Source: Bacteroidia bacterium
GTDB taxonomy: Bacteria > Bacteroidota > Bacteroidia > Chitinophagales > Chitinophagaceae
DNA length: 64,000 bases
Direction of reading: 5' to 3'
Assembly (NCBI GenBank): GCA_030427635.1
Contig: JAUIBA010000016.1
Span: 1 to 64,000 of the forward strand
A model generated the notes under the pieces. The model was not told the DNA's origin, searched no databases, and saw only the letters and a program-made list of their open reading frames with translations. The position numbers and the translations under genes are program-made. Below are positions 1 to 64,000 of this stretch, piece after piece (the stretch's first letter is position 1; every line of letters starts with the position of its first letter).

Positions 1-126
1 CGTACGAAGGGTGGTGTGATGGATCACAGCATATCGCTGGACAACTCACTGGCCAACGGTATGTATCTGCTCCGTCTCACCGCAGGTAACAATACTCAGG
101 TGTTCCATGTAACAGTAGAAAAATAG
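1..126 (+). CDS. C-terminal end of a secreted protein with T9SS sorting domain (partial)
   Basis: The window opens inside a reading frame that stays open from base 1 to a TAG at 124-126. The 41 visible residues include the stretch NGMYLLRL followed by a short strand pair and a basic last residue (VEK). This is the usual end of the Por-type (type A) C-terminal sorting domain, which directs a protein through the type IX secretion system and is then cleaved at the cell surface. The catalytic or binding part lies upstream of the window, so its function cannot be named. A strong terminator follows directly. Confidence 0.75.
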   Translation, partial: RTKGGVMDHSISLDNSLANGMYLLRLTAGNNTQVFHVTVEK

Positions 127-150
127 TCCCGAATGGGAGTATAAATGATA

Positions 151-184
151 CGGATAACGGCCTGCATTTGCAGGCCGTTATCCG
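151..184 (+). terminator. Rho-independent-type hairpin after the T9SS cargo gene
   Basis: Perfect 15-bp inverted repeat (151-165 with 170-184, loop ATTT) 24 bases after the stop codon. The U-run after it is poor, so it may act in both directions or mainly protect the 3' end. Confidence 0.7.
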
Positions 185-238
185 TTATATACCTATCTGC
201 GATATCTGTATATTTACAGTAACTTGTTTATTCTGTTT

Positions 239-703
239 ATGTCCTCTTCCACCACAACCCCAATCAGTATCCCATATGAAGGATATCTTATTACTACCGA
301 TAAGTCACTGATGAATCTCAATGATATTCACAGATGGCTCTCGGAAGAAGCTTATTGGAGTAAACAGATACCTTATGATACTGTGGCTACACTTTTTCAT
401 CATTCGTTTTGTATAGGTGTCATGAGTGGTAGTTGTCAGATTGGGTTTGCCCGCCTGGTAACAGATTATGCCACATTTGCCTATCTGGCTGATGTGTATG
501 TGATAGAGCCACACAGAGGCAGAGGGCTTAGTGTGCAGATGATGAATGCATTGTTTAGCCTGGAGTGGGTAAAGGGATTGCGTCGTATCATGCTTTCTAC
601 CATTCATGCACATGGACTGTATCATAAATACGGTTTTTCTTCCTGCCGCTACCCTGAGCGGCTTATGGAAATTTTGCAGTCGCCTGATATGTACCGGAGC
701 TGA
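239..703 (+). CDS. GNAT family N-acetyltransferase
   Basis: A 154-residue cytoplasmic protein of the GCN5-related acetyltransferase fold, which transfers an acetyl group from acetyl-CoA to an amine. The core is recognisable: a strand LADVYVIEPHRGRGLS containing the acetyl-CoA pyrophosphate loop (R/Q-x-x-G-x-G/A type, here HRGRGL), then a helix, then LSTIHAHGLYHKYGF, the typical 'A.G.Y.k.GF' end of the fold. It resembles the small stand-alone GNATs of Bacteroidota; the substrate cannot be inferred. ATG 239 is preferred over a TTG at 224 in the same frame because it begins a hydrophilic N-terminus (MSSSTTTP). It stands alone between two intergenic regions. Confidence 0.8.
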   Translation: MSSSTTTPISIPYEGYLITTDKSLMNLNDIHRWLSEEAYWSKQIPYDTVATLFHHSFCIGVMSGSCQIGFARLVTDYATFAYLADVYVIEPHRGRGLSVQMMNALFSLEWVKGLRRIMLSTIHAHGLYHKYGFSSCRYPERLMEILQSPDMYRS

Positions 704-1030
704 TGTAAAGTACACAGGCCTGTGAAGGGAGCGTTAATTGTATACTTACCGTTAGCCGGTTTTGTAATGGTTTTCTGTTGGTTTTGTTTTGATAATCAAC
801 CTGCTATGTAGTGTATAGTAGTGGGTGGCAGGGATTTGCATAAATCCCACATAGCATTAAGTAGGCACATCTGGGGGGTAAATTTGTAATGTCAGTACTG
901 CCAGGAATTACTGCAATATCAAGTTGCACATTATGGGATAGCATGATAGACTACCTATTGAAGACAGAAAGTCCGGATTCTCCTGGCATGAAATGATGTT
1001 TTTTCATTTTTCACACTAAAACTTTTTGCT
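704..1030. other. Intergenic region with a small hairpin and a TAnnTTTG match
   Basis: No reading frame looks genuine here. It holds a 7-bp inverted repeat (831-837 with 842-848, loop GCAT) and a TAAATTTG (879-886) matching the Bacteroidota -7 consensus. That lies about 145 bases before the next gene, so if used it would give a long leader. Confidence 0.4.
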
Positions 1031-1366
1031 ATGAACACAATGAAAAAGATGCTGATAACAGGTGCTATGTTATCTCTGGTGGCCGTATCGTCACAAGCAC
1101 AGATATATGTTGAGATTCGCCCGTCAAGACCGTTTTATACACGTACAGCCCCTCCTGCGCCTGGTTATATATGGGTAGAGGAAGAATGGGGCCCCACACA
1201 TCATGGGTATGAATGGCGAGGTGGTTATTGGGTAAGACCCAGACCGGGTTACAGATACCGTGCAGGATACTGGCGCCATACGCATCATGGATATGTGTGG
1301 ATGTCGGGGAGGTGGTATCGCAGCGGGCGCACCGTTGACCATCATCACAGACATCGCAGGTGGTAA
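1031..1366 (+). CDS. Small exported YxWxxGxW-repeat protein
   Basis: A 111-residue protein beginning with a clear signal peptide (MKKMLITGAMLSLVAVSSQAQ; cleavage after QA-Q). The mature part is short and very rich in Tyr, Trp, Arg, His and Gly. It carries the units GYIWVEEEW, GYEWRGGYWVR, GYRYRAGYWR and GYVWMSGRWYR, the WxxGxW/YxWxxGxW repeat (BcpO-like) found in many small periplasmic or outer-membrane-associated proteins. The C-terminus is a His/Arg run (DHHHRHRRW) that could bind metal or polyanions, but that is inference. No enzymatic role is known for the family. It is monocistronic, with a terminator 19 bases downstream. Confidence 0.75.
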   Translation: MNTMKKMLITGAMLSLVAVSSQAQIYVEIRPSRPFYTRTAPPAPGYIWVEEEWGPTHHGYEWRGGYWVRPRPGYRYRAGYWRHTHHGYVWMSGRWYRSGRTVDHHHRHRRW

Positions 1367-1384
1367 TTGTGTTATGTGCTTGGG

Positions 1385-1408
1385 AAGCCCTGGTTTCAGG
1401 GCTTTTTT
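1385..1408 (+). terminator. Rho-independent terminator
   Basis: Stem AAGCCCTG (1385-1392) with CAGGGCTT (1397-1404), loop GTTT, followed by TTTT. Serves the small exported repeat gene. Confidence 0.8.
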
Positions 1409-1696
1409 CTTACCTGTGCTTTTAGTATCTTTAGTAAAGCGCATAACGATTAATAACTGTTGGTAATATTTTGCGGTTTTCTATCGATATAAGCTTCATT
1501 ATTAGTTGGCAATTCCTGGTCAGAGAGTGGAAAAGCCAATTTTTTTCTTTTGATTTCTAACGTTTGGAAACAACACCGCGTCTCGTATGTATGTAAGAGA
1601 TTGAGTGTGACTACCGGACTGGTTTATAAAATAGCTGAATCTGATTTGCAGGGTGCGGCACAAATAAGGAGCAATTTGCAGACTGTAGCTACAGGT

Positions 1697-2236
1697 ATGC
1701 CTGGAGATGGGGATTTATATGTACTGGTGAAAGAATGTGTGGCAGGTTCACGAAGCGCACAGAAGCGATTGTATGACATGTATGCACCTAAGGCTTTTGG
1801 CGTTATCAGGAGATATGTGAGTGATAATGATGTGCTGGCAGAGGAGATATTAAATGACTCTTTCTATAAAGTACTCACAAAGCTGGAGCAATACTCATTT
1901 CAGGGTTCTTTTGAAGGATGGATACGCAGGATAGTTATTAACACCGCTACAGACCATATGCGGAAGAGTATCAGCAGGGAGTCTCATAAAGAGTTGCACC
2001 CTGAAGATGCTACCGTGAGAAGTGAACCTGTAGGCATGCTGGCTCATAAAGAGCTGCTGGCGCTGGTACAATCATTACCCAAAGCACAGCGAACGGTGTT
2101 TAACCTCTTTGTGATGGAGAATTACGCTCATAAGGAAATAGCAGATTTGCTGAATATAAATGAGAATAACAGTCGCTGGTATCTTAATGATGCCAGGCGC
2201 AGATTGAAAGAAAAAATAAATTTAATTAATAAGTAG
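1697..2236 (+). CDS. ECF-type RNA polymerase sigma-70 factor
   Basis: A 179-residue sigma factor of the extracytoplasmic-function type. Region 2 is recognisable from about residue 22 (RLYDMYAPKAFGVIRRYV) through the core-binding and -10-recognition part (EEILNDSFYKVLTKLEQYSFQGSFEGWIRRIVINTATDHMR). Region 4 follows near residues 120-175 (LPKAQRTVFNLFVMENYAHKEIADLLNINENNSRWYLNDARRRLKEKI), a helix-turn-helix. The open frame reaches back to a TTG at 1550, but ATG 1697 gives the normal family length and starts just before region 2. The next gene begins 10 bases after the stop and encodes a membrane protein, the usual arrangement for a sigma factor and its partner or anti-sigma protein. The target promoters are unknown. 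Confidence 0.85.
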   Translation: MPGDGDLYVLVKECVAGSRSAQKRLYDMYAPKAFGVIRRYVSDNDVLAEEILNDSFYKVLTKLEQYSFQGSFEGWIRRIVINTATDHMRKSISRESHKELHPEDATVRSEPVGMLAHKELLALVQSLPKAQRTVFNLFVMENYAHKEIADLLNINENNSRWYLNDARRRLKEKINLINK

Positions 2237-2246
2237 TAACCGTAAG

Positions 2247-3368
2247 ATGGACAATAATTTGAAGAATTTTGATGACCTTTTCAGGGACGGCCTTGCCGAC
2301 CATGCAGAGGTACCCCCTGCCAGAGTGTGGGATGCGCTGGAGAAGCGTCTCGACACTGTTCCTGTCGGGGGTAGGTCTTCCGGTTCCTCATGGTACTGGT
2401 ATGCTGGTGTGGCTACGGTAGTGGCACTGGTAGGCAGTATATGGTGGAACATGTCGCGGGATAGGGTAGAGGTGCCGGTTGCTGCAGCAATAGTTGCAGA
2501 TACAAAAGTGAATAATAATGCACCGGTTATTACTGTGCAGGAAGATGATGCAGTGGCCGCTGAGGTAGCTGCAGAAGAACATGCTCCAGCTGTTCATAGG
2601 GTAGCTCCGGCCCGTAAGGTGCTGAAAGAAAGTAAACCGGAAACCAGGGTTACGCCATTGGGCAATACCGTAGCTCAGGGTACCAGCGTACACAGCTATG
2701 ACGACTTTGACGATCGTTCTACAGCATCGGCCAGGCCGGCTGCTGCAGGTGTATCGCATGCTGCTCCTGGTTACCGCATCAATAAGATAAAGAAACATGG
2801 TATTGTGGCTGCTGAAATGGTACCTGCCGAAGGACGTCCCGTTCCGGCCGCACATGAGCGTACTGCATCAGCACCGGTTAAAGACGCGAAGAGCGACCAG
2901 CAGGTAGCTGCTACTGTTCGCAGGCAGCCTGCCCGTCGTGTTGCTACCAAACCTTTGAGTCCTGTTGCTGTTCAGAAACCGGCACCGGCAAAACCTGCGG
3001 CAGTATCTGTACCAGACCCTCAGGTAACTGGCACATCAGGTACGGCAGCTGCTGCGCAGCAGGATGCTAAGCCGGAAACAACCGCTACAGTATCGGCCCC
3101 CGTTCAGGACAATACTACAGATAAAGCTGCTACAGCTACTACGCGCCCTGCTGTACCATCAGTAGTTAGTCCAAGGCCTAAACCTGCTGTGCAGCCTGCA
3201 GCGGTACGTCCCAGCACAGGTGGTAGTGAGCTTGCTGCAAAAACGGCAGAAAGTGATTCTGCAAAAGCCGCAGGAAATGCAGCAAATGTATCTTCAGGCA
3301 ATACCAATGTAAAAAAGAAAGGTTTAAAAGGCCTGTTCAGAAAAATTATGAAGAACGGTTCCAGATAA
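2247..3368 (+). CDS. Single-pass membrane protein with long Ala/Pro/Val-rich tail, putative sigma-factor partner
   Basis: A 373-residue protein. The cytoplasmic N-terminus (residues 1-47) contains FDDLFRDGLADHAEVPPARVWDALEKRL, a short motif seen at the start of many Chitinophagaceae membrane proteins encoded behind ECF sigma factors. One transmembrane helix follows at about 48-70 (WYWYAGVATVVALVGSIWW). The remaining ~300 residues are low-complexity, dominated by Ala, Pro, Val, Thr and Lys, and would lie in the periplasm. The last 20 residues are strongly basic (KKKGLKGLFRKIMKNGSR). The gene starts 10 bases after the sigma factor and is surely co-transcribed. A role in holding the sigma factor is inferred from the context; no classical anti-sigma zinc motif is visible. 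Confidence 0.65.
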   Translation: MDNNLKNFDDLFRDGLADHAEVPPARVWDALEKRLDTVPVGGRSSGSSWYWYAGVATVVALVGSIWWNMSRDRVEVPVAAAIVADTKVNNNAPVITVQEDDAVAAEVAAEEHAPAVHRVAPARKVLKESKPETRVTPLGNTVAQGTSVHSYDDFDDRSTASARPAAAGVSHAAPGYRINKIKKHGIVAAEMVPAEGRPVPAAHERTASAPVKDAKSDQQVAATVRRQPARRVATKPLSPVAVQKPAPAKPAAVSVPDPQVTGTSGTAAAAQQDAKPETTATVSAPVQDNTTDKAATATTRPAVPSVVSPRPKPAVQPAAVRPSTGGSELAAKTAESDSAKAAGNAANVSSGNTNVKKKGLKGLFRKIMKNGSR

Positions 3369-3512
3369 TAATTGATAAAGTATTCAATATAGAAACTGGT
3401 CAGTTTTTAAAATATCTGCTGCCGTGTTGCTCTCAATGGGTGGCACGGCAGTATGGTTCAGAAAAGTTTAATAAAAATTTTTATCTTGCATCTTCAGTTA
3501 AAAGACTTACTT

Positions 3513-4700
3513 ATGCCACAACGTTGGACCCGTACACTGCTCTCTCTGGCAGCATCCGTATTCCTGTTTTCTTCATGCAAGAAGGAGTACAGTCCCGATG
3601 AGACACTTCCCATTACCTATTCTCCTTCTATTGTCATAGGTAGTAACAATCAGGTACTATATGGCCTCAATCCTCAGTCAGGCGAAAAGAACTGGGAACT
3701 TGGTTTGTCATTCCCTGTAAAATCTTCACCTATCCTGTATAAAGGAAGTGTGTATCTGGCACATTCCAATCGTGACTCACTGTTCAAAATAGACGGTAAA
3801 ACAGGCTCTGTTACCAATAGGTTTGCCTTTGGCGGCGGCGCTACGGGATGCCTGGCTACTCCTGTTACTGATGGGGAACTCATATATCTGGCATCTATGA
3901 GTGGTGGCATTTATGCACTGGATACCGGTACCGGCGATATTAAGTGGAGTTATATGACTACAGGCCCTATTGAATCATCGCCTGTTATTCATAACGACTA
4001 TATCTACATTACCAATACTGTTGGTTCTATCTATTGTTTTGAAAAGAGGAATGGTACTATTTATCCTCCGGGTCCTGCATTACCTAAATGGGAACTGCAT
4101 CTGCCTGCTGCACAGTTTGTATCATCTCCTGCCATAGCAGAGCCTTATCTGTTTGTAGGTAGCATCAGTGATAGTAACATGTACTGTGTTTATGTAGATA
4201 CACCTGTGGTAAGGTGGACATACAAGACGCTGGGCGGTATCCGTAGCTCACCGGCAGCTTATGGAGGTACCTGTATCTTCGGTGCAAATGACTTCCGTCT
4301 TTATTGCCTGGATACTACGATAGATCCGTTTATGGGCATCTTTACACCAGAGGCCCGCTGGATAGACAGTATGCACAGCGAAATCACATCATCTCCCTAT
4401 GCCAGCAATCAGACAATATATGTAGGTTGTAAAGATTATAGGGTATATGCAGTGCGTGTCATAAATGGTACTGTTAAATGGTCATTCTCTTCCAATGGTA
4501 TTATTACGTCCAGCCCCTTGGTATATAACGGTATGGTGTATGTGGGCAGCTACGACAAGTATCTTTATGCCCTGGATACATTGCGTGGTACGCTAAGATG
4601 GAAAACCAATATTAATGGTCAGATAGACTGTTCCCCGGTATTGGACGACTTCAATGCACTCAATGGCCACAATAGCCAGATAAGTGGTGCAACAAACTAG
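3513..4700 (+). CDS. PQQ-like beta-propeller lipoprotein
   Basis: A 395-residue lipoprotein. The signal peptide ends in the lipobox-like LFSSC (Cys about residue 22), which argues for ATG 3513 rather than the upstream ATG 3453. The mature protein is a chain of about eight blades repeating 'SSPv...ivYigs.dg.lYalD..tGt.kW' (SGSVYLAHS, SGGIYALDTGTGDIKWSY, NDFRLYCLD, CKDYRVYAV, YDKYLYALDTLRGTLRW). This is the PQQ-enzyme/BamB-type propeller. Residues for PQQ binding and catalysis as in quinoprotein dehydrogenases are not evident, so a structural or binding role at the inner face of the outer membrane is more likely. It is separated from the preceding pair by 144 bases containing an 8-bp inverted repeat (3419-3426 with 3444-3451). 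Confidence 0.8.
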   Translation: MPQRWTRTLLSLAASVFLFSSCKKEYSPDETLPITYSPSIVIGSNNQVLYGLNPQSGEKNWELGLSFPVKSSPILYKGSVYLAHSNRDSLFKIDGKTGSVTNRFAFGGGATGCLATPVTDGELIYLASMSGGIYALDTGTGDIKWSYMTTGPIESSPVIHNDYIYITNTVGSIYCFEKRNGTIYPPGPALPKWELHLPAAQFVSSPAIAEPYLFVGSISDSNMYCVYVDTPVVRWTYKTLGGIRSSPAAYGGTCIFGANDFRLYCLDTTIDPFMGIFTPEARWIDSMHSEITSSPYASNQTIYVGCKDYRVYAVRVINGTVKWSFSSNGIITSSPLVYNGMVYVGSYDKYLYALDTLRGTLRWKTNINGQIDCSPVLDDFNALNGHNSQISGATN

Positions 4701-4715
4701 CATTCAGGTTTAAGA

Positions 4716-4761
4716 AATAATAAAACAGGCTGACCCGTAAGAGTCAGCCTGTTTTATTATT
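4716..4761. terminator. Bidirectional terminator between convergent genes
   Basis: Perfect 19-bp inverted repeat (4716-4734 with 4743-4761). A-rich and T-rich ends on both sides allow it to end both the PQQ-propeller gene and the converging glutathione peroxidase gene. Confidence 0.9.
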
Positions 4762-4778
4762 GATGCGGTTTTTAGCGT

Positions 4779-5321
4779 TTATTGCTCTATAGCTTTGATT
4801 ACTTCTTCGCTCATCGGTTTTGTACGGTGTTCAAATATTGCTACCAGCTTTCCTTTTTCATTTATCAGGTACTTCTGGAAGTTCCATTTTACATCACTGT
4901 CTTTATAACCATTGTGTTTTGCCTCGGTCAGCCATTGGTATATAGGTGCTTTATTGTCGCCTTTTACCGTAATCTTAGCGGCCATAGGGAAGCTCACCCC
5001 ATAGTTCTTTTTGCAGAACGTAGCTATTTCTTTATTGCTGCCCGGCTCCTGTGCGCCAAAGTCATTGGCAGGAAATCCCACTATTACCAGTCTGTCTTTA
5101 TATCGTTCATACAGTTTTTCCAGGTCGGCATACTGAGGGGTGTTACCGCATTGTGAGGCAGTATTGACTATCAGTATTTTCTTCCCTGCATATTTTGAGA
5201 AGTCTATTGTACCTCCTGTCAGCGCCTCTACCTTAAAGTCATAGATGCTTTTAGGTACGTCATTTTTAGGAGGAGTAAAAAAGAACAGAAAGTTGATAAG
5301 TAATAAAAGATGTGTTGTCAT
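4779..5321 (-). CDS. Glutathione peroxidase family protein (Cys type), exported
   Basis: A 180-residue thiol peroxidase that reduces hydrogen peroxide and organic hydroperoxides. The N-terminus (LLLLINFLFFFT) is a hydrophobic export signal, so it probably acts in the periplasm. The family signatures are present: NTASQCGNTPQY with the peroxidatic Cys at about residue 58 (Cys, not selenocysteine), GFPANDFGAQEPG with the conserved Gln, and VKWNFQKYLI with the conserved Trp-Asn. A second Cys (ATFCKKNYG) fits the resolving Cys of thioredoxin-dependent family members. It is expressed divergently from the TMTC-like gene, with 92 bases between the start codons. Confidence 0.9.
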   Translation of the reverse strand: MTTHLLLLINFLFFFTPPKNDVPKSIYDFKVEALTGGTIDFSKYAGKKILIVNTASQCGNTPQYADLEKLYERYKDRLVIVGFPANDFGAQEPGSNKEIATFCKKNYGVSFPMAAKITVKGDNKAPIYQWLTEAKHNGYKDSDVKWNFQKYLINEKGKLVAIFEHRTKPMSEEVIKAIEQ

Positions 5322-5390
5322 AAAAGTGGTTTTTGAAATTCAAAGGTAAGGATGGGGGCCCGATGTATTTTCTTTTTACCTTTTACTCTT

Positions 5391-5398
5391 TACTTTTG
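5391..5398 (+). promoter_or_regulatory. Bacteroidota -7 promoter element (TACTTTTG)
   Basis: Matches TAnnTTTG and lies 15 bases before ATG 5414, which supports that start over the upstream in-frame ATG 5363. No convincing -33 TTG at the usual spacing. Confidence 0.45.
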
Positions 5399-5413
5399 AT
5401 TGTAACCGGAAGT

Positions 5414-7351
5414 ATGGCAAAGAAGAAACAACAAAGCAAAGTAAACAAGGCTCCTGTAGTAGCTGCTGTTAAAGAAACAGCTACAGTTCAGAAAAGCGCA
5501 GTTGCGCCATCAGCTGCTGCTCCTGTAAAATGGATGATGATAGCCCTGGCCGCTGTCGTTTTCCTGGTCAATTTTCATACACTCAGTTTTGACTATACAC
5601 TGGACGACCCGTTTTTTACAAAGGAGAATCCTAATGTGAGTAAAGGGCTGTCGGCTATAAAGGAGTTTTTTACGCATGCGGCATACTATGGTGTGTTTAA
5701 GCATCACGATGCTTCTTACCGTCCGCTGATGCTTACCAGCTTTGCACTGGAAAAAGACCTTTTCGATTTTAATCCGCATACGAGCCATCTTATTAATCTT
5801 ATTCTCTTTGCGCTGGAGTCCATGGTCCTGTTTCAGTTGCTCAGAAAGATGTTCGTTACGGCATCAGTATGGATTCCCTATGCAATGACCCTGCTTTTTG
5901 TGCTGCACCCCATGCATACTGAGGTTGTAGCCAGTGTTAAGAGTCGTGATGAGATAATGGGACTGCTTTTTGCTGCTCTGGCGCTGATACAGACTTTGCA
6001 ATATGCCGATACCGGACAATCGAAATATCTCATTTTTTCCGCAGCATGGTTTTTCTGTGCATTGATGTCGAAAGAGACACCTATTGCGTTTGTGCTCATT
6101 TCCCCTATGACACTCTGGTTTTTCCGTAGTGTAGATATGAAGAAAATACTCACCGCGGTAGCACCCTATGCAGTTGTTGCGGTCCTGTATCTGCTCATGC
6201 GTAGTTCCTTTATAGAGAGTGACGGTGAGAAGGTGAGAATACTCGTTAACAATAATGGCCTGATGGCTGCTACAACATATGGAGAAAAGCTGGCTACTGC
6301 TTTATGGATACAGTTGAAGTATCTGATTATTCTTGGTTTCCCCCATCCGCTTTCTTATGACTATTCCTATAGCCAGATTCCCATTATATCCTTTACCAGC
6401 CCTAAAGCACTGGCTGCTGTAGGTGTCATCATTGCTCTGTTTGTATATGCGCTCAAAGGGTTTAAGAAGAAAGATGTCTTTGCCTGGTGTATACTGTATT
6501 ATGGCATGTCTGTTATTATTACTGCCAATGTACTGGTAGATATAGGCGCTACAATGGCTGAGCGTTTTATCTTTTCCGGCTCGCTGGGCTTCTGTATAGC
6601 GCTGGTATGGCTTCTGGCAAAGTTGCTGAAAGCAGATACCGGCAAGGTAGATTTCTCCAATGCAAAACCTTTGTTTGCTACAGTTACACTGGTATGCGTG
6701 CTTTATGCCGGGAAAACGATAGCCAGGAATGAGGTGTGGCAGTCAAATGAAACATTGTACGAAAGTGGCCTGGAAACAGCGCCGGATAGCTGGCGCGCCC
6801 AGTACCTGTATGGTGCCGATTGTACTACCCGCCTGAGTAAAGAAACAGATGTGGCTGTAAAAAAGGAATTGTATCAGAAAGCAACGGACGCATTCAGGCG
6901 TAGTCTGGAAATTCTGCCTAATAACAGTGATGTATATCTCATGCAGGGTTTTGCCCATGAGTTTGCCGGAGTGCTGGACTCTGCCATTGTTGCTTATGTA
7001 AATACTTTACGCCTGGACAGTGGTAATATACAGGCAGGTGTAAATCTGGGGAGTGCCTACCTACGCACTGGTAGGCTGGATGATGCCATACAGATATTAT
7101 CGCGCGTGCTGGCCCGTGACCCTGACAATCCCGATGCACTTACCAATATAGGCGCCGCCCATGGCAACAAAGGTTTGTTCCGGGAGTCTATAGGTTTTTA
7201 TGAGCGTGCCATAAGTATAAAGCCACAGCAGCAGCCTAATGTGTACATGAGTATGAGTAATGTGTACCGCTATCTGGGCGACTCTGCCAATACGCAGAAA
7301 TACAGGGCGCTCATGAATAAGGCTATAGCTGAGGGTGGTGTGAAGCGTTGA
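5414..7351 (+). CDS. TMTC-like multi-pass membrane protein with C-terminal TPR repeats
   Basis: A 645-residue protein. After a basic N-terminus (MAKKKQQSK) come about ten transmembrane helices (residues ~40-450) in the arrangement of GT-C-type glycosyltransferases. The first luminal loop has FDYTLDDPFFTKENPNV (acidic pair) and the stretch SYRPLMLTSFALEKDLFDFNPHTSHLINL, typical of TMTC/DUF1736-like proteins. The C-terminal ~170 residues hold tetratricopeptide repeats (SDVYLMQGFAHEFAGVLDSAIVAYVNTLRLDSGN, GVNLGSAYLRTGRLDDAI, TNIGAAHGNKGLFRESIGFYERAI). Known relatives are protein O-mannosyltransferases in animals; the bacterial homologues are uncharacterised. ATG 5414 is chosen because of the promoter element just before it. 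Confidence 0.75.
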   Translation: MAKKKQQSKVNKAPVVAAVKETATVQKSAVAPSAAAPVKWMMIALAAVVFLVNFHTLSFDYTLDDPFFTKENPNVSKGLSAIKEFFTHAAYYGVFKHHDASYRPLMLTSFALEKDLFDFNPHTSHLINLILFALESMVLFQLLRKMFVTASVWIPYAMTLLFVLHPMHTEVVASVKSRDEIMGLLFAALALIQTLQYADTGQSKYLIFSAAWFFCALMSKETPIAFVLISPMTLWFFRSVDMKKILTAVAPYAVVAVLYLLMRSSFIESDGEKVRILVNNNGLMAATTYGEKLATALWIQLKYLIILGFPHPLSYDYSYSQIPIISFTSPKALAAVGVIIALFVYALKGFKKKDVFAWCILYYGMSVIITANVLVDIGATMAERFIFSGSLGFCIALVWLLAKLLKADTGKVDFSNAKPLFATVTLVCVLYAGKTIARNEVWQSNETLYESGLETAPDSWRAQYLYGADCTTRLSKETDVAVKKELYQKATDAFRRSLEILPNNSDVYLMQGFAHEFAGVLDSAIVAYVNTLRLDSGNIQAGVNLGSAYLRTGRLDDAIQILSRVLARDPDNPDALTNIGAAHGNKGLFRESIGFYERAISIKPQQQPNVYMSMSNVYRYLGDSANTQKYRALMNKAIAEGGVKR

Positions 7352-7591
7352 TTATCCCATTCCCGCCGTTTTTACTGTTTAAATATTGTTAACTGGCACA
7401 CTGTAAACACCATTTGTTACGTTATCGTCATAAATGCAGCAGTGTGATTGCCATTTTTTCAGGTAGCACTTCGTGGCATGACCTTTGCAGGTATCGTTGA
7501 CAGATGCGCCTATGTAGGGTATATATATACCACAATACAAATAACGCACTGTATAGAATATTAGATAACCACCTCAGACTTATCAACGCGT

Positions 7592-7726
7592 ATGGAGAAC
7601 ACAATTCAGAACACAAGACCCGACAATTCATCTTTTGGCTTTTTCATGGTTATTCTGCTAAGCCTGCTTACTTCAGGCTACTATGCACTTATGAAAATGG
7701 GTGCTGATTTTTCCCTTTTTGGATAG
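7592..7726 (+). CDS. 44-residue single-pass membrane protein
   Basis: Short frame beginning at ATG 7592. It has a hydrophilic head (MENTIQNTRPDNSSF), one hydrophobic segment of about 17 residues (GFFMVILLSLLTSGYYA) and a short tail (LMKMGADFSLFG). It sits alone between the TMTC-like gene and an exported protein, in a 480-base gap with no other convincing frame. Many Bacteroidota genomes carry such single-helix proteins, usually unannotated. No function can be assigned. The composition fits a membrane protein well, but the short length leaves a chance that the frame is fortuitous. Confidence 0.5.
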   Translation: MENTIQNTRPDNSSFGFFMVILLSLLTSGYYALMKMGADFSLFG

Positions 7727-7886
7727 CATAAGGGATAACCGGTTTATTGTCACATACTGCCCGGCAGTTTTTTATGTCGGTAAGCACTACTAACTGCCTG
7801 GTCTACCAGAACTCTTTCGGGCAGCTTCTGTGCCTTTAACAGCAATAATTGATAGTTGCGTATTTTTACAGAAACCACACCTGTCA

Positions 7887-8720
7887 ATGATTTGTCTGAA
7901 TAGAGGCTTACTGCTGTTGTCATTGCTGTTGTCTTGCAGTTTATTTAGTACAGCACAGTCTGCCCATAAGTATATGAAGGAGGCAGAAGCACACCTGTTA
8001 CAACATGATACGGATGCTGCTGTAGGTAGTATGGAGCAATTACTGGCCGGTTATCCTAAGAGTCCGGCTGTAATACTTACCAATCAGTGTCTGGCCGATA
8101 TTTATAGTGCCAGAGGGTATAAAGATTCTGCCCGGGAAAGGCTGATATATGCATTGAGTTATGTCCCCTTTGCCGAGGTATGGGAGCCTAAACCCGATAC
8201 TTTTGCAGCACAATACTATTTGTTTACAGCAAAGGCCGATGTAGCCGTAAGGCTCTCTCAGCATTACGATAATGCGGGCGATACGGCAAAAGGGCTGTAT
8301 TTTCTGAATCTGGCAGATAGCTTATTTCTGCCGGTTACGGACAGTATGTTGCTACAGCTCGACTACCGTAGTTATCTCTCGCTCCGTTACAGGGAGCATT
8401 ATCTCCGGTTTGGCGATACGGTTGCGGCACGCAGTCGTTTACTTTCATTTTTCATGGCGGGTACTCCCCGTTCCGATGAGCTTACAGATAGCTTACGTTC
8501 CTTATTGCGTGCTCGTTACTCTTCCCGCACTATAAAGCGTTTCGTGGACAGGGCCATAGCTACCGTTAAGACAGATACGGTAGCAGAAAATGGTAAAAAT
8601 GTGGTGTACTATTATTGCCGTCTGTTTGATACTACTATTATCCGTGCAGAGTTTCGCTCCCGGAAACGTTTTCAGAGTATGCTGCGGCGCAACAGGTATA
8701 TCAGACGGTTGAAGGGCTAG
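7887..8720 (+). CDS. Exported helical (TPR-like) protein of unknown function
   Basis: A 277-residue protein with a signal peptide (MICLNRGLLLLSLLLSCSLFSTAQ). ATG 7887 is preferred over the GTG at 7830 because it places the signal at the N-terminus. The mature part begins with helical hairpins like tetratricopeptide repeats (HKYMKEAEAHLLQHDTDAAVGSMEQLLAGYPKSPAVILTNQCLADIY). It continues with a second block (YFLNLADSLFLPVTDSMLL) and a basic C-terminus (RKRFQSMLRRNRYIRRLKG). I do not recognise a named family. It stands alone; the SRPBCC gene follows after 96 bases with its own promoter element. Confidence 0.7.
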   Translation: MICLNRGLLLLSLLLSCSLFSTAQSAHKYMKEAEAHLLQHDTDAAVGSMEQLLAGYPKSPAVILTNQCLADIYSARGYKDSARERLIYALSYVPFAEVWEPKPDTFAAQYYLFTAKADVAVRLSQHYDNAGDTAKGLYFLNLADSLFLPVTDSMLLQLDYRSYLSLRYREHYLRFGDTVAARSRLLSFFMAGTPRSDELTDSLRSLLRARYSSRTIKRFVDRAIATVKTDTVAENGKNVVYYYCRLFDTTIIRAEFRSRKRFQSMLRRNRYIRRLKG

Positions 8721-8787
8721 TTTTTGGCTGTCGTAATCATGCCTTATATTGTCGCATATGGCACCTGTATGAAATACTACATGTGCT

Positions 8788-8795
8788 TACATTTG
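8788..8795 (+). promoter_or_regulatory. Bacteroidota -7 promoter element (TACATTTG)
   Basis: TAnnTTTG match, 21 bases before the start codon of the SRPBCC gene at 8817. Confidence 0.45.
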
Positions 8796-8816
8796 TTTGT
8801 ATAAAACAAAATCGTC

Positions 8817-9263
8817 ATGGCAAAACAGAAGAAGTATTATACCGTAGTCATTAACGCATCCCGGGAGAAAGTATGGCAAACATTATGGGATGATGCTACC
8901 TATCGTGAGTGGACTTCGGCATTTGGGTCCGGCTCTCATGCGGTTACCGACTGGCAGAAGGGTAGCAAGGTGCTCTTTCTGGGCAGTGAGGATAGCGGTA
9001 TGGTGTCCCGTATTGCGGAGAGTATCCCCAATGAGTATATGTCTTTTGAACACCTGGGCGAGATAAAGAACGGGGTAGAGGATACTACCAGCGAGCGCGT
9101 GCAGCAGTGGGCGGGCAGTACAGAAAACTATACACTAAAAACAACCGATGCAGGCACAGAGCTGGTAATAGACATTGATATATCAGACGAGTTTCTGGAA
9201 ATGTTTGATGCTATATGGCCCAAAGCCCTGGCAAAGCTTAAGGATGCAGCAGAGCGTCCGTGA
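8817..9263 (+). CDS. SRPBCC (START/AHSA1-like) domain protein
   Basis: A 148-residue cytoplasmic protein of the START-like helix-grip fold. The opening YYTVVINASREKVWQTLWDDATYREWTSAFGSGSHAVTDW is diagnostic for the SRPBCC/AHSA1 group, as is the end of the domain (TELVIDIDISDEFLEMFDAIWPKALAKLKDAAE). These proteins bind hydrophobic ligands in a deep cavity; some act as co-chaperones. The ligand cannot be predicted. It is followed after 69 bases by a sodium:solute symporter gene in the same direction, with no clear link between the two. Confidence 0.85.
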   Translation: MAKQKKYYTVVINASREKVWQTLWDDATYREWTSAFGSGSHAVTDWQKGSKVLFLGSEDSGMVSRIAESIPNEYMSFEHLGEIKNGVEDTTSERVQQWAGSTENYTLKTTDAGTELVIDIDISDEFLEMFDAIWPKALAKLKDAAERP

Positions 9264-9332
9264 TTTGCCCCCCTGCAACAAAGTGTTAAATAGTCTTTTG
9301 GTCTGATGCCTATGTGGTAACTTAGGTGCTTT

Positions 9333-11015
9333 ATGAGTATTACCGATTGGATAGTATTACTGGTAACGCTTATTGCTATCATAGGTTATGGTATCTATAA
9401 AGGCCGGGGGCAGGATGGTGCACAGTCATATCTCCTTGCCGACAGGCAGATGCCGTGGTATGTAGTGCTGCTGGGGGTGATGGCTACACAGGCCAGCGCT
9501 ATTACTTTTCTGTCTACACCCGGTCTTGCCTATACCGATGGTATGCGTTTTGTGCAGAACTATTTTGGTCTGCCATTGGCAATGATTGTTATCTGTATCA
9601 CTTTCATTCCCGTATTTAACCGGCTGAAGGTGTACACTGCCTATGAGTTTCTGGAGCGTCGCTTCGACCGCCGCACCCGTGTGCTTACTTCTTTTCTGTT
9701 CCTGCTGTCCCGTGGTCTTTCCACGGGTATCAGTATTTATGCTCCGGCTATTATACTGTCCACTATGCTAGGGTGGAACATATACCTGTCCAATGTGGTT
9801 ACTGGTGGGCTGCTGATGTTATATACCTATAGCGGTGGTGCCAGAGCAGTAGCCCATACACAGAAGCTGCAGTTCCTTATCATTCTGGGCGCTATGCTGC
9901 TTGCTGGTTGCTTGGTCATTCGCAATCTGCCCGATGGGGTAGGCTTTGAAGATGCGCTCTTTGTAGCAGGTAAGGCAGGTCGGCTCAATATCATTACTAC
10001 AGATTTTGACTGGAACGACCGTTATAATATATGGAGTGGTGTAATAGGCGGCTTCTTTCTGGCGCTGTCTTACTTTGGTACAGACCATAGCCAGGTGGGG
10101 CGTTATATTACTGCGGGTAATGTACGGCAGAGCCGGCTGGGGTTATTGCTCAATGGTCTGGTAAAGGTGCCTATGCAGTTTCTCATACTGCTCATAGGTG
10201 TGTTGGTATTTGTACTCTACAGTTTTCGCCCTGCCCCTGTATATTTTAATACTACCGCCATGCAGCGGTACGAGCAGAGTGAGCCTGCCCATGCACAGGC
10301 CATGCAGCAGCAATATGCACAGTTGCATGAGCGCTACACACAGCAGGCAACCTCGGTGCTGGATGCCCGCCGCACAGGAGATGAGCAGCAGCTGCAGCAG
10401 GCAGTAGCAGGCTACCGCAGTACTTGGCAGGATATACGCCACATGCGCGATAGTGTATCATCTTACATAGCCGGGCACAACTATGCTCCCGATGCCAATG
10501 ATACTAACTACATATTTCTGTACTTCGTTACTCACTCCCTGCCGCGTGGTCTGGTAGGGTTACTGTTCGCAGTTATTATTCTTGCCTCGTGGGGGTCTAT
10601 ATCGGCTGCGCTCAATTCGCTGGCTGCATCTTCGCTTATGGATATGCATCTGGTAAATGGCAGCACCGGCAAGCGTGAGGAGTTACGGCTGGGCAGGCTG
10701 CACACATTGGGGTGGAGCATATTCTGTATTCTCGTTGCCATGTTTGCCGCTAAGATGGGCTCATTGATAGAGGCTGTAAATATTCTGGGCTCCCTGTTTT
10801 ACGGTACCATACTGGGTATCTTTCTGGTGGCATTTTACATGAAGCGGGTAGGGGGTGCTGCTGTGTTTTATGCAGCTATTGTTACAGAGTTATTTATCAT
10901 CACACTCTATCTGTGCAATGTAGTTTCATTCCTCTGGCTCAATGTTATAGGTGCCCTCGTTATGATGGCGCTATGCCTTCCTGCACAGTTATCCCGTACT
11001 ACAGCGCGGCAGTAG
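9333..11015 (+). CDS. Sodium:solute symporter family (SSF) transporter
   Basis: A 560-residue inner-membrane transporter of the SSF family (LeuT fold, 13-14 helices) that couples uptake of an organic solute to sodium entry. Typical signatures are ATQASAITFLSTPGLAYTDGMRFVQNYFGLPLAM in helices 1-2, YTAYEFLERRFDRRTR, and the sodium-site region ASWGSISAALNSLAASSLMDMH. Between helices 8 and 9 (residues ~300-385) lies an unusually long, Gln-rich helical loop with many charged residues (MQRYEQSEPAHAQAMQQQ and following), seen in a subset of Bacteroidota SSF proteins. The substrate is unknown. It converges with trpS; no clear terminator is visible in the 34-base gap. Confidence 0.9.
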   Translation: MSITDWIVLLVTLIAIIGYGIYKGRGQDGAQSYLLADRQMPWYVVLLGVMATQASAITFLSTPGLAYTDGMRFVQNYFGLPLAMIVICITFIPVFNRLKVYTAYEFLERRFDRRTRVLTSFLFLLSRGLSTGISIYAPAIILSTMLGWNIYLSNVVTGGLLMLYTYSGGARAVAHTQKLQFLIILGAMLLAGCLVIRNLPDGVGFEDALFVAGKAGRLNIITTDFDWNDRYNIWSGVIGGFFLALSYFGTDHSQVGRYITAGNVRQSRLGLLLNGLVKVPMQFLILLIGVLVFVLYSFRPAPVYFNTTAMQRYEQSEPAHAQAMQQQYAQLHERYTQQATSVLDARRTGDEQQLQQAVAGYRSTWQDIRHMRDSVSSYIAGHNYAPDANDTNYIFLYFVTHSLPRGLVGLLFAVIILASWGSISAALNSLAASSLMDMHLVNGSTGKREELRLGRLHTLGWSIFCILVAMFAAKMGSLIEAVNILGSLFYGTILGIFLVAFYMKRVGGAAVFYAAIVTELFIITLYLCNVVSFLWLNVIGALVMMALCLPAQLSRTTARQ

Positions 11016-11049
11016 TGTAGCATGTCAGCAAAATATCCTGTGTGTACTG

Positions 11050-12051
11050 CTAGTAATAGTTGATACCTATCATCTTCCTGGCTTCTGCTATGGTAGCAGC
11101 GCTGCTGGCTCTGGCTTTTTCTGCACCATCTTTCAGTATGCGCTGTATGGCGGCATGGTCCTGCTGCAGCTCGGCTGCACGTTCGCGTATAGGGCGCACA
11201 AAGTTGGCCATATCTTCAGCCAGTTGCTTCTTCATATCGCCATAGCGTATGTTGCAATTGTTATAGTCAGCAGTGAATTTCGCAGTTACTTCCGGTGCCG
11301 ATGATACCTGCATCAGTACAAACAGGTTGCGTATATAATCCGGCATTTCAGCATTAGGCTCAGTAGGGCCTGCATCTGTTTTGGCCTTCATTATCTTCTT
11401 GCGTATAACATCGTCCTCATCGCTCAGGTATATGGTAGCATTTACGTTCTCGCTCTTGCTCATTTTACCATTACCATCCAGACTCAGTATTTTCACCGTA
11501 TCCTGGTTAGAGCGGTACACCTGTGGCTCAGGGAAGAAATCAGCGCCATAGCGTGTGTTGAAACGGTTGGCAAAGTTGCGTGCCATCTCCAGGTGCTGCT
11601 CCTGATCTTTACCTACCGGTACTTTTACTGCACGGTGTATGAGTATATCAGCAGCCATAAGCACAGGATAGGTAAGCAGGCCGGCATTTACATTTTCCGG
11701 TTGCAGGCGCACTTTATCTTTAAAGGTAGGCACCTTTTCCAGCTCTCCTTTATAGGCCAGCATATTCAGCATCAGATATAGCTCCGGTATTTCCGGTATA
11801 TCACTCTGTGCATAGAGCGCTACCTTTTCAGGGTCCAGACCGCTGGCTACATTTTCTGCCACCACGCGATACACGTTCTGGCGCAGGTCTTTGGGGTCGG
11901 GGTGTGTGGTAAGGGAGTGATAATCTGCTACAAAGAAGTAACAGTTATGCTCATCCTGCATTTTTACATAGTTCTGTATAGCCCCGAAATAATTACCCAG
12001 GTGCAGATATCCCGTGGAGCGGATGCCGCTCACTACTACTTCCTTACTCAT
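11050..12051 (-). CDS. trpS: Tryptophanyl-tRNA synthetase
   Basis: A 333-residue class I aminoacyl-tRNA synthetase that charges tRNA-Trp. The class I motifs are present: TGYLHLGNYFGA (the HIGH equivalent, residues ~13-24) and GNGKMSKSENVN (KMSKS loop). The tryptophan pocket sequences AYKGELEKVPTFKDK, YPVLMAADILIHRA and VPVGKDQEQHLEMARN also match bacterial TrpRS. Length and domain content are normal. The start codon lies 8 bases from a -7 promoter element, so the transcript is almost leaderless. It is a reliable housekeeping gene. Confidence 0.97.
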   Translation of the reverse strand: MSKEVVVSGIRSTGYLHLGNYFGAIQNYVKMQDEHNCYFFVADYHSLTTHPDPKDLRQNVYRVVAENVASGLDPEKVALYAQSDIPEIPELYLMLNMLAYKGELEKVPTFKDKVRLQPENVNAGLLTYPVLMAADILIHRAVKVPVGKDQEQHLEMARNFANRFNTRYGADFFPEPQVYRSNQDTVKILSLDGNGKMSKSENVNATIYLSDEDDVIRKKIMKAKTDAGPTEPNAEMPDYIRNLFVLMQVSSAPEVTAKFTADYNNCNIRYGDMKKQLAEDMANFVRPIRERAAELQQDHAAIQRILKDGAEKARASSAATIAEARKMIGINYY

Positions 12052-12059
12052 AACGCGCG

Positions 12060-12067
12060 CAAATATA
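12060..12067 (-). promoter_or_regulatory. Bacteroidota -7 promoter element for trpS (TATATTTG)
   Basis: Read on the minus strand as TATATTTG, 8 bases before the trpS ATG at 12051. Confidence 0.55.
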
Positions 12068-12103
12068 GCTAATAGAATGCAGTCACAGATTCCTGTAGCT
12101 CGT

Positions 12104-13207
12104 TCAGCTCATCTGTTCCCACCATTTTTTGTTCTCATGCTCACCTTTCAGATAGGTAGGTGCGCCCGGCACCGGCAGTATCAGTGGCATGTCTTTACGC
12201 CCGGCCTCTGCTACCACACGCTTTACCGGCTCATCCCAGTCATGCAGCGATAATGCAAACTTTGACCAGTGTACCGGCAGCAGCTTTGCTGCCTGCAGGT
12301 CCTGGGCAGCCTGTACGGTTTCTTCAGGCATCATATGTATATGTTTCCAGTACTGGTTATACTGTCCGCACTCCAGTATGGCTACATCAAAGGGGCCATA
12401 CTTCTTCCCGGTTTCGGCAAAATGGCTGTCATAGCCCGAGTCGCCACCTATGAATATTTTATGTGTAGGCGTTTGAAGTACAAAGGAGGTCCAGATGGTG
12501 GTGTTACGTTTAAAACTCCTTCCTGAGAAATGCCGTGCGGGTGTAGCCGTAAGCGTAAAGCCATTATCAGGCATAGACTCCTCATGCCAGTCCATTTCTG
12601 TAATCATGGCACTGTCATAGCCCCACCTTTCCAGGTGTGCCCCCGTACCCAGCCCGGTAATTACTTTTTTTACCCTGCCTTTTAGCGCTTTTACTGTCTT
12701 ATAGTCCAGGTGGTCATAATGGTCATGGGTTATTATCAGGTAGTCAGTTTCCGGTATATCTGCTACACTGTACACATCTGCACCCTTAAAGCTGCGTGTA
12801 CTCACACTCACCGGCGATGCATGACCACTCAGCACAGGGTCTACCAGTATACGCTTACCATCTACCTGCATGTAGTAGGATGAATGCCCCATCCATATCA
12901 GCACATCTTCGTCAGGCTTCAGGTTGTGCAGGTCAGTTTTTACAGCGGGTATAGGTGACTGTGGTTGTTTCCGCTCATTCTTCTCAAAGAAAAATCTGCG
13001 CATCACCTTTGGGAAAGTACCCCCGTCTGTAAACTGAGGCGTATCACTCTGATTCTGGAAGGCACCATCCCGGTACTGTGGCGATGCCTGTATTCTTGCC
13101 AGCCGCTCTCCTGTAGGCTTACTGCCAAACTGTGGCAGCTTCATATATGCCCACACCACTGCAGGGAACCCCGCTACTACACCCAGCACTATACCTGTTA
13201 CTATCAT
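12104..13207 (-). CDS. Membrane-anchored MBL-fold metallo-hydrolase (UlaG/NAPE-PLD-like)
   Basis: A 367-residue protein with an N-terminal membrane anchor (MIVTGIVLGVVAGFPAVVWAYM) and a metallo-beta-lactamase domain. The metal motif HDHYDHLD is preceded by a strand LVDPVLSGHASP and followed by GLGTGAHLERWGYD and FIGGDSGYDSHFAETG. The end has the last metal His (PVHWSKFALSLHDWDEPV). The N-terminal extension with GERLARIQASPQYRDGAFQNQ is typical of the NAPE-PLD-like/UlaG branch found next to TetR regulators. The natural substrate in bacteria is unsettled. It lies directly downstream of a tetR gene, with an 18-bp operator 15 bases before its start codon, so it is very probably repressed by that TetR protein. 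Confidence 0.85.
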   Translation of the reverse strand: MIVTGIVLGVVAGFPAVVWAYMKLPQFGSKPTGERLARIQASPQYRDGAFQNQSDTPQFTDGGTFPKVMRRFFFEKNERKQPQSPIPAVKTDLHNLKPDEDVLIWMGHSSYYMQVDGKRILVDPVLSGHASPVSVSTRSFKGADVYSVADIPETDYLIITHDHYDHLDYKTVKALKGRVKKVITGLGTGAHLERWGYDSAMITEMDWHEESMPDNGFTLTATPARHFSGRSFKRNTTIWTSFVLQTPTHKIFIGGDSGYDSHFAETGKKYGPFDVAILECGQYNQYWKHIHMMPEETVQAAQDLQAAKLLPVHWSKFALSLHDWDEPVKRVVAEAGRKDMPLILPVPGAPTYLKGEHENKKWWEQMS

Positions 13208-13221
13208 TTCATTTGTTTTAT

Positions 13222-13239
13222 AGAGTGACTACTCACTCT
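13222..13239. promoter_or_regulatory. TetR-type operator before the MBL hydrolase gene
   Basis: Perfect 7-bp inverted repeat AGAGTGA-CTAC-TCACTCT. It lies 15 bases upstream of the hydrolase start and shares 16 of 18 positions with a second site at the tetR promoter. Confidence 0.7.
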
Positions 13240-13279
13240 GTTATTGATGTACACTATACTATATACCATCTACCATCTG

Positions 13280-13861
13280 CTATTTACTGCTAACCATATC
13301 CCACACCAGTTCAAACGACTCTGCTATCATTTTCCTGCGTGCTGCAACACTCAGCTTACTGGCGCTCATATACTGCCCTGTGCCAAACAGATGACTCATA
13401 AGCACGGTGGCCAGGTATTCAGGCTCCATTGGTTTCAGCTCTTTTCTTTTGATGCCATCCTTCAGTAGCTCCATCCATGCCAGATTGTGTTTTTTCATAT
13501 CATCCGGCAGCATGGCTACATAGGGAGAGTTCATAAACTGCTGCAGAAAACGGAATGCTGTATCATTATCCAGTCCCCATATAAGGGCACTGGTGTATAT
13601 CTTCCGGCATACTTCTTTTAGCGTAGCTCCCTGTTCCTCCTGCTGCATGCACTCCGTCATTTGCAGCTTTATGTGTATATACAAGGCTACTATCAGTTCA
13701 TCTTTCGTCTTGTAGTAATGAAACAGGGTGCCATTGGCTATACCTGCTTCCTTTGCTATAGCAGATGTGGGCGTGCCATGAAAGCCATAGTTTACAAACA
13801 GCCGGAGGGCTGCATTGAGTATGTCCTGTTGCTTATCTGTTATGTTAGATTGACTAATCAC
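13280..13861 (-). CDS. TetR/AcrR family transcriptional repressor
   Basis: A 193-residue one-component regulator. The N-terminal DNA-binding domain is clear (ILNAALRLFVNYGFHGTPTSAIAKEAGIANGTLFHYYKTKDELIVALY), with the helix-turn-helix around residues 30-50. The helical C-terminal part is the ligand and dimer domain; its effector is unknown. The open frame extends to a TTG at 13897, but GTG 13861 is preferred because it lies 5 bases from a -7 element. A palindromic operator overlaps the start codon, and a similar one precedes the next gene, the MBL hydrolase. Autorepression and control of the hydrolase are inferred from these paired sites. Confidence 0.85.
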   Translation of the reverse strand: MISQSNITDKQQDILNAALRLFVNYGFHGTPTSAIAKEAGIANGTLFHYYKTKDELIVALYIHIKLQMTECMQQEEQGATLKEVCRKIYTSALIWGLDNDTAFRFLQQFMNSPYVAMLPDDMKKHNLAWMELLKDGIKRKELKPMEPEYLATVLMSHLFGTGQYMSASKLSVAARRKMIAESFELVWDMVSSK

Positions 13862-13864
13862 TCT
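13847..13864. promoter_or_regulatory. TetR-type operator overlapping the tetR start codon
   Basis: AGATTGA-CTAA-TCACTCT, an imperfect inverted repeat of the same 7-4-7 geometry as the site at 13222-13239. It covers the GTG start and abuts the -7 element, the expected position for autorepression. Confidence 0.65.
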
Positions 13865-13865
13865 A

Positions 13866-13873
13866 CAAATGTA
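13866..13873 (-). promoter_or_regulatory. Bacteroidota -7 promoter element for tetR (TACATTTG)
   Basis: On the minus strand TACATTTG, immediately next to the operator and 5 bases from the GTG start, implying a leaderless or nearly leaderless transcript. Confidence 0.55.
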
Positions 13874-13966
13874 CACACAGAAATTACAGGCTGCCAAACC
13901 CTCATTGTGAAATATTCCCTAATGTTCTCTGAGAAAAACTACCCACCCCAATACCCTCTACTATAT

Positions 13967-13994
13967 ACTATGTACTATATACTATGTACTATAT
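13967..13994. repeat. Tandem 14-bp repeat (two full units plus partial)
   Basis: CTATGTACTATATA occurs twice head to tail (13967-13980 and 13981-13994), flanked by partial units (13956-13966 and 13995-14008). A related TACTATATACCATC stretch lies at 13255-13275, so similar low-complexity sequence flanks both sides of the tetR gene. Confidence 0.8.
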
Positions 13995-14015
13995 ACCAGC
14001 TACTATGGAATAACA

Positions 14016-15263
14016 TCACTCATACCGTAGCGCCGTAATAGGGTCCAGCCGCGATGCTTTAATAGCTGGATATATGCCCGATACCACACCTACAAGTGCA
14101 CATAGGGTCACACCCATTACTATCCATAACCATGGTATTATGAAGCCGGTACCAAAGAACCCGCTTACAGAGTTGCCAAGAAGTATACCCAGTATAATAC
14201 CTGTCATACCACCCAGCAGACTTATCATTACCGCCTCAGTAAGAAACTGCTGCTTGATGGTAGATGAGCGTGCGCCCAGCGCCTTGCTCACACCTATTTC
14301 CCTTGTGCGCTCGGCTACAGATACCAGCATTATATTCATAAGCCCTATTACCGAGCCCAGCAGGGTAATGACACCTATAATGAGCGCAGCGCCACTTATG
14401 TATTTGATGTTATCCATCACCATCTCCACCAGGTCGTTATTCTGTGTCATGGAGAAGTTGTTTTCTGTACCCAGAGGCAGCTTGCGCACCACACGGAAAA
14501 TGCCCTCTGCTTCCTCTGCCGCAAAATCTTTCATATTAATGTCCGGCACCTTGATACTCAGCAGATAGCTGGCATCGCCCGAGCCAAACAGAGACCGTGC
14601 AGTAGGTAACGGTATCACCACTTTGTTGTCAGAGTTCATCACCATGCTACCGCCTTTGGCCTCCATTACACCTACTACCCGGCAGCGCACATTGCCTACA
14701 GTCACCACCTGGTTTACGGCCTTCTTTACATCATACTTAAACAGCTTTTTTGCCACGCCATTACCCAGCAGGCACACCAGCCCGCCATCTTCCACCTCGG
14801 CAGCGGTAAAGTTTCTCCCTGCTTCCAGCTTTGTGTCTGTTACCGTAAGGTAGGCTTCGTCGGCGCCGGTCACTCTTATGTTAGGGTTGGTTTTCAGCGA
14901 CCGGTACTGTACCGTAGCAATGCCCGTACCACCTACCGATATCCCTACTACCGATGGATAGTGATAACGCTCTTTAAAGAGTTTTGCATCCTCATAGGTA
15001 ATGCTCTTACCCTCTACCACACTCACATTCACCCCGCCGCCTTTGTGCTTCTTTTTCTTCAGTATGTCGCTTGTTATCTGAAAGGTGTTTACCCCCATAC
15101 TGCTGAAGTTAGAGTACACGCTGGCCTTCATCACCTCTATAGCAGTAAGTATGCCCACCAGCGCCATAATACCCAGCCCTATGATGGCAATGGTAAGGAA
15201 AGAGCGCAGCTTGTTGTTGCGTATTGCTCTCAGAGCCAGTATGGCATTAAAGAATAGCTGCAT
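14016..15263 (-). CDS. FtsX/MacB-type ABC transporter permease
   Basis: A 415-residue inner-membrane protein with the four-helix FtsX/MacB topology. One helix is near the N-terminus (FLTIAIIGLGIMALVGILTAIEV). A large periplasmic MacB-PCD-like domain spans residues ~50-270. Three helices close the protein (ISGAALIIGVITLLGSVIGLMNIMLV, AVMISLLGGMTGIILGILLG, WLWIVMGVTLCALVGVVSGIYPA). The loop SVAERTREIGVSKALGARSSTIKQQFL is the coupling region that contacts the ATPase. No ATPase gene is beside it, so its partner must be encoded elsewhere. MacB-type transporters move peptides, lipoproteins or drugs by mechanotransmission; the cargo is unknown. It follows tgt after 69 bases, in which a 7-bp hairpin sits. 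Confidence 0.88.
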   Translation of the reverse strand: MQLFFNAILALRAIRNNKLRSFLTIAIIGLGIMALVGILTAIEVMKASVYSNFSSMGVNTFQITSDILKKKKHKGGGVNVSVVEGKSITYEDAKLFKERYHYPSVVGISVGGTGIATVQYRSLKTNPNIRVTGADEAYLTVTDTKLEAGRNFTAAEVEDGGLVCLLGNGVAKKLFKYDVKKAVNQVVTVGNVRCRVVGVMEAKGGSMVMNSDNKVVIPLPTARSLFGSGDASYLLSIKVPDINMKDFAAEEAEGIFRVVRKLPLGTENNFSMTQNNDLVEMVMDNIKYISGAALIIGVITLLGSVIGLMNIMLVSVAERTREIGVSKALGARSSTIKQQFLTEAVMISLLGGMTGIILGILLGNSVSGFFGTGFIIPWLWIVMGVTLCALVGVVSGIYPAIKASRLDPITALRYE

Positions 15264-15276
15264 GGGCTGTGGTATT

Positions 15277-15295
15277 CCGGTGCACGGCGCACCGG
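15277..15295. terminator. GC-rich hairpin between tgt and the permease gene
   Basis: CCGGTGC (15277-15283) pairs with GCACCGG (15289-15295). There is no U-run, so it may be an attenuator or processing site inside a tgt-permease transcript rather than a full terminator. Confidence 0.4.
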
Positions 15296-15332
15296 TGTAT
15301 AAAAGTAAGAAATAGCTGCTTACCGCCAGCCA

Positions 15333-16463
15333 TTACAGGCGTTGTTTCAGGCGGGGTATCATTTCATTTTTCCAGGCATTATAGTCACCGGCCAGTATAT
15401 GCTGCCGGGCTTCCTTTACCAGATGCAGGTAAAATGCCAGATTATGTATGCTGGCTATGGTAAGCCCCAGTATCTCGCCTGATATGAACAGATGCCTCAG
15501 GTATGCCTTACTGTAGTACCTGCTGGTTTCACAGTCCAGCCCCTCATCTATAGGGCTGAAGTCAGTAGCCCATTTCTTATTCCTTATGTTCACTACTCCC
15601 TGTGTGGTAAAGAGCATACCATTGCGCCCGTTGCGGGTAGGCATTACACAGTCAAACATATCTACACCCAGTGCTATATTCTCCAGTATGTTCCACGGTG
15701 TACCCACACCCATCAGGTAGCGGGGCTTATCCTGTGGCAGGTGCTCACAGCACAGGCCGCACATTTCATACATCTGCTCTTCAGGCTCGCCTACAGAGAG
15801 GCCGCCTATGGCATTACCATCACACTCCATAGATGCCGCAAATTCTGCCGATATCTTCCGCAGGTCTTTATATGTACTGCCCTGCACTATGGGAAACAGT
15901 GACTGACTGTAACCATATTTTGGCTCAGTATCGCTCAGTCGCTGCACACAGCGAGCCAGCCAGCGGTGTGTCAGCTCCATCGATTTTTTGGCATAGTCAT
16001 AATCGCTGGGGTAGGGGGGACACTCATCAAATGCCATAATGATATCTGCGCCTATGCTGCGCTGTGTGTCCATTACATTTTCAGGGGTAAACAGGTGTTT
16101 AGACCCATCTATGTGCGACTGAAACATGACACCCTCCTCCTTTATCTTACGATTGGCCGCCAGGCTGAACACCTGATAGCCGCCACTGTCTGTAAGTATA
16201 GGACGGTCCCATTTATTGAACTGGTGCAGCCCTCCTGCCGCTTCCAGTACTGCCGTGCCGGGGCGCAGGTACAGATGGTAGGTATTACCCAGTATGATTT
16301 GTGCCTTTACCTCATCTTTCAGTTGCTGCTGTGTTACGGCCTTTACACTACCTGCCGTACCCACAGGCATGAATATAGGTGTTTCTATCACCCCATGGTC
16401 GGTAGTGATACGTCCTGCCCGCGCTCCCGATGCGCCATCCTTAGCTTCCAGTTCAAACTGCAT
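15333..16463 (-). CDS. tgt: tRNA-guanine transglycosylase (queuosine pathway)
   Basis: A 376-residue enzyme that exchanges guanine 34 of Asp, Asn, His and Tyr tRNAs for preQ1. The TIM-barrel signatures are clear: PIFMPVGTAGSVKAVT, GNTYHLYLRPG, TDSGGYQVFSLA (general-acid Asp), GGLSVGEPEEQMYEM, and FDCVMPTRNGRNGMLF (nucleophile Asp). Most bacterial Tgt enzymes bind zinc with a CxCxxC...H set; here the corresponding stretch reads LDCETSRYYSKAYLRHL, so only one of the three Cys is kept, though the His-containing IHNL is present. That suggests zinc-free or altered metal binding. A -7 element lies 8 bases before the start. The permease gene downstream may be co-transcribed. Confidence 0.95.
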   Translation of the reverse strand: MQFELEAKDGASGARAGRITTDHGVIETPIFMPVGTAGSVKAVTQQQLKDEVKAQIILGNTYHLYLRPGTAVLEAAGGLHQFNKWDRPILTDSGGYQVFSLAANRKIKEEGVMFQSHIDGSKHLFTPENVMDTQRSIGADIIMAFDECPPYPSDYDYAKKSMELTHRWLARCVQRLSDTEPKYGYSQSLFPIVQGSTYKDLRKISAEFAASMECDGNAIGGLSVGEPEEQMYEMCGLCCEHLPQDKPRYLMGVGTPWNILENIALGVDMFDCVMPTRNGRNGMLFTTQGVVNIRNKKWATDFSPIDEGLDCETSRYYSKAYLRHLFISGEILGLTIASIHNLAFYLHLVKEARQHILAGDYNAWKNEMIPRLKQRL

Positions 16464-16470
16464 AAGGCCG

Positions 16471-16478
16471 CAAAAGTA
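16471..16478 (-). promoter_or_regulatory. Bacteroidota -7 promoter element for tgt (TACTTTTG)
   Basis: On the minus strand TACTTTTG, 8 bases before the tgt ATG at 16463. Confidence 0.55.
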
Positions 16479-16645
16479 TTAATTATTTGTGGGGTGGGGA
16501 GGTGGTGAATTGAGTTAGGCTATTCGCCGCTGCCTGGCGTCCCCGCCGGCAGCCGTGCGTAGGACCGATATCTCATATGTTCTGGTTTTGAATCCCACAG
16601 GTACTTACTTGCAAACTTTCCGCATTAACCCAACTAGTAGTATTG

Positions 16646-17149
16646 TCAGGCTTCATTATTACGGATACGCCTAAGTTCATTGATATCATTCATGTCTTTT
16701 TCGCGTGCAATTGCCAGCTTGTTTTCAATCAGATCATCAAAACCAATAAAATATATATCTACATCGTCAACTGTTGTCAATTCTCTCCTTTCATAACATT
16801 TTTTGAATCTTGGGAGTCCTGGTAATTCAGGGAGAAAGTCAATTGTGAAGTTTTCGAAATTCAGCTTGAAAAATGACTTTCGTGGGTTGGGTGTTTTTTC
16901 GTTTTTGAAGTCAGTAATATCTTGTCCGAGACTCTCAATCACATTGAGCAGATTAAAATAGTTCTTATAGGTGGGGTTATACCAGAAATCAAGGTCTGGT
17001 ATTTCAGAGATTTTCCCTGAAATCGATATGGACATTCTGAAATACCCATACAGGGCTACAGCTGTACCTCCTACTACCATGTATTCAACATGGTGTTTGT
17101 TTAGCAGATTACATACGTTGGTTAAGCTATTCCGCAGATTGGGATGCAT
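16646..17149 (-). CDS. MNT-fold nucleotidyltransferase-like protein (AbiEii/toxin-like)
   Basis: A 167-residue protein of the minimal nucleotidyltransferase fold. The motifs can be read in order: VVGGTAVALYGY (the GS/GG motif that holds the nucleotide triphosphate), PDLDFWY (the D-x-D metal pair) and FTIDFLPE (third acidic residue). The C-terminus has FDDLIENKLAIAREKDMNDINELRRI, typical of the AbiEii/DUF6036 group, where a K-x-R-x-K-D helix closes the site. Such proteins act as toxins that modify tRNA ends in type IV or AbiE systems, or as parts of HEPN-MNT pairs. ATG 17149 is preferred; a GTG at 17170 is possible. The gene overlaps the small upstream gene by 23 bases and is AT-rich relative to its neighbours, hinting at transfer. 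Confidence 0.7.
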   Translation of the reverse strand: MHPNLRNSLTNVCNLLNKHHVEYMVVGGTAVALYGYFRMSISISGKISEIPDLDFWYNPTYKNYFNLLNVIESLGQDITDFKNEKTPNPRKSFFKLNFENFTIDFLPELPGLPRFKKCYERRELTTVDDVDIYFIGFDDLIENKLAIAREKDMNDINELRRIRNNEA

Positions 17150-17324
17150 TGCCGGTCGTTTTTTTACCACGCAGCTTGCGCCTGCTTTTTTTTGCAGTAA
17201 GCGATGATTGCAAAACAGATATTACCTGCTTGTATTCAGAATAGGCAGCGTCATCCGTAGGTTCTGATACGGCGTTAGCTGACTTCAGGTCTTGATAGCT
17301 ATTATATTTGCTCACTTTTGTCAT
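17127..17324 (-). CDS. 65-residue partner of the nucleotidyltransferase
   Basis: Small hydrophilic protein (MTKVSKYNSYQDLKS at the start) with a central helix (YSEYKQVISVLQSSL) and a basic block (KKSRRKLRGKK) followed by an unstructured end. It belongs to no family I recognise. It is translated just ahead of the nucleotidyltransferase gene, its last 23 bases overlapping that start, so the two are translationally coupled. In a toxin-antitoxin reading this would be the antitoxin or a nucleic-acid-binding accessory; this rests on position and size only. A -7 promoter element lies about 45 bases upstream. Confidence 0.55.
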   Translation of the reverse strand: MTKVSKYNSYQDLKSANAVSEPTDDAAYSEYKQVISVLQSSLTAKKSRRKLRGKKTTGNASQSAE

Positions 17325-17368
17325 TGCAATGACTCGAAGATTCGGTACTGTTTGTGTCTTATTTATTG

Positions 17369-17376
17369 CAAAAATA
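17369..17376 (-). promoter_or_regulatory. Possible -7 promoter element (TATTTTTG) for the nucleotidyltransferase pair
   Basis: TAnnTTTG match on the minus strand, 45 bases before ATG 17324. Confidence 0.4.
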
Positions 17377-17398
17377 ACTATTGTTTTTCAATGTTGCT

Positions 17399-17450
17399 TT
17401 TACTCGTTTGCAACGAGTTCCCCATAACATCGCTTTGGCTATGCGTCATC
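17399..17450. repeat. REP-like palindromic element, copy A
   Basis: Core palindrome ACTCGTT-TGC-AACGAGT (17402-17418, perfect 7-bp arms) followed by CCCC, then a diverged second half. Shares its layout with copies at 18289-18340 and 21799-21850. Confidence 0.65.
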
Positions 17451-17505
17451 ATGTTATAGTTGCCTTGATAAAACTGTACCTTCACTATGTTATTAATAAT
17501 GTGAA

Positions 17506-18261
17506 ATGTTAAGGTGTCTCTTCACCCTTCTGCTTTTAGGTGTTCAGTTTGTGCATGCGCAGCCTGTTTCTAAAGTACTGGTTATTGATACGTTGATAAG
17601 TTCACAGCAAGTGTTTGAGGTAGATGTTTGCAAAGTCCTGACTCAGGAACAGTTAAACAATTTTGACTTTTTAGATACAGTCAACCATGTTAACATAGTT
17701 GATTTGCCGGATAGATTGCTGATTCTGGAAAGAAACAAGATTGCAGTGGCAGGTGTGGGTATTTCAATGCCGCTTTTGTTTCTGGATACCGCTTCATTGA
17801 TGATGCTGCCTTTAGATGATTCTGGAGGTATGTTGAAAATAAGTGGTGGTTGGTCATATCCTGCCGATACTATACGCATCAGCCGATATGTCGTTTGGCA
17901 CAACTGTTTGTCAGATACGGTACGTATTGGTAGATGGTGGTATAGATGTAATGTAGATACCGTAGGAGGATTGAAAATGCTTAGAGGGAAGGATAAAATA
18001 TCCGGAGTGCGAAAGCAGGGATGTGAAATAACGAATATCGTTCCATATACAATTTCTGTGAGCGGTAAAAATTATACTGTAGCTCCTGTATCCAAAATCG
18101 GTAATGAATATGCAACATGGTATCACGGACAAAGAAAAATGGGACGGCGTGCAGAGCGGAGGTATATTACCAGGGTGGCGGAAAATAAGCCTTATGAATA
18201 TTGGGCAGGTCGTGTATTAGTGACAAAGTACGGTTATTATGCATGCCTGACATTAGAATAA
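17506..18261 (+). CDS. Exported protein of unknown function
   Basis: A 251-residue protein with a signal peptide (MLRCLFTLLLLGVQFVHAQ). The mature part begins with short beta-strands (KVLVIDTLISSQQVFEVDVCKVL) and contains three Cys in the C-terminal half (HNCLSDT, WYRCNVDT, KQGCEIT), which could form a disulfide. The end is basic and aromatic-rich (YHGQRKMGRRAERRYITRVAENKPYEYWAG). I recognise no family. It lies between REP-like copies A and B, with unrelated genes on both sides, so it looks like a lineage-specific insertion. ATG 17506 starts the signal peptide and is well supported. Confidence 0.6.
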   Translation: MLRCLFTLLLLGVQFVHAQPVSKVLVIDTLISSQQVFEVDVCKVLTQEQLNNFDFLDTVNHVNIVDLPDRLLILERNKIAVAGVGISMPLLFLDTASLMMLPLDDSGGMLKISGGWSYPADTIRISRYVVWHNCLSDTVRIGRWWYRCNVDTVGGLKMLRGKDKISGVRKQGCEITNIVPYTISVSGKNYTVAPVSKIGNEYATWYHGQRKMGRRAERRYITRVAENKPYEYWAGRVLVTKYGYYACLTLE

Positions 18262-18288
18262 GTAATGCCAGTGAGGGCTCTCCCACCC

Positions 18289-18340
18289 GTACTCGCTTGC
18301 AACCAGTACCCCACGGCATCGCGTTTGCAACGAGCCTTTC
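18289..18340. repeat. REP-like palindromic element, copy B
   Basis: GTACTCGCTTGCAACCAGTA then CCCCACGGCATCGCGTTTGC and AACGAGCC. Same two-part layout as copy C; the first palindrome is degraded here. Confidence 0.65.
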
Positions 18341-18422
18341 CTTTCAGTTCTACCACGCAGCACCTTATTTGATTTCCTTAGCTTTGCCACGTGGGAAATG
18401 AAGTAGTGTCGGCAGGCAATGA

Positions 18423-18575
18423 TTTCAATACAGAGCTGAAACTAAGGACTTTAAGGTATATGAAATAAAGTGGGACACTAATATCGTGCGCCGGTACTAC
18501 CGTAGGGGATATTATCAGGTATTGGTATCACCATTCATGGCGACAAATATAATGCCGTACAGCAGCAACACATAA
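18423..18575 (+). other. Start-less open frame in the gap before the dehydrogenase; possible gene remnant
   Basis: A 50-codon frame ends in TAA at 18573-18575 and reads like a coding fragment (RAETKDFKVYEIKWDTN, RRYYRRGYYQVLVSPFM), but it has no start codon. It may be the decayed 3' end of a gene or pure chance. The rest of the 360-base gap holds REP copy B and nothing else I can name. Confidence 0.2.
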
Positions 18576-18621
18576 ATCGTTGATAAATAACAATAAGACA
18601 GAACCGGAAAACTACAGAACA

Positions 18622-19680
18622 ATGCAACAGACAGTAAAAGCATACGGCACACCAGCCGCTGACGCTCCCCTGAGAGAAATGACCATCCCCCGCCGCAGTG
18701 TGGGCGCTAAGGATGTGGAAATTGAAATTCTATATTGTGGCGTTTGCCATTCCGACCTCCATACCGCCCGCAACGACTGGGGAGGTACCGTGTACCCCGC
18801 CGTTCCCGGCCACGAGATAGTAGGGCGTGTAGTAAGTGTAGGTAGTGATGTTACCTGCTTTGCACCCGGCGATATTGCTGCCGTAGGTTGCCTGGTAGAC
18901 TCCTGCCGCACCTGTAAAAACTGCGCACAGGATCTGGAGCAGTACTGTACTAACGGCTTTACCGGCACTTATAACGGTAAAGACAAGCATATGCCCGAGC
19001 TCCGCACCTATGGCGGCTATTCCGGCAAGGTAGTGGTAGATGATCACTTTGTACTTAAAGTGCCTGCCGGTCTTGACCTTGCAGCTACAGCACCCCTCTT
19101 GTGTGCCGGCATCACTACATGGTCGCCCCTCCGTCACTGGAAGGTAGGTCCCGGCAGCACCATAGCCGTGGTAGGTCTGGGCGGTCTGGGTCATATGGCT
19201 ATAAAGCTGGCTAAGGGGCTGGGCGCTCATGTAGCCCTCTTTTCACGCTCTGAGTCCAAGACGCAGGATGCGCTGGACCTCGGTGCCGACCGTGTGGTTA
19301 TCTCTACCCGTCAGGAAGAGATGGATGCAGTAGCCGGTACGTTTGATGTGATTATAGATACCGTACCCTATGTACACGACCTTAATAGTTACATCAAAAC
19401 CCTTTCTGCCAGCGGCACGCTGGTGCTGGTAGGTTTCCTGGGAGACCTGCAGCCCATGCTCAATACCGCACCTATGGTTATAGGACGTAAAGCCATATCC
19501 GGCTCCCTCATAGGCGGCATAGCCGAGACACAGGAAATGCTGGACTTCTGCGGTGAGCATAATATCACTGCCGATATAGAGCTCATCAACATGCAGGATA
19601 TCAACGATGCCTACGAGCGCATGCTGAAAAGCGATGTCCGCTATCGTTTTGTTATAGATATGGCATCGTTGAAAAACTAA
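18622..19680 (+). CDS. Zinc-dependent NAD(P)-alcohol dehydrogenase (YahK/CAD-like)
   Basis: A 352-residue medium-chain dehydrogenase/reductase that oxidises alcohols or reduces aldehydes. The catalytic zinc site is seen in CGVCHSDLHTARNDWG and PGHEIVGRVV, and the structural zinc in the four-Cys lobe (CLVDSCRTCKNCAQDLEQYC). The Rossmann nucleotide loop is VVGLGGLGHMAIKLAKGLGA. The sequence GYSGKVVVDDHFVLKVP and the lack of extra domains place it with YahK/cinnamyl-alcohol-dehydrogenase-type enzymes, which usually prefer NADPH and aldehydes. ATG 18622 (MQQTVKAYG) is the family start; a TTG at 18580 is rejected. It is monocistronic with a strong terminator. Confidence 0.93.
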   Translation: MQQTVKAYGTPAADAPLREMTIPRRSVGAKDVEIEILYCGVCHSDLHTARNDWGGTVYPAVPGHEIVGRVVSVGSDVTCFAPGDIAAVGCLVDSCRTCKNCAQDLEQYCTNGFTGTYNGKDKHMPELRTYGGYSGKVVVDDHFVLKVPAGLDLAATAPLLCAGITTWSPLRHWKVGPGSTIAVVGLGGLGHMAIKLAKGLGAHVALFSRSESKTQDALDLGADRVVISTRQEEMDAVAGTFDVIIDTVPYVHDLNSYIKTLSASGTLVLVGFLGDLQPMLNTAPMVIGRKAISGSLIGGIAETQEMLDFCGEHNITADIELINMQDINDAYERMLKSDVRYRFVIDMASLKN

Positions 19681-19702
19681 GGATAAACTGTTGGGCTATT
19701 AT

Positions 19703-19744
19703 AAGAAAGAGGTTGTCTCACTCATTCGGGACAACCTCTTTCTT
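19703..19744 (+). terminator. Rho-independent terminator after the dehydrogenase
   Basis: 15-bp perfect stem (19703-19717 with 19730-19744), then TTTT. Confidence 0.9.
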
Positions 19745-19762
19745 TTTTAGGGGACATCTGCC

Positions 19763-19860
19763 CCAGTTGGTCTCTCACAGAGGGCATACCGGCATCGTGT
19801 ACTAACCCCTCCTGATACCCATATGGCACCAATATTTTTACTTGTTCCTGTCACACACAC
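19763..19860. repeat. Diverged intergenic repeat, related to 25168-25240
   Basis: GGTCTCTCACAGAGGGC then, about 45 bases on, ATACCCATATGGCACCA and a T-run; the copy at 25168 has GGGTCTCTCGTAGAGAGCCC followed by ATACCCAAATGGCGCCA and a T-run. The similarity was found by eye. Confidence 0.4.
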
Positions 19861-19972
19861 TTGGGCAATATCTTGTTATATGCTTCACCCGTTATGGTGT
19901 ATTACAGCCAGATACTATTTTGTTCTGTCAGCATTATTGATACTTACCGGACGTTGTTATTAATAAGGTGGG

Positions 19973-20671
19973 TTAATACACTCTGTACCCTGAGAAGAAA
20001 GTAGCTGCGCCAGAGAAATTATATACGAGTACATTACCTGCTATAGGCAATATTCTTACAGTTACCTGATCTCCTGCGTTGCACTTGAAAATACCACTTA
20101 TAGTTGGCGTCATAAAATTGGCTGATGAGTTATTGTTGTCAACGGTGAATTTTGCCACGTTGCCATTCACAAATATTGCCAACCTCACAGTTTGCATGAC
20201 ACAGGTTACAGAAGCATCAAAGTAGTATGTACCTGTTGATGGGCAGGTATAGGTAGAGGCAGAGAAAGCAGACGGGTCATCGAAATCTACAGAGTCAAAT
20301 ATCACTGTTGAATACACTCCGGTAGGTACGGCTTGTCCTGCAGGGTTGATGGCCGATGCCATAAACCCGGTATTATGTGAGTTGTCGGTAGGGGTAAGGC
20401 TTACCCATACCGGCGATGCTGCGGTGCCTGAGTTGTAATAAAAGCCGGGATTGGTACCTGTCACATACACCAGCAACCCCGTAGCCGGTGTCGGCACAGC
20501 ACCGGTATTGGCCACTCTGGGTATTAATAATCCTTTGCTGTCACTCTTTAGTTCCAGTATGGCAGATGCATCAGCTTCGCTGCCATCGTTGGATATGGCC
20601 ATTGATTGTGCAGATGCAGTATGGAAGCAACCAGCTATAATACAGCTGATAAGGAATGTGATATATTTCAT
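19973..20671 (-). CDS. Exported C1q/TNF-like domain protein
   Basis: A 232-residue protein with a signal peptide (MKYITFLISCIIAGCFHTASAQ). A linker common to Bacteroidota surface proteins follows (SAILELKSDSKGLLIPRV, PATGLLVYVTGTNPGFYYNSG). The C-terminal ~130 residues have the pattern of a C1q-like jelly roll: strands around VIFDSVDFDDPSAFS, TYTCPSTGTYYFDASVT, VRLAIFVNGN, FKCNAGDQVTVRIL and the closing FFSGYRVY. Such domains form trimers and usually act in adhesion or display. ATG 20671 is chosen because it begins the signal peptide. It lies next to the marR/Abi-alpha cassette but shows no link with it. Confidence 0.7.
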   Translation of the reverse strand: MKYITFLISCIIAGCFHTASAQSMAISNDGSEADASAILELKSDSKGLLIPRVANTGAVPTPATGLLVYVTGTNPGFYYNSGTAASPVWVSLTPTDNSHNTGFMASAINPAGQAVPTGVYSTVIFDSVDFDDPSAFSASTYTCPSTGTYYFDASVTCVMQTVRLAIFVNGNVAKFTVDNNNSSANFMTPTISGIFKCNAGDQVTVRILPIAGNVLVYNFSGAATFFSGYRVY

Positions 20672-20782
20672 ATTGTGTATAATGTTGTTGTGACTTCTGC
20701 TAAAATAGCACATGTTTTATTTTGAGCATATACTCTTGTGTGATATTTAATCAAATTTAATTTAGTTGTATGCAGGATGTAT

Positions 20783-20892
20783 TCACCCACCTATCTTCTC
20801 ACTTATTATCTGCTCCAGTGGGGTGTGTCGCTCGTTGCTGAACAGGTCAAAGTGGAAATGATCCAGCTTTGCCAGCAGATGTAGTAATATGT
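20783..20892 (-). pseudogene. Duplicated 3' end of the marR gene (left boundary of the Abi-alpha cassette)
   Basis: This 110-base segment repeats 21951-22060, the 3' end of the intact marR gene, with five substitutions by eye. Read on the minus strand it encodes ILLHLLAKLDHFHFDL then FSNERHTPLEQIISEKIGG and the same TGA, identical to MarR. All five base changes are synonymous (Gly GGG/GGA, Asp GAT/GAC, Ala GCA/GCT, Leu TTA/CTT counting two). It has no marR promoter or N-terminus, so it is a gene-end remnant. The offset between copies is exactly 1168 bases, and the Abi-alpha gene sits between them. Confidence 0.85.
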
Positions 20893-20924
20893 CCCTAAAA
20901 CCGCAAACGAAACGCCCAGATTTA

Positions 20925-21662
20925 CTAATATTTGTTTGGATTGTCGGGCTCTCTTTTCTCGCTTTGAGCTTCAATGTTTAGGCTACAACAATCCAAAAAC
21001 TCACGCCCGAATACCGTCAGCTTATACCTCATTCTTATTGTGGCTGATGTCGCGGGTGAGAAAAAATTCGTGCGAACATGGTATTCCGCCGGATATAAGT
21101 ACGAACCTTTTCTGCTTGGGGGAATCAGAACGTCAAATATGGATTCTATCAGCCCCAACCTGATTAAATTCTGGCGGATAGAAACAATATTTTTTGTCAT
21201 AGGAAATTGATTGAGCAAATGTTCAGTTGTGAAATTTGTACCCAGTTCAGAAATGTACTCCAGTATCCTATACTCCTCCAGAGACATCTGTGACAAAATA
21301 TTGGGGTAAACATTTGTAGTAAAATTCTTTTCGGAATCTACATAGTTAATCAACATCGCATCCCATTTTTCTTTAAGCCCCTCCTCTTCCTCGAGAGAAG
21401 AATGCTCCAAAAGAGGAACGAGATTCTTAAGAGCTACCTTCTTTGTTTTTAAGCCCTTAGCTTTGATATACTCGTCTGCTTTTATCAGAATGTTAACCTG
21501 CCTACGGAAGCGCCACTCTCGCACGCTGTCCATTATCGCAGCCCCAACCTCATCCGCAGATGGCCCAATTATCGTTTTAAGAAAGCCACCCGCCTTAACC
21601 GCGGCTATTACCTCAACTCCCGCTGTCCCCAAATTCGCCAGATCAGTAGGATTAATTTCCAT
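20925..21662 (-). CDS. Abi-alpha-type (DUF4393-like) protein, candidate phage-defence gene
   Basis: A 245-residue protein. The N-terminal part GGFLKTIIGPSADEVGAAIMDSVREWRFRRQVNILIKADEYI followed by LVPLLEHSSLEEEEGLKEKWDAMLINYVDS matches the Abi-alpha/DUF4393 pattern: a small hydrophobic segment, a D-x-V-R-x-W-R helix, the E-x-A-S-x-E-x-x-x-L-x-x-x-W stretch and a later helical domain. The C-terminal half (LSQMSLEEYRILEYISELGTNFT) resembles a winged-helix region. The family is annotated from abortive-infection contexts; its mechanism is not known. ATG 21662 is preferred, 16 bases after a -7 element. It stands alone between two copies of a marR 3' end and has lower GC than its neighbours, consistent with recent arrival. 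Confidence 0.65.
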   Translation of the reverse strand: MEINPTDLANLGTAGVEVIAAVKAGGFLKTIIGPSADEVGAAIMDSVREWRFRRQVNILIKADEYIKAKGLKTKKVALKNLVPLLEHSSLEEEEGLKEKWDAMLINYVDSEKNFTTNVYPNILSQMSLEEYRILEYISELGTNFTTEHLLNQFPMTKNIVSIRQNLIRLGLIESIFDVLIPPSRKGSYLYPAEYHVRTNFFSPATSATIRMRYKLTVFGREFLDCCSLNIEAQSEKREPDNPNKY

Positions 21663-21678
21663 AGTATTTAATTTCTTA

Positions 21679-21686
21679 CAAAGATA
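21679..21686 (-). promoter_or_regulatory. -7 promoter element of the Abi-alpha gene (TATCTTTG)
   Basis: TAnnTTTG on the minus strand, 16 bases before ATG 21662. It shows that the cassette carries its own promoter. Confidence 0.5.
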
Positions 21687-21728
21687 CCCGTTACATATCA
21701 ACGGCAACTATACTATGGACACAAAAAC

Positions 21729-21771
21729 AAACCCCGATTTAAACACCTTTCAAAGCGCTTTAGTCGGGTTT
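21729..21771 (-). terminator. Likely terminator downstream of marR, inside the cassette
   Basis: Imperfect inverted repeat (AAACCCCGATTTAAA, 21729-21743, with TTTAGTCGGGTTT, 21759-21771). On the minus strand it is followed by GTTTTTG, so it would separate marR transcription from the Abi-alpha gene. Confidence 0.5.
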
Positions 21772-21798
21772 AGGAATTGGAGCAACCATACCCAACTG

Positions 21799-21850
21799 GT
21801 ACTCGTTTATAACGAGTACCCCACGGCACGGCGTATTGCAACGCGCCTCC
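21799..21850. repeat. REP-like palindromic element, copy C
   Basis: TACTCGTT-TAT-AACGAGTA within a perfect 9-bp-arm palindrome (21799-21819), then CCCCACGGCACGGCGTATTG and CAACGCGCC. It lies inside the 1.17 kb Abi-alpha cassette. Confidence 0.7.
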
Positions 21851-21950
21851 TTGCTATATACTTCCGTTCTTGGCAGTTCTCCCGTAGAGTAAGCACCGGC
21901 ATCAAGGTACAAATGCATCGTAAATATGGCCAATTGGGCTGCCGCATACC

Positions 21951-22628
21951 TCATCCACCTATCTTCTCACTTATTATCTGCTCCAGTGGGGTGTGTCGCT
22001 CGTTGCTGAACAGGTCAAAGTGGAAATGGTCCAGCTTAGCCAGCAGATGTAGAAGTATGTTCTTTTCGTCATTGTTCAGTGGTCCCGCCATCACTGCCGA
22101 TACCTGAGCCATCTTGTCCAGTACAGCAAAGATGACTCCACGGCCTGCCGGCGTTATCATAACCCGCTGGCTGCGTTTATCGTGCTCGTCATCGCGTTGC
22201 TCCATAAGGCCCAGCCTTATCTGCCTTTTTATGATTTCCATGCCCGTTGTTTTTTCGTGCGCATTCTTGTTTATCAGTTCCGTTTTTGAGAGGCTGTCAT
22301 GTGTCAGCAGTACTATCAGGTAAGAGAAATCGTCTATGGTCTGCAGTGGGCTGCCTTCCAGTGCCTGTTTTACATATAGTTTGGCATAGCGGTACAGATA
22401 GGCCACCAGTATAGCTATAGATTCATCTTTCTTATTACCACGGCCCAGTTTTTCTTTATCCACCTGTCCAGCTACATTCCGGCGTTCCAGTGGCGATTCC
22501 GTACTCCGTTTTTCCAGCTCATGGTCTATGAATCCCCTGTAGTTTATATCAGCTCCCGGGCCTGCCGTGTCTTCATATACCGACAGGGCATCCAGAAAGT
22601 CTTTGATAATATCATAGCGTCCGCTCAT
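21951..22628 (-). CDS. MarR-type winged-helix regulator
   Basis: A 225-residue regulator. The N-terminal third is helical and charged. The winged helix spans about residues 100-190 (DDFSYLIVLLTHDSLSKTELINKNAHEKTTGMEIIKRQIRLGLMEQRDDEHDKRSQRVMITPAGRGVIFAVL), including the wing with D-D-x-x-x-K-R-S-Q and the closing T-P-A-G-R motif. The last 36 residues form the dimer helix and are duplicated at 20783-20892. It is transcribed away from the TonB receptor gene, with two operator-like sites in the shared 89-base interval, so it probably controls both itself and the receptor. The ligand is unknown. Confidence 0.85.
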   Translation of the reverse strand: MSGRYDIIKDFLDALSVYEDTAGPGADINYRGFIDHELEKRSTESPLERRNVAGQVDKEKLGRGNKKDESIAILVAYLYRYAKLYVKQALEGSPLQTIDDFSYLIVLLTHDSLSKTELINKNAHEKTTGMEIIKRQIRLGLMEQRDDEHDKRSQRVMITPAGRGVIFAVLDKMAQVSAVMAGPLNNDEKNILLHLLAKLDHFHFDLFSNERHTPLEQIISEKIGG

Positions 22629-22653
22629 AAAAATCTAATACAGCAGTTTTGAT

Positions 22654-22688
22654 TTTTAGTACAAAATAATACTATTTTTGTACAAAAT
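22654..22688. promoter_or_regulatory. Tandem MarR operator sites between marR and the TonB receptor gene
   Basis: TTTTAGTACAAAAT (22654-22667) and TTTTTGTACAAAAT (22675-22688) are repeated with a 21-base period, two turns of the helix. The second contains the perfect 12-base palindrome TTTTGTACAAAA. Confidence 0.65.
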
Positions 22689-22717
22689 CATACAATATCA
22701 TACTAATTTCTCTTTCT

Positions 22718-25144
22718 ATGTTTTCTGGTATTTTACGTTCATGGATACTTTTATTACTGCTGCCGGTACAGCTGATGGCACAGAATGGTGTTTTTGTAGG
22801 TACGGTCAAAGATAAGGAGACTCAGGAAGCCATAGTAGGTGCCATAGTGGCACTGGAGGGTACGGCACTGGGGGCGCAGACCGATACCGGAGGCATGTTT
22901 CGCATCACAGGTATTACTCCTGGTTCCTATAACATTACCGTGCAGTATGTAGGATACAGAACCGTGCGCCTGTCCAACATTCAGGCATCTAATGGCAATG
23001 CCAATACGCTGGCTATAGAGCTGGAGCGTGCATCTTCAGAGCTGAAAGAAGTAGTGGTAAAAACATACACCTACGGTAAGCGTATAGAAACACCGCTTTC
23101 TGTACAGAGCCTTACTGCCGAGGAGATAAAAAGCAATCCCGGTGGCAACTACGATATATCCCGTGTCATACAGGCATTACCCGGTGTGGGTGGTACCGGC
23201 GGCAGCGCTGCGCGCAATGACCTGATTATAAGAGGTGGTGCGCCTAATGAGAATGTGTATTATCTGGATGGTATAGAAGTACCGCAGATAAATCACTTCT
23301 CCACACAGGGCGCATCCGGTGGACCGCAGGGTATTCTTAATGTATCCTTCATACAGGATGTATCGCTTAGTACCAGCAGCTTTGCTGCCCGGTACGATAA
23401 TGCACTGTCATCGGTGCTGCAGTTCAGGCAAAAGGAGGGCAACCCCGAAAAGCTACAGTCCAATCTCCGTCTTAGCAGCACAGAGTTTGCAGCTACCTTT
23501 GAAGGGCCCATCAGCAAAAAGACCACTTTTCTTGCTTCTGCACGCCGCTCCTATCTGCAGTATTTCTTCTCGCTTATAGATCTTCCCATCCGTCCCGACT
23601 ATTGGGACTTTCAGTACAAGGTTACCCATAAGATAAATGATAAGACCACCATCAATGCCATAGGGCTGGGTGCTATAGACCAGTTCTCTTTTGCCGCTCC
23701 CAAAAACTCCGATCTGGAAAAGGAATACATCATCCGTTCCCTGCCTACTATCAATCAGTGGAACTATACCGTAGGTTTTACCCTCAGGCATTTGGTAAAG
23801 AACGGATATTATAATGTTGCCCTTAGCCGCAACATGTTTAATAACCAGCTCGATAAATTTGAGGAAGCCTCCTTTGGCGATGAGAGCAAGCGTACCTTCC
23901 GCTCCCGCTCGCAGGAGATAGAGAACAAGCTCCGTTTCGATGTCAATAAATCGGTCAATGGCTGGAAGTATAGTTATGGCATATCGGGCCAGTATGTGAA
24001 GTATAATAACGACCTGTACAGCGTTATCAGAAAGCAGGTTACAGATACAGCTGGCAATGTATTACAGCCCGGCCTCACCATCAGTTACCTCTCCGCTATC
24101 GATTTCTGGAAATATGGTGTGTTTGGCTCCGTTACCCGCCGGCTGCTGCACGACCGCCTTACCATGACACTGGGCGTACGTACCGATATGAACAGCTTTA
24201 CCACCGATGGCAACGACCCTGTCAGCGCTTTTTCCCCACGCCTTTCGGCATCTTATGCGTTGAGCGATAAGGTAAACCTCAACGCCAGTGTGGGCCGCTA
24301 TGCCAAAGTGCCTATATATACCGTGCTTGGCTTCCGCGACTCTACCGGCAGTCTGGTCAATAAGGACAACAAATACATATCCTGCCTGCATTATGTGGCA
24401 GGAGTGGAATACCTGCCTGCACGCTCACTGCGCATTACCGCCGAAGGTTTTTACAAGCAGTATGCCAACTATCCGGTATCGGCATTGTATAATATTTCTC
24501 TGGCCAATCAGGGTGCCGACTTTGGTGCCATTGGCAATGAGCGTACCAATAGCAATGGCGAGGGTCGTGCATATGGTTTTGAGCTGTTTGCCCAGCAGAA
24601 GCTGGTAAAGAATATGTTCATCACCGCCTCTTATACACTGTTCTGGAGCGAGTTTACCGGTAGCAATAACATTTACATTCCCTCCTCATGGGATGCCCGT
24701 CATCTCGTATCGCTCATAGCAGGCTACAAGCTGCGCCGGGGCTGGGAGCTGGGTGTTAAGTACCGGCTGTCTGGCGGCGCACCCTACACGCCTTACGACC
24801 TCGTGGCATCCCGCATCAATTATCTGTCACTCGGCCAGCCCGTGTCCGACTATACACGCATCAATCAGGAACGCCTGCCCTGGTTCAATCAGCTGGACCT
24901 CAGGATAGATAAAAAGATAAACTTCCGTAAATCCACACTGGACCTCTTCCTTGATTTTCAGAACATCGGTTTTGCTAAGAATGTCAGCAAAGACTATTAC
25001 ACCTTCAAACGCAATCCCGACAATTCATACATCACCACCGATGGCCAGCCCGTGCAGCAGGACGGCTCCAATGCCATCCCCGTACTCATCCCCAATATCA
25101 ACCAGACCGTTATCCCGGCTATTGGTATTGTGTTTGAGTTCTGA
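22718..25144 (+). CDS. TonB-dependent outer-membrane receptor
   Basis: An 808-residue outer-membrane transporter. Order of parts: signal peptide (1-21, ending LMAQ); a carboxypeptidase-regulatory-like beta-sandwich (22-105: VGTVKDKETQEAIVGAIVALEG, ITPGSYNITVQYVGYRT); a plug domain (~115-220: RVIQALPGVGGTGGSAARNDLIIRGG, YLDGIEVPQINHF); and a 22-strand barrel ending in aromatic FEF. It is shorter than SusC proteins and has no SusD neighbour, so a siderophore, metal or small-molecule substrate is more likely than a glycan. Control by the divergent MarR regulator is suggested by the operators just upstream. Energy comes from TonB-ExbBD encoded elsewhere. Confidence 0.93.
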   Translation: MFSGILRSWILLLLLPVQLMAQNGVFVGTVKDKETQEAIVGAIVALEGTALGAQTDTGGMFRITGITPGSYNITVQYVGYRTVRLSNIQASNGNANTLAIELERASSELKEVVVKTYTYGKRIETPLSVQSLTAEEIKSNPGGNYDISRVIQALPGVGGTGGSAARNDLIIRGGAPNENVYYLDGIEVPQINHFSTQGASGGPQGILNVSFIQDVSLSTSSFAARYDNALSSVLQFRQKEGNPEKLQSNLRLSSTEFAATFEGPISKKTTFLASARRSYLQYFFSLIDLPIRPDYWDFQYKVTHKINDKTTINAIGLGAIDQFSFAAPKNSDLEKEYIIRSLPTINQWNYTVGFTLRHLVKNGYYNVALSRNMFNNQLDKFEEASFGDESKRTFRSRSQEIENKLRFDVNKSVNGWKYSYGISGQYVKYNNDLYSVIRKQVTDTAGNVLQPGLTISYLSAIDFWKYGVFGSVTRRLLHDRLTMTLGVRTDMNSFTTDGNDPVSAFSPRLSASYALSDKVNLNASVGRYAKVPIYTVLGFRDSTGSLVNKDNKYISCLHYVAGVEYLPARSLRITAEGFYKQYANYPVSALYNISLANQGADFGAIGNERTNSNGEGRAYGFELFAQQKLVKNMFITASYTLFWSEFTGSNNIYIPSSWDARHLVSLIAGYKLRRGWELGVKYRLSGGAPYTPYDLVASRINYLSLGQPVSDYTRINQERLPWFNQLDLRIDKKINFRKSTLDLFLDFQNIGFAKNVSKDYYTFKRNPDNSYITTDGQPVQQDGSNAIPVLIPNINQTVIPAIGIVFEF

Positions 25145-25167
25145 TAGTGTATTGGTGTGAACTGTAA

Positions 25168-25240
25168 CAGGCGGGTCTCTCGTAGAGAGCCCGCCAATAC
25201 CCAAATGGCGCCAGTGTTTTTCACTGGTGTCTGCATAAAG
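25168..25240. repeat. Intergenic hairpin repeat related to 19763-19860
   Basis: Two stem-loops: GCGGGTCTCTC with GAGAGCCCGC (25171-25194, one bulge) and CCAGTG-TTTTT-CACTGG (25211-25227). They lie between convergent genes and may also work as a terminator pair. A related GGGTCTCTCATAGATGACCC follows at 25275-25294. Confidence 0.5.
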
Positions 25241-25339
25241 GCAAGTGCTTTTTATTTGCTGTTTCGTTTTGTCTCTGGTGGGTCTCTCATAGATGACCCG
25301 CATTAGGGGGGCGTTGGGTTGCCGCAACGTCCAATACCG

Positions 25340-27223
25340 CTATTTATACAGCTCTACCTTCAGGTCGTCCAGGTATATAGGTTTCAGGTCTTTGCTCCAC
25401 ACAAAGAGTTTTATATAGTCTGTTTCGTTCAGTCCTTCGGGTATGCGGGTGAAATAGTACAGCTGTGTCCAGCGGTTTATACCGGTATAGAAGATAGATA
25501 CATAGCTGCTGTCGGCCTCCGTAGGCCAGTTGATGCATTTGTTTTCTATGGTCATGCCCCGCCACAGCTTATCGCCTATGCTGGTCACCAGCATGTGCCG
25601 GAAGTAGTTGGGCTCTGCGGTACATAAAAACCGGCCACTGCATTTCATCCAGCGGGCATCCTTGAAGGTTGCTTTGCTGTATGTGGCCAGTATGCTTTGC
25701 TGCGGGTATTCTTCGTCATGCATGTAGTACACATACTTTTCTCCTGTTGCAGGGTCGGGTACGGTACCGGGCGATGTGGAGTCGTTATAGTGTAGTTCTG
25801 CTACGGTTCCTACCAGTGTCAGTGAGGCAGTATCCGGCTGAAACTCGCCTATATCTCTCACCACCAGGTCTTCATAGCGCAGCCGGGTACGGAACAGCAT
25901 TTGTGCATTGTATTGCAGGTTAGACTCTTCGCTCCACAGCATGCCCCGCATCTGCTGGTAGCTCTGGCTCAGGTTCATAGCTATGCAAAAGAGTATCACG
26001 GCACTGCATAGCACGCGCAGTACTATACCCCTGCGCCATACCCATATTATAAATGCGGCCAGTGGTATAGCCAGCAGGGGGTAAACATGCAGCATGGGGC
26101 GGGAGCCAAAGCCATTTATATAATTGTAGCAGTACCAGCTATACACTACATATATATAGGTAGGCAGCAGCAGCCATAGGGTAGCTGCCCACTGTTTAAT
26201 GCTTCTGAGCAGCAGCATTCCTGCCAGTGCCAGCAGCATGAGCGGGGTGTATGCCAGCCACCCGTTCGAGCAGTAGAAAAGCCCGTCCACTATCCACGGA
26301 TGTTTCCAGAAAAATGACTGCTCCCGGTAGCTGTAGTATAGCCAGTGTCCGGTGGTGGCCTTCCAGTACATCATCTGCGGCAGCATAGGTATGGCAAAAC
26401 AGATGGCCGCCAGTATTATGCCTTTCAGGTTGTCGCGTAGCAGATGCATCCTGGCAATAATGCTCTGCCTGCTGTGCAGACCGTAGAAAACAGGTATCGC
26501 CATACATAGTATGTCTGTAGGCCGCATGATGGTGATAAACCCACACACCAGCCCTATAGCCATAAGCCGCACTACCGATGGACGCTCTGTGGTAATCATG
26601 GTAAGGTGCATGAGCAGGGCATACAGGAAAAACAGGGGCACATGTGCCATGCCCGCCTGCAGAAAGGTAAACCAGAACAGATTGGTACCTGTAAGCAGCA
26701 GTACGCTTACGGTCATAGCAGTAGTGCTGCTATGATAGCGGCGTAGTATGCGGTACACCAGTATCAGCCCCAGTAGGCTGTATAATATATTGCCCAGTCT
26801 TATAGCCCATTCATATGCGGCACTGTATCCGTTTGCCTGTCCTCCGGTAAGCAGGCTGTAAGCATGTGCCGCCGCAAAGAAGGGTAGTTCAGTGAGCGCT
26901 ACGCCATAGGTATATTGGTTGATGATGAACCGGCTACTGTCCTGAGGGTCTATACGGGGCATGGAGTAGGAGCGTACCAGCTCGCTTAGTCCCCTGTCTT
27001 CGGGTAGTGGCTCAAAGGTGGTAAGGTTGTGGTATATAAATACCGATGGCAGATACATATAGTATCCCGCTGCATCACCATAAAATACGGTCTTGTGCGA
27101 TGTGTATTTCCCTGTTACGAACAGGCAGAATATCACAGAAACCAGAAAGAGTATTTTTCCTGGTCTTGTGAGCCGCCGGTACCAGCTCATAGGGGTATAC
27201 GTATCTGTATTATCTGCCTGCAT
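25340..27223 (-). CDS. Multi-pass membrane protein, glycosyltransferase family 39/GT-C-like
   Basis: A 627-residue inner-membrane protein. After a short tail comes helix 1 (ILFLVSVIFCLFVTG). Next is the loop KTVFYGDAAGYYMYLPSVFIYHNLTTF with an acidic residue after the first helix, the place where GT-C enzymes keep their catalytic Asp. Ten or more helices continue to about residue 430. The C-terminal ~190 residues are a soluble, probably periplasmic, beta-rich domain (ASLTLVGTVAELHYND, KCSGRFLCTAEPNYFRHMLV, YFTRIPEGLNETDYIKLFVW). GT-C proteins use lipid-linked sugars, so a role in surface glycan or glycoprotein assembly is likely but unproved. ATG 27223 is preferred over the TTG at 27238. Confidence 0.7.
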   Translation of the reverse strand: MQADNTDTYTPMSWYRRLTRPGKILFLVSVIFCLFVTGKYTSHKTVFYGDAAGYYMYLPSVFIYHNLTTFEPLPEDRGLSELVRSYSMPRIDPQDSSRFIINQYTYGVALTELPFFAAAHAYSLLTGGQANGYSAAYEWAIRLGNILYSLLGLILVYRILRRYHSSTTAMTVSVLLLTGTNLFWFTFLQAGMAHVPLFFLYALLMHLTMITTERPSVVRLMAIGLVCGFITIMRPTDILCMAIPVFYGLHSRQSIIARMHLLRDNLKGIILAAICFAIPMLPQMMYWKATTGHWLYYSYREQSFFWKHPWIVDGLFYCSNGWLAYTPLMLLALAGMLLLRSIKQWAATLWLLLPTYIYVVYSWYCYNYINGFGSRPMLHVYPLLAIPLAAFIIWVWRRGIVLRVLCSAVILFCIAMNLSQSYQQMRGMLWSEESNLQYNAQMLFRTRLRYEDLVVRDIGEFQPDTASLTLVGTVAELHYNDSTSPGTVPDPATGEKYVYYMHDEEYPQQSILATYSKATFKDARWMKCSGRFLCTAEPNYFRHMLVTSIGDKLWRGMTIENKCINWPTEADSSYVSIFYTGINRWTQLYYFTRIPEGLNETDYIKLFVWSKDLKPIYLDDLKVELYK

Positions 27224-27303
27224 GTTTACAGCACACAATAATAGTGACTTTTGGTAGCTTTCCCTTACAGGTGCATCAGATATACTCCGGGTCTGTAAAC
27301 CGG

Positions 27304-27822
27304 TTATACTTTCAGGCCAAAATCATAACGCCCCTGTACTGCCCGTCTTACCATCGCCGTCTGACCGCAGTGGTACATAGTGTGTTTTATGTTCCAGTCC
27401 AGCGATTCATACTTTGTCCGTGCTATGGGGTGGGGTATAGGTGTTGGCTCCAGCATACTGTCCATATCTGCATCAGTAAGTGTTTCCATAATGTCCAGTG
27501 AGCGTTGCTGCACCAGTTTCAGGTGTTCTGTCAGGTCGCTGCCGGTTACTTTCCCCACTGTGGCGGCCGCAGTCCCTTTGGTAAACAGTGCAGCGTATTC
27601 ATTAAAAGGCATAGCCTTGATTATGTCGGGCTGATGCCCCTTTATTACCCATATGGCATGAAAATAATGGCTTAGTATCATATGCCCCACCTGCCAGTTG
27701 AGCGATGTTTCTATTCCTTCCGGTATCACATCCCACTGCTCATGGGGTATACCGTGCAGGAGTTTATGCATCCATTCATATGCGTCCTTTGTCTGTGAGG
27801 TTAATATCCTGGTCTTTGTCAT
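27304..27822 (-). CDS. DinB-superfamily protein
   Basis: A 172-residue four-helix-bundle protein of the DinB/YfiT metal-binding superfamily. The pattern fits: the first helix (TKDAYEWMHKLLHGIPHEQWD), the His in LNWQVGHMILSHYFH and the late His-x-x-x-His (IKHTMYHCGQTAMVRRAVQGR), which supply metal ligands. Family members act as thiol-dependent transferases or have unknown roles; none can be named here. It lies divergent from an exported protein gene and 80 bases from the membrane glycosyltransferase gene in the same direction. Confidence 0.85.
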   Translation of the reverse strand: MTKTRILTSQTKDAYEWMHKLLHGIPHEQWDVIPEGIETSLNWQVGHMILSHYFHAIWVIKGHQPDIIKAMPFNEYAALFTKGTAAATVGKVTGSDLTEHLKLVQQRSLDIMETLTDADMDSMLEPTPIPHPIARTKYESLDWNIKHTMYHCGQTAMVRRAVQGRYDFGLKV

Positions 27823-27916
27823 GCAGTTGCATTTGTTTTATGAAGTTATGACACATCTGCGTCTGGTATGTTATTTTATGTTTCTTAATTACATGTCTGT
27901 CATTTAACGCGTTCCT

Positions 27917-27924
27917 TACCTTTG
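27917..27924 (+). promoter_or_regulatory. Bacteroidota -7 promoter element (TACCTTTG)
   Basis: TAnnTTTG match ending 5 bases before ATG 27930, implying an almost leaderless transcript. Confidence 0.5.
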
Positions 27925-27929
27925 CTGTA

Positions 27930-28640
27930 ATGAAGTTTGCATATTCCATTTTGTTACTGCTTGTTGTAGCAGCGCTGTTTTCTATAGCTCCGGCCCGTGC
28001 CGCCGATTCTCTTGTTGCCAAACGTATTCCGCCCAAAGTGGTACTTGTGGAGTTGTTTTCACAGCAAAGCCGTATGGATGCACTCATCAGGGCCAAAAGG
28101 TATCGTGATACGGCTACACTTTCAAAAGATGCCCGTAAGGCTGTATCGGTAACGGTTAAAGATTTTAAAGACAATTTTCAATATTGCCGTTACTACTTTT
28201 TCTGGGATAAAGATTTTGATGCCATCATGGCCGGACAGTTTGATGGGGTATTGCTGGACTCCAGCTTATCACTGGCTAAAAATGTAAATATTTCCGATAC
28301 AAACTATCTCATTGTTCATTATGGTATCCCGCAGTGGCAGTCTCATAAACGTAAGATGGAAGTGACCAATAAGACTGAAATGGGGGGAAAGCCGAATGGT
28401 TACGGACTTATAATGTGTAATTACCAGATGAAACAGATAGGCTACACATACTGGCTGCGTAATTTTCTGGTGAGTTTTAAGAAGAAGGGAAAAGTGCATG
28501 ACGATTATATTTATGTTTCTAAGAAGTTTGATATAGAATATTATCCGCTGGCTGGCAACGTAAGTGATAAATTGATTGACTACAGAGAGAGCTACAAGCA
28601 GAATCCTTTCAGGTCTAGTGGGAAAAAATCTTATTTCTGA
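27930..28640 (+). CDS. Exported protein of unknown function
   Basis: A 236-residue protein with a signal peptide (MKFAYSILLLLVVAALFSIAPARAA). The mature region starts with KVVLVELFSQQSRMDALIRAKRY and contains a stretch that resembles a nucleotide- or ligand-binding alpha/beta sheet (FQYCRYYFFWDKDFDAIMAGQFDGVLLDS). Later segments are aromatic and basic (IGYTYWLRNFLVSFKKKGKVHDDYIYVSKKFDIEYYPL). I know no family for it. It is the gene just upstream of odhB, but 96 bases apart and with separate promoter elements, so a functional link is not implied. Confidence 0.7.
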   Translation: MKFAYSILLLLVVAALFSIAPARAADSLVAKRIPPKVVLVELFSQQSRMDALIRAKRYRDTATLSKDARKAVSVTVKDFKDNFQYCRYYFFWDKDFDAIMAGQFDGVLLDSSLSLAKNVNISDTNYLIVHYGIPQWQSHKRKMEVTNKTEMGGKPNGYGLIMCNYQMKQIGYTYWLRNFLVSFKKKGKVHDDYIYVSKKFDIEYYPLAGNVSDKLIDYRESYKQNPFRSSGKKSYF

Positions 28641-28697
28641 TAAATGTGAATCTGATTTGTTGCCATTTTACATAGTATTCCTTTCAACTTATTTTGG

Positions 28698-28705
28698 TAA
28701 TTTTG
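28698..28705 (+). promoter_or_regulatory. Bacteroidota -7 promoter element for odhB (TAATTTTG)
   Basis: TAnnTTTG match 31 bases before the odhB start codon. Confidence 0.5.
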
Positions 28706-28736
28706 CATCCCGAACCGCTAAACGTCAAAACGTACG

Positions 28737-29960
28737 ATGACAGATATTAAAGTGCCCGCCGTAGGAGAATCAATTAGTGAGGTAACTCTCGTAAAATGGT
28801 TGAAAAAGGATGGCGAATATGTACACCGCGACGAGCTGATTTGTGAGCTCGAATCTGAAAAAGCTACATTTGAGCTCAATGCCGAGCAGGCTGGTATTCT
28901 GCATATAAAAGCAGAAGAAGGCGCTACACTCGCCATTGGCGATCTGGCATGTACTATTGATGAAACAGCTGAAGCACCTGCAGGTGCGCCAGCGCCAGCC
29001 GCTGCTCCTGTAGCAGAAAAGCCGGCCGCCGCGCCAGCCGCTACCGCAGCCCCAGCTGCTGCATTGCCAGCCGATGTTAAAGCTACTCCTGTAGCACAGG
29101 CTATGATGGCCGATAAGCAGGTGAAAGCAACAGATGTAAAGGGAACAGGCACGCAGGGCCGTATCATGAAGCAGGATGTTCTGGAAGCTCTGGCTAATCC
29201 TGGTCGTCGTGGTGGTGCAGCTGCATTCTCCCGCGATGAGAAGCGCGATAAAATGAGCAATCTGCGTAAAACGGTATCTCGCAGGTTGGTAGAAGCTAAA
29301 AACAGCACTGCAATGCTCACTACCTTTAATGAGGTAGACATGACACGTATCATGAGCATTCGCAAGCAGTATAAAGATACTTTCAAGGAAGTGCATGGCG
29401 TAAACCTCGGTTTTATGTCATTCTTTACAAAAGCCTGCTGCACTGCTCTTATGGAGTGGCCAGCTGTAAATGCATACATTGATGGCGAATCGCTGGTATA
29501 TCATGATTACTGCGATGTGTCAATTGCAGTGTCAGCGCCTAAAGGACTGGTAGTGCCGGTGATACGCAATGCCGAAAGCCTTTCCATGGCCGACCTTGAG
29601 CGTAAGGTAGTGGAGCTGGCTAAAAAAGCGCGCGAAAACAAACTTAGCCCCGATGAAATGGCTGGTGGCACGTTCACTATCACCAATGGTGGTGTGTTTG
29701 GCTCGCTAATGTCTACACCTATTATCAATATTCCTCAGTCAGCTATCCTGGGTATGCACAAAATACAGGATCGTCCTATGGCTATTGATGGTAAGGTAGA
29801 GATACGTCCTATGATGTATCTGGCGCTTAGCTATGACCACCGTATTATTGATGGTCGTGAGTCAGTAGGCTTCCTGGTACGTGTTAAGGAGCTGCTGGAA
29901 AATCCGGAATACATGCTCTTTGGCCATGACCCGATGAGGACATTGCTGGAAGTGAAATAA
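28737..29960 (+). CDS. odhB: 2-oxoglutarate dehydrogenase E2, dihydrolipoyl succinyltransferase
   Basis: A 407-residue core subunit of the 2-oxoglutarate dehydrogenase complex of the TCA cycle; it transfers the succinyl group from lipoate to CoA. Parts in order: lipoyl domain (1-78; lipoylated Lys about residue 42 in [11 protein letters not shown]), an Ala/Pro-rich linker (80-118), the E1/E3-binding domain ([33 protein letters not shown]), and the catalytic domain, with [17 protein letters not shown] carrying the catalytic His and Asp. This E2 type has one lipoyl domain, as in OdhB/SucB. The E1 gene (odhA) is not adjacent, unlike in many Bacteroidota. A strong terminator follows. Confidence 0.95.
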
Positions 29961-29983
29961 TCGCTCAGTTTATATAGCTTTTT

Positions 29984-30024
29984 AAGCAGGACCGCATCAT
30001 TCCAGGGTGCGGTCCTGCTTTTTT
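29984..30024 (+). terminator. Rho-independent terminator after odhB
   Basis: 13-bp perfect stem (29984-29996 with 30008-30020) then TTTT. Confidence 0.9.
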
Positions 30025-30060
30025 ACTGTTGTTATTTGGCTTATATTTGATGGGTATCTT

Positions 30061-30696
30061 ATGCCACATTCTTCATCTGTTTCCGGTCACCTTCGTCCAG
30101 ATATAGCAGCAAAACTGGATGCCCCCTTTGACAAAACCGGTATGCGTGGCGAAAAGCTAAACAGGAAACATACCAATGAGCTTTTCTTTGAAGATTCTGC
30201 CTTTGTAGGTATTGTAGCGCCGGTTCCGGCCTCGCGTTTCTGCTGGATAGTTAATCAGCATTTTTACACCTCATTTTCCGCTACGGCACTGGTGCATATG
30301 AATGTGGTGGCAAAAGAGGGTAAAGAGGACGAACTGAAAAGAAGTAATGTACAGGAGTTTACAGTACCCACACTATTTGGGGCGCCTCCGCCCCCTGCAG
30401 CTACTCCGTCCCCAGGCGATAGTGCATCTGTATCACATGAGTTTCCCGTATATATGCATGGTGTTGTCAACAGTAGTTTTCGTCATTTGTTATATAAACT
30501 CAGACAGGGGAAGCTGTCGCTGCTTACCGGCACCCGTACGAAACAGTATGATTATCTCTGGATGATACAAACCGCATCGCCATACCATGACGCCCACCTG
30601 ATTGTAGATTTGCTGATGACGGTACCGGAGGTGAGGCTGGCTCAGGAACTCACTGTTGACGATGTGAGTAAAAACTTTGACAACCTTATCCTGTAA
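30061..30696 (+). CDS. Conserved-looking hypothetical protein, cytoplasmic
   Basis: A 211-residue protein without signal peptide or membrane helices. The N-terminal part is charged (HLRPDIAAKLDAPFDKTGMRGEKLNRKHTNELFFEDSAFVGI). A short Pro/Ala/Ser-rich linker (APPPPAATPSPGDSAS) lies at about residues 105-121, after which a compact C-terminal part ends in MTVPEVRLAQELTVDDVSKNFDNLIL. I recognise no family. The start at ATG 30061 is favoured because the open frame further upstream runs through the odhB terminator. Confidence 0.65.
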   Translation: MPHSSSVSGHLRPDIAAKLDAPFDKTGMRGEKLNRKHTNELFFEDSAFVGIVAPVPASRFCWIVNQHFYTSFSATALVHMNVVAKEGKEDELKRSNVQEFTVPTLFGAPPPPAATPSPGDSASVSHEFPVYMHGVVNSSFRHLLYKLRQGKLSLLTGTRTKQYDYLWMIQTASPYHDAHLIVDLLMTVPEVRLAQELTVDDVSKNFDNLIL

Positions 30697-30835
30697 CAAA
30701 GCATACTTCAGGCTAAAATATTAGAACTATCAATACCTTGCTATTGTCAGTCATTTCTTATATTTGTAGCATTGCCTCGGGGTCAGCTGGCCCTTACTTA
30801 GGCGGGAACCCATTAAAGAAGTAAACAACCGGTAT

Positions 30836-31318
30836 ATGTACACACGGATCAGCGCTTTCTTTTTGTCACTTTTTGTGTTGGTATCTGCTCACAGAGCAGC
30901 TGCTCAGAGTATGGATTATCTCAGACACAATAAGATTTTCAATCTTTGTTCATTTGAGCGCGACTGTTCAGGCTGTTACGATTGTGAGTATCAGCGCTAC
31001 ACTGTGCGCATAAAAAACCTGCTGGACAAACAGATAAAGCAGGTATCCTATGTTTATTATTCTGATTCACGTAATAAGGTAATAACACGTCAGGCCACAA
31101 TTGTGGGTAGTGTTATTGACCCTGACAAGATAGGACACCTGATTATGTGTATGCCTAATGGCCGGAACTGGGCTATTACGGAATTGGTGTATGAAGATGA
31201 TACAAAGAATAACTTCATAGTGAAAGATCGCCTTTCTCAGTTCTATCAGGAGCCGGATGAGTGCGACTGTGCCCGGAAGCCCAATAATTATACGAATCCC
31301 AATATTGGTCGTAAGTAA
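30836..31318 (+). CDS. Exported Cys-rich protein of unknown function
   Basis: A 160-residue protein with a signal peptide (MYTRISAFFLSLFVLVSAHRAAAQ). The mature part starts with a Cys cluster (LCSFERDCSGCYDCEYQRY, four Cys in 14 residues) and ends with a second group (CMPNG, ECDCARK), giving seven Cys in all. That suggests disulfides or a metal site in the periplasm. The middle is beta-rich (RIKNLLDKQIKQVSYVYYSDSRNKVITRQATIVGSVIDPD), somewhat like an Ig-type fold. No family is recognised. A bidirectional terminator ends the gene. Confidence 0.7.
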   Translation: MYTRISAFFLSLFVLVSAHRAAAQSMDYLRHNKIFNLCSFERDCSGCYDCEYQRYTVRIKNLLDKQIKQVSYVYYSDSRNKVITRQATIVGSVIDPDKIGHLIMCMPNGRNWAITELVYEDDTKNNFIVKDRLSQFYQEPDECDCARKPNNYTNPNIGRK

Positions 31319-31337
31319 TTATTGAGTAAGGTTACAA

Positions 31338-31383
31338 TAAAGAATAAATGCATCACCGGTTACGATGATGCATTTATTCTTTA
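31338..31383. terminator. Bidirectional terminator
   Basis: Perfect 18-bp stem (31338-31355 with 31366-31383) between two convergent genes, with A/T-rich ends. Confidence 0.9.
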
Positions 31384-31391
31384 AGGCAGTT

Positions 31392-31592
31392 TCAGGATTG
31401 GCTAAACTGGCTGGCTTTGAGTAGAATACTGTCTATTGCTTCCTGTCGTGGCTGTAGTATTTCGTTTGCCAGGTGAGCCAGTATTCTTTTCTCCATGCGC
31501 ACTGTGTGCAGTTGTTCTTCCACAATCGCCCGCGAGTCAGATGCGGGGATTTGGGCCAGTAATGTGTTTGTTTTACGTAAAGTTCTATTCAT
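31392..31592 (-). CDS. 66-residue helical protein of unknown function
   Basis: Small frame MNRTLRKTNTLLAQIPASDS and onward, nearly all helical (RAIVEEQLHTVRMEKRILAHLANEILQPRQEAIDSILLKA), with amphipathic heptads that could form a coiled coil. It ends 9 bases from the bidirectional terminator, which supports it as a true gene. No partner or family is recognised. It is divergent from the epimerase gene, 139 bases away. Confidence 0.55.
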   Translation of the reverse strand: MNRTLRKTNTLLAQIPASDSRAIVEEQLHTVRMEKRILAHLANEILQPRQEAIDSILLKASQFSQS

Positions 31593-31731
31593 TTAATTTA
31601 GTTGTCTGTTTGAATAGAAAACGTGTAGCGGGCTGTAATATTGTAGCAGGATAGAAAAATTATGTTAAACACTATATCCCGGGCAACCTTCTGCCTTCAC
31701 CCGGCATTTCTCAGTAAGTAAAGTGCATGTT

Positions 31732-32655
31732 ATGGATACAATAGGTATTACAGGTGGTACAGGACTTGTGGGGCGGCAAATTGTTACTATGTTACGTGCC
31801 AGGGGGCATAGGGTGGTGATTTTTACCCGCAGGTTGCCTATACATCCCCCTGCCGATGCTATGGTGCAGTATGCGCTGTGGGATTATGTTTCCGGAAAAT
31901 GTGATACTAACGCTCTTGCCAGCATTAGCGCTATGATACATCTGGCCGGTGAACCGGTGGCAGCACGCCGGTGGACTCCCGCACAGAAGGCACTTATTCT
32001 CGATAGTCGGGTAAGAGGGACTTCTTTTCTGGCAGAAATGCTGGCCCGTCATGCCCCGCATTGTCATACGGTTATAACTGCTTCTGCTATAGGCTATTAT
32101 GGGCCAGATGTTGTTAATGCCGCCGCTTTTACTGAAGACGACCCTGCTTACAACGACTTTCTTGCATCTACCTGTATGCAATGGGAGACTGCGGCAGCTG
32201 CTATGGCTGAGTTTACCCGTTTGGTCACTATTCGTATCGGTATAGTATTGGCAAAGGAGGGTGGTGCATTACCTCGTTTGGCAGCTACATTGCCATTGCA
32301 TGTACTTCCCGTACCAGGCAATGGCAGGCAGATTGTGAGCTGGATACATGTACAGGACCTGGCCAGAATGTTCATTCATGCATTAGATGACCACAAAGTC
32401 AGTGGTGTGTATAATGGTGTTGCGCCTCATCCGGTTTCTTTCAGTGAGCTGGTAAGGGCTGTGTCTCATACCCGGTCTGGTCCATTCTGGATGCCACATG
32501 TTCCGGCTGTGGCCATAAGGCTTGCTATGGGAGAAATGAGTGTAGAGGTGCTTAAGAGCTGCACGGTAAGCAGTGCGGCTATAGTTAGTAAAGGCTTCTC
32601 CTTCCGGTTCCCTTTGGTTACGGATGCCGTAAAGGATATTCTCCACGCCGACTAG
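31732..32655 (+). CDS. TIGR01777-family NAD-binding epimerase-like protein (YfcH/SulA-like)
   Basis: A 307-residue protein of the extended short-chain dehydrogenase/reductase class. The Rossmann loop is IGITGGTGLVGRQIVTML. Then come the family-specific IHLAGEPVAARRWTPAQKALILDSRVRGTSFL and ASAIGYYG, and the C-terminal DUF1731-like part (HPVSFSELVRAVS, VLKSCTVSSAAIVSKGFSFRFP). The YfcH-like group is conserved but lacks a firm substrate; the catalytic Tyr lies in the YYG segment. ATG 31732 is preferred over GTG 31723. The gene converges with and overlaps by 4 bases the metalloprotease gene. Confidence 0.9.
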   Translation: MDTIGITGGTGLVGRQIVTMLRARGHRVVIFTRRLPIHPPADAMVQYALWDYVSGKCDTNALASISAMIHLAGEPVAARRWTPAQKALILDSRVRGTSFLAEMLARHAPHCHTVITASAIGYYGPDVVNAAAFTEDDPAYNDFLASTCMQWETAAAAMAEFTRLVTIRIGIVLAKEGGALPRLAATLPLHVLPVPGNGRQIVSWIHVQDLARMFIHALDDHKVSGVYNGVAPHPVSFSELVRAVSHTRSGPFWMPHVPAVAIRLAMGEMSVEVLKSCTVSSAAIVSKGFSFRFPLVTDAVKDILHAD

Positions 32656-34892
32656 TTGATAATAAACTTGCGAATTATCTGCCTGTTGGCGGTATCACGC
32701 AGTTTCAGTACATACAGACCTCTGGCCCATAGGTAGGCGGGTAGTACAGCCGTTCCGTCTATTGTACCCTTCCACACTGTCTGGCCTATAGCATTAACAA
32801 TCACACAGTCCAGTATGCCGGCATCGTCAGTTAATATGTTCAGCGTGTTATGCACAGGTACCGGATATATCCTGATACCGGCTTCATAGTTATGTACAAT
32901 GCTGAAGTTTCTTGTGTTCATGCTGTAAAACACATTCCCGGTGCCTTTCACCTTTATACGGGCATAATGCTCTTCATTGTCGGGGTTGGGCATGCTTACC
33001 AGTGCGCTTCCCGTATTAGGGTAGGTACCCAGATAATAGGGCCAGTGCTCCCCGGTGTCCAGAGATAGATAAATATCTACATTCGATATGTTTAATGGCG
33101 CTGTATTAGTACCCGCTACGTCCCATGTCACCGTCTGCTGACTAAAGCCCTCATATGTGATGCCTGTTGTATTCTGACTCGTAACAGTAAAGGATGCCCC
33201 CGTATTAATAGCATAAAGGGTCACACTGTCGTCGGGTATGTGCACACAGCCACTACCATTGTGGGTACTGCGCAACGCCAGCCTGAACTGTAGCGACCTG
33301 TTTACTTCCGGTACTTTCTCGCCCGATGCATTATTGATACCAGCATTACTCAGTATTCCTCTGCGCACCATATCCAGCCTCGGAAATGAGCGGGTAGGAG
33401 AGGTTACAGGCGTGTAGGAACGGAATATGGGGCCGCCGGTTGTGGTTTGTAGTTGTGTAAGCCCAAAGCCTCCCAGGTCCCATTCTTCCCAGCAGTAGGT
33501 GAGGGTAGAGTCTCCTACAGAATCTACAGCTACAGGAGAGGTTAATTCAAAAGCAGTATTGCAGGGTATAGTATAGGTGTTTGTAAATGGGGGGATACCT
33601 GGCATTTTATATCCGGTACTTGTTTTCTCAGCACAGCCATCACCTGATGTATTCACATAGCTTACCATCTGTCTTATGCTTGCTGCATGAAAATAAAAGT
33701 CGCTGTTCGGCTGCAGATTGTCAGGAGAGCATATGCCGGCATATGCCATTATCGTAGAGCCGCTTCCCGGCTCATATGCTCTGGGCATCACTGCATTTCC
33801 GGTACAACTTGCCGTCTTGTTGTTATTGAAGGTGTGGTCTGCACCATATTCATGTCCTATTTCATGAGCTACAAAGTCTATATCAAATCCATCACCATAG
33901 GGTGTGGTGCTACCAGTTACGCATTGTGCTTTCTGTCCGGGTTTACATACCACGCCCACTTGCGACAGACCGCCCGCACCTGTACTGAATACATGTCCTA
34001 TATCATAGCCTGCATCCCCTATCAGCGCATCACATACTTCCTGGTTTTTGAGAGTAAGCGCCTTTGCATCTTCATTGATGCTACTAAATGGGTCTCCTGC
34101 GGCTACATTAAAGATAATGGTGTCTTCATTTTCAATGAACTGCATGGTTACCGCTATTTCCTGTTCATAGATACCGTTAACCCGGTTCATAGTGGTAGTC
34201 ATTTTACTCAATACGGCACTTTTTGCAGGTGCAAAAGTACCGGTTACAGCCTCGGCATACTGATGGCTGCATGAGAGTGCCAGCCGGTATCTGCGCAGTG
34301 TATAGCCGCTCAGTAGCCTTCCCTGCATGGCAGTAGTGCGTAGCTGTGCTGTTCCCGTTATTGCCACATCCATATCATGGCCGCTGGCAGCACAATAGGT
34401 CCTTCCGGGCTGCTCCAGCTCATCTTTTTTATAGTGCACAGTATAGTATCCACTGTTCTGGTCATCTGCAGGGTCTATCAGGCTGGTACTTGTGCCATCA
34501 TATACCATTGCATGAAATCCATAGTCTGTTATATCCAGCTTTGCCGTTACTCTGGCATCGTCTGCGGCTGTCCCGTTATAAGTCCTGATACCGGGATATC
34601 GTGCAGCAAGGCCGGCAGGTAGCAGGTCCGTTTGTTGTATGATAAAGGTTCTGAATGTTCCGTCTGGCAGAGGCAGTGTCAGTTGTTGAGGAGCTCCTTT
34701 GGGTGCAGCATTCAGTATCTGGCGTAATGCGGTTTCTTCGGCTTTATATGTTTTCCATGTCCGGTACATGCCGCCGGCATTAGGTTTTGTGGAGCGGCTT
34801 GCCTGAGGAACTTCTTTCCAGAGGCTTCCGGCAAATGTTGACAGGGCGGTACACAGGCACAGCAGTGAAGTCAGTGCAGTTATTTTTCTCAT
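32652..34892 (-). CDS. Secreted reprolysin-type (M12B-like) metalloprotease with T9SS tail
   Basis: A 746-residue secreted protease. The N-terminus has a signal peptide (MRKITALTSLLCLCTALSTFA). A propeptide-like domain runs to ~residue 185. The catalytic domain carries HEIGHEYGADH (about residue 350), the HExxHxxGxxH zinc site of metzincins, and then MAYAGICSPDN, with the Met of the Met-turn. This reprolysin-like family (adamalysin related) occurs widely in Bacteroidota. The middle-to-late part has a beta-sandwich (~560-670), and the end is a type A T9SS sorting domain (GIRIYPVPVHNTLNIL ... GLYVLKLRD). Export by T9SS to the surface or medium is expected. ATG 34892 starts the signal peptide. 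Confidence 0.88.
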   Translation of the reverse strand: MRKITALTSLLCLCTALSTFAGSLWKEVPQASRSTKPNAGGMYRTWKTYKAEETALRQILNAAPKGAPQQLTLPLPDGTFRTFIIQQTDLLPAGLAARYPGIRTYNGTAADDARVTAKLDITDYGFHAMVYDGTSTSLIDPADDQNSGYYTVHYKKDELEQPGRTYCAASGHDMDVAITGTAQLRTTAMQGRLLSGYTLRRYRLALSCSHQYAEAVTGTFAPAKSAVLSKMTTTMNRVNGIYEQEIAVTMQFIENEDTIIFNVAAGDPFSSINEDAKALTLKNQEVCDALIGDAGYDIGHVFSTGAGGLSQVGVVCKPGQKAQCVTGSTTPYGDGFDIDFVAHEIGHEYGADHTFNNNKTASCTGNAVMPRAYEPGSGSTIMAYAGICSPDNLQPNSDFYFHAASIRQMVSYVNTSGDGCAEKTSTGYKMPGIPPFTNTYTIPCNTAFELTSPVAVDSVGDSTLTYCWEEWDLGGFGLTQLQTTTGGPIFRSYTPVTSPTRSFPRLDMVRRGILSNAGINNASGEKVPEVNRSLQFRLALRSTHNGSGCVHIPDDSVTLYAINTGASFTVTSQNTTGITYEGFSQQTVTWDVAGTNTAPLNISNVDIYLSLDTGEHWPYYLGTYPNTGSALVSMPNPDNEEHYARIKVKGTGNVFYSMNTRNFSIVHNYEAGIRIYPVPVHNTLNILTDDAGILDCVIVNAIGQTVWKGTIDGTAVLPAYLWARGLYVLKLRDTANRQIIRKFIIN

Positions 34893-34925
34893 CAGTTGGT
34901 AACTAGCAAGTGCAAATGATAGTAA

Positions 34926-34933
34926 CAAAAATA
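34926..34933 (-). promoter_or_regulatory. -7 promoter element for the metalloprotease gene (TATTTTTG)
   Basis: TAnnTTTG on the minus strand, 33 bases before ATG 34892. Confidence 0.4.
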
Positions 34934-35121
34934 ACAAAAAATTGCATGAGCTAACGTACGTATATCTTTGTCTGTACCCACTTTGTATATTATGATAACC
35001 TATACGATTGACAAAAGTCCTACATCATTATTATTACATTGTATTGTATCCGGTTGTAACATGATAACAGCCTGCAGTATTTCACCACAGGCTGCTTTAT
35101 GATTATTCAGAAGGTATTGTA

Positions 35122-38100
35122 TTAATCTCTCAGGCAAACAAACTTCACATATCTCCTGCCTTCTTCATTAATTACAATGAGTGTGTAGCTTCCGGGCGCA
35201 AGATTTATTTCCGTCTTTATTGCAGTATTGGTTTTGCCATTACCTGTCCATACTATTCTTCCTGCCACATCTACTATATGATACTGATAGGGTGTGCTCT
35301 CGCTGCTATGTACCACAAGGGTAAAGCTGCCATTATTCGGGTTAGGGAATAGCTCAGTGCCATAAGCAGCTACATTTATATCTGGTGTAGATGTAATAGA
35401 GTCACATTGTGCTACAGTGTATACTCTCAGACTTTTTGTCTGTGTAAATGTGCCGCATATATTGCTTAAAGTGTAGCTGATAACAACCGTACCACCCGCA
35501 ATACCAGTTACCTCTCCTGTGCCCGATACTGTAGCCAGGCTGGTATTACTGCTGTTCCAGCTGCCACCGGCAGGGGTGCTGCTCAGTGTCAGTGGTGTGC
35601 CTATACATACATAATCTTCGCCTGTTACAGTTAGTACAAGGTTTGTATCCACGCTCATTATGGCCGTGTCAAGACAGCCCGTAGGCATTGTATAGGTTAC
35701 AATAGCAGTACCATAACCGGTTCCGGTTACTACACCTGATGCAGAACCTACCGTAGCTACACTGGCATTACTACTACTCCACAGGCCACCTGCCAGTGAG
35801 CTTAGTGTTGCCGCAGCGCCACGGCACAGCGATGTGCTGCCTGATATTTCAGGAACAGGATTTACGGTTATCTGGCGGGTATTATAGCATCCGGTAGGCA
35901 TTACATAGCTGATGGTTACTATGCCTGTAGCCACAGATGTAAGTGCTCCTGTAGCAGCATCAATGGTAGCTATTGCAGGCAGGCTGCTCACCCATGTTCC
36001 TCCACCTGTAGCATTTGTATAGGCTCCGTTACCGGGCATACATACCGATGAAGGGCCTGATATGGCTGCCGGTGTAAGATTTACAGTAATGGTAGCTGTA
36101 TTTATACAGCCGGTTAACACCATAATATAAGATATGGTTGCTGTTCCTTCACTGATGCCGGTAGCTACTCCTGTAGATGCATCTATGGATGCAATGGTAG
36201 CATTGCTGCTGGCCCATGTGCCTCCCGGGGTAATGTCAGTAAGGGCGGTTGTACTGCCGGTGCATACCTGCATAGTACCTGCAGGCGTTGCCGGTAGTGG
36301 ATTTACCGTAATGGTAGCCATAGCAGGGCAGCCCTCTGCCGATATGTAGGTAACGGCAGATGTACCTGCTGCAACACCGTTCACTATACCGGTAGCAGAG
36401 CCTATGGTGGCGATAGATGTAGTGCCACTTACCCATGTGCCACCGGTAGTAACATCGGTGAGGGTAGTAGTGTTCCCGGCACATACCGTCATTGTTCCGG
36501 CTATTGCCGCCGGTAGTGGATTTACCGTAGTGGCAAATGTGGTATAGCATCCGGTAGGCAACTTGTAGGATATGGTGGTAGCTCCGGGAGAGATAGCCAT
36601 CACCATGCCCGATGTAGCGCCTACGGTAGCATGGGTAGTAGTACTGCTGCTCCATGTGCCGCCGGTAGTAGTATTGGTAAATGTTACAGAGCTTCCGTTA
36701 CATATTCCTGTTGTGCCTGTAATTGCCGCCGGTAGCGGATTTACGGTAACTATAACAGAACGTCGGCAGCCTGTTGCAAATTCATAGCTTATGGTGGCAG
36801 TACCTGCTATCCCTGATATTACTACTCCGGTAAGTGCCCCTATTGTTGCTATCGAGGTCGCATCACTTAACCATACGCCTCCGGTAGATGTTGTGGCCAG
36901 CGTTGTTGTAGCGCCTGATGCACATACGGTATCGGCTCCTGTTATCGGTGCAGGTGCTGCATTTACTGTTACAGTTGTTGTTTGTGCACACCCGTTAGGC
37001 CCTGTATAGGATATGGTAGCAGTACCTGCTGCCACACCGGATATTACTCCTGATGTAGCTGCAGTGGCAATGGTAGTATGTACACTGCTCCATGTGCCGC
37101 CTGTGGTAGTACTGCTCAGCGTTGTGCTGGTATTGGAGCACAATGTCATTGTCCCTGTTATTGCTGCTGGTAGCGGGTTGGTAGTAGCTACTGCGGTAGT
37201 ACTACAGCCGCTGCTCAGTGTGTAGGTAATTGTGGCTGTGCCGTCAGTGCCGCCGGTTATAACGCCGGTAGTAGCACCTGCACTTACTATTCCTGTGGCA
37301 CTGCTGGTCCACGAGCCACCAGCTGGTGTGCTGGTTAGTGTAGCTGTAGTGCCAGGGCATAGTGTCACCATTCCGCTAATGGCAGCAGGTGTTTCATTTA
37401 CCGTTACTGTTTGTGTTCTGCGGCAGCCACTGGGTAGGGTATAGCTTATGGTGGTGGTACCGCTGGCTATGCCCGACACTATGCCAGATGTAGCGCTTAC
37501 AGTACCTGTAGCGGCGCTGCTGCTGGTCCAGGTCCCGCCCGATGGAGTACTGCTCAGTGTTGTAATGTTGCCCGTACATACGCTCGCAGTACCGGTTATT
37601 GTTGCCGGTAATGGGTTGGTAGTAGCAACTGCGGTAGTACTACAGCCACTGCTCAGTGTGTAGGTAATTGTGGCTGTGCCGTCAGTGCCGCCGGTTATAA
37701 CGCCGGTAGTAGCACCTGCACTTACTATTCCTGTGGCACTGCTGGTCCATGAGCCGCCAGCTGGCGTGCTGGCAAGCGTAGCCGTGGTGCCAGGGCATAA
37801 TGGTGCCATACCGGTTATTGCAGCAGGTGTTTCATTTACTGTAACTACCTGTGTTTTGCGGCAGCCGTTAGCCAGTGTATAGCTGATGATGGTGGTACCA
37901 CTGGCTGTGCCTGTCATCATACCCGATGTGGCGTCTATTGTACCCGTGGCAGTGCTGCTGCTGGTCCACGTACCGCCGGTTGGCGTGCTGCTCAGTGTTA
38001 TGGTATTACCGGCACATACACTGGCGGCACCTGTTATAGATGCTGGCGATGGGGTGGTAGTAACAACTGCGGTTGTGCTACAGCCAGCACCCAGAGAATA

Positions 38101-41100
38101 GGTAATGGTAGCGGTGCCGTCGGTGCCGCCGGTAATGATGCCGGTAGCAGAGCCTATACTTACTATTCCTGTTGCATTACTGGTCCATGAGCCGCCAGCT
38201 GGTGTACAGGTAAGCGTAGCCGTGGCGCCGGAGCATATTGTTGCCGTTCCTGTTATGGTTGCAGGCGTTACATTTACCGTTACTGTCTGTGTTTTACGGC
38301 AGCCGTTAGTCAGGGTATAGCTTACGGTGGTAATGCCACTGGCTATGCCTGTCAGAATACCTGATGTGGCATCTATTGTACCTGTGGCAGTGCTGCTGCT
38401 GGTCCATGTGCCGCCCGATGGGGTGCTGTTCAGTATTGTGGTATTACCGGTACATAACCCGGTTATACCGATAATGTTTGCAGGTGCATTTTGTACGGTC
38501 ACTGTAGTGCTGGTAGCACATCCTCCCATAGTATAGCTTATAGTCGCAGTTCCTGTCGATACGCCTGTTATAATACCTGTAGTGCCTGAGGTAGTTGCGT
38601 TAGCTGATGTGCTGCTCCATTCACCGCCAGGTGTACTGCTGCTCAGTGTTGTAGTAGCACCCTCACATACTGTTGTTGTGCCACTTATTGTACCGGGTAG
38701 TGCTACCACGGTTACAACTGCGGTAGTAGATGCCCCTCCTAACGTGTAAGTGACAGTGATGGTGCCGGTGGCGGGAGTGTAAGAGCTTAGCGTACAGCTT
38801 GTTGCATCTACAGGTATTATTCCTCCGTTGGTACTGCTCCATGTGCCTCCTGGTACTGTGTTACTTAGTGTAATTGTACTGCTATCACACATGATACGCG
38901 CTCCAATAATCGTTGGGAGCTCATCATTGCCACTACAGGATACTATTTTCTTTACGTTATTGAAGTTAAATTGAGTGAAGTACACATTACCGCCAGTATC
39001 ACAGGCAATTCCATAGCTGAAGTCAATGTTGGTTCCTGTTGCAGTAACGCCATCAGGATAATTGCCCCATACTCCATTCCCGGCTATGGGATTGATAATT
39101 CCATCAGTACCTACTTTTCTTATCTGCGGCAGTCTGTTGTTAGCAATATATAGATTTCCATTTATGTCTGTTGCAAGTGTAGAGCCATCAATCAGAGATG
39201 CCGCGGTGGCAGGACCCCCATCTCCACTATTGCCGGCTACACCATTACCGGCTACCGTAGTAATGATACCAGTAGTGGTATTGATTTTTCTTATTCTGTG
39301 GTTACCCTGATCCCCTACATAAAGATTGTTAGCAGCATCAATTGCAAGGCCGTATGGTTGGTTGAGCAATGCTGCTGTTGCTGGTCCGCCGTCTCCTGAA
39401 TAACCAAAGCCACCGGCACCTGCTACGATGCTTACGATGCCGGAAGTATTGATCTTACGTACTCTACCTGCACCCTGGTCTGTAAAGTATACATTGCCGG
39501 CATTGTCTACCACTATACCTGATGGATAAGCACATGTAGCCAGGATTGCTGGTCCGCCATCTCCGGATGTTGAATAGGAGCCATCTCCAAGTATTGTGGT
39601 AATTATATGGCCAGCCAGTTTACGGATACGGTTATTTTTTCTGTCAGCGATGTATATGACATTTCCCAATTCGTCAATTGCCACACCACTGGGTTGCTGC
39701 ATAAGTGCAGATGTCGCGGGGCCTCCGTCTCCTGCATAGCCGGCACCATCACCATATGTACCACCTGTAGCATTACCTGCTATAGTTGTTATCTGCCCAT
39801 AGACATCTACTTTGCGCAGCACATTAGCGCTCAGTATATATTTATTTTTGATTGCATCTATTGTCATTCCCATTGGGGCATTCAGTGTCGCATTAGTAGC
39901 AAGTCCGCCGTCTCCACTGTTACCGGCTATTCCTGTACCGGCTATATTCTCAAGCCCTGTCACCCCTACATAGACATTTGTTATCGCATATACATCCGGT
40001 GCTGTGGTGTATGTGATAGTAGCACTTCCAGTAGCCAATCCTGTCAGGTATCCACTTGTAGTATTAATACTGGCTATTGAGGGGTTACTGCTGCTCCATG
40101 TGCCCCCGTCAGTGGTGCTTGCCATATTTGTGTGTGCACCCACACAAACACTTCTTCCACCTGTTATTGCTGCCACTACTGCCGGTGGGCAGGATTGTAT
40201 CACCCTTACTCTGTGATTATCTTCATCGGCAATGTAAATGTTGCCCGCAGCATCAGAAGCAATACCATTTAATTCATTGCTGAGTGTTGCCCATGTATTG
40301 GGGATATCATCTCCTGAGTAGCCACCATCTCCCTGTCCCGATATTAAATGTATTTTACCGGATGTATCTATAACTCTTATCTGTGCTCTGCCATGTTCTG
40401 TAAAGAAAATATTTCCATCAGGGTCACGTGTAATGTTTAATGGATTATACAGTCGGGCATTCGTTGCCGGAATGCCGTCTTCCGTACCCGTACTGCCTCC
40501 TGCTATTGTTGTTATGATTCCGGAAGTATTTATTTTTCTTATACGTCCGTCATACGTATGTTCCACTAGCAGTAAGTCACCAGATGGAGTCATGGTTATA
40601 CCTTTTAGTGACGAAAATCCGGCATTTGTCGCAGGGCCGCCATCACCGGATGAAGAAAACGTACCGTTCCCTGCTATCAGTGATATGGTGCCACTCACGT
40701 CTATTTTGCGAATGCGCGCAGCGCCCGACTCTGCAACATAGATGTTGCCAGCGGCATCGGTTGTTATGCCTAGTGGTGCAGAAAGTGCTACAGTTGTAGC
40801 CGATACTCCATTGGCTGTTGACGCACCACCACCTGCTATTGTTGTAATAATGCCCGATGTATTTATCTTCCGTACCCTGTTATTTGTAGGGTCTGTTATA
40901 TAAACGTTTCCCGCAGCATCGGTTGCTATATCCCCGTTTGAATAGATTTCAGCTGATGTCGCAGCGCCACCATCACCGGAAAAGCCTATCGCACCTGTTC
41001 CTGCTATCGTGGTTATATTGCCTGATATATCTGTTTTCCTTATCCGGCCTTCACTCATAATGTATACATTGCCAGCGGCATCACATCTTACAGCATGAGG

Positions 41101-43554
41101 GTAGGGGACATTGGCTTCACGGGCTTGTCCGCCATCTCCTGAAAAGCCTACTGCTCCGGTTCCTGCAAATGTGCGTATGAGAGATGTATTGTATATTGGT
41201 TTAGTAGTGAAAGTGCCTGATGGTAGTGTATATGTTATTATTGCTATTCCATCACTTATGCCGGTAATTATACCGGTTGAGGACCCTATTGTGGCTACAT
41301 GAGGTGAGCTGCTGCTCCAGGTACCACCAGGAGTACTGTTTGTTAGTGTTGTGGCAGATGATGGGCATATCTGTGTATTGCCCATTATCTGATTGATGCC
41401 CGGATTAATGCGGGCGATGAAGCCATCGCTAAGGCCCGGACTCGGGCTATTATATCTAACCTGATGTGCCGACCATGTAGCCAGATTATAAGAAGATGTT
41501 GTGTTGCCGGCTATATAAAGGCTGCCATCAGCATCAATGTCCATGGCCTCGATGTTGTCAGTACCGTCACTACCAAAATATGATGCCCAGGTACGTATTC
41601 CATCAGTACTGAAACGGGCAAGTATTCCCTCATCTCCCCAGCTCATCACTTTTCTGAAGGCATCGTCTGTTACCATACCGGTATCACTTTCCGTATTGCC
41701 TGCTATATATACATTCCCTGTAGCATCAATGTTAAGGGCTGTCATTGTTTCATTACCAGCTTTGCCAAAATATGTTGCCCAGGTGCGGCTTCCACTTCCG
41801 GTGAATTTAACCAGATAGAAATCTCTTGCCGGAAATGGCAATACTCCCTGTAGACTTTCCTGATAAGAACCAGGTGTTGATACCCCGGTTAAGCTGGATG
41901 TGTGCCCGCCCAGATATACATTCCCTGATCCATCAGTTGCTACACCTATGCCTCTTTCAGTTCTTTCACCTCCATAGTAGGTACTCCACGCCAGTGTGCC
42001 TGTGGTGTTGAATTTTGCCAGAAATGCATCATTTGTTCCGGAAAGCGATGTTTGGAAAGCTCCGGGCGTTGCTATCCCTGATGAACTGTAAGTTGTACCG
42101 GAAATGTACACTAACCCAGCTGCATCTGCATGGATTGCATCTACTTCATCTCCCGACGTGCCCCCAAAGTACGTGGCCCACTGTCGGGTACCAGTACTAT
42201 TAAATTTTGAAATGTAAACATCGCTGCTACCAGCTACTGCTGTCTGGTGTACACCCGGAGTTGTTCCATCTATAATGCCGGCGGTTACCGACATGGCAAC
42301 ATACAGGTTGTTGGCGGCATCGGTCGCGAGGGAAATTTTGTTTGTAGAAGGTCTCCCGTAATAGGTACCCCACTCACGTACACCATAACTGTTGAATCGG
42401 GCAATAAATCCATCGCCAGGTGCAGGAGAAGTACGGAATGCGCCAGTTGTTGCTATACCTGATGCGCTCCCTGTTCCGGTGCCTGCTATGTAAATATGTC
42501 CTGCATTGTCTGTTGTTAATGCTACTCCCTGTATGTCTTCTCCGAATGGGTGACTGAATGGTACACCATAGTATGTTGCCCATTGCCTTATTCCTTCCTT
42601 ACTCATTTTAAGCAGAAATGCCTGTGTATAGTATATAGCTGCTGAGACATTATGTGCTCCTGCTGTTACAATATTATCATTGCTTTGAGTAGTACCGCAT
42701 GCATATACATATCCTGCATTATCCGTTGCAATGCTGCTTATCATATCTATATATGCTCCCCCGTAATAGGTAGCCCATGCCACATCTGGGTCTATTACCA
42801 GCTCTCCTTTGTATGGCGCTGTTGTAAAGCTGATAGTATCACCACTTTTGCGGTAGCTGGTAGCAATAGATTGCCCGTCAGTTCGCTGATAGCTGTATGG
42901 GGCCGATTCACTTATTGTACCCATCTGGCAATCTGTAGTTAATGAACCATCAGCAGCAATGTTTAATCCGGTACTACCACTGTACAGCATTTTTATCATG
43001 CCGGCATTGGCACCTTCATGTACTATAAATTCTTGTTTCAGTTTCCCTTTCCGGGTATATAATACCCAGTCTATACCAGGGTATACATTCAGGTAAGTGA
43101 CTTTGTCATATGATTTTACTTCTGTGCCATGTGCATCAGATCCATCAATGAAATACCGCTCCTCATATGCACCCGGCATTTCGGTCACATATTTCGCCTG
43201 TAAGTTTGCGCCCACCAGCGTCACATCTATTCTGGAAAAAGATAGTTCAGGGGAGGCTTTAGCTCCCTTTTTTACGGCTGCTGAATTCGGGATATTTCCG
43301 GTAATGGTCTCTTTGGCAAACTGGTAATGTATAGCGCCATCACCTACAAAAATGTTGAGCCCGTTTTTGGCCGGTACCCGAAAATCCACATCGGGCCTTG
43401 GCTGCATGTTCTGGTCAGTTATTTGCCCCTTATTTTCTATAAATACAGTTGGAGCTGATGATGTTTGTTTATGGTCAGGTTCTGCATGTACATTGTTATA
43501 AATGCATAACATCGCTATTAAGACGCTGTAGCGTAGTGTGGTATTTTTTAACAT
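35122..43554 (-). CDS. 2810-residue secreted mosaic protein: DUF7948-like + SBBP + NHL + Ig-like repeats + T9SS
   Basis: By far the largest gene here. Order of parts (residues approximate): signal peptide 1-25; DUF7948-like head 35-255 (VFIENKGQITDQN, RYFIDGSDAHGTEVKSYDKV); seven SBBP repeats 260-720, each with W-A/G-T/S-Y-Y/F-G and GNvYiaG; Ig-like unit 730-790 (GGTWSSSSPHVATIGSSTG); six NHL units 790-1115 (FSGDGG...GNVYI.D..NNRVRKINTSG); second Ig-like unit 1130-1190; six more NHL units 1198-1535; sixteen Ig-like (Big_2-type) units of ~73 residues 1545-2715; T9SS tail 2735-2810 (ELFPNPNNGSFTLVV ... APGSYTLIVINEEGRRYVKFV). Six NHL units make one propeller, so two six-bladed propellers are inferred. 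A long, stiff surface adhesin is the likely role; no enzyme motif is seen. Confidence 0.93.
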   Translation of the reverse strand: MLKNTTLRYSVLIAMLCIYNNVHAEPDHKQTSSAPTVFIENKGQITDQNMQPRPDVDFRVPAKNGLNIFVGDGAIHYQFAKETITGNIPNSAAVKKGAKASPELSFSRIDVTLVGANLQAKYVTEMPGAYEERYFIDGSDAHGTEVKSYDKVTYLNVYPGIDWVLYTRKGKLKQEFIVHEGANAGMIKMLYSGSTGLNIAADGSLTTDCQMGTISESAPYSYQRTDGQSIATSYRKSGDTISFTTAPYKGELVIDPDVAWATYYGGAYIDMISSIATDNAGYVYACGTTQSNDNIVTAGAHNVSAAIYYTQAFLLKMSKEGIRQWATYYGVPFSHPFGEDIQGVALTTDNAGHIYIAGTGTGSASGIATTGAFRTSPAPGDGFIARFNSYGVREWGTYYGRPSTNKISLATDAANNLYVAMSVTAGIIDGTTPGVHQTAVAGSSDVYISKFNSTGTRQWATYFGGTSGDEVDAIHADAAGLVYISGTTYSSSGIATPGAFQTSLSGTNDAFLAKFNTTGTLAWSTYYGGERTERGIGVATDGSGNVYLGGHTSSLTGVSTPGSYQESLQGVLPFPARDFYLVKFTGSGSRTWATYFGKAGNETMTALNIDATGNVYIAGNTESDTGMVTDDAFRKVMSWGDEGILARFSTDGIRTWASYFGSDGTDNIEAMDIDADGSLYIAGNTTSSYNLATWSAHQVRYNSPSPGLSDGFIARINPGINQIMGNTQICPSSATTLTNSTPGGTWSSSSPHVATIGSSTGIITGISDGIAIITYTLPSGTFTTKPIYNTSLIRTFAGTGAVGFSGDGGQAREANVPYPHAVRCDAAGNVYIMSEGRIRKTDISGNITTIAGTGAIGFSGDGGAATSAEIYSNGDIATDAAGNVYITDPTNNRVRKINTSGIITTIAGGGASTANGVSATTVALSAPLGITTDAAGNIYVAESGAARIRKIDVSGTISLIAGNGTFSSSGDGGPATNAGFSSLKGITMTPSGDLLLVEHTYDGRIRKINTSGIITTIAGGSTGTEDGIPATNARLYNPLNITRDPDGNIFFTEHGRAQIRVIDTSGKIHLISGQGDGGYSGDDIPNTWATLSNELNGIASDAAGNIYIADEDNHRVRVIQSCPPAVVAAITGGRSVCVGAHTNMASTTDGGTWSSSNPSIASINTTSGYLTGLATGSATITYTTAPDVYAITNVYVGVTGLENIAGTGIAGNSGDGGLATNATLNAPMGMTIDAIKNKYILSANVLRKVDVYGQITTIAGNATGGTYGDGAGYAGDGGPATSALMQQPSGVAIDELGNVIYIADRKNNRIRKLAGHIITTILGDGSYSTSGDGGPAILATCAYPSGIVVDNAGNVYFTDQGAGRVRKINTSGIVSIVAGAGGFGYSGDGGPATAALLNQPYGLAIDAANNLYVGDQGNHRIRKINTTTGIITTVAGNGVAGNSGDGGPATAASLIDGSTLATDINGNLYIANNRLPQIRKVGTDGIINPIAGNGVWGNYPDGVTATGTNIDFSYGIACDTGGNVYFTQFNFNNVKKIVSCSGNDELPTIIGARIMCDSSTITLSNTVPGGTWSSTNGGIIPVDATSCTLSSYTPATGTITVTYTLGGASTTAVVTVVALPGTISGTTTVCEGATTTLSSSTPGGEWSSTSANATTSGTTGIITGVSTGTATISYTMGGCATSTTVTVQNAPANIIGITGLCTGNTTILNSTPSGGTWTSSSTATGTIDATSGILTGIASGITTVSYTLTNGCRKTQTVTVNVTPATITGTATICSGATATLTCTPAGGSWTSNATGIVSIGSATGIITGGTDGTATITYSLGAGCSTTAVVTTTPSPASITGAASVCAGNTITLSSTPTGGTWTSSSTATGTIDATSGMMTGTASGTTIISYTLANGCRKTQVVTVNETPAAITGMAPLCPGTTATLASTPAGGSWTSSATGIVSAGATTGVITGGTDGTATITYTLSSGCSTTAVATTNPLPATITGTASVCTGNITTLSSTPSGGTWTSSSAATGTVSATSGIVSGIASGTTTISYTLPSGCRRTQTVTVNETPAAISGMVTLCPGTTATLTSTPAGGSWTSSATGIVSAGATTGVITGGTDGTATITYTLSSGCSTTAVATTNPLPAAITGTMTLCSNTSTTLSSTTTGGTWSSVHTTIATAATSGVISGVAAGTATISYTGPNGCAQTTTVTVNAAPAPITGADTVCASGATTTLATTSTGGVWLSDATSIATIGALTGVVISGIAGTATISYEFATGCRRSVIVTVNPLPAAITGTTGICNGSSVTFTNTTTGGTWSSSTTTHATVGATSGMVMAISPGATTISYKLPTGCYTTFATTVNPLPAAIAGTMTVCAGNTTTLTDVTTGGTWVSGTTSIATIGSATGIVNGVAAGTSAVTYISAEGCPAMATITVNPLPATPAGTMQVCTGSTTALTDITPGGTWASSNATIASIDASTGVATGISEGTATISYIMVLTGCINTATITVNLTPAAISGPSSVCMPGNGAYTNATGGGTWVSSLPAIATIDAATGALTSVATGIVTISYVMPTGCYNTRQITVNPVPEISGSTSLCRGAAATLSSLAGGLWSSSNASVATVGSASGVVTGTGYGTAIVTYTMPTGCLDTAIMSVDTNLVLTVTGEDYVCIGTPLTLSSTPAGGSWNSSNTSLATVSGTGEVTGIAGGTVVISYTLSNICGTFTQTKSLRVYTVAQCDSITSTPDINVAAYGTELFPNPNNGSFTLVVHSSESTPYQYHIVDVAGRIVWTGNGKTNTAIKTEINLAPGSYTLIVINEEGRRYVKFVCLRD
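37190..38490 (-). repeat. Higher-order 438-bp repeat (pairs of ~219-bp Ig units) within the giant gene
   Basis: Ig units 3-8 of the terminal array alternate between an A type (NGCRKTQ..VTVN) and a B type (SGCSTTAV.TTNPLP), so the sequence repeats best at twice the unit length. For example, the ~150 bases from 37196 and from 37634 (438 apart) differ at only a few positions by eye. Confidence 0.8.
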
Positions 43555-43726
43555 AAGGTGAAATATGTTTTATATTACGTAGTATGCAATATTAGTTCAT
43601 TTTATTATTGGTTTAATCCTGCTGAAAGTTGTTTTTTCGTTTTTTTTGGTGCAAAGCCTTGCCAGTCACTTTACCCCACTTATTGCCATATTGGTCTCAT
43701 CTTCGTGACATTCCAATCCAAATCAG

Positions 43727-43734
43727 TAATTTTG
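43727..43734 (+). promoter_or_regulatory. -7 promoter element for hpd (TAATTTTG)
   Basis: TAnnTTTG match 45 bases before ATG 43780, inside the 225-base gap between the divergent giant gene and hpd. Confidence 0.5.
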
Positions 43735-43779
43735 CTTTGTTTTTTCGATTATTTATTCAGAAAATATTTAATAAAGGTC

Positions 43780-44910
43780 ATGGACACACTTACAGTAAGC
43801 CAGAAGATGCTGCAGGCAAAAGATTTCCTTCCTATAAACGGAACGGACTATGTTGAGTTTTATGTTGGCAATGCCAAACAGGCTGCCCATTATTATAAAA
43901 CAGCCTTTGGCTTTCAGTCTGTCGCTTATGCAGGTCCTGAAACCGGAGTACGCGACCGTGCATCTTATGTATTGCAGCAAGGTAAAATACGCTTTGTACT
44001 TACTACAGCCCTAAAGTCAGAACATCCCGTATCAGAACATGTAAAAAAGCATGGCGATGGCGTTAAAGTACTGGCACTGTGGGTAGATGATGCATACAAA
44101 GCATATGAAGAAACTACCAGCCGTGGTGGTAAATCTTATCTGGAGCCGGTTACACTTACCGATGAGCATGGTGAGGTGCGTATGAGTGGTATCTATACTT
44201 ATGGTGAGACCGTGCATATGTTCATTGAGCGCAAAAACTACAACGGTATCTTTATGCCGGGTTATAAAGAGTGGAAAAGCGACTATGCACCCACAGATAC
44301 CGGACTCCTTTATGTAGACCATTGTGTAGGAAATGTAGGCTGGAACCGTATGAACCCTACCATTCAGTGGTATGAAGATGTAATGGGTTTTGTAAATATT
44401 CTGTCTTTTGATGATAAGCAGATTAACACTGAATACTCAGCACTTATGAGTAAAGTGATGAGTAATGGTAATGGTTACGTAAAATTCCCAATCAACGAGC
44501 CTGCAGAAGGTAAGAAGAAGTCGCAGATAGAAGAATATCTTGACTTTTATGAGGGCGAAGGAGTACAGCACGTAGCAATAGCTACTGCCGATATAGTTAA
44601 AACGGTTCGCGAACTTAAAGCACGTGGTGTAGAGTTTCTTGATGCACCGCCCAATGCATATTATGAAGATTTGCCAAACCGTGTAGGTACTATAGAAGAG
44701 GATATAGCGCCGCTTCAGGAGTTGGGTATTCTTGTAGACAGTGATGAAGAAGGCTACCTGCTGCAGTTGTTTACCAAGCCGGTTGAAGATCGTCCAACCC
44801 TGTTTTTTGAAATCATACAGCGCAAGGGTGCAAAGAGTTTTGGAGCAGGTAACTTTAAAGCTTTGTTTGAGTCAATAGAGCGCGAGCAGGCCAGAAGAGG
44901 TAATTTGTAA
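43780..44910 (+). CDS. hpd: 4-hydroxyphenylpyruvate dioxygenase
   Basis: A 376-residue iron(II) enzyme of tyrosine breakdown that turns 4-hydroxyphenylpyruvate into homogentisate. It has the two VOC-type halves. Iron ligands can be read as His in VDHCVGNVGWNRM, His in GVQHVAIATADIV, and Glu in FFEIIQRKGAKSFGAGNFKALFESIE; the last stretch is the C-terminal helix that gates the active site. The N-terminal half begins FLPINGTDYVEFYVGNAKQAAHYYKTAFGFQ. The frame opens 222 bases earlier at 43558, but only ATG 43780 gives the family length. Other genes of the homogentisate pathway are not next to it. A strong terminator follows. Confidence 0.96.
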   Translation: MDTLTVSQKMLQAKDFLPINGTDYVEFYVGNAKQAAHYYKTAFGFQSVAYAGPETGVRDRASYVLQQGKIRFVLTTALKSEHPVSEHVKKHGDGVKVLALWVDDAYKAYEETTSRGGKSYLEPVTLTDEHGEVRMSGIYTYGETVHMFIERKNYNGIFMPGYKEWKSDYAPTDTGLLYVDHCVGNVGWNRMNPTIQWYEDVMGFVNILSFDDKQINTEYSALMSKVMSNGNGYVKFPINEPAEGKKKSQIEEYLDFYEGEGVQHVAIATADIVKTVRELKARGVEFLDAPPNAYYEDLPNRVGTIEEDIAPLQELGILVDSDEEGYLLQLFTKPVEDRPTLFFEIIQRKGAKSFGAGNFKALFESIEREQARRGNL

Positions 44911-44945
44911 ATGTGTATTGTAGCTGTCTGGTTACAGTATTTTCA

Positions 44946-44979
44946 TATAGAGGCAGGACTTTAGTCCTGCCTCTATATT
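44946..44979 (+). terminator. Rho-independent-type hairpin after hpd
   Basis: 16-bp stem (44946-44961 with 44964-44979), tight 2-base loop, then TGTT. Confidence 0.8.
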
Positions 44980-45093
44980 GTTAGCAGCCCGTTACTGCGT
45001 GCTTTTTTTGTTGCATTACTAAGTTGTGCGCTTATCTTTATATTCTATTAACGGTTTATTCTGCATTAGCGCAGGTAAAAACGAATCCTTAGC

Positions 45094-45468
45094 ATGATAT
45101 CTACCGAAGACAGGTACGAATACATAGACCTTACATACCTTATTAATGTAGCCGAGGGTGATGAATCCTTTGTAGAGGAAACTATTAATACATATCTTGT
45201 TTCCATACCTCATGAAATGAATGAGTTAAAAGTTGCCATCAGCACGGGTAATTGTGACCAGGCGGCGTTTCATGCCCATACACTAAAAGGAGCATTTAAT
45301 TTTGTAGGTGCATCCCGTTTGGCCGACATGTGCAGCACGCTCGAAGATTGCTGTCATACAGAGGATAAAAAGGGTAAGGTGCCGGAGATTATAGAACAGA
45401 TAGAGCCGCTGGCAGCCAGGGCTACAGCAGAGTTACATACTGTTTTGTACCGCATGAAACACGATTAA
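45094..45468 (+). CDS. HPt (histidine phosphotransfer) domain protein
   Basis: A 124-residue four-helix protein that relays phosphate between histidine kinases and response regulators. The HPt signature is AAFHAHTLKGAFNFVGASRLADMCSTLEDCC, with the phosphorylated His at about residue 62 (H-T-L-K-G). The first helix (YLINVAEGDESFVEETINTYL) and last helix (IEPLAARATAELHTVLYRM) also fit. No kinase or receiver domain is encoded beside it; the next gene, 48 bases on, is a membrane LuxR-type regulator without a receiver. The partners must lie elsewhere, perhaps a hybrid kinase. Confidence 0.9.
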   Translation: MISTEDRYEYIDLTYLINVAEGDESFVEETINTYLVSIPHEMNELKVAISTGNCDQAAFHAHTLKGAFNFVGASRLADMCSTLEDCCHTEDKKGKVPEIIEQIEPLAARATAELHTVLYRMKHD

Positions 45469-45498
45469 CATCTGTTCCGCTATACAGATAATATATAA

Positions 45499-45506
45499 TA
45501 ATTTTG
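45499..45506 (+). promoter_or_regulatory. -7 promoter element for the LuxR-type gene (TAATTTTG)
   Basis: TAnnTTTG match 9 bases before ATG 45516, so the regulator can be made independently of the HPt gene. Confidence 0.55.
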
Positions 45507-45515
45507 TGGCTTTGC

Positions 45516-45998
45516 ATGGCATTAAAAACCATACATAAACATACCATTATATATGGTGTTTCGTTGGCTGCGCTGGCTTTACTGCTTCAGTGGCTGCAAT
45601 GGCGTTTTGTTATTGTGCAGCATTCCTATGAGATATTTATTGGTGTTATTGCACTCCTGTTTACCATGCTTGGGGTATGGCTGGCACTAAGACTGATGAA
45701 GCCGGCTAAAGAAACCATTGTTGTAGAACGAGAGGTTATTATAACAAAAGAGGTCCCCGCTTCATCTCCGGCAATAGTACCTGCGGAAAAAGTACTGGAG
45801 TCAACTGGTATCAGCAGTCGTGAGCTGGAAGTGCTACAGCTTATGGCGAGGGGTATGAGTAATCAGGAAATAGCAGAAAATCTGTATGTATCACTCAACA
45901 CTGTGAAAACGCATGTATCCAATATTTTTATCAAGCTGGATGTTAAACGTCGTACTCAGGCAGTAGAACAGGCCAGAAAAACAGGACTGATAGAGTAA
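45516..45998 (+). CDS. Membrane-anchored LuxR-family HTH regulator
   Basis: A 160-residue protein with two predicted transmembrane helices at the N-terminus (TIIYGVSLAALALLLQWLQW and YEIFIGVIALLFTMLGVWLAL). A charged linker follows (KPAKETIVVEREVIITKEVPASS), then a GerE/LuxR helix-turn-helix (ISSRELEVLQLMARGMSNQEIAENLYVSLNTVKTHVSNIFIKLDVKRRTQAVEQARKTG, ~100-158). There is no receiver or ligand domain, so any signal would have to come through the membrane part or a partner. ATG 45516 is preferred over TTG 45504. Its position after an HPt gene hints at a common pathway. Confidence 0.88.
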   Translation: MALKTIHKHTIIYGVSLAALALLLQWLQWRFVIVQHSYEIFIGVIALLFTMLGVWLALRLMKPAKETIVVEREVIITKEVPASSPAIVPAEKVLESTGISSRELEVLQLMARGMSNQEIAENLYVSLNTVKTHVSNIFIKLDVKRRTQAVEQARKTGLIE

Positions 45999-46107
45999 TT
46001 CTATCCCTCTTACGGGTGAAAAAGTGCCACATAGCATCAAAATCACCCTTTAGTATGAATGGCTCGTACCATTGCCACCTCATATTTGCACCACAAAACA
46101 AAATGTT

Positions 46108-46641
46108 ATGAAGAAAATAATTATTATTTGTGGCCTTATATCAGGCACTGTTGTATCTGTCTCCATGGCCATTGGTATGTCTATGTGTGCCAGCAACCCC
46201 GACTATGAGGGTAGTATGATAGTAGGCTATGCCTCTATGGTACTGGCATTCTCACTCATATTTGTTGGTGTGAAAAATTACAGGGACAAGCATAATGATG
46301 GTGCTATCACTTTTGGTAAGGCATTCAGCATAGGTGCATACATAGCACTGATAGCATCTACTATTTATGTGGCTACGTGGGCAGTGGAATATAACTTCTT
46401 TATGCCAGACTTTATGGATAAGTATACTGCACATATGGCATCTGAGGCACAGAAAGCCGGAATATCGGGGCAGGGCCTGAAAGAAAAGCTGAAGCAGATA
46501 GAAAAATATAAGGAGATGTATAAAAATCCCATATATTTTACCTTGATGACTTACACTGAAATATTGCCTGTAGGTATTCTGGTAAGTCTCGTAGCAGCGG
46601 CAATACTGCGAAAAAAGCCGGCACAAAAATATGCTGCCTGA
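46108..46641 (+). CDS. DUF4199 membrane protein
   Basis: A 177-residue inner-membrane protein with four helices: near 3-25 (IIIICGLISGTVVSVSMAIGM), 35-55 (MIVGYASMVLAFSLIFVGV), 65-90 (GKAFSIGAYIALIASTIYVATWAVEYNFFM) and 145-168 (LMTYTEILPVGILVSLVAAAIL). The motif FVGVKNYRDKHNDGAITFGKAF between helices 2 and 3 is characteristic of DUF4199, a Bacteroidota family of unknown function. A helical loop rich in Lys and Glu precedes the last helix. ATG 46108 is chosen over ATG 46072 because it starts directly before helix 1. Confidence 0.88.
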   Translation: MKKIIIICGLISGTVVSVSMAIGMSMCASNPDYEGSMIVGYASMVLAFSLIFVGVKNYRDKHNDGAITFGKAFSIGAYIALIASTIYVATWAVEYNFFMPDFMDKYTAHMASEAQKAGISGQGLKEKLKQIEKYKEMYKNPIYFTLMTYTEILPVGILVSLVAAAILRKKPAQKYAA

Positions 46642-46652
46642 TGATATTAGGG

Positions 46653-46688
46653 AATAAAGGTGAGCAATCAGTATTGCTCACCTTTATT
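46653..46688. terminator. Bidirectional terminator between DUF4199 and purC
   Basis: 16-bp perfect stem (46653-46668 with 46673-46688), A/T-rich on both sides. Confidence 0.9.
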
Positions 46689-46717
46689 ATATAGTGCATT
46701 ATTTATTCACCGTTTTA

Positions 46718-47638
46718 CTATGGCAGCTGCTTCAGTACTTCTTCCAGCTTAGCCTGCTGCTCAGCATAATTCATATCATGCTTATGGAAGGTCTTACCTG
46801 TTACCATTTCAAACAGCTCAATGTAGCGCTCAGAAACACGGCCTATCACTTCTTCTGTCATTTCAGGTATCTGCTGTCCTTCCTGTCCCTGGAAGCCGTT
46901 TTCCATCAGCCACTCGCGCACAAACTCTTTAGACAGCTGTTTCTGCTGCTCGCCTTTTCTCTGACGCTCATCAAAACCTTCTATGTAGAAGTAGCGGGAT
47001 GAATCAGGAGTGTGTATTTCGTCTATCAGATAGATTTTACCATCTATATGGCCAAACTCATATTTGGTATCAACGAGTATCAATCCGCGCTCTTTTGCAA
47101 TTTCGCGACCACGCTCAAACAGTGCAAGTGTGTATTTTTCCAGCTGCTCATATTCCTTTTCAGGAATAAGCCCTGTTGCAATGATCTCCTCGCGTGATAT
47201 ATCTTCATCATGTCCCTCATGCGCTTTTGTAGTAGGGGTGATGATGGGCTTTTCAAAGAAATCGTTCTCTTTCATTCCCTCAGGCAATGGTACACCGCAC
47301 AGTTCGCGTTTGCCGCTCTTGTAAGTGCGCCATGCATGGCCTGTCAGGTTGCCGCGAACTACCATTTCTATAGGATATGTTTCGCATTTATAACCAATGG
47401 TCACATTGGGCAGTGGAACATTAATCATCCAGTTTGGCACGATGTCTTTTGTGGCATCAAGAAACTGGGCTGCAATCTGGTTCAGCACCTGTCCCTTATA
47501 TGGGATGGGGCGGGGGAGTACTACGTCGAATGCGGAAATGCGGTCACTTACCAGCATCACGATATACTTATCGTTGATGGTATAAACGTCACGCACTTTT
47601 CCTTTATAGAAATTAGTCTGGCCAGGTAGTTGCATCAT
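46718..47638 (-). CDS. purC: SAICAR synthetase (purine biosynthesis)
   Basis: A 306-residue phosphoribosylaminoimidazole-succinocarboxamide synthase, the ATP-dependent enzyme that joins CAIR to aspartate in de novo purine synthesis. Motifs: [47 protein letters not shown] (ATP site), [25 protein letters not shown] and [16 protein letters not shown] (active-site Asp and SSR). The length fits the longer, eukaryotic/Bacteroidota-like form. Two adjacent ATG codons (47638, 47635) are possible. A -7 element lies 41 bases upstream. Confidence 0.96.
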
Positions 47639-47679
47639 AGTTTGCTTATTTTTAGCGTGTATGAAAATAAAAAGGAGTG

Positions 47680-47687
47680 CAAAGATA
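47680..47687 (-). promoter_or_regulatory. -7 promoter element for purC (TATCTTTG)
   Basis: TAnnTTTG on the minus strand, 41 bases before the purC ATG. Confidence 0.5.
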
Positions 47688-47913
47688 GGGGGATTTGATA
47701 TTCGAAACTTATTTGTATTGATATAGCCTATCTCTATTCTGTAACGTTATGAGAATCATAACATTTTCATGTATTTCAGTTCTCTCTTGCTATGTTTTAC
47801 CGGTATAATATATCTCGTCATTGATGCGGGTATGATGAGGGGTTGCCTGCTGTGTGATATATGTCACTGAATACGTCTTGTGTAGTTGTGAAATTTGTAG
47901 AAAAACAAACACA

Positions 47914-48624
47914 ATGGAAAACACAGAACAGATAAACACAATGCCCCGTATAGGCGACAAAGCACCTGCATTCAAAGCCGTAACTACTCAGGGAGAAATC
48001 AACTTCCCCGCCGACTATGCCGGTAAGTGGGTGATACTCTTCAGTCATCCTGCAGACTTTACTCCTGTATGTACCTCCGAGTTCATGACGTTTGCACATA
48101 TGGAGCCGGAGTTTAATGCGCTTAACTGCAGTCTGGTAGGGCTGTCGGTAGATGGGCTGTACAGTCATATAGCATGGCTGCGTACCATAAAGGAGAAGAT
48201 TGAGTATAAGGGAATGAAAGATATAGAGGTGACATTCCCGCTTATAGAAGACATAACTATGGATGTAGCTAAGAAGTATGGCATGATACAGCCGGGCGAA
48301 AGCTCTACCAAAGCTGTGCGTGCAGTATTCTTCATAGACCCCGCCGGTACTATACGGGCTATGATTTACTATCCGCTGTCTATGGGCAGGAACTTTGATG
48401 AAATTAAGCGCGCACTCATAGCTATGCAGGCCGCAGATAAGTATGCAATAGCTACTCCTGCCGACTGGAAGCCGGGCGATGATGTGATTATACCCACTGC
48501 CGGCTCCTGCGGTGTGGCAAAAGAGCGTATGGAGAACAAAGACGAAATGACATGCCACGACTGGTTTTTCTGCACAAAGCCACTGGCAAAGGAAAAAATA
48601 GATGCACTGGGCACTACAGCGTAA
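47914..48624 (+). CDS. Peroxiredoxin (Prx6/AhpC-TSA type)
   Basis: A 236-residue thiol peroxidase. The peroxidatic Cys is at about residue 53 in FSHPADFTPVCTSEF, with the Pro/Thr/Arg environment of the family. The long C-terminal half (YPLSMGRNFDEIKRALIAMQAADKYAIATPADWKPGDDVII) is that of the Prx6 group. Additional Cys residues in GSCGVAK, MTCHDWF and FCTKP near the end might act as resolving thiols, as in archaeal and some bacterial Prx6 homologues. ATG 47914 begins the proper N-terminus (MENTEQINTMPRIGDKAPAF). It reduces peroxides with electrons from a thiol partner. A terminator follows. Confidence 0.93.
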   Translation: MENTEQINTMPRIGDKAPAFKAVTTQGEINFPADYAGKWVILFSHPADFTPVCTSEFMTFAHMEPEFNALNCSLVGLSVDGLYSHIAWLRTIKEKIEYKGMKDIEVTFPLIEDITMDVAKKYGMIQPGESSTKAVRAVFFIDPAGTIRAMIYYPLSMGRNFDEIKRALIAMQAADKYAIATPADWKPGDDVIIPTAGSCGVAKERMENKDEMTCHDWFFCTKPLAKEKIDALGTTA

Positions 48625-48660
48625 TTACAGCTCACGGGAATGGGTGGTAATGTTGATGAG

Positions 48661-48691
48661 GTTGCCTCGCTTATGCGGGGCAGCTTTTTTG
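48661..48691 (+). terminator. Rho-independent terminator after the peroxiredoxin gene
   Basis: Stem GTTGCCTCGC (48661-48670) with GCGGGGCAGC (48675-48684, G-T wobbles), then a run of T. Confidence 0.85.
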
Positions 48692-48798
48692 TTTTGATAC
48701 TTTATTCAAAAAAAATCCGGAAAAACTGGTTACATAGTTGCGGATAGTTCATTAATGATGATAGAAGCATTATTCACGTTTTCAAAACCATTCATGCT

Positions 48799-49740
48799 AT
48801 GATGTACCGTACCGTAATAACAATGATATGCCTGGTAACACTACTTACAGCAACAGGAAATGTAAATGCTCAGCAGAGTGCCGACCCCGGGGTGCCGGAT
48901 ACCTATCGTACTGAGGCTGCCGTAACGCGGGAGTGGCAATGGCCACGTACGGATAACGGAGTTTATGGTAGTCTGCCTGCCAGAGCCAATGTGGAGCAAC
49001 CATTGTCATGGGAGCCATTAAGGGGGGATGATATTATGTGGCACAAAAGAGTATGGAGGGAGGTAAATGTACTGGAGCTGCAGAATGCTGCCTTGCGGTA
49101 TGCGGGTGATGAACATACCGGTGGTGGTATGTTCATAGAGATACTGATGGATGCCATAAGCCGGGGAAAGGTGACGGCATATAATACGGTTGATGACCGC
49201 TTTACAACCATACTGAGCAGGGAAGAACTGCATGATATGGTAGTGGGTAAGCCCGATACAGAGGAGGTGTACGAGCTGGATGGGACATCGGTTATAAGAA
49301 TAATAGAACATAGTTTTAATCCGGCTACGGTTACTAAATACAGGGTGATGGAAGACTGGATGGTGGATCGTAATACCGGCCGTATGGTGGTACGACTGGT
49401 AGGTATAGCTCCGGTGAGGGATGTGTATGGGGCAGATGGACAGTACCGTGGGCCACAGGCAATGTTCTGGTTATACTATCCTGCGGTGCGTGGCCTGCTG
49501 GCCAGGTATAAAGTAGCTACAGCCGGTAATGATGCGCTGCGGCCTACATGGGATGATTTTTTTGAAGGGCGCATGTTTTCTTCCCGCATTACCAAAGTGA
49601 GTAACATTCACGGGAGCTATCCCGGCTCATATGGGGAAAGCTTTGCCGAAAAAGGGCTTTCATCCATGGAAGCATTGTATGAGGGCCAGAGGGTAGCCGA
49701 TGGTATTAATGCCAGGGAGCAGGACATGTGGACCTACTAA
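48799..49740 (+). CDS. gldN: GldN-like type IX secretion component
   Basis: A 313-residue periplasmic protein with a signal peptide (MICLVTLLTATGNVNAQ). The pattern DDIMWHKRVWREVNVLELQNAALRYAGDE followed by MFIEILMDAISRGKVTAYNTVDDRFTTILSREEL is that of GldN/PorN, which with the lipoprotein GldK/PorK forms the ring of the T9SS. The later VMEDWMVDRNTGRMVVRLVGIAPVRDVYG and MFWLYYPAVRGLLARYKV also match. In most Bacteroidota it ends the gldKLMN operon; here no gldK, gldL or gldM is adjacent, so this is either a second copy or a displaced gene. Its own promoter is not obvious. Confidence 0.85.
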   Translation: MMYRTVITMICLVTLLTATGNVNAQQSADPGVPDTYRTEAAVTREWQWPRTDNGVYGSLPARANVEQPLSWEPLRGDDIMWHKRVWREVNVLELQNAALRYAGDEHTGGGMFIEILMDAISRGKVTAYNTVDDRFTTILSREELHDMVVGKPDTEEVYELDGTSVIRIIEHSFNPATVTKYRVMEDWMVDRNTGRMVVRLVGIAPVRDVYGADGQYRGPQAMFWLYYPAVRGLLARYKVATAGNDALRPTWDDFFEGRMFSSRITKVSNIHGSYPGSYGESFAEKGLSSMEALYEGQRVADGINAREQDMWTY

Positions 49741-49829
49741 TGGTCGTTGCTTTATACAGGTCACAGTATCGGTACTCATTATTGCGAGGGGGGCTGGTGC
49801 TGTGACTTTTTTTTATGGCTACTACATAA

Positions 49830-50945
49830 CTACTGTTCTTTAAAGAGTCTCAGGGGGGCGCGTATTGTATCATCGGTATCGGTGTCTTTTACTGTTTTTG
49901 TGCTAAGTGATATGCGGGTAGATGCATACTTGTCCTTCTTTCCGGTTATAACAATATCCCGGTGCAGCGGCAGTATAAACTGAAAGTTTCCATCGGCAGA
50001 TATGATAGTCTGTTCTTTGCCGCTATCGTCTTTCAGCGTGACAGTGACTCCTGTTATTGCCTCCTGTGTGTGCAGGTCTATAATGTTGCCTATAAGTACT
50101 ATCTGTGGCTGGTGTGGTATGTCAGTTGATGTTTTCTTTGTCTTCGCCTGCTTTATCTTATCTGTAGCCTGATGTGCAGTGGGTTCCGGAGATGCCGTGT
50201 CATTATTGACTGCCGGCTGTACTACAGGTGTGCTATGCAAATGGTGTGTACTATCGGTAACCGGAGAGGTAACTAATGTGTTGATGGTGCGCTGTTGCTT
50301 TTTACGGCTTTCAAACACTTTTACAATAGTAACAGTAGTAACTGTAAATATTGCCGCTGCTGCTGCAAAACGAAAGAACATGAATGGTATGGAGCGGAGC
50401 GGTTTCTGAACGCTCACCGTGGGTTGTGGCTGTTTATCCCATTCCTTCAGTTGCGCTTTTAGTTGCGCTCTTGTTTCGGCATGCTGTGTGGCTTTAAATG
50501 CCTGTGTTATTTCCTCGTCGGTAACAGGTATATCTGTATTGTGCAGCTCATCTTTTATGTCTGTATGTGAGGATAGGGTAATGGCAGCCAGTATATCTTT
50601 CTGCCATGCTACATCTTCACTAAACGATGCATTGCCAGCAGCCAGCAGATGTTGTGCCGAAGGGGTACTTTCTCCGGCACAATAGAGGGTAGCTATATGG
50701 CATATATAAGTAGTTCTGAGAGCAGCCATGTGTGCTGCAAATTCGGTAGCGTGTGGTATGTCATATTTACCGGCGAAGCCATATAGTTGAGTACACTGCT
50801 CATCTGCATCTATTATCAGTTCGTTGAATGATATCCAGAAAACATCACCGTCTGTAAGCAACTGCTGTAAGGCAGGTGCCTGTGCTGCCACCTCAGTAAG
50901 CGGTGGCAGGAACAGCTCTTGTAATATTTCCAGATCAGCCCTCAT
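49830..50945 (-). CDS. Membrane protein with C-terminal carboxypeptidase-regulatory-like domain, sigma-factor partner
   Basis: A 371-residue protein. The cytoplasmic part (1-190) is mainly helical and ends RAQLKAQLKEWDKQ. One transmembrane helix follows (FMFFRFAAAAAIFTVTTVTIV, ~197-217). The periplasmic side starts with a Thr/Pro/Ala-rich linker and ends in a beta-sandwich like CarboxypepD_reg (VLIGNIIDLHTQEAITGVTVTLKDDSGKEQTII, FQFILPLHRDIVITG). Its ATG overlaps the stop of the sigma gene by four bases, so translation is coupled. A role as anti-sigma or signal receiver is inferred from this. It converges with gldN; a weak hairpin with a T-run (49760-49815) lies between. Confidence 0.65.
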   Translation of the reverse strand: MRADLEILQELFLPPLTEVAAQAPALQQLLTDGDVFWISFNELIIDADEQCTQLYGFAGKYDIPHATEFAAHMAALRTTYICHIATLYCAGESTPSAQHLLAAGNASFSEDVAWQKDILAAITLSSHTDIKDELHNTDIPVTDEEITQAFKATQHAETRAQLKAQLKEWDKQPQPTVSVQKPLRSIPFMFFRFAAAAAIFTVTTVTIVKVFESRKKQQRTINTLVTSPVTDSTHHLHSTPVVQPAVNNDTASPEPTAHQATDKIKQAKTKKTSTDIPHQPQIVLIGNIIDLHTQEAITGVTVTLKDDSGKEQTIISADGNFQFILPLHRDIVITGKKDKYASTRISLSTKTVKDTDTDDTIRAPLRLFKEQ

Positions 50946-51547
50946 TTCTTTTTATTAAGGTAACTGTATGCAATTGTTTTTAACTTTTCCCGGCACAGGT
51001 AATTCTTATTCCTGGCTATCTGCTCATTACTGTAGCCAAAGTGAGCTGCAACCTGTTTCATAGACAGCCCTTTGTAGTGTACCAGCTGCAGCAGTTCATA
51101 GCAGTCGCCTTTATGCTTCATTGCTGCCAGCGCTTTTACTATAGCCTGTACCCGTTCTGTATTAATGTCCTCACCGGCAGGATGTAACCAGTCGGTGATA
51201 TGTTTATCATATTCCCCTGCTATGTATGACTCCTGCAGCGCTGCATTTCTGGCTTCCTGCCGTAGTTGCTGTAATAGCTGGTTACGACATACGGAGTTCA
51301 GATAGGTTTGCAGTGAGCAGGTGAGCTGCAATTGCCTGTCGCGACATTTTTCGTAAAGAACAATGAGTGCATCGTGATATATATCAGTGAGCTGGTGGCT
51401 ACCGGCAGTGGGGTATATACTATGCATGAATTTTATGCAGTACTCTCTGGTACGCTCCTGTATACATTTTAGCCATGCTGTATCTTCTGCCAGAAGTGTC
51501 AGCAGCTGATTGTCGGTATATGTATTACAGTCAGGAGAATGGCTCAT
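50942..51547 (-). CDS. Sigma-70-family (ECF-like) factor
   Basis: A 201-residue, rather diverged sigma factor. Region 2 is in LTDIYHDALIVLYEKCRDRQLQLTCSLQTYLNSVCRNQLLQQLRQ; region 4 in YELLQLVHYKGLSMKQVAAHFGYSNEQIARNKNYLCREKLK, where GLSMKQVAAHFGYSNEQIARNK is the helix-turn-helix. This looks like the group of small Chitinophagaceae sigma factors encoded with membrane partners. ATG 51547 is favoured over the GTG at 51607. It is transcribed away from the flavoenzyme gene, 100 bases apart, and overlaps its partner gene downstream. Confidence 0.8.
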   Translation of the reverse strand: MSHSPDCNTYTDNQLLTLLAEDTAWLKCIQERTREYCIKFMHSIYPTAGSHQLTDIYHDALIVLYEKCRDRQLQLTCSLQTYLNSVCRNQLLQQLRQEARNAALQESYIAGEYDKHITDWLHPAGEDINTERVQAIVKALAAMKHKGDCYELLQLVHYKGLSMKQVAAHFGYSNEQIARNKNYLCREKLKTIAYSYLNKKK

Positions 51548-51647
51548 GTACGGCAGGCGTATGTATGTAATATAGCGAATACTGCCTGTATGCTGTGCAT
51601 ATCCCACACTATTTTGTTAACTTCATCTATACTCATTTTACATTGTT

Positions 51648-53120
51648 TTGCATCAGTATTCAAGAGGTAAATTCATAAAACTGGCAGCAGCAGCCGGGGC
51701 TGCAGTATGGCTGGATGCCTGCGGGCTGGGACGTGGTAAGAAAGCCGGACAAACAGCTACTGCTGTGGACACCCTGCCGGAGGTGCCTGCAACCCTGGTA
51801 CCAGAACCACCCGCACCTATGCTACCCACAATGGTGAGCAGCGGCGACCCCCGTTATGATATACTGCGGCTGGGCTATAACAGGCGTATAGATTATCATC
51901 CGGAAACAATAGCTCTTTGTCGTACTACTGAAGATGTATCGGAGGCGGTGCGCTATGCCCGTAGCCGAAAGTTGCCGATAGCAGTGAAAAGTGGTGGTCA
52001 TAGTATGGAAGGGTATTCGTGCAATGATGGTGGCATGGTTATTAACATGGGGCATATGAATGAGGTGACACTGTCGGCTGATGGCATGCTTACTGCGGGC
52101 CCCGGGTGTACCCTCAGCAGGCTGTATGACTACTTGCTGCCTCAGGGCAGATTGCTGCCTGCGGGCTCCTGTGGCAGTGTGGGCCTGGGTGGGCTTACGC
52201 TGGGTGGCGGTTATGGCCTTTTTGCCCGTAAGTATGGCCTTACCTGCGATCATCTTATAGCAGCAACTATGGTGGATGGCAATGGGAATGTACATAAAGT
52301 AATGGGTGATGATGAACTGATGTGGGCGCTAAGGGGTGGTGGAACAGGCAACTTTGGTATCGTTACAGAAATGCAGTTCAGCACTCAGCGGGCACCTGCT
52401 ACATTAAAGGCTATGCACCTGAAGGTGAGCCGGCTTACCGCTATACGCGCCGCATCTATATTAAAGGTGTGGATGGAGGTAGCGGCAGCAATGCCGGAGT
52501 CCTGCTTTTCGGGTTATGTACTGAACGGTGGTACGCTTAATATTCTCATTACAGACTTTGAGCATGACCGGCACGATATCATACCTGTGCTGCAACCACT
52601 GATAGATGTGGCCGGCCCTGTGACGATACGCAATCCACGACCATTGTATAAAATGCTTCCTAACTATTACGGCCGGGCAAATCCTTTATACTTCAGGAAC
52701 TCTTCTGCCGGTTTTTTCAACGGTTATGATGATGTGGCACCTTTCATAGAAGATGTTTTTGATAAAATCATTACCACACCGGGTATGATATATCAGGTAA
52801 ATACGCTCGGGGGAGCTATTGCCGATAAGGAGAAAGAATTGCTATCGTGCTATGCACACAGGGCATATCCTTTCATATCGGAGGTGCAGGCTTATCCCCA
52901 GGGCTCCAAAAGTGAAATTCGTACGGCCGCAGCTACATCTTATATACTGAGCACTACCCGTAAGCATGGTGTACTGAATCATTATGTAAATTACTGCAGC
53001 AGCGAATTTGAAAACTGGGAGCAGGCTTATTACGGAGAAAACTATACGCGACTACAGGCTATAAAGCGGAAGTATGATTCTGATAATGCGATACAGCATC
53101 CTCAGAGTGTACGCGGCTGA
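51648..53120 (+). CDS. FAD-linked oxidase of the berberine-bridge type, exported
   Basis: A 490-residue flavoenzyme of the BBE/PCMH family. The FAD domain has PIAVKSGGHSMEGYSCNDGGMVINMGHMN, with the His that binds FAD, and AGSCGSVGLGGLTLGGGYGLFARKYGL, with a Cys at the site of the second covalent bond, so FAD may be held by two bonds. The end EQAYYGENYTRLQAIKRKYDSDNAIQHPQSVRG is the family's C-terminal motif. The N-terminus SRGKFIKLAAAAGAAVWLDAC resembles a Tat signal but has R-G where R-R is expected, and may end as a lipoprotein. The only start available is TTG 51648 or a non-standard codon. Substrates are typically alcohols, sugars or alkaloids; unknown here. Confidence 0.85.
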   Translation: MHQYSRGKFIKLAAAAGAAVWLDACGLGRGKKAGQTATAVDTLPEVPATLVPEPPAPMLPTMVSSGDPRYDILRLGYNRRIDYHPETIALCRTTEDVSEAVRYARSRKLPIAVKSGGHSMEGYSCNDGGMVINMGHMNEVTLSADGMLTAGPGCTLSRLYDYLLPQGRLLPAGSCGSVGLGGLTLGGGYGLFARKYGLTCDHLIAATMVDGNGNVHKVMGDDELMWALRGGGTGNFGIVTEMQFSTQRAPATLKAMHLKVSRLTAIRAASILKVWMEVAAAMPESCFSGYVLNGGTLNILITDFEHDRHDIIPVLQPLIDVAGPVTIRNPRPLYKMLPNYYGRANPLYFRNSSAGFFNGYDDVAPFIEDVFDKIITTPGMIYQVNTLGGAIADKEKELLSCYAHRAYPFISEVQAYPQGSKSEIRTAAATSYILSTTRKHGVLNHYVNYCSSEFENWEQAYYGENYTRLQAIKRKYDSDNAIQHPQSVRG

Positions 53121-53218
53121 TATCTTACCTGTATGGACGGTGGGTGGTACCGGGTAATGCTTCATGTTCGTGCCTATGATTTGTATGCATCACCATGAAG
53201 GGCGCTAAGCGTGCTGTA

Positions 53219-53435
53219 ACGACCACCCCAGACGGCAAAAGCGCACGTCTTTTTGTACCTGCCGCAGGCAGGCCATCCCGCTCCTTCCGCCGCGGCGAGA
53301 CAAGTGCCAGGAGGAGCGCTTGCCCATATTATGTGGGTGTATGGATAGTGGTATAAGCAGGGCTTTTTTATTGCGTCAGTTATAAACTAACCGAACAGAG
53401 TGAGTCGTGGGCAGGTTATACTTCAAGTCTGTATC
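53219..53435 (+). repeat. Composite intergenic repeat, copy 1 (both modules)
   Basis: Left GC-rich module (53219-53333) with CCAGACGGCAAAAGCG, GCAGGCAGGCC and CCGCCGCGGCGAGACAAGTG; right module (53367-53435) with TTATTGCGTCAGTTATAAAC. Copy 2 (54588) shares both modules in the same order. Part of the 335-base gap after the flavoenzyme gene. Confidence 0.75.
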
Positions 53436-53455
53436 AGTGGGTTTAAATATGTGTT

Positions 53456-54337
53456 TTATAACAGGTTTTCATCGGGGTGGGAAGTTTTATTTTTTTGTTG
53501 CTGCTCTTTTTCTTTCAATATGCGTAAGTGCTTGTTTAGCATTTCTTTAAAAGGTAAATCATCGTCGGGGACGGGGAGATTACTTCCCGAAAAGTTCGCA
53601 AAAATTGCTCGCGATATTTTTTTAATGTCTGGTTTCTTTGTGGCGGGTTCCGGTGTGCTTTCTTTATCTGTATCAGGGGCATGTGATGGGGGCGGTGGTG
53701 CTGAGGGTTGTTCTTTTGCATCATCATGGATGGGTGGCGGTGGGGTGTCCGGTTTCGGCTCTTTTGTGTCAGCAACGGGGTCATCGGGTGGGGCGGGGTT
53801 ACGGGCTTCCTCTTCATCTTTCCAGCCTTCCATTGCTTCATCGAATGGGGAAGGTATGAAGCCATTTTTATCGAACTCTGAGGTGAGGAAGCTGTGCTGA
53901 TGATAGGGCTGATAGTCGTAAACCATATCATCTACTATGGTGCGGGCTTCATCGGCCAGATGGGGAGCGCGATGGGTGAGTTGCTCCATAAAGGAGTTAG
54001 CCAGCTGCATGTACTCGCTGCCTGAGCAGCGTTTGCTGAGTCTGCTGATAGATGTAGTGAGCTGATGGATAACCTGTGTCTGGTCTTTAGTGATGCTGAC
54101 GGCGGAGTAATAATCGCCCAGCCTATCACTAACATATAAGTTGAGCAGGTGATAACATTTGTCCATAATAAGGATAGGCATGTTGCGGACGGAGCGGCGT
54201 AGCTGGTCCCAGTTGCCCTGCTGCGCCCATGAGGTGATAGTGCGGCGGCTAACGCCTACTTCATTGGCAATGGCGGTCTTGGTGAGTGAGGACTGGAAGT
54301 ATAGTTCTTCGGCCTGCTGGCGTTGGTTTGTTTTCAT
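53456..54337 (-). CDS. Phage-terminase-small-subunit-like HTH protein
   Basis: A 293-residue protein. The N-terminal helix-turn-helix (LTKTAIANEVGVSRRTITSWAQQGNWDQLRRS, ~18-50) followed by a helical stretch (DKCYHLLNLYVSDRLGDYYSAVSITKDQTQVIHQLTTSISRLSKR) matches the start of small terminase subunits, which bind the packaging site of phage DNA. Instead of an oligomerisation domain there is a long Pro/Asp/Glu/Lys-rich linker (~185-245) and a short end domain (ISRAIFANFSGSNLPVPDDDLPFKEMLNKHL). No large subunit, portal or capsid gene is near, so it is an orphan, perhaps domesticated. It lies exactly between two copies of the composite repeat and is otherwise isolated. Confidence 0.6.
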   Translation of the reverse strand: MKTNQRQQAEELYFQSSLTKTAIANEVGVSRRTITSWAQQGNWDQLRRSVRNMPILIMDKCYHLLNLYVSDRLGDYYSAVSITKDQTQVIHQLTTSISRLSKRCSGSEYMQLANSFMEQLTHRAPHLADEARTIVDDMVYDYQPYHQHSFLTSEFDKNGFIPSPFDEAMEGWKDEEEARNPAPPDDPVADTKEPKPDTPPPPIHDDAKEQPSAPPPPSHAPDTDKESTPEPATKKPDIKKISRAIFANFSGSNLPVPDDDLPFKEMLNKHLRILKEKEQQQKNKTSHPDENLL

Positions 54338-54587
54338 GTTCAGTGGGTTTAGGTTTATGTTTTTGGGTGTAAAGTTGGGGCTGTTGTATCAGTAGCGGAA
54401 ATTGGGTTGCTGTGATATGCCGCTATTTGCATATGGTATGCATTATGGTGCATATGATGTAAAATAGTTTGCAGTGTGGGCGCGGGTTTCGGTGTGTTTT
54501 GTTTTTCTAACCACAAGGGGTACAAGGGTTTCACAAAGTGGATATGTGTGGGATTTTACTGTAGGAAAGGACACAAGTGTGTGGTGT

Positions 54588-54816
54588 TGCGACCTCCCCA
54601 GGCGGCAAAAAGGACATGCCTTTTTGTGCCTACCTGCGGCAGGCAGGCCGCTCCTTCCGCCGCGGCGAGACAAGTGCCTGGAGGGGAGTTTCCCCTGATT
54701 TGTGAGTGGCAATGTGGGATTCTGATTTTTATTGCGTCAGTTATAAACTGACGAGACTAAGTGAGGCACGAGTTGGCTAAGCTTCAGGGCTACGCGCCAA
54801 ATTCTCGCCAGTGTGA
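54588..54816 (+). repeat. Composite intergenic repeat, copy 2 (both modules)
   Basis: Left module 54588-54710 (CCAGGCGGCAAAAAGGACAT, CCTGCGGCAGGCAGGCCG, CCGCCGCGGCGAGACAAGTG), right module 54726-54816 with the palindrome CGTCAGTT-ATA-AACTGACG and the tail GTGAGGCACGAG...CGCGCCAA...CTCGCCAGTGT. The whole 707-base gap 54338-55044 contains only this, a hairpin at 54871 and A/C-rich filler. Confidence 0.8.
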
Positions 54817-54870
54817 GGGGGTAATGTAAGGAGGGGGCACAAGGGTGTGACGTGATATGCCCATGGGCTG

Positions 54871-54894
54871 GTTGCAGGCGGGGACGCCTGCAAC
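54871..54894. repeat. Short perfect GC-rich hairpin
   Basis: GTTGCAGGCG-GGGA-CGCCTGCAAC, 10-bp arms, 55 bases after composite repeat copy 2. The arms and loop resemble a REP element; no second copy was found in the window, though CGTCCCCGCC at 16530-16545 is similar. Confidence 0.6.
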
Positions 54895-55044
54895 GGCGGA
54901 AGTTGTGCTTCGTATCAGCATCCCAGACCTACGTCAGTGGGTATAAAGGTGGAATTATTGTATTTTTAATTTCGATGGTATTGGAACATGTACTAAATAT
55001 ATTCAGAGACGTTTTGAGCGTGCGTTAAACTGAATAATTATTTT

Positions 55045-55701
55045 ATGAAAAACAGGATTTGGATATTATTGTTAGTGATGTGGCTTGCATCCTCATGCAA
55101 TAACTATAGTGCATTTCCCATAGACGATGAACCTAAAATCAGCGTACAAAACTCTTTGCCCGGGATATGGAAGGTGCTAAATGATACAAATGCAAAAGAT
55201 TACATTCTGGTGCAGAACAATGAGGATGTATATGGAGGTAATGAGCTGAATTATCGCCATAGTGAGGATTTAAAAGACGTTTGGAAAATTTACCTTGAAA
55301 AGAAGGAAAACCGCAAGTCTGCTTATTATGTGACAAGGATGAATCTTGGTGGTAAGAATGCACAATACAGGCAATGGGGAGGGTTTATGTCTGTGGTTAA
55401 CGAAGATATGTTTTTGAATATTTATTATGCCAATACTGTTTCTTTAGCTGATAAGGATTCTAAATCAAAATATGGGTATTTGCTGGTTCGTATTATTGGG
55501 TTCTCTGCCCATCGTGATACCGTAAGTATCTCTGTTGTGTCTGATGAAACATTGAAATATCTGAAGAGTGCAAAAGATGTAAGGCAGAGGGTTAAGAGCA
55601 GACTTAATGATCCGGGATTTTATGGAGATACGATGCAACTGTATAAAGTGAGTGACTATCATAGCTCTTTGAATGGGTCTATAGATGTTGCTAACAAATA
55701 A
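55045..55701 (+). CDS. Lipoprotein of unknown function
   Basis: A 218-residue protein with a lipoprotein signal (MKNRIWILLLVMWLASSC, Cys at 18). The mature part is hydrophilic and beta-rich (ISVQNSLPGIWKVLNDTNAKDYILVQNNEDVYGGNELNYRHS; KIYLEKKENRKSAYYVTRMNLGG; YGYLLVRIIGFSAHRDTVSISVVSDETLKYLKS). It ends with a helix (AKDVRQRVKSRLNDPGFYGDTMQLYKV). It resembles exported lipoproteins often seen as orphans in Bacteroidota; I cannot name a family. It lies between copies 2 and 3 of the composite repeat. Confidence 0.7.
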   Translation: MKNRIWILLLVMWLASSCNNYSAFPIDDEPKISVQNSLPGIWKVLNDTNAKDYILVQNNEDVYGGNELNYRHSEDLKDVWKIYLEKKENRKSAYYVTRMNLGGKNAQYRQWGGFMSVVNEDMFLNIYYANTVSLADKDSKSKYGYLLVRIIGFSAHRDTVSISVVSDETLKYLKSAKDVRQRVKSRLNDPGFYGDTMQLYKVSDYHSSLNGSIDVANK

Positions 55702-55726
55702 TAGGTATCATCACATCTCTGCTCAT

Positions 55727-55812
55727 ATATTGCGTCAGTTATAAACTGACGAGATTAAGTGAGGCACGAGCAGGCTGTGCTTCATGGTTACGCGCCAAAC
55801 TCGCCAGTGTAG
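55727..55812 (+). repeat. Composite intergenic repeat, copy 3 (right module only)
   Basis: ATTGCGTCAGTTATAAACTG then ACGAGATTAAGTGAGGCACG, ending CGCGCCAAACTCGCCAGTGT. The 8-bp palindrome arms are intact. It starts 26 bases after the stop of the lipoprotein gene. Confidence 0.85.
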
Positions 55813-55871
55813 TAAAAGTTTAGTTTAAACATTAAATGGTTTAGAAAAACCAGTAGAATAGATAAACTATT

Positions 55872-56138
55872 ATGGAAAAATATTGTTGCGACAAATTTCA
55901 GTTTCGCTACTCTGGAGAGAAGACAATGGGATTAAATATTAGAATAATAGGTTATGGTAAATCCTTTCAAGAAAGGGCTCAGCTGAATATTGATAGAAAT
56001 TTTATAATTACTGAAGGATATGCTGGGAAAATCGAAGATTGTGCTAAGAAGGCGATTATAAATTTCTGTCCCTTTTGTGGTACTAATTTGCGTGCCTTTT
56101 ATAAGGATATGAGTTATATACAAGAGATAATGGAATAG
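55872..56138 (+). CDS. Small CPFCG zinc-finger-type protein
   Basis: An 88-residue protein with two Cys pairs: YCCDKFQF near the N-terminus (residues 5-6) and FCPFCGTNL at about 65-70. The second is the classic half of a zinc ribbon, and with the first pair it can bind one zinc. Small proteins with a terminal CPFCG are common in phages and mobile regions, where their role is unknown. The rest is a short alpha/beta stretch (NIRIIGYGKSFQERAQLNIDRNFIITEGYAGKIEDCAKKAIINF). ATG 55872 is the only good start. It lies between repeat copies 3 and 4. Confidence 0.65.
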   Translation: MEKYCCDKFQFRYSGEKTMGLNIRIIGYGKSFQERAQLNIDRNFIITEGYAGKIEDCAKKAIINFCPFCGTNLRAFYKDMSYIQEIME

Positions 56139-56200
56139 ACGATAACGGATTGACGTGACGTCCCCCCACTTTTCGGACATGGCTAAACTGGTGAAACGGA

Positions 56201-56338
56201 ATTTATGAGTTTTTATTCTTATTGTGTGGGTTTTAGAGATAGGGTAATTATTGATTTTATTATGCCGGTTATAAATTGACGAGATTAGTGCGTTACGGGC
56301 TGACTGTGCTACATGGTTACGCACAATGCTATGTGCCT
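56201..56338 (+). repeat. Composite intergenic repeat, copy 4 (degraded)
   Basis: TTATTGTGTGGGTTTTAGAG (compare TTATTGTGTAGGTTTCAGAG in copy 5), then TTATTATGCCGGTTATAAAT, TGACGAGATTAGTG, GGCTGACTGTGCTACATGGT. The palindrome is partly lost. It fills much of the 371-base gap before the next gene; I see nothing else there. Confidence 0.65.
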
Positions 56339-56509
56339 GTGGTGTAAACAGAGATGGTGGAGGAATGTCGGTTATTTAGTGATTTATCTACTATCCCGGA
56401 AATGTTTGTTTTTATGTTGTTTTTATTGCTCTTTATCTGGGTAATGGCATGGTTTTTGCTATAATTTTTTTTGTTTATATTTATTCCTCACCCTTTCAAA
56501 CTTACACAG

Positions 56510-57436
56510 ATGCGTAAACCTCTATTTTCTATTCTCTCCCGCTGTTCTCTTATTTTCATGGCAGCCATTCTTCTTACCAGTAATTCTTATGGACAGCTTA
56601 CGGCTCATGCCGGGGGGTATCTGAAGTGGTGTATGGCTACAACCCTCGGGCCGGCACCGCAGCTTGGTGGTTCGCCCTCTGCTACCGGTGGCGAGCCACC
56701 TTATCAGTACCGCTGGACCTGCCTTACGTATAATCCGGGTTCTCCGGGTTCTCTTTCTTTTCCTGTACCATTTGACGATAGTACTGCCGCAAACCCAATG
56801 GCAGTGGCATGGGATTTTGGCTTTTACAGGGATATAGATGTACAACTCAGGGTGACTGATGCAATGGGGGCTGTAGCATATGATACTGCACATATCCTTA
56901 CATCGGGCTTTGCATATTTATTGGGTGAATGTGTCAATTACAAGACAGCTTCAGGAGAGGTAGTACTGGAAGCATTGATAGGTGGTGGAGGCTTTGGCAG
57001 AGGACCATTTTCTTATCGCTGGACACCCAATCTGTATTTGTCCAATGATACTATTGTAAATGCGATTTGCAACGCTCCTGTAAATATGGTTTATACCCTT
57101 CGTATCACAGACTCTTTGGGCTGCAGTGATACCGCGAAGACGCCATGCTATGTATATATATCGAATGCTGCCAATGATATTCACAAAACCCCTGGCACGA
57201 TAAATATATATCCGAATCCACTTACTGAAAATACGGTTATAGACGTTCCTGCCAGCTGGGCCGGGTCTTCCATCAGCTTCTATACTATGGAGGGCCGTCT
57301 GATAACCCGGCAACTGCTACAGCAGGAGGTAACTCCTGCCGATGAGCATTTACGTGCGGCACCGGCAGGCATGTTATATTACAGGGTGCGTGACGTGACC
57401 GGGCATACATTAACTACCGGTAAGGTGGTGAAGTGA
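56510..57436 (+). CDS. Secreted PKD-like protein with T9SS tail
   Basis: A 308-residue protein. Signal peptide MRKPLFSILSRCSLIFMAAILLTSNSYG; then a PKD-like beta-sandwich (~30-125: GGSPSATGGEPPYQYRWTCLTYN, DIDVQLRVTDAMGAVAYDTAHIL), a second similar unit (~130-215: VVLEALIGGGGFGRGPFSYRWTPNLYLSND, YTLRITDSLGCSDTA), and a type A T9SS sorting domain (INIYPNPLTENTVIDV ... APAGMLYYRVRDVTGHTLTTGKVVK). It is expected on the cell surface or in the medium; PKD-type domains mediate protein-protein or carbohydrate contact. No enzyme motif is present. ATG 56510 starts the signal peptide. Confidence 0.85.
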   Translation: MRKPLFSILSRCSLIFMAAILLTSNSYGQLTAHAGGYLKWCMATTLGPAPQLGGSPSATGGEPPYQYRWTCLTYNPGSPGSLSFPVPFDDSTAANPMAVAWDFGFYRDIDVQLRVTDAMGAVAYDTAHILTSGFAYLLGECVNYKTASGEVVLEALIGGGGFGRGPFSYRWTPNLYLSNDTIVNAICNAPVNMVYTLRITDSLGCSDTAKTPCYVYISNAANDIHKTPGTINIYPNPLTENTVIDVPASWAGSSISFYTMEGRLITRQLLQQEVTPADEHLRAAPAGMLYYRVRDVTGHTLTTGKVVK

Positions 57437-57549
57437 TATAGCCGATAATGCAGCTTTTGAATATATAAGCACTCCGGAATGGCAAAGTGTTTTTGTGACT
57501 CCGGAGTGCTTGTCTTTATGATGTATAAAGGTGTGGTTAGTGACTACTT

Positions 57550-57770
57550 CATGCGACAAAATGGGCATGCCTTTTGCGCTCGCCGTGGCAGAGTTAGGGC
57601 CTGCCTGCCACGGCGAGCGCAAATGCCAGGATGGGAATTTTTTCCTTATTGTGTAGGTTTCAGAGAGGGGGTCGGGGTTCTATTTATTTTATTGCATCAG
57701 TTATAACTGATGCAATAAAGTGAGGCATGAGCAGCCTGTGTTATGTACCTGTGCATTATGCTCGCCAGAA
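57550..57770 (+). repeat. Composite intergenic repeat, copy 5 (both modules, extreme palindromes)
   Basis: The left module holds an 18-bp perfect inverted repeat (57573-57590 with 57606-57623, arms TTTGCGCTCGCCGTGGCA). The right module holds a perfect 32-base palindrome (57688-57719, half TTTATTGCATCAGTTA). Tail GTGAGGCATGAGCAGCCTGT, CTCGCCAGAAG. It fills most of the 491-base gap. Confidence 0.85.
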
Positions 57771-57927
57771 GAGTTTTCATTTCCCGAAAAGAGTTCAAAT
57801 GTCAAAATATTTTCAGTGTATCCCAGGTTTCGGATCATATTTCCCGTCTTTATATCATACACACCAACGCTATTATCCGATATTGCGTATTGCTTAATAG
57901 TGTACAGGACAAAAAACACCACTTACC

Positions 57928-59280
57928 ATGAAAAACAAACTACTACTAGCACTCTTCTGTGCCATTACGGGCACACCCCTTTACGCGCAATCCATAACCA
58001 CATTTGCAGGAAACGGCTCCACCTCAGATTCCCCCGATGGCACAGTTGTCTCTGCTGCCGCTATTGGTAAACCGCAAAACATTACATGGGATAGGTTCAG
58101 CAATTGCTATTTCTACACTAATGGCAAAATCAGAAAGATAAATGCATCAGGTGTCATCGCTACTATCACCAATTCGTCTGCATCAGGCACTGCTTACAGT
58201 GGAGATGGCGGCTCTTCTACTGCTGCAGGTATTGACCCTTCCGGCCTTACCTGTGATGCCGATGGTAATATCTACATATGCGATTACTCCAATAACAGAG
58301 TAAGGAAAGTAAATGCCGCTACAGGTGTTATCACTACCGTAGTGGGCAATGGTTCCCCACGCTCAGCAAGCGGCCCGTCGGGCGATGGCGGCCCGGCCAC
58401 TGCCGCATCATTATTACGTCCTAACGCCGTAGCATTCGACCACGCAGGCACTATGTATATTTCCGATCAGTTTTCTATTCGTCGTATAGATGCATCAGGT
58501 ACTATTACTACCATTGCCGGTCAGTTTAATGTACAGGGTTATACCGGCGATGGTGGCCCGGCCACGGCTGCTACTATTGGCCTGATATATTGTATTGCTT
58601 CCGATAGTCACAATAACATTTACATATATTCTCACCATAACGCTACTGAGAATGAAATCCGTAAAATTGATGCCGCTACAGGAGTCATTACCACGGTAGC
58701 AGGTGGTGGCACCGATGCCATTGCCGATGGGGCATCAGCTACCGGCATAAAACTGGGTACCGGCTCTGGCATGTTCACTATCACTCCTGCCGATGAAATC
58801 CTCTTTGCCGTTGCTGCGGATGCCCGGGTTATGAAGATTAATGCATCAGGCACTATCACTACTGTGTCAGGAAATGGTACCGCATCTTACTGTGGAGACG
58901 GTGGCCCCGCATCTGCAGCATGTCTGGGTACCATTTTCGGACTCGCATTCGACAACTGTTATGACCTTTATATAGCTGACTTCAGCAACAGTCGCATCCG
59001 TAAAATTGACTTTGATACGCCATGCCCGCCTGCTGCTGTTAGTCCGGTTGTTACAAAGCAGGCAGGCCTCTTACTTACCCCCAATCCTGCTACCGGTACA
59101 GTAGCTGTCATTTTTGAGCATATTACTACACTTACTATTACAGATATGATAGGAAAAACACACTACGCTGCCACACTGCCGGGTATCAATAGTACTCAGG
59201 TTGATATAAGTATGCTGCCACCTGGCGTTTACAGCCTGATGGTAAATGGTACCGCAACTGCCCGACTATTGAAGCAGTAG
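57928..59280 (+). CDS. Secreted NHL-repeat beta-propeller with T9SS tail
   Basis: A 450-residue protein. Signal peptide MKNKLLLALFCAITGTPLYAQ; then about six NHL-type units (ITTFAGNGSTSDSPDG, YSGDGGSSTAAGIDPSGLTCDADGNIYICDYSNNRVRKVNAATGVITTVVGNG, SGDGGPATAASLLRPNAVAFDHAGTMYISD, YTGDGGPATAATIGLIYCIASD, YCGDGGPASAACLGTIFGLAFDN), enough for one six-bladed propeller. The end is a T9SS domain (LLTPNPATGTVAVIF ... MLPPGVYSLMVNGTATARLLKQ). The repeats are close to those in the 2810-residue protein, so both may share a fold and a binding mode. No catalytic motif is seen. Confidence 0.88.
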   Translation: MKNKLLLALFCAITGTPLYAQSITTFAGNGSTSDSPDGTVVSAAAIGKPQNITWDRFSNCYFYTNGKIRKINASGVIATITNSSASGTAYSGDGGSSTAAGIDPSGLTCDADGNIYICDYSNNRVRKVNAATGVITTVVGNGSPRSASGPSGDGGPATAASLLRPNAVAFDHAGTMYISDQFSIRRIDASGTITTIAGQFNVQGYTGDGGPATAATIGLIYCIASDSHNNIYIYSHHNATENEIRKIDAATGVITTVAGGGTDAIADGASATGIKLGTGSGMFTITPADEILFAVAADARVMKINASGTITTVSGNGTASYCGDGGPASAACLGTIFGLAFDNCYDLYIADFSNSRIRKIDFDTPCPPAAVSPVVTKQAGLLLTPNPATGTVAVIFEHITTLTITDMIGKTHYAATLPGINSTQVDISMLPPGVYSLMVNGTATARLLKQ

Positions 59281-59318
59281 CTGCATTACCGGTATATCAC
59301 AAAGAGATTAAGTACTGC

Positions 59319-60011
59319 TTATGGTGTACTTACCGATACGGGAATGATTTTCCCGTTCATGAACCGGTGATTCTTAGTTGCAAATTCGGCTATGAAACGC
59401 CCCATTTCACCAGGGCCCACGGGTGCAGTATAACCGGGAAATGCTTCCCGCAGCATTTCTGTATTTACGGCTCCCAGTGCCAGGCAGTTTACTTTTATGC
59501 CTTTGTCTTTCAGCTCCTCGGCCAGGCATTCTGTAAGGTTGGCCAGTGCGGCCTTACTGGCGCTATATGCCGATAGGCCTGGAAATTTACTTGTTCCCTG
59601 TACGCCGCCCATACTGCCTATGTTCACTATATGCGCTACAGTACTGTCTGTCATATAGGGTAGTACCAGCTGTATGATACGTACAGTGCCAAAAATATTT
59701 ACCCTCATGGTCAGTTCCCACACATCCACACCAGTCTCTGTAAATGCAGCATTTTTCAGCACACCTGCATTATTGATGAGTACATCTACAGTGCCCCATT
59801 CATTAAGGCGCTGTTGTACTACGGCCATGTCGCCATTGGCTATATCACATACTACAGTTTCTATGTTATTATGCAATGCCCCTTGTTGTAGCGCCTGCAT
59901 CGCTTCCGCATTCCGCGCTATCACCATTATCCTGTTCCCGGCATCTGATGCCAGCGCCAGTGCAGTCTCATACCCTATACCCCGGCTACCACCGGTTAGC
60001 ACAATATTCAT
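59319..60011 (-). CDS. Short-chain dehydrogenase/reductase
   Basis: A 230-residue classical SDR. Cofactor loop NIVLTGGSRGIGYETALALA, NNAG motif in VDVLINNAGVLKNA, catalytic Ser in HIVNIGSMGGVQG, and YSASKAALANL with Tyr and Lys. The C-terminal SVSTP is short. Substrate unknown; most relatives reduce 3-oxoacyl or ketone groups with NADPH. ATG 60011 starts the Rossmann fold; the frame open further upstream lacks similarity and overlaps the divergent fusion gene. It converges with the NHL gene. Confidence 0.92.
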   Translation of the reverse strand: MNIVLTGGSRGIGYETALALASDAGNRIMVIARNAEAMQALQQGALHNNIETVVCDIANGDMAVVQQRLNEWGTVDVLINNAGVLKNAAFTETGVDVWELTMRVNIFGTVRIIQLVLPYMTDSTVAHIVNIGSMGGVQGTSKFPGLSAYSASKAALANLTECLAEELKDKGIKVNCLALGAVNTEMLREAFPGYTAPVGPGEMGRFIAEFATKNHRFMNGKIIPVSVSTP

Positions 60012-60090
60012 ACGGCCATAAAAATACGGGATATTAAGTTTCAGAACATTACAGCTACCTTCACATAACATTAATTTGTACGTCTTTCGC

Positions 60091-61431
60091 ATGATACAGC
60101 TACCTGTTCCCGCACTTGGCAGCATCACTGCCATTAGTATTACCACGCCTCACTTCCAGACCTCGCTGGACTTCTATCGCATGCTGGGCTTTCATGAAGT
60201 GGCCCGTGCTACATGGCCCTTCCCATGGGTGCAGGTAAGTGATGGTGCGCTCCTCATTATGTTGCGTCAGGACAATACACCGGCTTTGGCACTTACATAT
60301 TTTACTGCCACATATAGCAAAGTGATAAAAATGCTGGATGAGCAGGGTATAGAACTTTCTGAGCGCTCCGGTGATACCGACACAGTGAAGCGTTGTTCAC
60401 TTCTGTCTCCCGATGGCATTACCATTCGGGTAGTAGGTATTACAGATGGGTTCAGCCAGCCACCGGGCCCCGGTATGTTACAAATGCCTCAGGAAGATTA
60501 TAGCGACCCCTCAAAATATGCCAACAAAACAATAGGTATGTTTGGTGAGCTGGCACATCCTGTTGCCGACCTGCAGGCATCCATTGCGTTTTGGGGGAAG
60601 CTTGGCTTTACTACTATATCAGAGTTTTCCACACCTTATCCGTGGGCCGTTATTACAGATGGTATTAATGCCGTTGGCCTTCATCAGACTACACACTTCC
60701 AGCAGCCCGCACTCACATTTTTTGCGTCAGATATGCGTCATAAGATTGATGCATTAAAGCATGCAGGATTGCAGCACTATACACATCGCGGCCCGGCCAA
60801 TGTTATTATTGATACCCCCGAGCAGCAACAGATATTTCTGTTTCAGATGGGGGAAGAAAAGGAATTTTCCGCACCCCGCCTGTCGGACATAGCACATGCA
60901 GTCCTGAAAACACCGCGTCTGCTGCTTAAAGAAATTACCCCCGGCATCATGCATCAGTTGTTCTCCCGGTTCAGCGATGAGGATATTATGACCTACCTCT
61001 GTATTACAGACCCTGCTATGCTTGCTGCAGAGCGCAGCAACTATGAGCTGGGACTGGAATGGTACCGGGCTACCTATAAAGGTTTTATTATCTGCAGTCG
61101 TGCCAATGGGCGCAGAATGGGACTTATTGGCTACCATACATGGTACACCCGTCATTCCCGTGCAGAGATTGGATACCATCTGGATAATGATGCCGATAAA
61201 AATAAGGGTTATATGACAGAGGCGCTGTCGGCTGTGTTATCATTTGGGTTTGAAGAAATGGGTCTCAACCGTGTGGAGGCATTTTTAAGCCCGGCCAATA
61301 CGCCATCGGTGAGGCTTCTGAAACACTTTGGCTTTGTGGAGGAAGGCCTTTTAAGGCAGCATTACTGCAAAGATGGCGTTGTGGAAGATTCTTTGTGTTG
61401 CTCCCTGTTACGGTCAGAGTATATGAAATAG
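60091..61431 (+). CDS. VOC-VOC-GNAT fusion protein
   Basis: A 446-residue protein made of three domains. Residues ~10-115 form a VOC/glyoxalase-like unit (ITAISITTPHFQTSLDFYRMLGFHEVAR ... LLSPDGITIRVVGI). Residues ~150-260 form a second VOC unit (FGELAHPVADLQASIAFWGKLGFTTISEF ... VIIDTPEQQQIFLFQ). Residues ~280-446 form a GNAT acetyltransferase of the RimJ/RimL kind (TPRLLLKEITPGIMHQLFSRFSDEDIM, RAEIGYHLDNDADKNKGYMTEALSAVLSFGFEEMGLNRVEAFLSPANTPSVRLLKHFGFVEEGLLR). Such a three-part fusion is unusual. VOC units often bind or break down small molecules or antibiotics, and GNATs acetylate them, so a detoxification role is possible but only inferred. No stop or frame break lies between the parts. 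Confidence 0.85.
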   Translation: MIQLPVPALGSITAISITTPHFQTSLDFYRMLGFHEVARATWPFPWVQVSDGALLIMLRQDNTPALALTYFTATYSKVIKMLDEQGIELSERSGDTDTVKRCSLLSPDGITIRVVGITDGFSQPPGPGMLQMPQEDYSDPSKYANKTIGMFGELAHPVADLQASIAFWGKLGFTTISEFSTPYPWAVITDGINAVGLHQTTHFQQPALTFFASDMRHKIDALKHAGLQHYTHRGPANVIIDTPEQQQIFLFQMGEEKEFSAPRLSDIAHAVLKTPRLLLKEITPGIMHQLFSRFSDEDIMTYLCITDPAMLAAERSNYELGLEWYRATYKGFIICSRANGRRMGLIGYHTWYTRHSRAEIGYHLDNDADKNKGYMTEALSAVLSFGFEEMGLNRVEAFLSPANTPSVRLLKHFGFVEEGLLRQHYCKDGVVEDSLCCSLLRSEYMK

Positions 61432-62253
61432 AAAAATGTTGCCTCTGCTGTAAATAGCTGCAAAGGCAACATTCACCCCAACCATTCAGGTCAGGCTTGT
61501 CCTCATTTAAAACTGTTCGCATTTGTGAGTGAGTGCTCACTTCATAGCAATAGGTTTGTTTTCGGTAATAGAGTCAGCATCGGAAACCTGCCGGAGTGGA
61601 TAGTAAGTAATCTGTTTTCACCTGGGTGGTCGGGTTTGTTTTCTGGCAATGGATTTTAAGTGTGTGTTCATAGCCGGGCGTAGGTTATGGCGGTGGTTTC
61701 CGTTGTTTTCATGTACAGGGTTATGTCACAGTGTTGGGTTTAGGTATCATGGTGAGTGGTTATTGAATATTTTAATGCTGTTGAGTAGGTAAGGCAGCCG
61801 TTATTGAGTGGTGAAGAGGAAACAATTGTTTCCATAAGTATTATAGTGAAAGGAACTACTTGCAGATGTAACAGGCTGGTTATTTATAGTAGCTGCCTTA
61901 CCTCCCTCAGTATCTTTTTAGTGCTACAGATGCATATTGCATTTTCAGTAGCATCTGTAGTACCATATATAAAGTCAGTAAATAAAGAACGTGTCATTGC
62001 TGGTATACTTTTATCACTAACCAATTGATTATCAGCAATGTTCTGCAAATAGAAGTGCAAAATCTGTGCAGCCATTCCTTTTGAAATGTGAACGTTTTGT
62101 TTACACACTACAACAAGCTGAATAACAGCCATAAAAACATAAAAAACAATTAATATAAAAACTAACATGCTACTAAAAAAACGATTAACAATCCGGAAAC
62201 TGTAGATATATTTCCCCACCTGTAGGAACACCCTTACAACACTATAAAACAAA
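61432..62253. other. Gap without a confident gene
   Basis: The first part has a 10-bp stem (61435-61444 with 61464-61473) that could end the fusion gene. A palindrome AGTGAGTGCTCACT lies at 61528-61541. A minus-strand frame of 126 codons (61884-62264) encodes a hydrophobic stretch and a helical end, but its only early ATG lies inside the terminator of the neighbouring methyltransferase gene, so I do not accept it. The region is GT-rich and AT-rich in turn; it may hold gene remnants. Confidence 0.4.
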
Positions 62254-62285
62254 ACTGCCTGCATTCTGTACAGAATGCAGGCAGT
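62254..62285. terminator. Terminator palindrome after the methyltransferase gene
   Basis: Perfect 32-base palindrome (half ACTGCCTGCATTCTGT), T-rich on its minus-strand exit, for the gene ending at 62316. Confidence 0.85.
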
Positions 62286-62315
62286 AAAAAATGGATTATT
62301 AAATGCAGACTTTAC

Positions 62316-63044
62316 CTATATCTCACCTTCAGCCAGGCAGGTTACACCACACAGCTTATTGGCCGATGCCATCTTCATATCCAGTGAAGAGATGCGATAC
62401 AGAATATTGTTCACAAACGGACTGAAACTTTGCATATTGGATTTGCTGGTATCCTTGTTCTTTTTCAGATTATCCAGCTTTCTGAAAGTCCATATCATGG
62501 GGAACAGGCTTCCATACAGATAATAGCAGCGGTTTATAGAGTAGTTGGCCTTGTTCAGTACCCCTCTCAGTGTATTGATTTTATACCGGCGGTAGTGCCC
62601 CAGTGCCACATCATGGTTGCTCCACAGTGAGTAAAAAGCAGGTACTGTAATGAAAAAGTGGTTCTTTCCGGTACAGTTGGCCTTAATGTCCTGCAGCATC
62701 TTCAGGTCATCTTCCAGGTGCTCCAGCACATCCATCATCACCACGAGTCCATGCTCTATACGCTGTGGTATATGAGTCATTTTCTCTATCTTCTTTCCTT
62801 GGGTAGCAGCTATTTCATCAGGTGTATAGTTGATATCTACCAGGCATACCTTTTTTATTTTATCGCCAAATGCTTTTTCCAGATTGATGGCAAAAAAGCC
62901 CGAACCAGACCCTACATCTATTATAGTAAGCTCCGGTACCCGCTGCAGCAGATTCCGGGTATACGCTATCAGCGGCTGAATCTTGCTTTGGTAGTACCAG
63001 TGGTTGTCAGGGTTTACGCCATTCTCTAATTCACGAAGGTCCAT
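62316..63044 (-). CDS. Class I SAM-dependent methyltransferase
   Basis: A 242-residue methyltransferase. SAM-binding motif I is LTIIDVGSGSGFFAINLEKAFG, motif II KVCLVDINYTP, and the later motif LVVMMDVLEHLEDDLKMLQDIKANC; the end (YHYRRYKINTLRGVLNKANYSINRCYYLYGSLFPMIW type) is that of methyltransferases found with surface-glycan and lipid-carrier genes. The likely substrate is a sugar or isoprenoid lipid intermediate, by analogy only. It lies divergent from a second methyltransferase gene, 111 bases apart. Confidence 0.88.
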   Translation of the reverse strand: MDLRELENGVNPDNHWYYQSKIQPLIAYTRNLLQRVPELTIIDVGSGSGFFAINLEKAFGDKIKKVCLVDINYTPDEIAATQGKKIEKMTHIPQRIEHGLVVMMDVLEHLEDDLKMLQDIKANCTGKNHFFITVPAFYSLWSNHDVALGHYRRYKINTLRGVLNKANYSINRCYYLYGSLFPMIWTFRKLDNLKKNKDTSKSNMQSFSPFVNNILYRISSLDMKMASANKLCGVTCLAEGEI

Positions 63045-63086
63045 GATGTCAGTTTAGTATGAAGGTGTAAATTTAGCAACTTTAAT

Positions 63087-63094
63087 TACTTTTG
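63087..63094 (+). promoter_or_regulatory. -7 promoter element (TACTTTTG) in the divergent methyltransferase interval
   Basis: TAnnTTTG match, 61 bases before ATG 63156. Confidence 0.4.
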
Positions 63095-63155
63095 AAACCC
63101 ATACAAACGGCTGACCTCACATAGCTGTCTGATATAAATATAATCGTAAGACTCA

Positions 63156-63857
63156 ATGAATCGTTCTATAACCAATGCCATCCGCTATGTGATGGACAAC
63201 TGGCTGCCTCCGGCCATCCGCGACAGCCGCTGGTTCATGTATCCGTTTTTTCATATATGGTTCAAAGGCAAGAATGTGCGCCTGTACATGGATTTTAAGG
63301 ATGTTGCCTATACCCTCACCGAGGATGAGTTCTCAGAAATATACCGTAATCTGGACTGTCTGGCATATGACAGACCTACAGATATGAACATGCCCAGCAT
63401 CAAGCATCTGGTAGCGTCTATAGACAAAGATGCCAGAACCCTGCTGGATGTAGGCTGTGGCCGCGGCTTTCTGCTGAACTATATAGGAGACCATACTAAC
63501 CTGGAAACAACAGGATGTGACCTGTATGATTCGGTACCTACACTGAAAAAAGCTGCATATAAAAGAGGAACTATATACAAGCTCCCCTTTGAAGACAACG
63601 CTTTCGATGTGGTTACCTGCTCGCACACCATTGAGCACCTCAGGGAGCTGCCCGAGGCTATTAATGAACTGAAACGTGTGGCTAAAAAACAGCTCATCAT
63701 CGTTACTCCCTGTCAGCGATATTACTATTTCACTATGGACCTGCACCTCAATTTTTACCCCATAGCCTCCTATCTGCAAAAGGAAATAAACGTTGCCGAC
63801 AACAAATGTGTAAATATCCAGGGCGACTGGGTATATATTGGTAACATGAATAAATAA
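63156..63857 (+). CDS. Class I SAM-dependent methyltransferase
   Basis: A 233-residue methyltransferase with a basic, aromatic N-terminal segment (RYVMDNWLPPAIRDSRWFMYPFFHIWFKGKN) that may contact a membrane. The SAM fold starts at about residue 90: ARTLLDVGCGRGFLLNYIGD (motif I), TGCDLYDSVP, LPFEDNAFDVVTCSHTIEHLRELPEAINELKRVAKKQLIIVTP. Type-11 methyltransferase of unknown substrate. Its stop TAA overlaps the ATG of the next gene (TAATG), which codes for a family-2 glycosyltransferase; the two are translationally coupled and probably act on the same glycan or lipid carrier. Confidence 0.9.
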   Translation: MNRSITNAIRYVMDNWLPPAIRDSRWFMYPFFHIWFKGKNVRLYMDFKDVAYTLTEDEFSEIYRNLDCLAYDRPTDMNMPSIKHLVASIDKDARTLLDVGCGRGFLLNYIGDHTNLETTGCDLYDSVPTLKKAAYKRGTIYKLPFEDNAFDVVTCSHTIEHLRELPEAINELKRVAKKQLIIVTPCQRYYYFTMDLHLNFYPIASYLQKEINVADNKCVNIQGDWVYIGNMNK

Positions 63858-64000
63858 TGCCGAAAGAAATGAAGAACAGCCAGTCAACCCAACGCACAAC
63901 CGGCAATCAGACACCCTCTCATGATTTCCTGCTTTCATTGGTGATACCCTGCTATAACGAGAGCAGCCGGGTAGGCATCATGTTGCAGGGGCTGGCCGAC
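63857..64000 (+). CDS. Family 2 glycosyltransferase (start; cut by window end)
   Basis: ATG 63857 overlaps the stop of the methyltransferase gene. The 48 codons seen read MPKEMKNSQSTQRTT and then FLLSLVIPCYNESSRVGIMLQGLAD, the first strand and helix of the GT2 fold (VIPCYNE). This start is typical for dolichyl-phosphate-mannose/glucose-type synthases, which use a nucleotide sugar. The catalytic part is beyond the window. An ATG at 63869 is a second possible start. Confidence 0.85.
   Translation, partial: MPKEMKNSQSTQRTTGNQTPSHDFLLSLVIPCYNESSRVGIMLQGLAD

Follow-up and report, generated by a model that had tools for sequence, protein, structure and literature searches.

The analyzed window, a 64,000-nucleotide stretch of a Bacteroidia genome, contains a single Abi_alpha-family gene enclosed by two copies of the 3' end of a marR-type gene. 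A repeat search and codon comparison revealed a 110-nt sequence in two direct copies (20783-20892 and 21951-22060, both on the minus strand), 95% identical and spaced by 1168 bases, which reproduced the repeat and the offset given in the original prediction. The proximal copy (21951-22060) comprises the final 110 bases, TGA included, of an intact MarR-type regulator gene of 225 aa (21951-22628, minus strand). This gene, the upstream boundary of the islet, was assigned from its ORF, Pfam and genus synteny; its protein matched HTH_27 above the cut-off (E 4.3e-5) and MarR_2 below it. Along the minus strand, marR (22628-21951) is followed by a leader of 288 bases, the Abi_alpha gene (21662-20925), a gap of 32 bases (20893-20924) between the Abi stop and the repeat, and the distal copy (20892-20783), which is a marR 3' end that lacks the head and has a TGA of its own. 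A C1q-domain gene (19973-20713, minus strand; C1q, E 1.2e-8) forms the outer flank. We favor, with about an even chance of being right, the reading that DNA of a close relative carrying the Abi_alpha gene recombined into the 3' end of marR and left a recoded gene tail.

Between the marR tails, 5 of 110 bases are different (C/T, T/A, T/A, C/T and A/G), and every difference is synonymous. Both copies encode ILLHLLAKLDHFHFDLFSNERHTPLEQIISEKIGG*, with the stop codon kept in each. In a simulation of 20,000 trials, five random changes were all synonymous at a frequency of 0.0002, or 0.0054 when only transitions were allowed, in support of the earlier proposal that the copies diverged under protein-level selection. 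By a rough estimate, the chance of the all-synonymous pattern with one copy neutral and the other selected is about 0.01. The synonymous-only divergence and the kept stop codons thus suggest that both tails most likely worked as MarR coding sequence while they diverged. On one side, similarity fell to background directly after the TGA, and on the other beyond base 110; the end of the repeat at the stop codon and the five of five synonymous changes argue for insertion. Four of the five changes lie within the first 32 bases (binomial, 0.027), which was not significant in a best-split permutation (0.107). The ancestral state at the five sites was uninformative, both states being present among 11 relatives at the two readable sites. 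The repeat contained no inverted-repeat core better than expected by chance, as 187 of 200 shuffles scored equally well or better, which counts against the favored reading. When positions 20783-22100 were compared with the whole 4.25-Mb genome, they matched themselves and one 49-base piece of a palindrome at 18289-18337. The assembly is a 49-contig draft, which leaves room for an assembly or chance artefact; this is most improbable, as the locus lies about 21 kb inside a 90-kb contig and the copies differ at five sites and carry different flanks.

In the favored reading, the donor would have been a small piece of DNA, probably circular, from a conspecific or very close strain, in which the Abi_alpha gene was joined to a marR 3' end. 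A single crossover inside the 3' end of marR would give the intact gene a synonymous replacement tail, and the displaced native tail would end up 1.17 kb downstream. The Abi gene, read from its own promoter, would then lie between the tails as a one-gene phage-defence islet. The crossover may have been made by an integrase in trans or since lost, leaving a remnant like a cis-mobilizable element (CIME), or by RecA; RecA-driven integration of a tail-carrying circle would give the same structure. Both the lateral arrival and the circular intermediate are parts that we infer. The original prediction had described an insertion at a gene 3' end that restores the frame. The duplicated end, the kept frame and the synonymous-only changes agree with this description.

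A tandem duplication of marR is possible, although we consider it unlikely: two full copies would have been under selection for a while, and the second would have lost its front to the Abi gene, leaving only the tail. Two working marR copies would explain the synonymous-only divergence as well, and a genome of the family (G036) does carry two marR-type genes 1.4 kb apart on one strand (C32:132302-132919 and C32:134341-134985). Against this, no sequence from the front part of another marR was detected between marR and the fragment, the 110 bases being the only marR remnant, and each of eight syntenic loci in the genus has a single marR match. In addition, the similarity of the proximal copy stops exactly at the stop codon, which a tandem duplication would produce by chance only.

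We then compared the marR locus among relatives. We retrieved 16 loci of the genus around a TonB-receptor-type gene, and in 8 of them a single marR match adjoined that gene. Behind marR, these eight syntenic loci carried FKBP-type genes (three loci), C1q-like genes (one locus) and, in the rest, genes including those for a long secreted-type protein, a lipoprotein-type protein and others; except for the C1q-like ones, the gene names were given by eye from translations. In genome G160, the C1q-like genes lie directly behind marR without the tail repeat. The tail repeat was absent from all 24 related marR loci (21 in a 29-locus set, made up of the 8 syntenic and 13 others, and 3 from another collection). 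Two of these, L004 and L010, end at a contig end directly after marR, and the remaining 11 of the 13 non-syntenic loci extend at most 1.5 kb past the match, so that longer cassettes there would escape. The absence of the repeat from these loci speaks for the insertion; the closest MarR, at 58% identity, is too distant for a true empty site. This nearest relative (G153) has a C-terminal tail that is, by eye, quite different, which implies that both tails in the window are young relative to the genus and stem from a single lineage or from very close ones. Local recombination or duplication consequently fits as well as an arriving element does. Searches of a contig collection with MarR, in a scan that detects close relatives only, returned three loci at 51-52% identity.

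The same observations bear on homologous recombination alone, in the style of a minimal mobile element, with a donor that had a different gene behind marR, the other end joined illegitimately and no mobile element at any stage. A close donor is indicated by the high identity of the copies beside the differing tail of the 58% relative, the gene behind marR varies across the eight syntenic loci, and the contig is free of tyrosine integrases, all of which are compatible with such an import. Simple allelic exchange, however, leaves no second tail, and an extra circular or illegitimate step would be required; we regard this explanation as quite unlikely.

No tyrosine integrase was found on the contig; the six PF00589 matches of the genome are all on other contigs. 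Of the two minus-strand islet ORFs scanned, Abi_alpha alone has a Pfam match, and no recombinase was found within the islet by the PF00589 search and this Pfam scan. The absence of an integrase noted earlier was thus borne out for tyrosine integrases on the contig. Help from an integrase in trans is possible; nothing links the six phage-integrase-family matches to the marR site. The GC content of the islet (0.433) was not unusual and indicated nothing foreign: the window mean is 0.461 (SD 0.035), and 143 of 630 sliding windows were as low or lower. Elsewhere in the window, an AT-rich gene pair with 39% GC occupies 16646-17324 on the minus strand. It consists of a nucleotidyltransferase-like gene (DUF6036 above the cut-off, DUF2204 below) and a small upstream ORF with no Pfam match, and is possibly toxin-antitoxin-like.

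The cargo gene (20925-21662, minus strand) encodes a protein of 245 aa. A Pfam scan, run with the 260-aa ORF at 20925-21707 as query, matched PF14337 with 66.6 bits against a curated cut-off of 29 (E 3.9e-18), which places it in the Abi_alpha family and confirmed that one Abi-alpha-type gene lies between the copies. Abi_alpha is rare: across the order, 15 of 396 genomes carry it, counting this one, and all 14 control genomes lack it. Among relatives in the family, the four strongest were 39-43% identical over the matched part. With PADLOC, the protein partly matched PDC-S47 (E 1.5e-5, over residues 80-138) and, more weakly, Cas5a (E 0.002). The founding member, abi-alpha, belongs to a prophage of Enterococcus faecalis; PMC6356687, in which PF14337 appears as DUF4393, describes that it aborts infection by phages, with lysis occurring prematurely. 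What the two genes have in common is the family match above the cut-off; abi-alpha of E. faecalis sits in a prophage, whereas around the gene in the window no prophage context was seen, and no close homologue was present in the collections searched. Judged by its family, the gene may have a phage-defence role here.

A plasmid, phage or viral origin was considered and rejected. Neither the Abi protein nor the marR tail matched plasmids, phage genomes or viral contigs, the searches with the marR tail including one with the exact degenerate pattern; the Abi protein also had no match in the contig collection, in a scan that detects close relatives only. Abi_alpha was likewise rejected as routine cargo of such cassettes. 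We checked 16 Abi_alpha loci (15 other genomes) for flanking direct repeats, five of them shortened by contig ends (L090, L093, L095, L096 and L097), and none showed a clear cassette. At four of them the gene was flanked by a weak or short pair: L091 (29 bases at a distance of 8.3 kb), L094 (55 bases, 75%), L095 (49 bases, 84%) and L098 (159 bases, 72%). Of these four pairs, that of L095 alone came within the classification limits, and it was located in no gene; L091, L094 and L098 were left out of classification.

The leader between marR and the Abi gene (21663-21950, minus strand) is 288 bases long and was no more similar to marR than expected by chance; a 64-aa ORF in it had no Pfam match. 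As predicted, it holds TATCTTTG, whose first base lies 24 bases ahead of the ATG at 21662 and which we take to be a -7-like box on the strength of the motif TAnnTTTG. This motif occurs in the window at 0.0225 per 60 bases and strand. The Abi gene may thus be read from its own promoter. The leader also contains a double-hairpin palindrome at 21796-21848, composed of GGTACTCGTT-AACGAGTACC followed by a GCGT..ACGC hairpin. The palindrome TACTCGTT-NNN-AACGAGTACCCC was found at three sites in the window (17401, 18290 and 21800), all of which lie between 17.4 and 21.8 kb; with up to 3 mismatches allowed, the 4.25-Mb genome has no other site. The palindrome predicted as REP-like is therefore real; with three sites in 4.25 Mb, it is not a genome-wide REP. 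Related copies are thinly scattered through other genomes of the genus. A separate intergenic repeat family is present at 53211-56322 of the window, with members of 50-200 bases, some beginning with TATTGCGTCAGTTATAAACTGACG, at a spacing of about 0.5-1.4 kb.

A survey covering 1,535,265 distinct bases of the 4.25-Mb genome (1,135,265 plus 460,000, minus 60,000 double-counted) and about 1.0 Mb of other genomes (758,822 and 275,487, with about 20 kb counted twice) examined repeat pairs. In two of its four scans, only pairs of 40-1200 bases, 350-15,000 bases apart and at least 72% identical were listed. Within-gene pairs were dropped, and ORFs were called with a simple greedy caller. In the surveyed part of the own genome, two 3'-end pairs with a headless second copy were detected, those of marR and of a DUF4956 gene, and no 5'-end pair of the same type. 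In five more pairs there, all from one of these scans, just one of the two copies lay in an ORF (C22 18289, which is the palindrome; C1 99035; C37 114391 and 114816; C12 13924). The other genomes yielded no 3' case and one gene start repeated in an intergenic place (G152:C1 127018/127869). From so few cases, no preference for 3' ends can be derived. Other repeats were also seen in this genome (G000). An array at C6:155504-158622, made of units of about 77 bases with a 47-base part identical in the first and last, is, at a guess, probably a CRISPR array. On C37, a 174-aa DUF4402 gene with its upstream region is present in three complete copies at 97586-107142 and in two at 142888-146359, which are 85-93% identical and a few kb apart.

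In the second pair, the last 256 bases of the DUF4956 gene and 7 bases past its stop (C16, 88101-88363) recur 2.7 kb downstream at 85399-85661 with 89% identity; AraC-type and BNR-type genes lie between the copies (L117, G000:C16:80001-100000). Over the last 156 bases the copies differ at 3 sites and over the preceding 100 at 25, so that 25 of the 28 changes fall in the first 100 of 256 bases, a step that none of 2000 permutations equaled. Of the 24 codons that differ, 12 are non-synonymous. Past a 76-base gap, a further collinear piece of 57 bases (72%) was found by two-sequence blastn (E 8e-5); a MAFFT alignment left it unplaced. The gene is sporadic, occurring in 3 of 35 genomes of the genus including this one, and the fragment occurs in this genome only. 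From these patterns, the fragment looks like a decayed longer copy whose 3' part was partly homogenised or recently exchanged, and the repeat may represent either another cassette or a duplicate in decay. Because of this decay, a simple duplicate has to be taken seriously for marR too, and the resemblance to a decayed longer copy counts in favor of the tandem duplication. It is very doubtful that the lineage has a whole class of very small integrase-free gene-tail cassettes, with one or two cargo genes, that would move as circles via RecA or a trans-acting recombinase and always leave the target gene working, the DUF4956 repeat being another member.

If the islet is mobile, it would demonstrate that a promoter, a single gene and about 100 bases of host gene tail suffice for a defence gene to spread. 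Otherwise, it offers a small and clear case of recoding at a gene end or of a decaying gene duplicate, and it is of modest interest unless strain data show movement.

We finally compared the islet with known systems. In diversity-generating retroelements, the differences between the TR and VR copies are adenine-directed; the marR differences (C/T, T/A, T/A, C/T and A/G) do not follow this pattern. Prophage e14 in icd of E. coli K-12 is closer: according to PMC11148124, a 165-bp tail is duplicated there, with 12 changes and two conservative replacements. As in the islet, the 3' end of a protein gene is duplicated beyond the insert with mostly silent changes and an intact frame. The e14 prophage, as described, measures 15 kb and includes a putative integrase gene (PMC11148124, PMC6379469), whereas the islet has one gene and no integrase was found in it. 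Integration at gene 3' ends is described for such elements in general in PMC5704250, which presents a CIME as a decayed ICE or IME that retains attL and attR. Like a CIME of that description, the islet carries its cargo between direct repeats, with a gene end as one of them, and no integration or transfer genes were found among its ORFs, by Pfam on the two minus-strand ORFs or with PF00589. It differs in that neither a parent element nor a dyad core was identified beside the direct repeats, and only 1.06 kb lies between them. The minimal mobile element, in the definition given in PMC3082526, is a whole-gene cassette between chromosomal genes, a definition that does not name a duplicated gene tail. 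The islet shares with it a whole-gene cassette in which no mobility gene was found and the varied content behind the same gene, the latter as seen over eight distant loci. Set beside these systems, the islet is plausibly an unusually small instance of known gene-end recombination, which is the reading we prefer.
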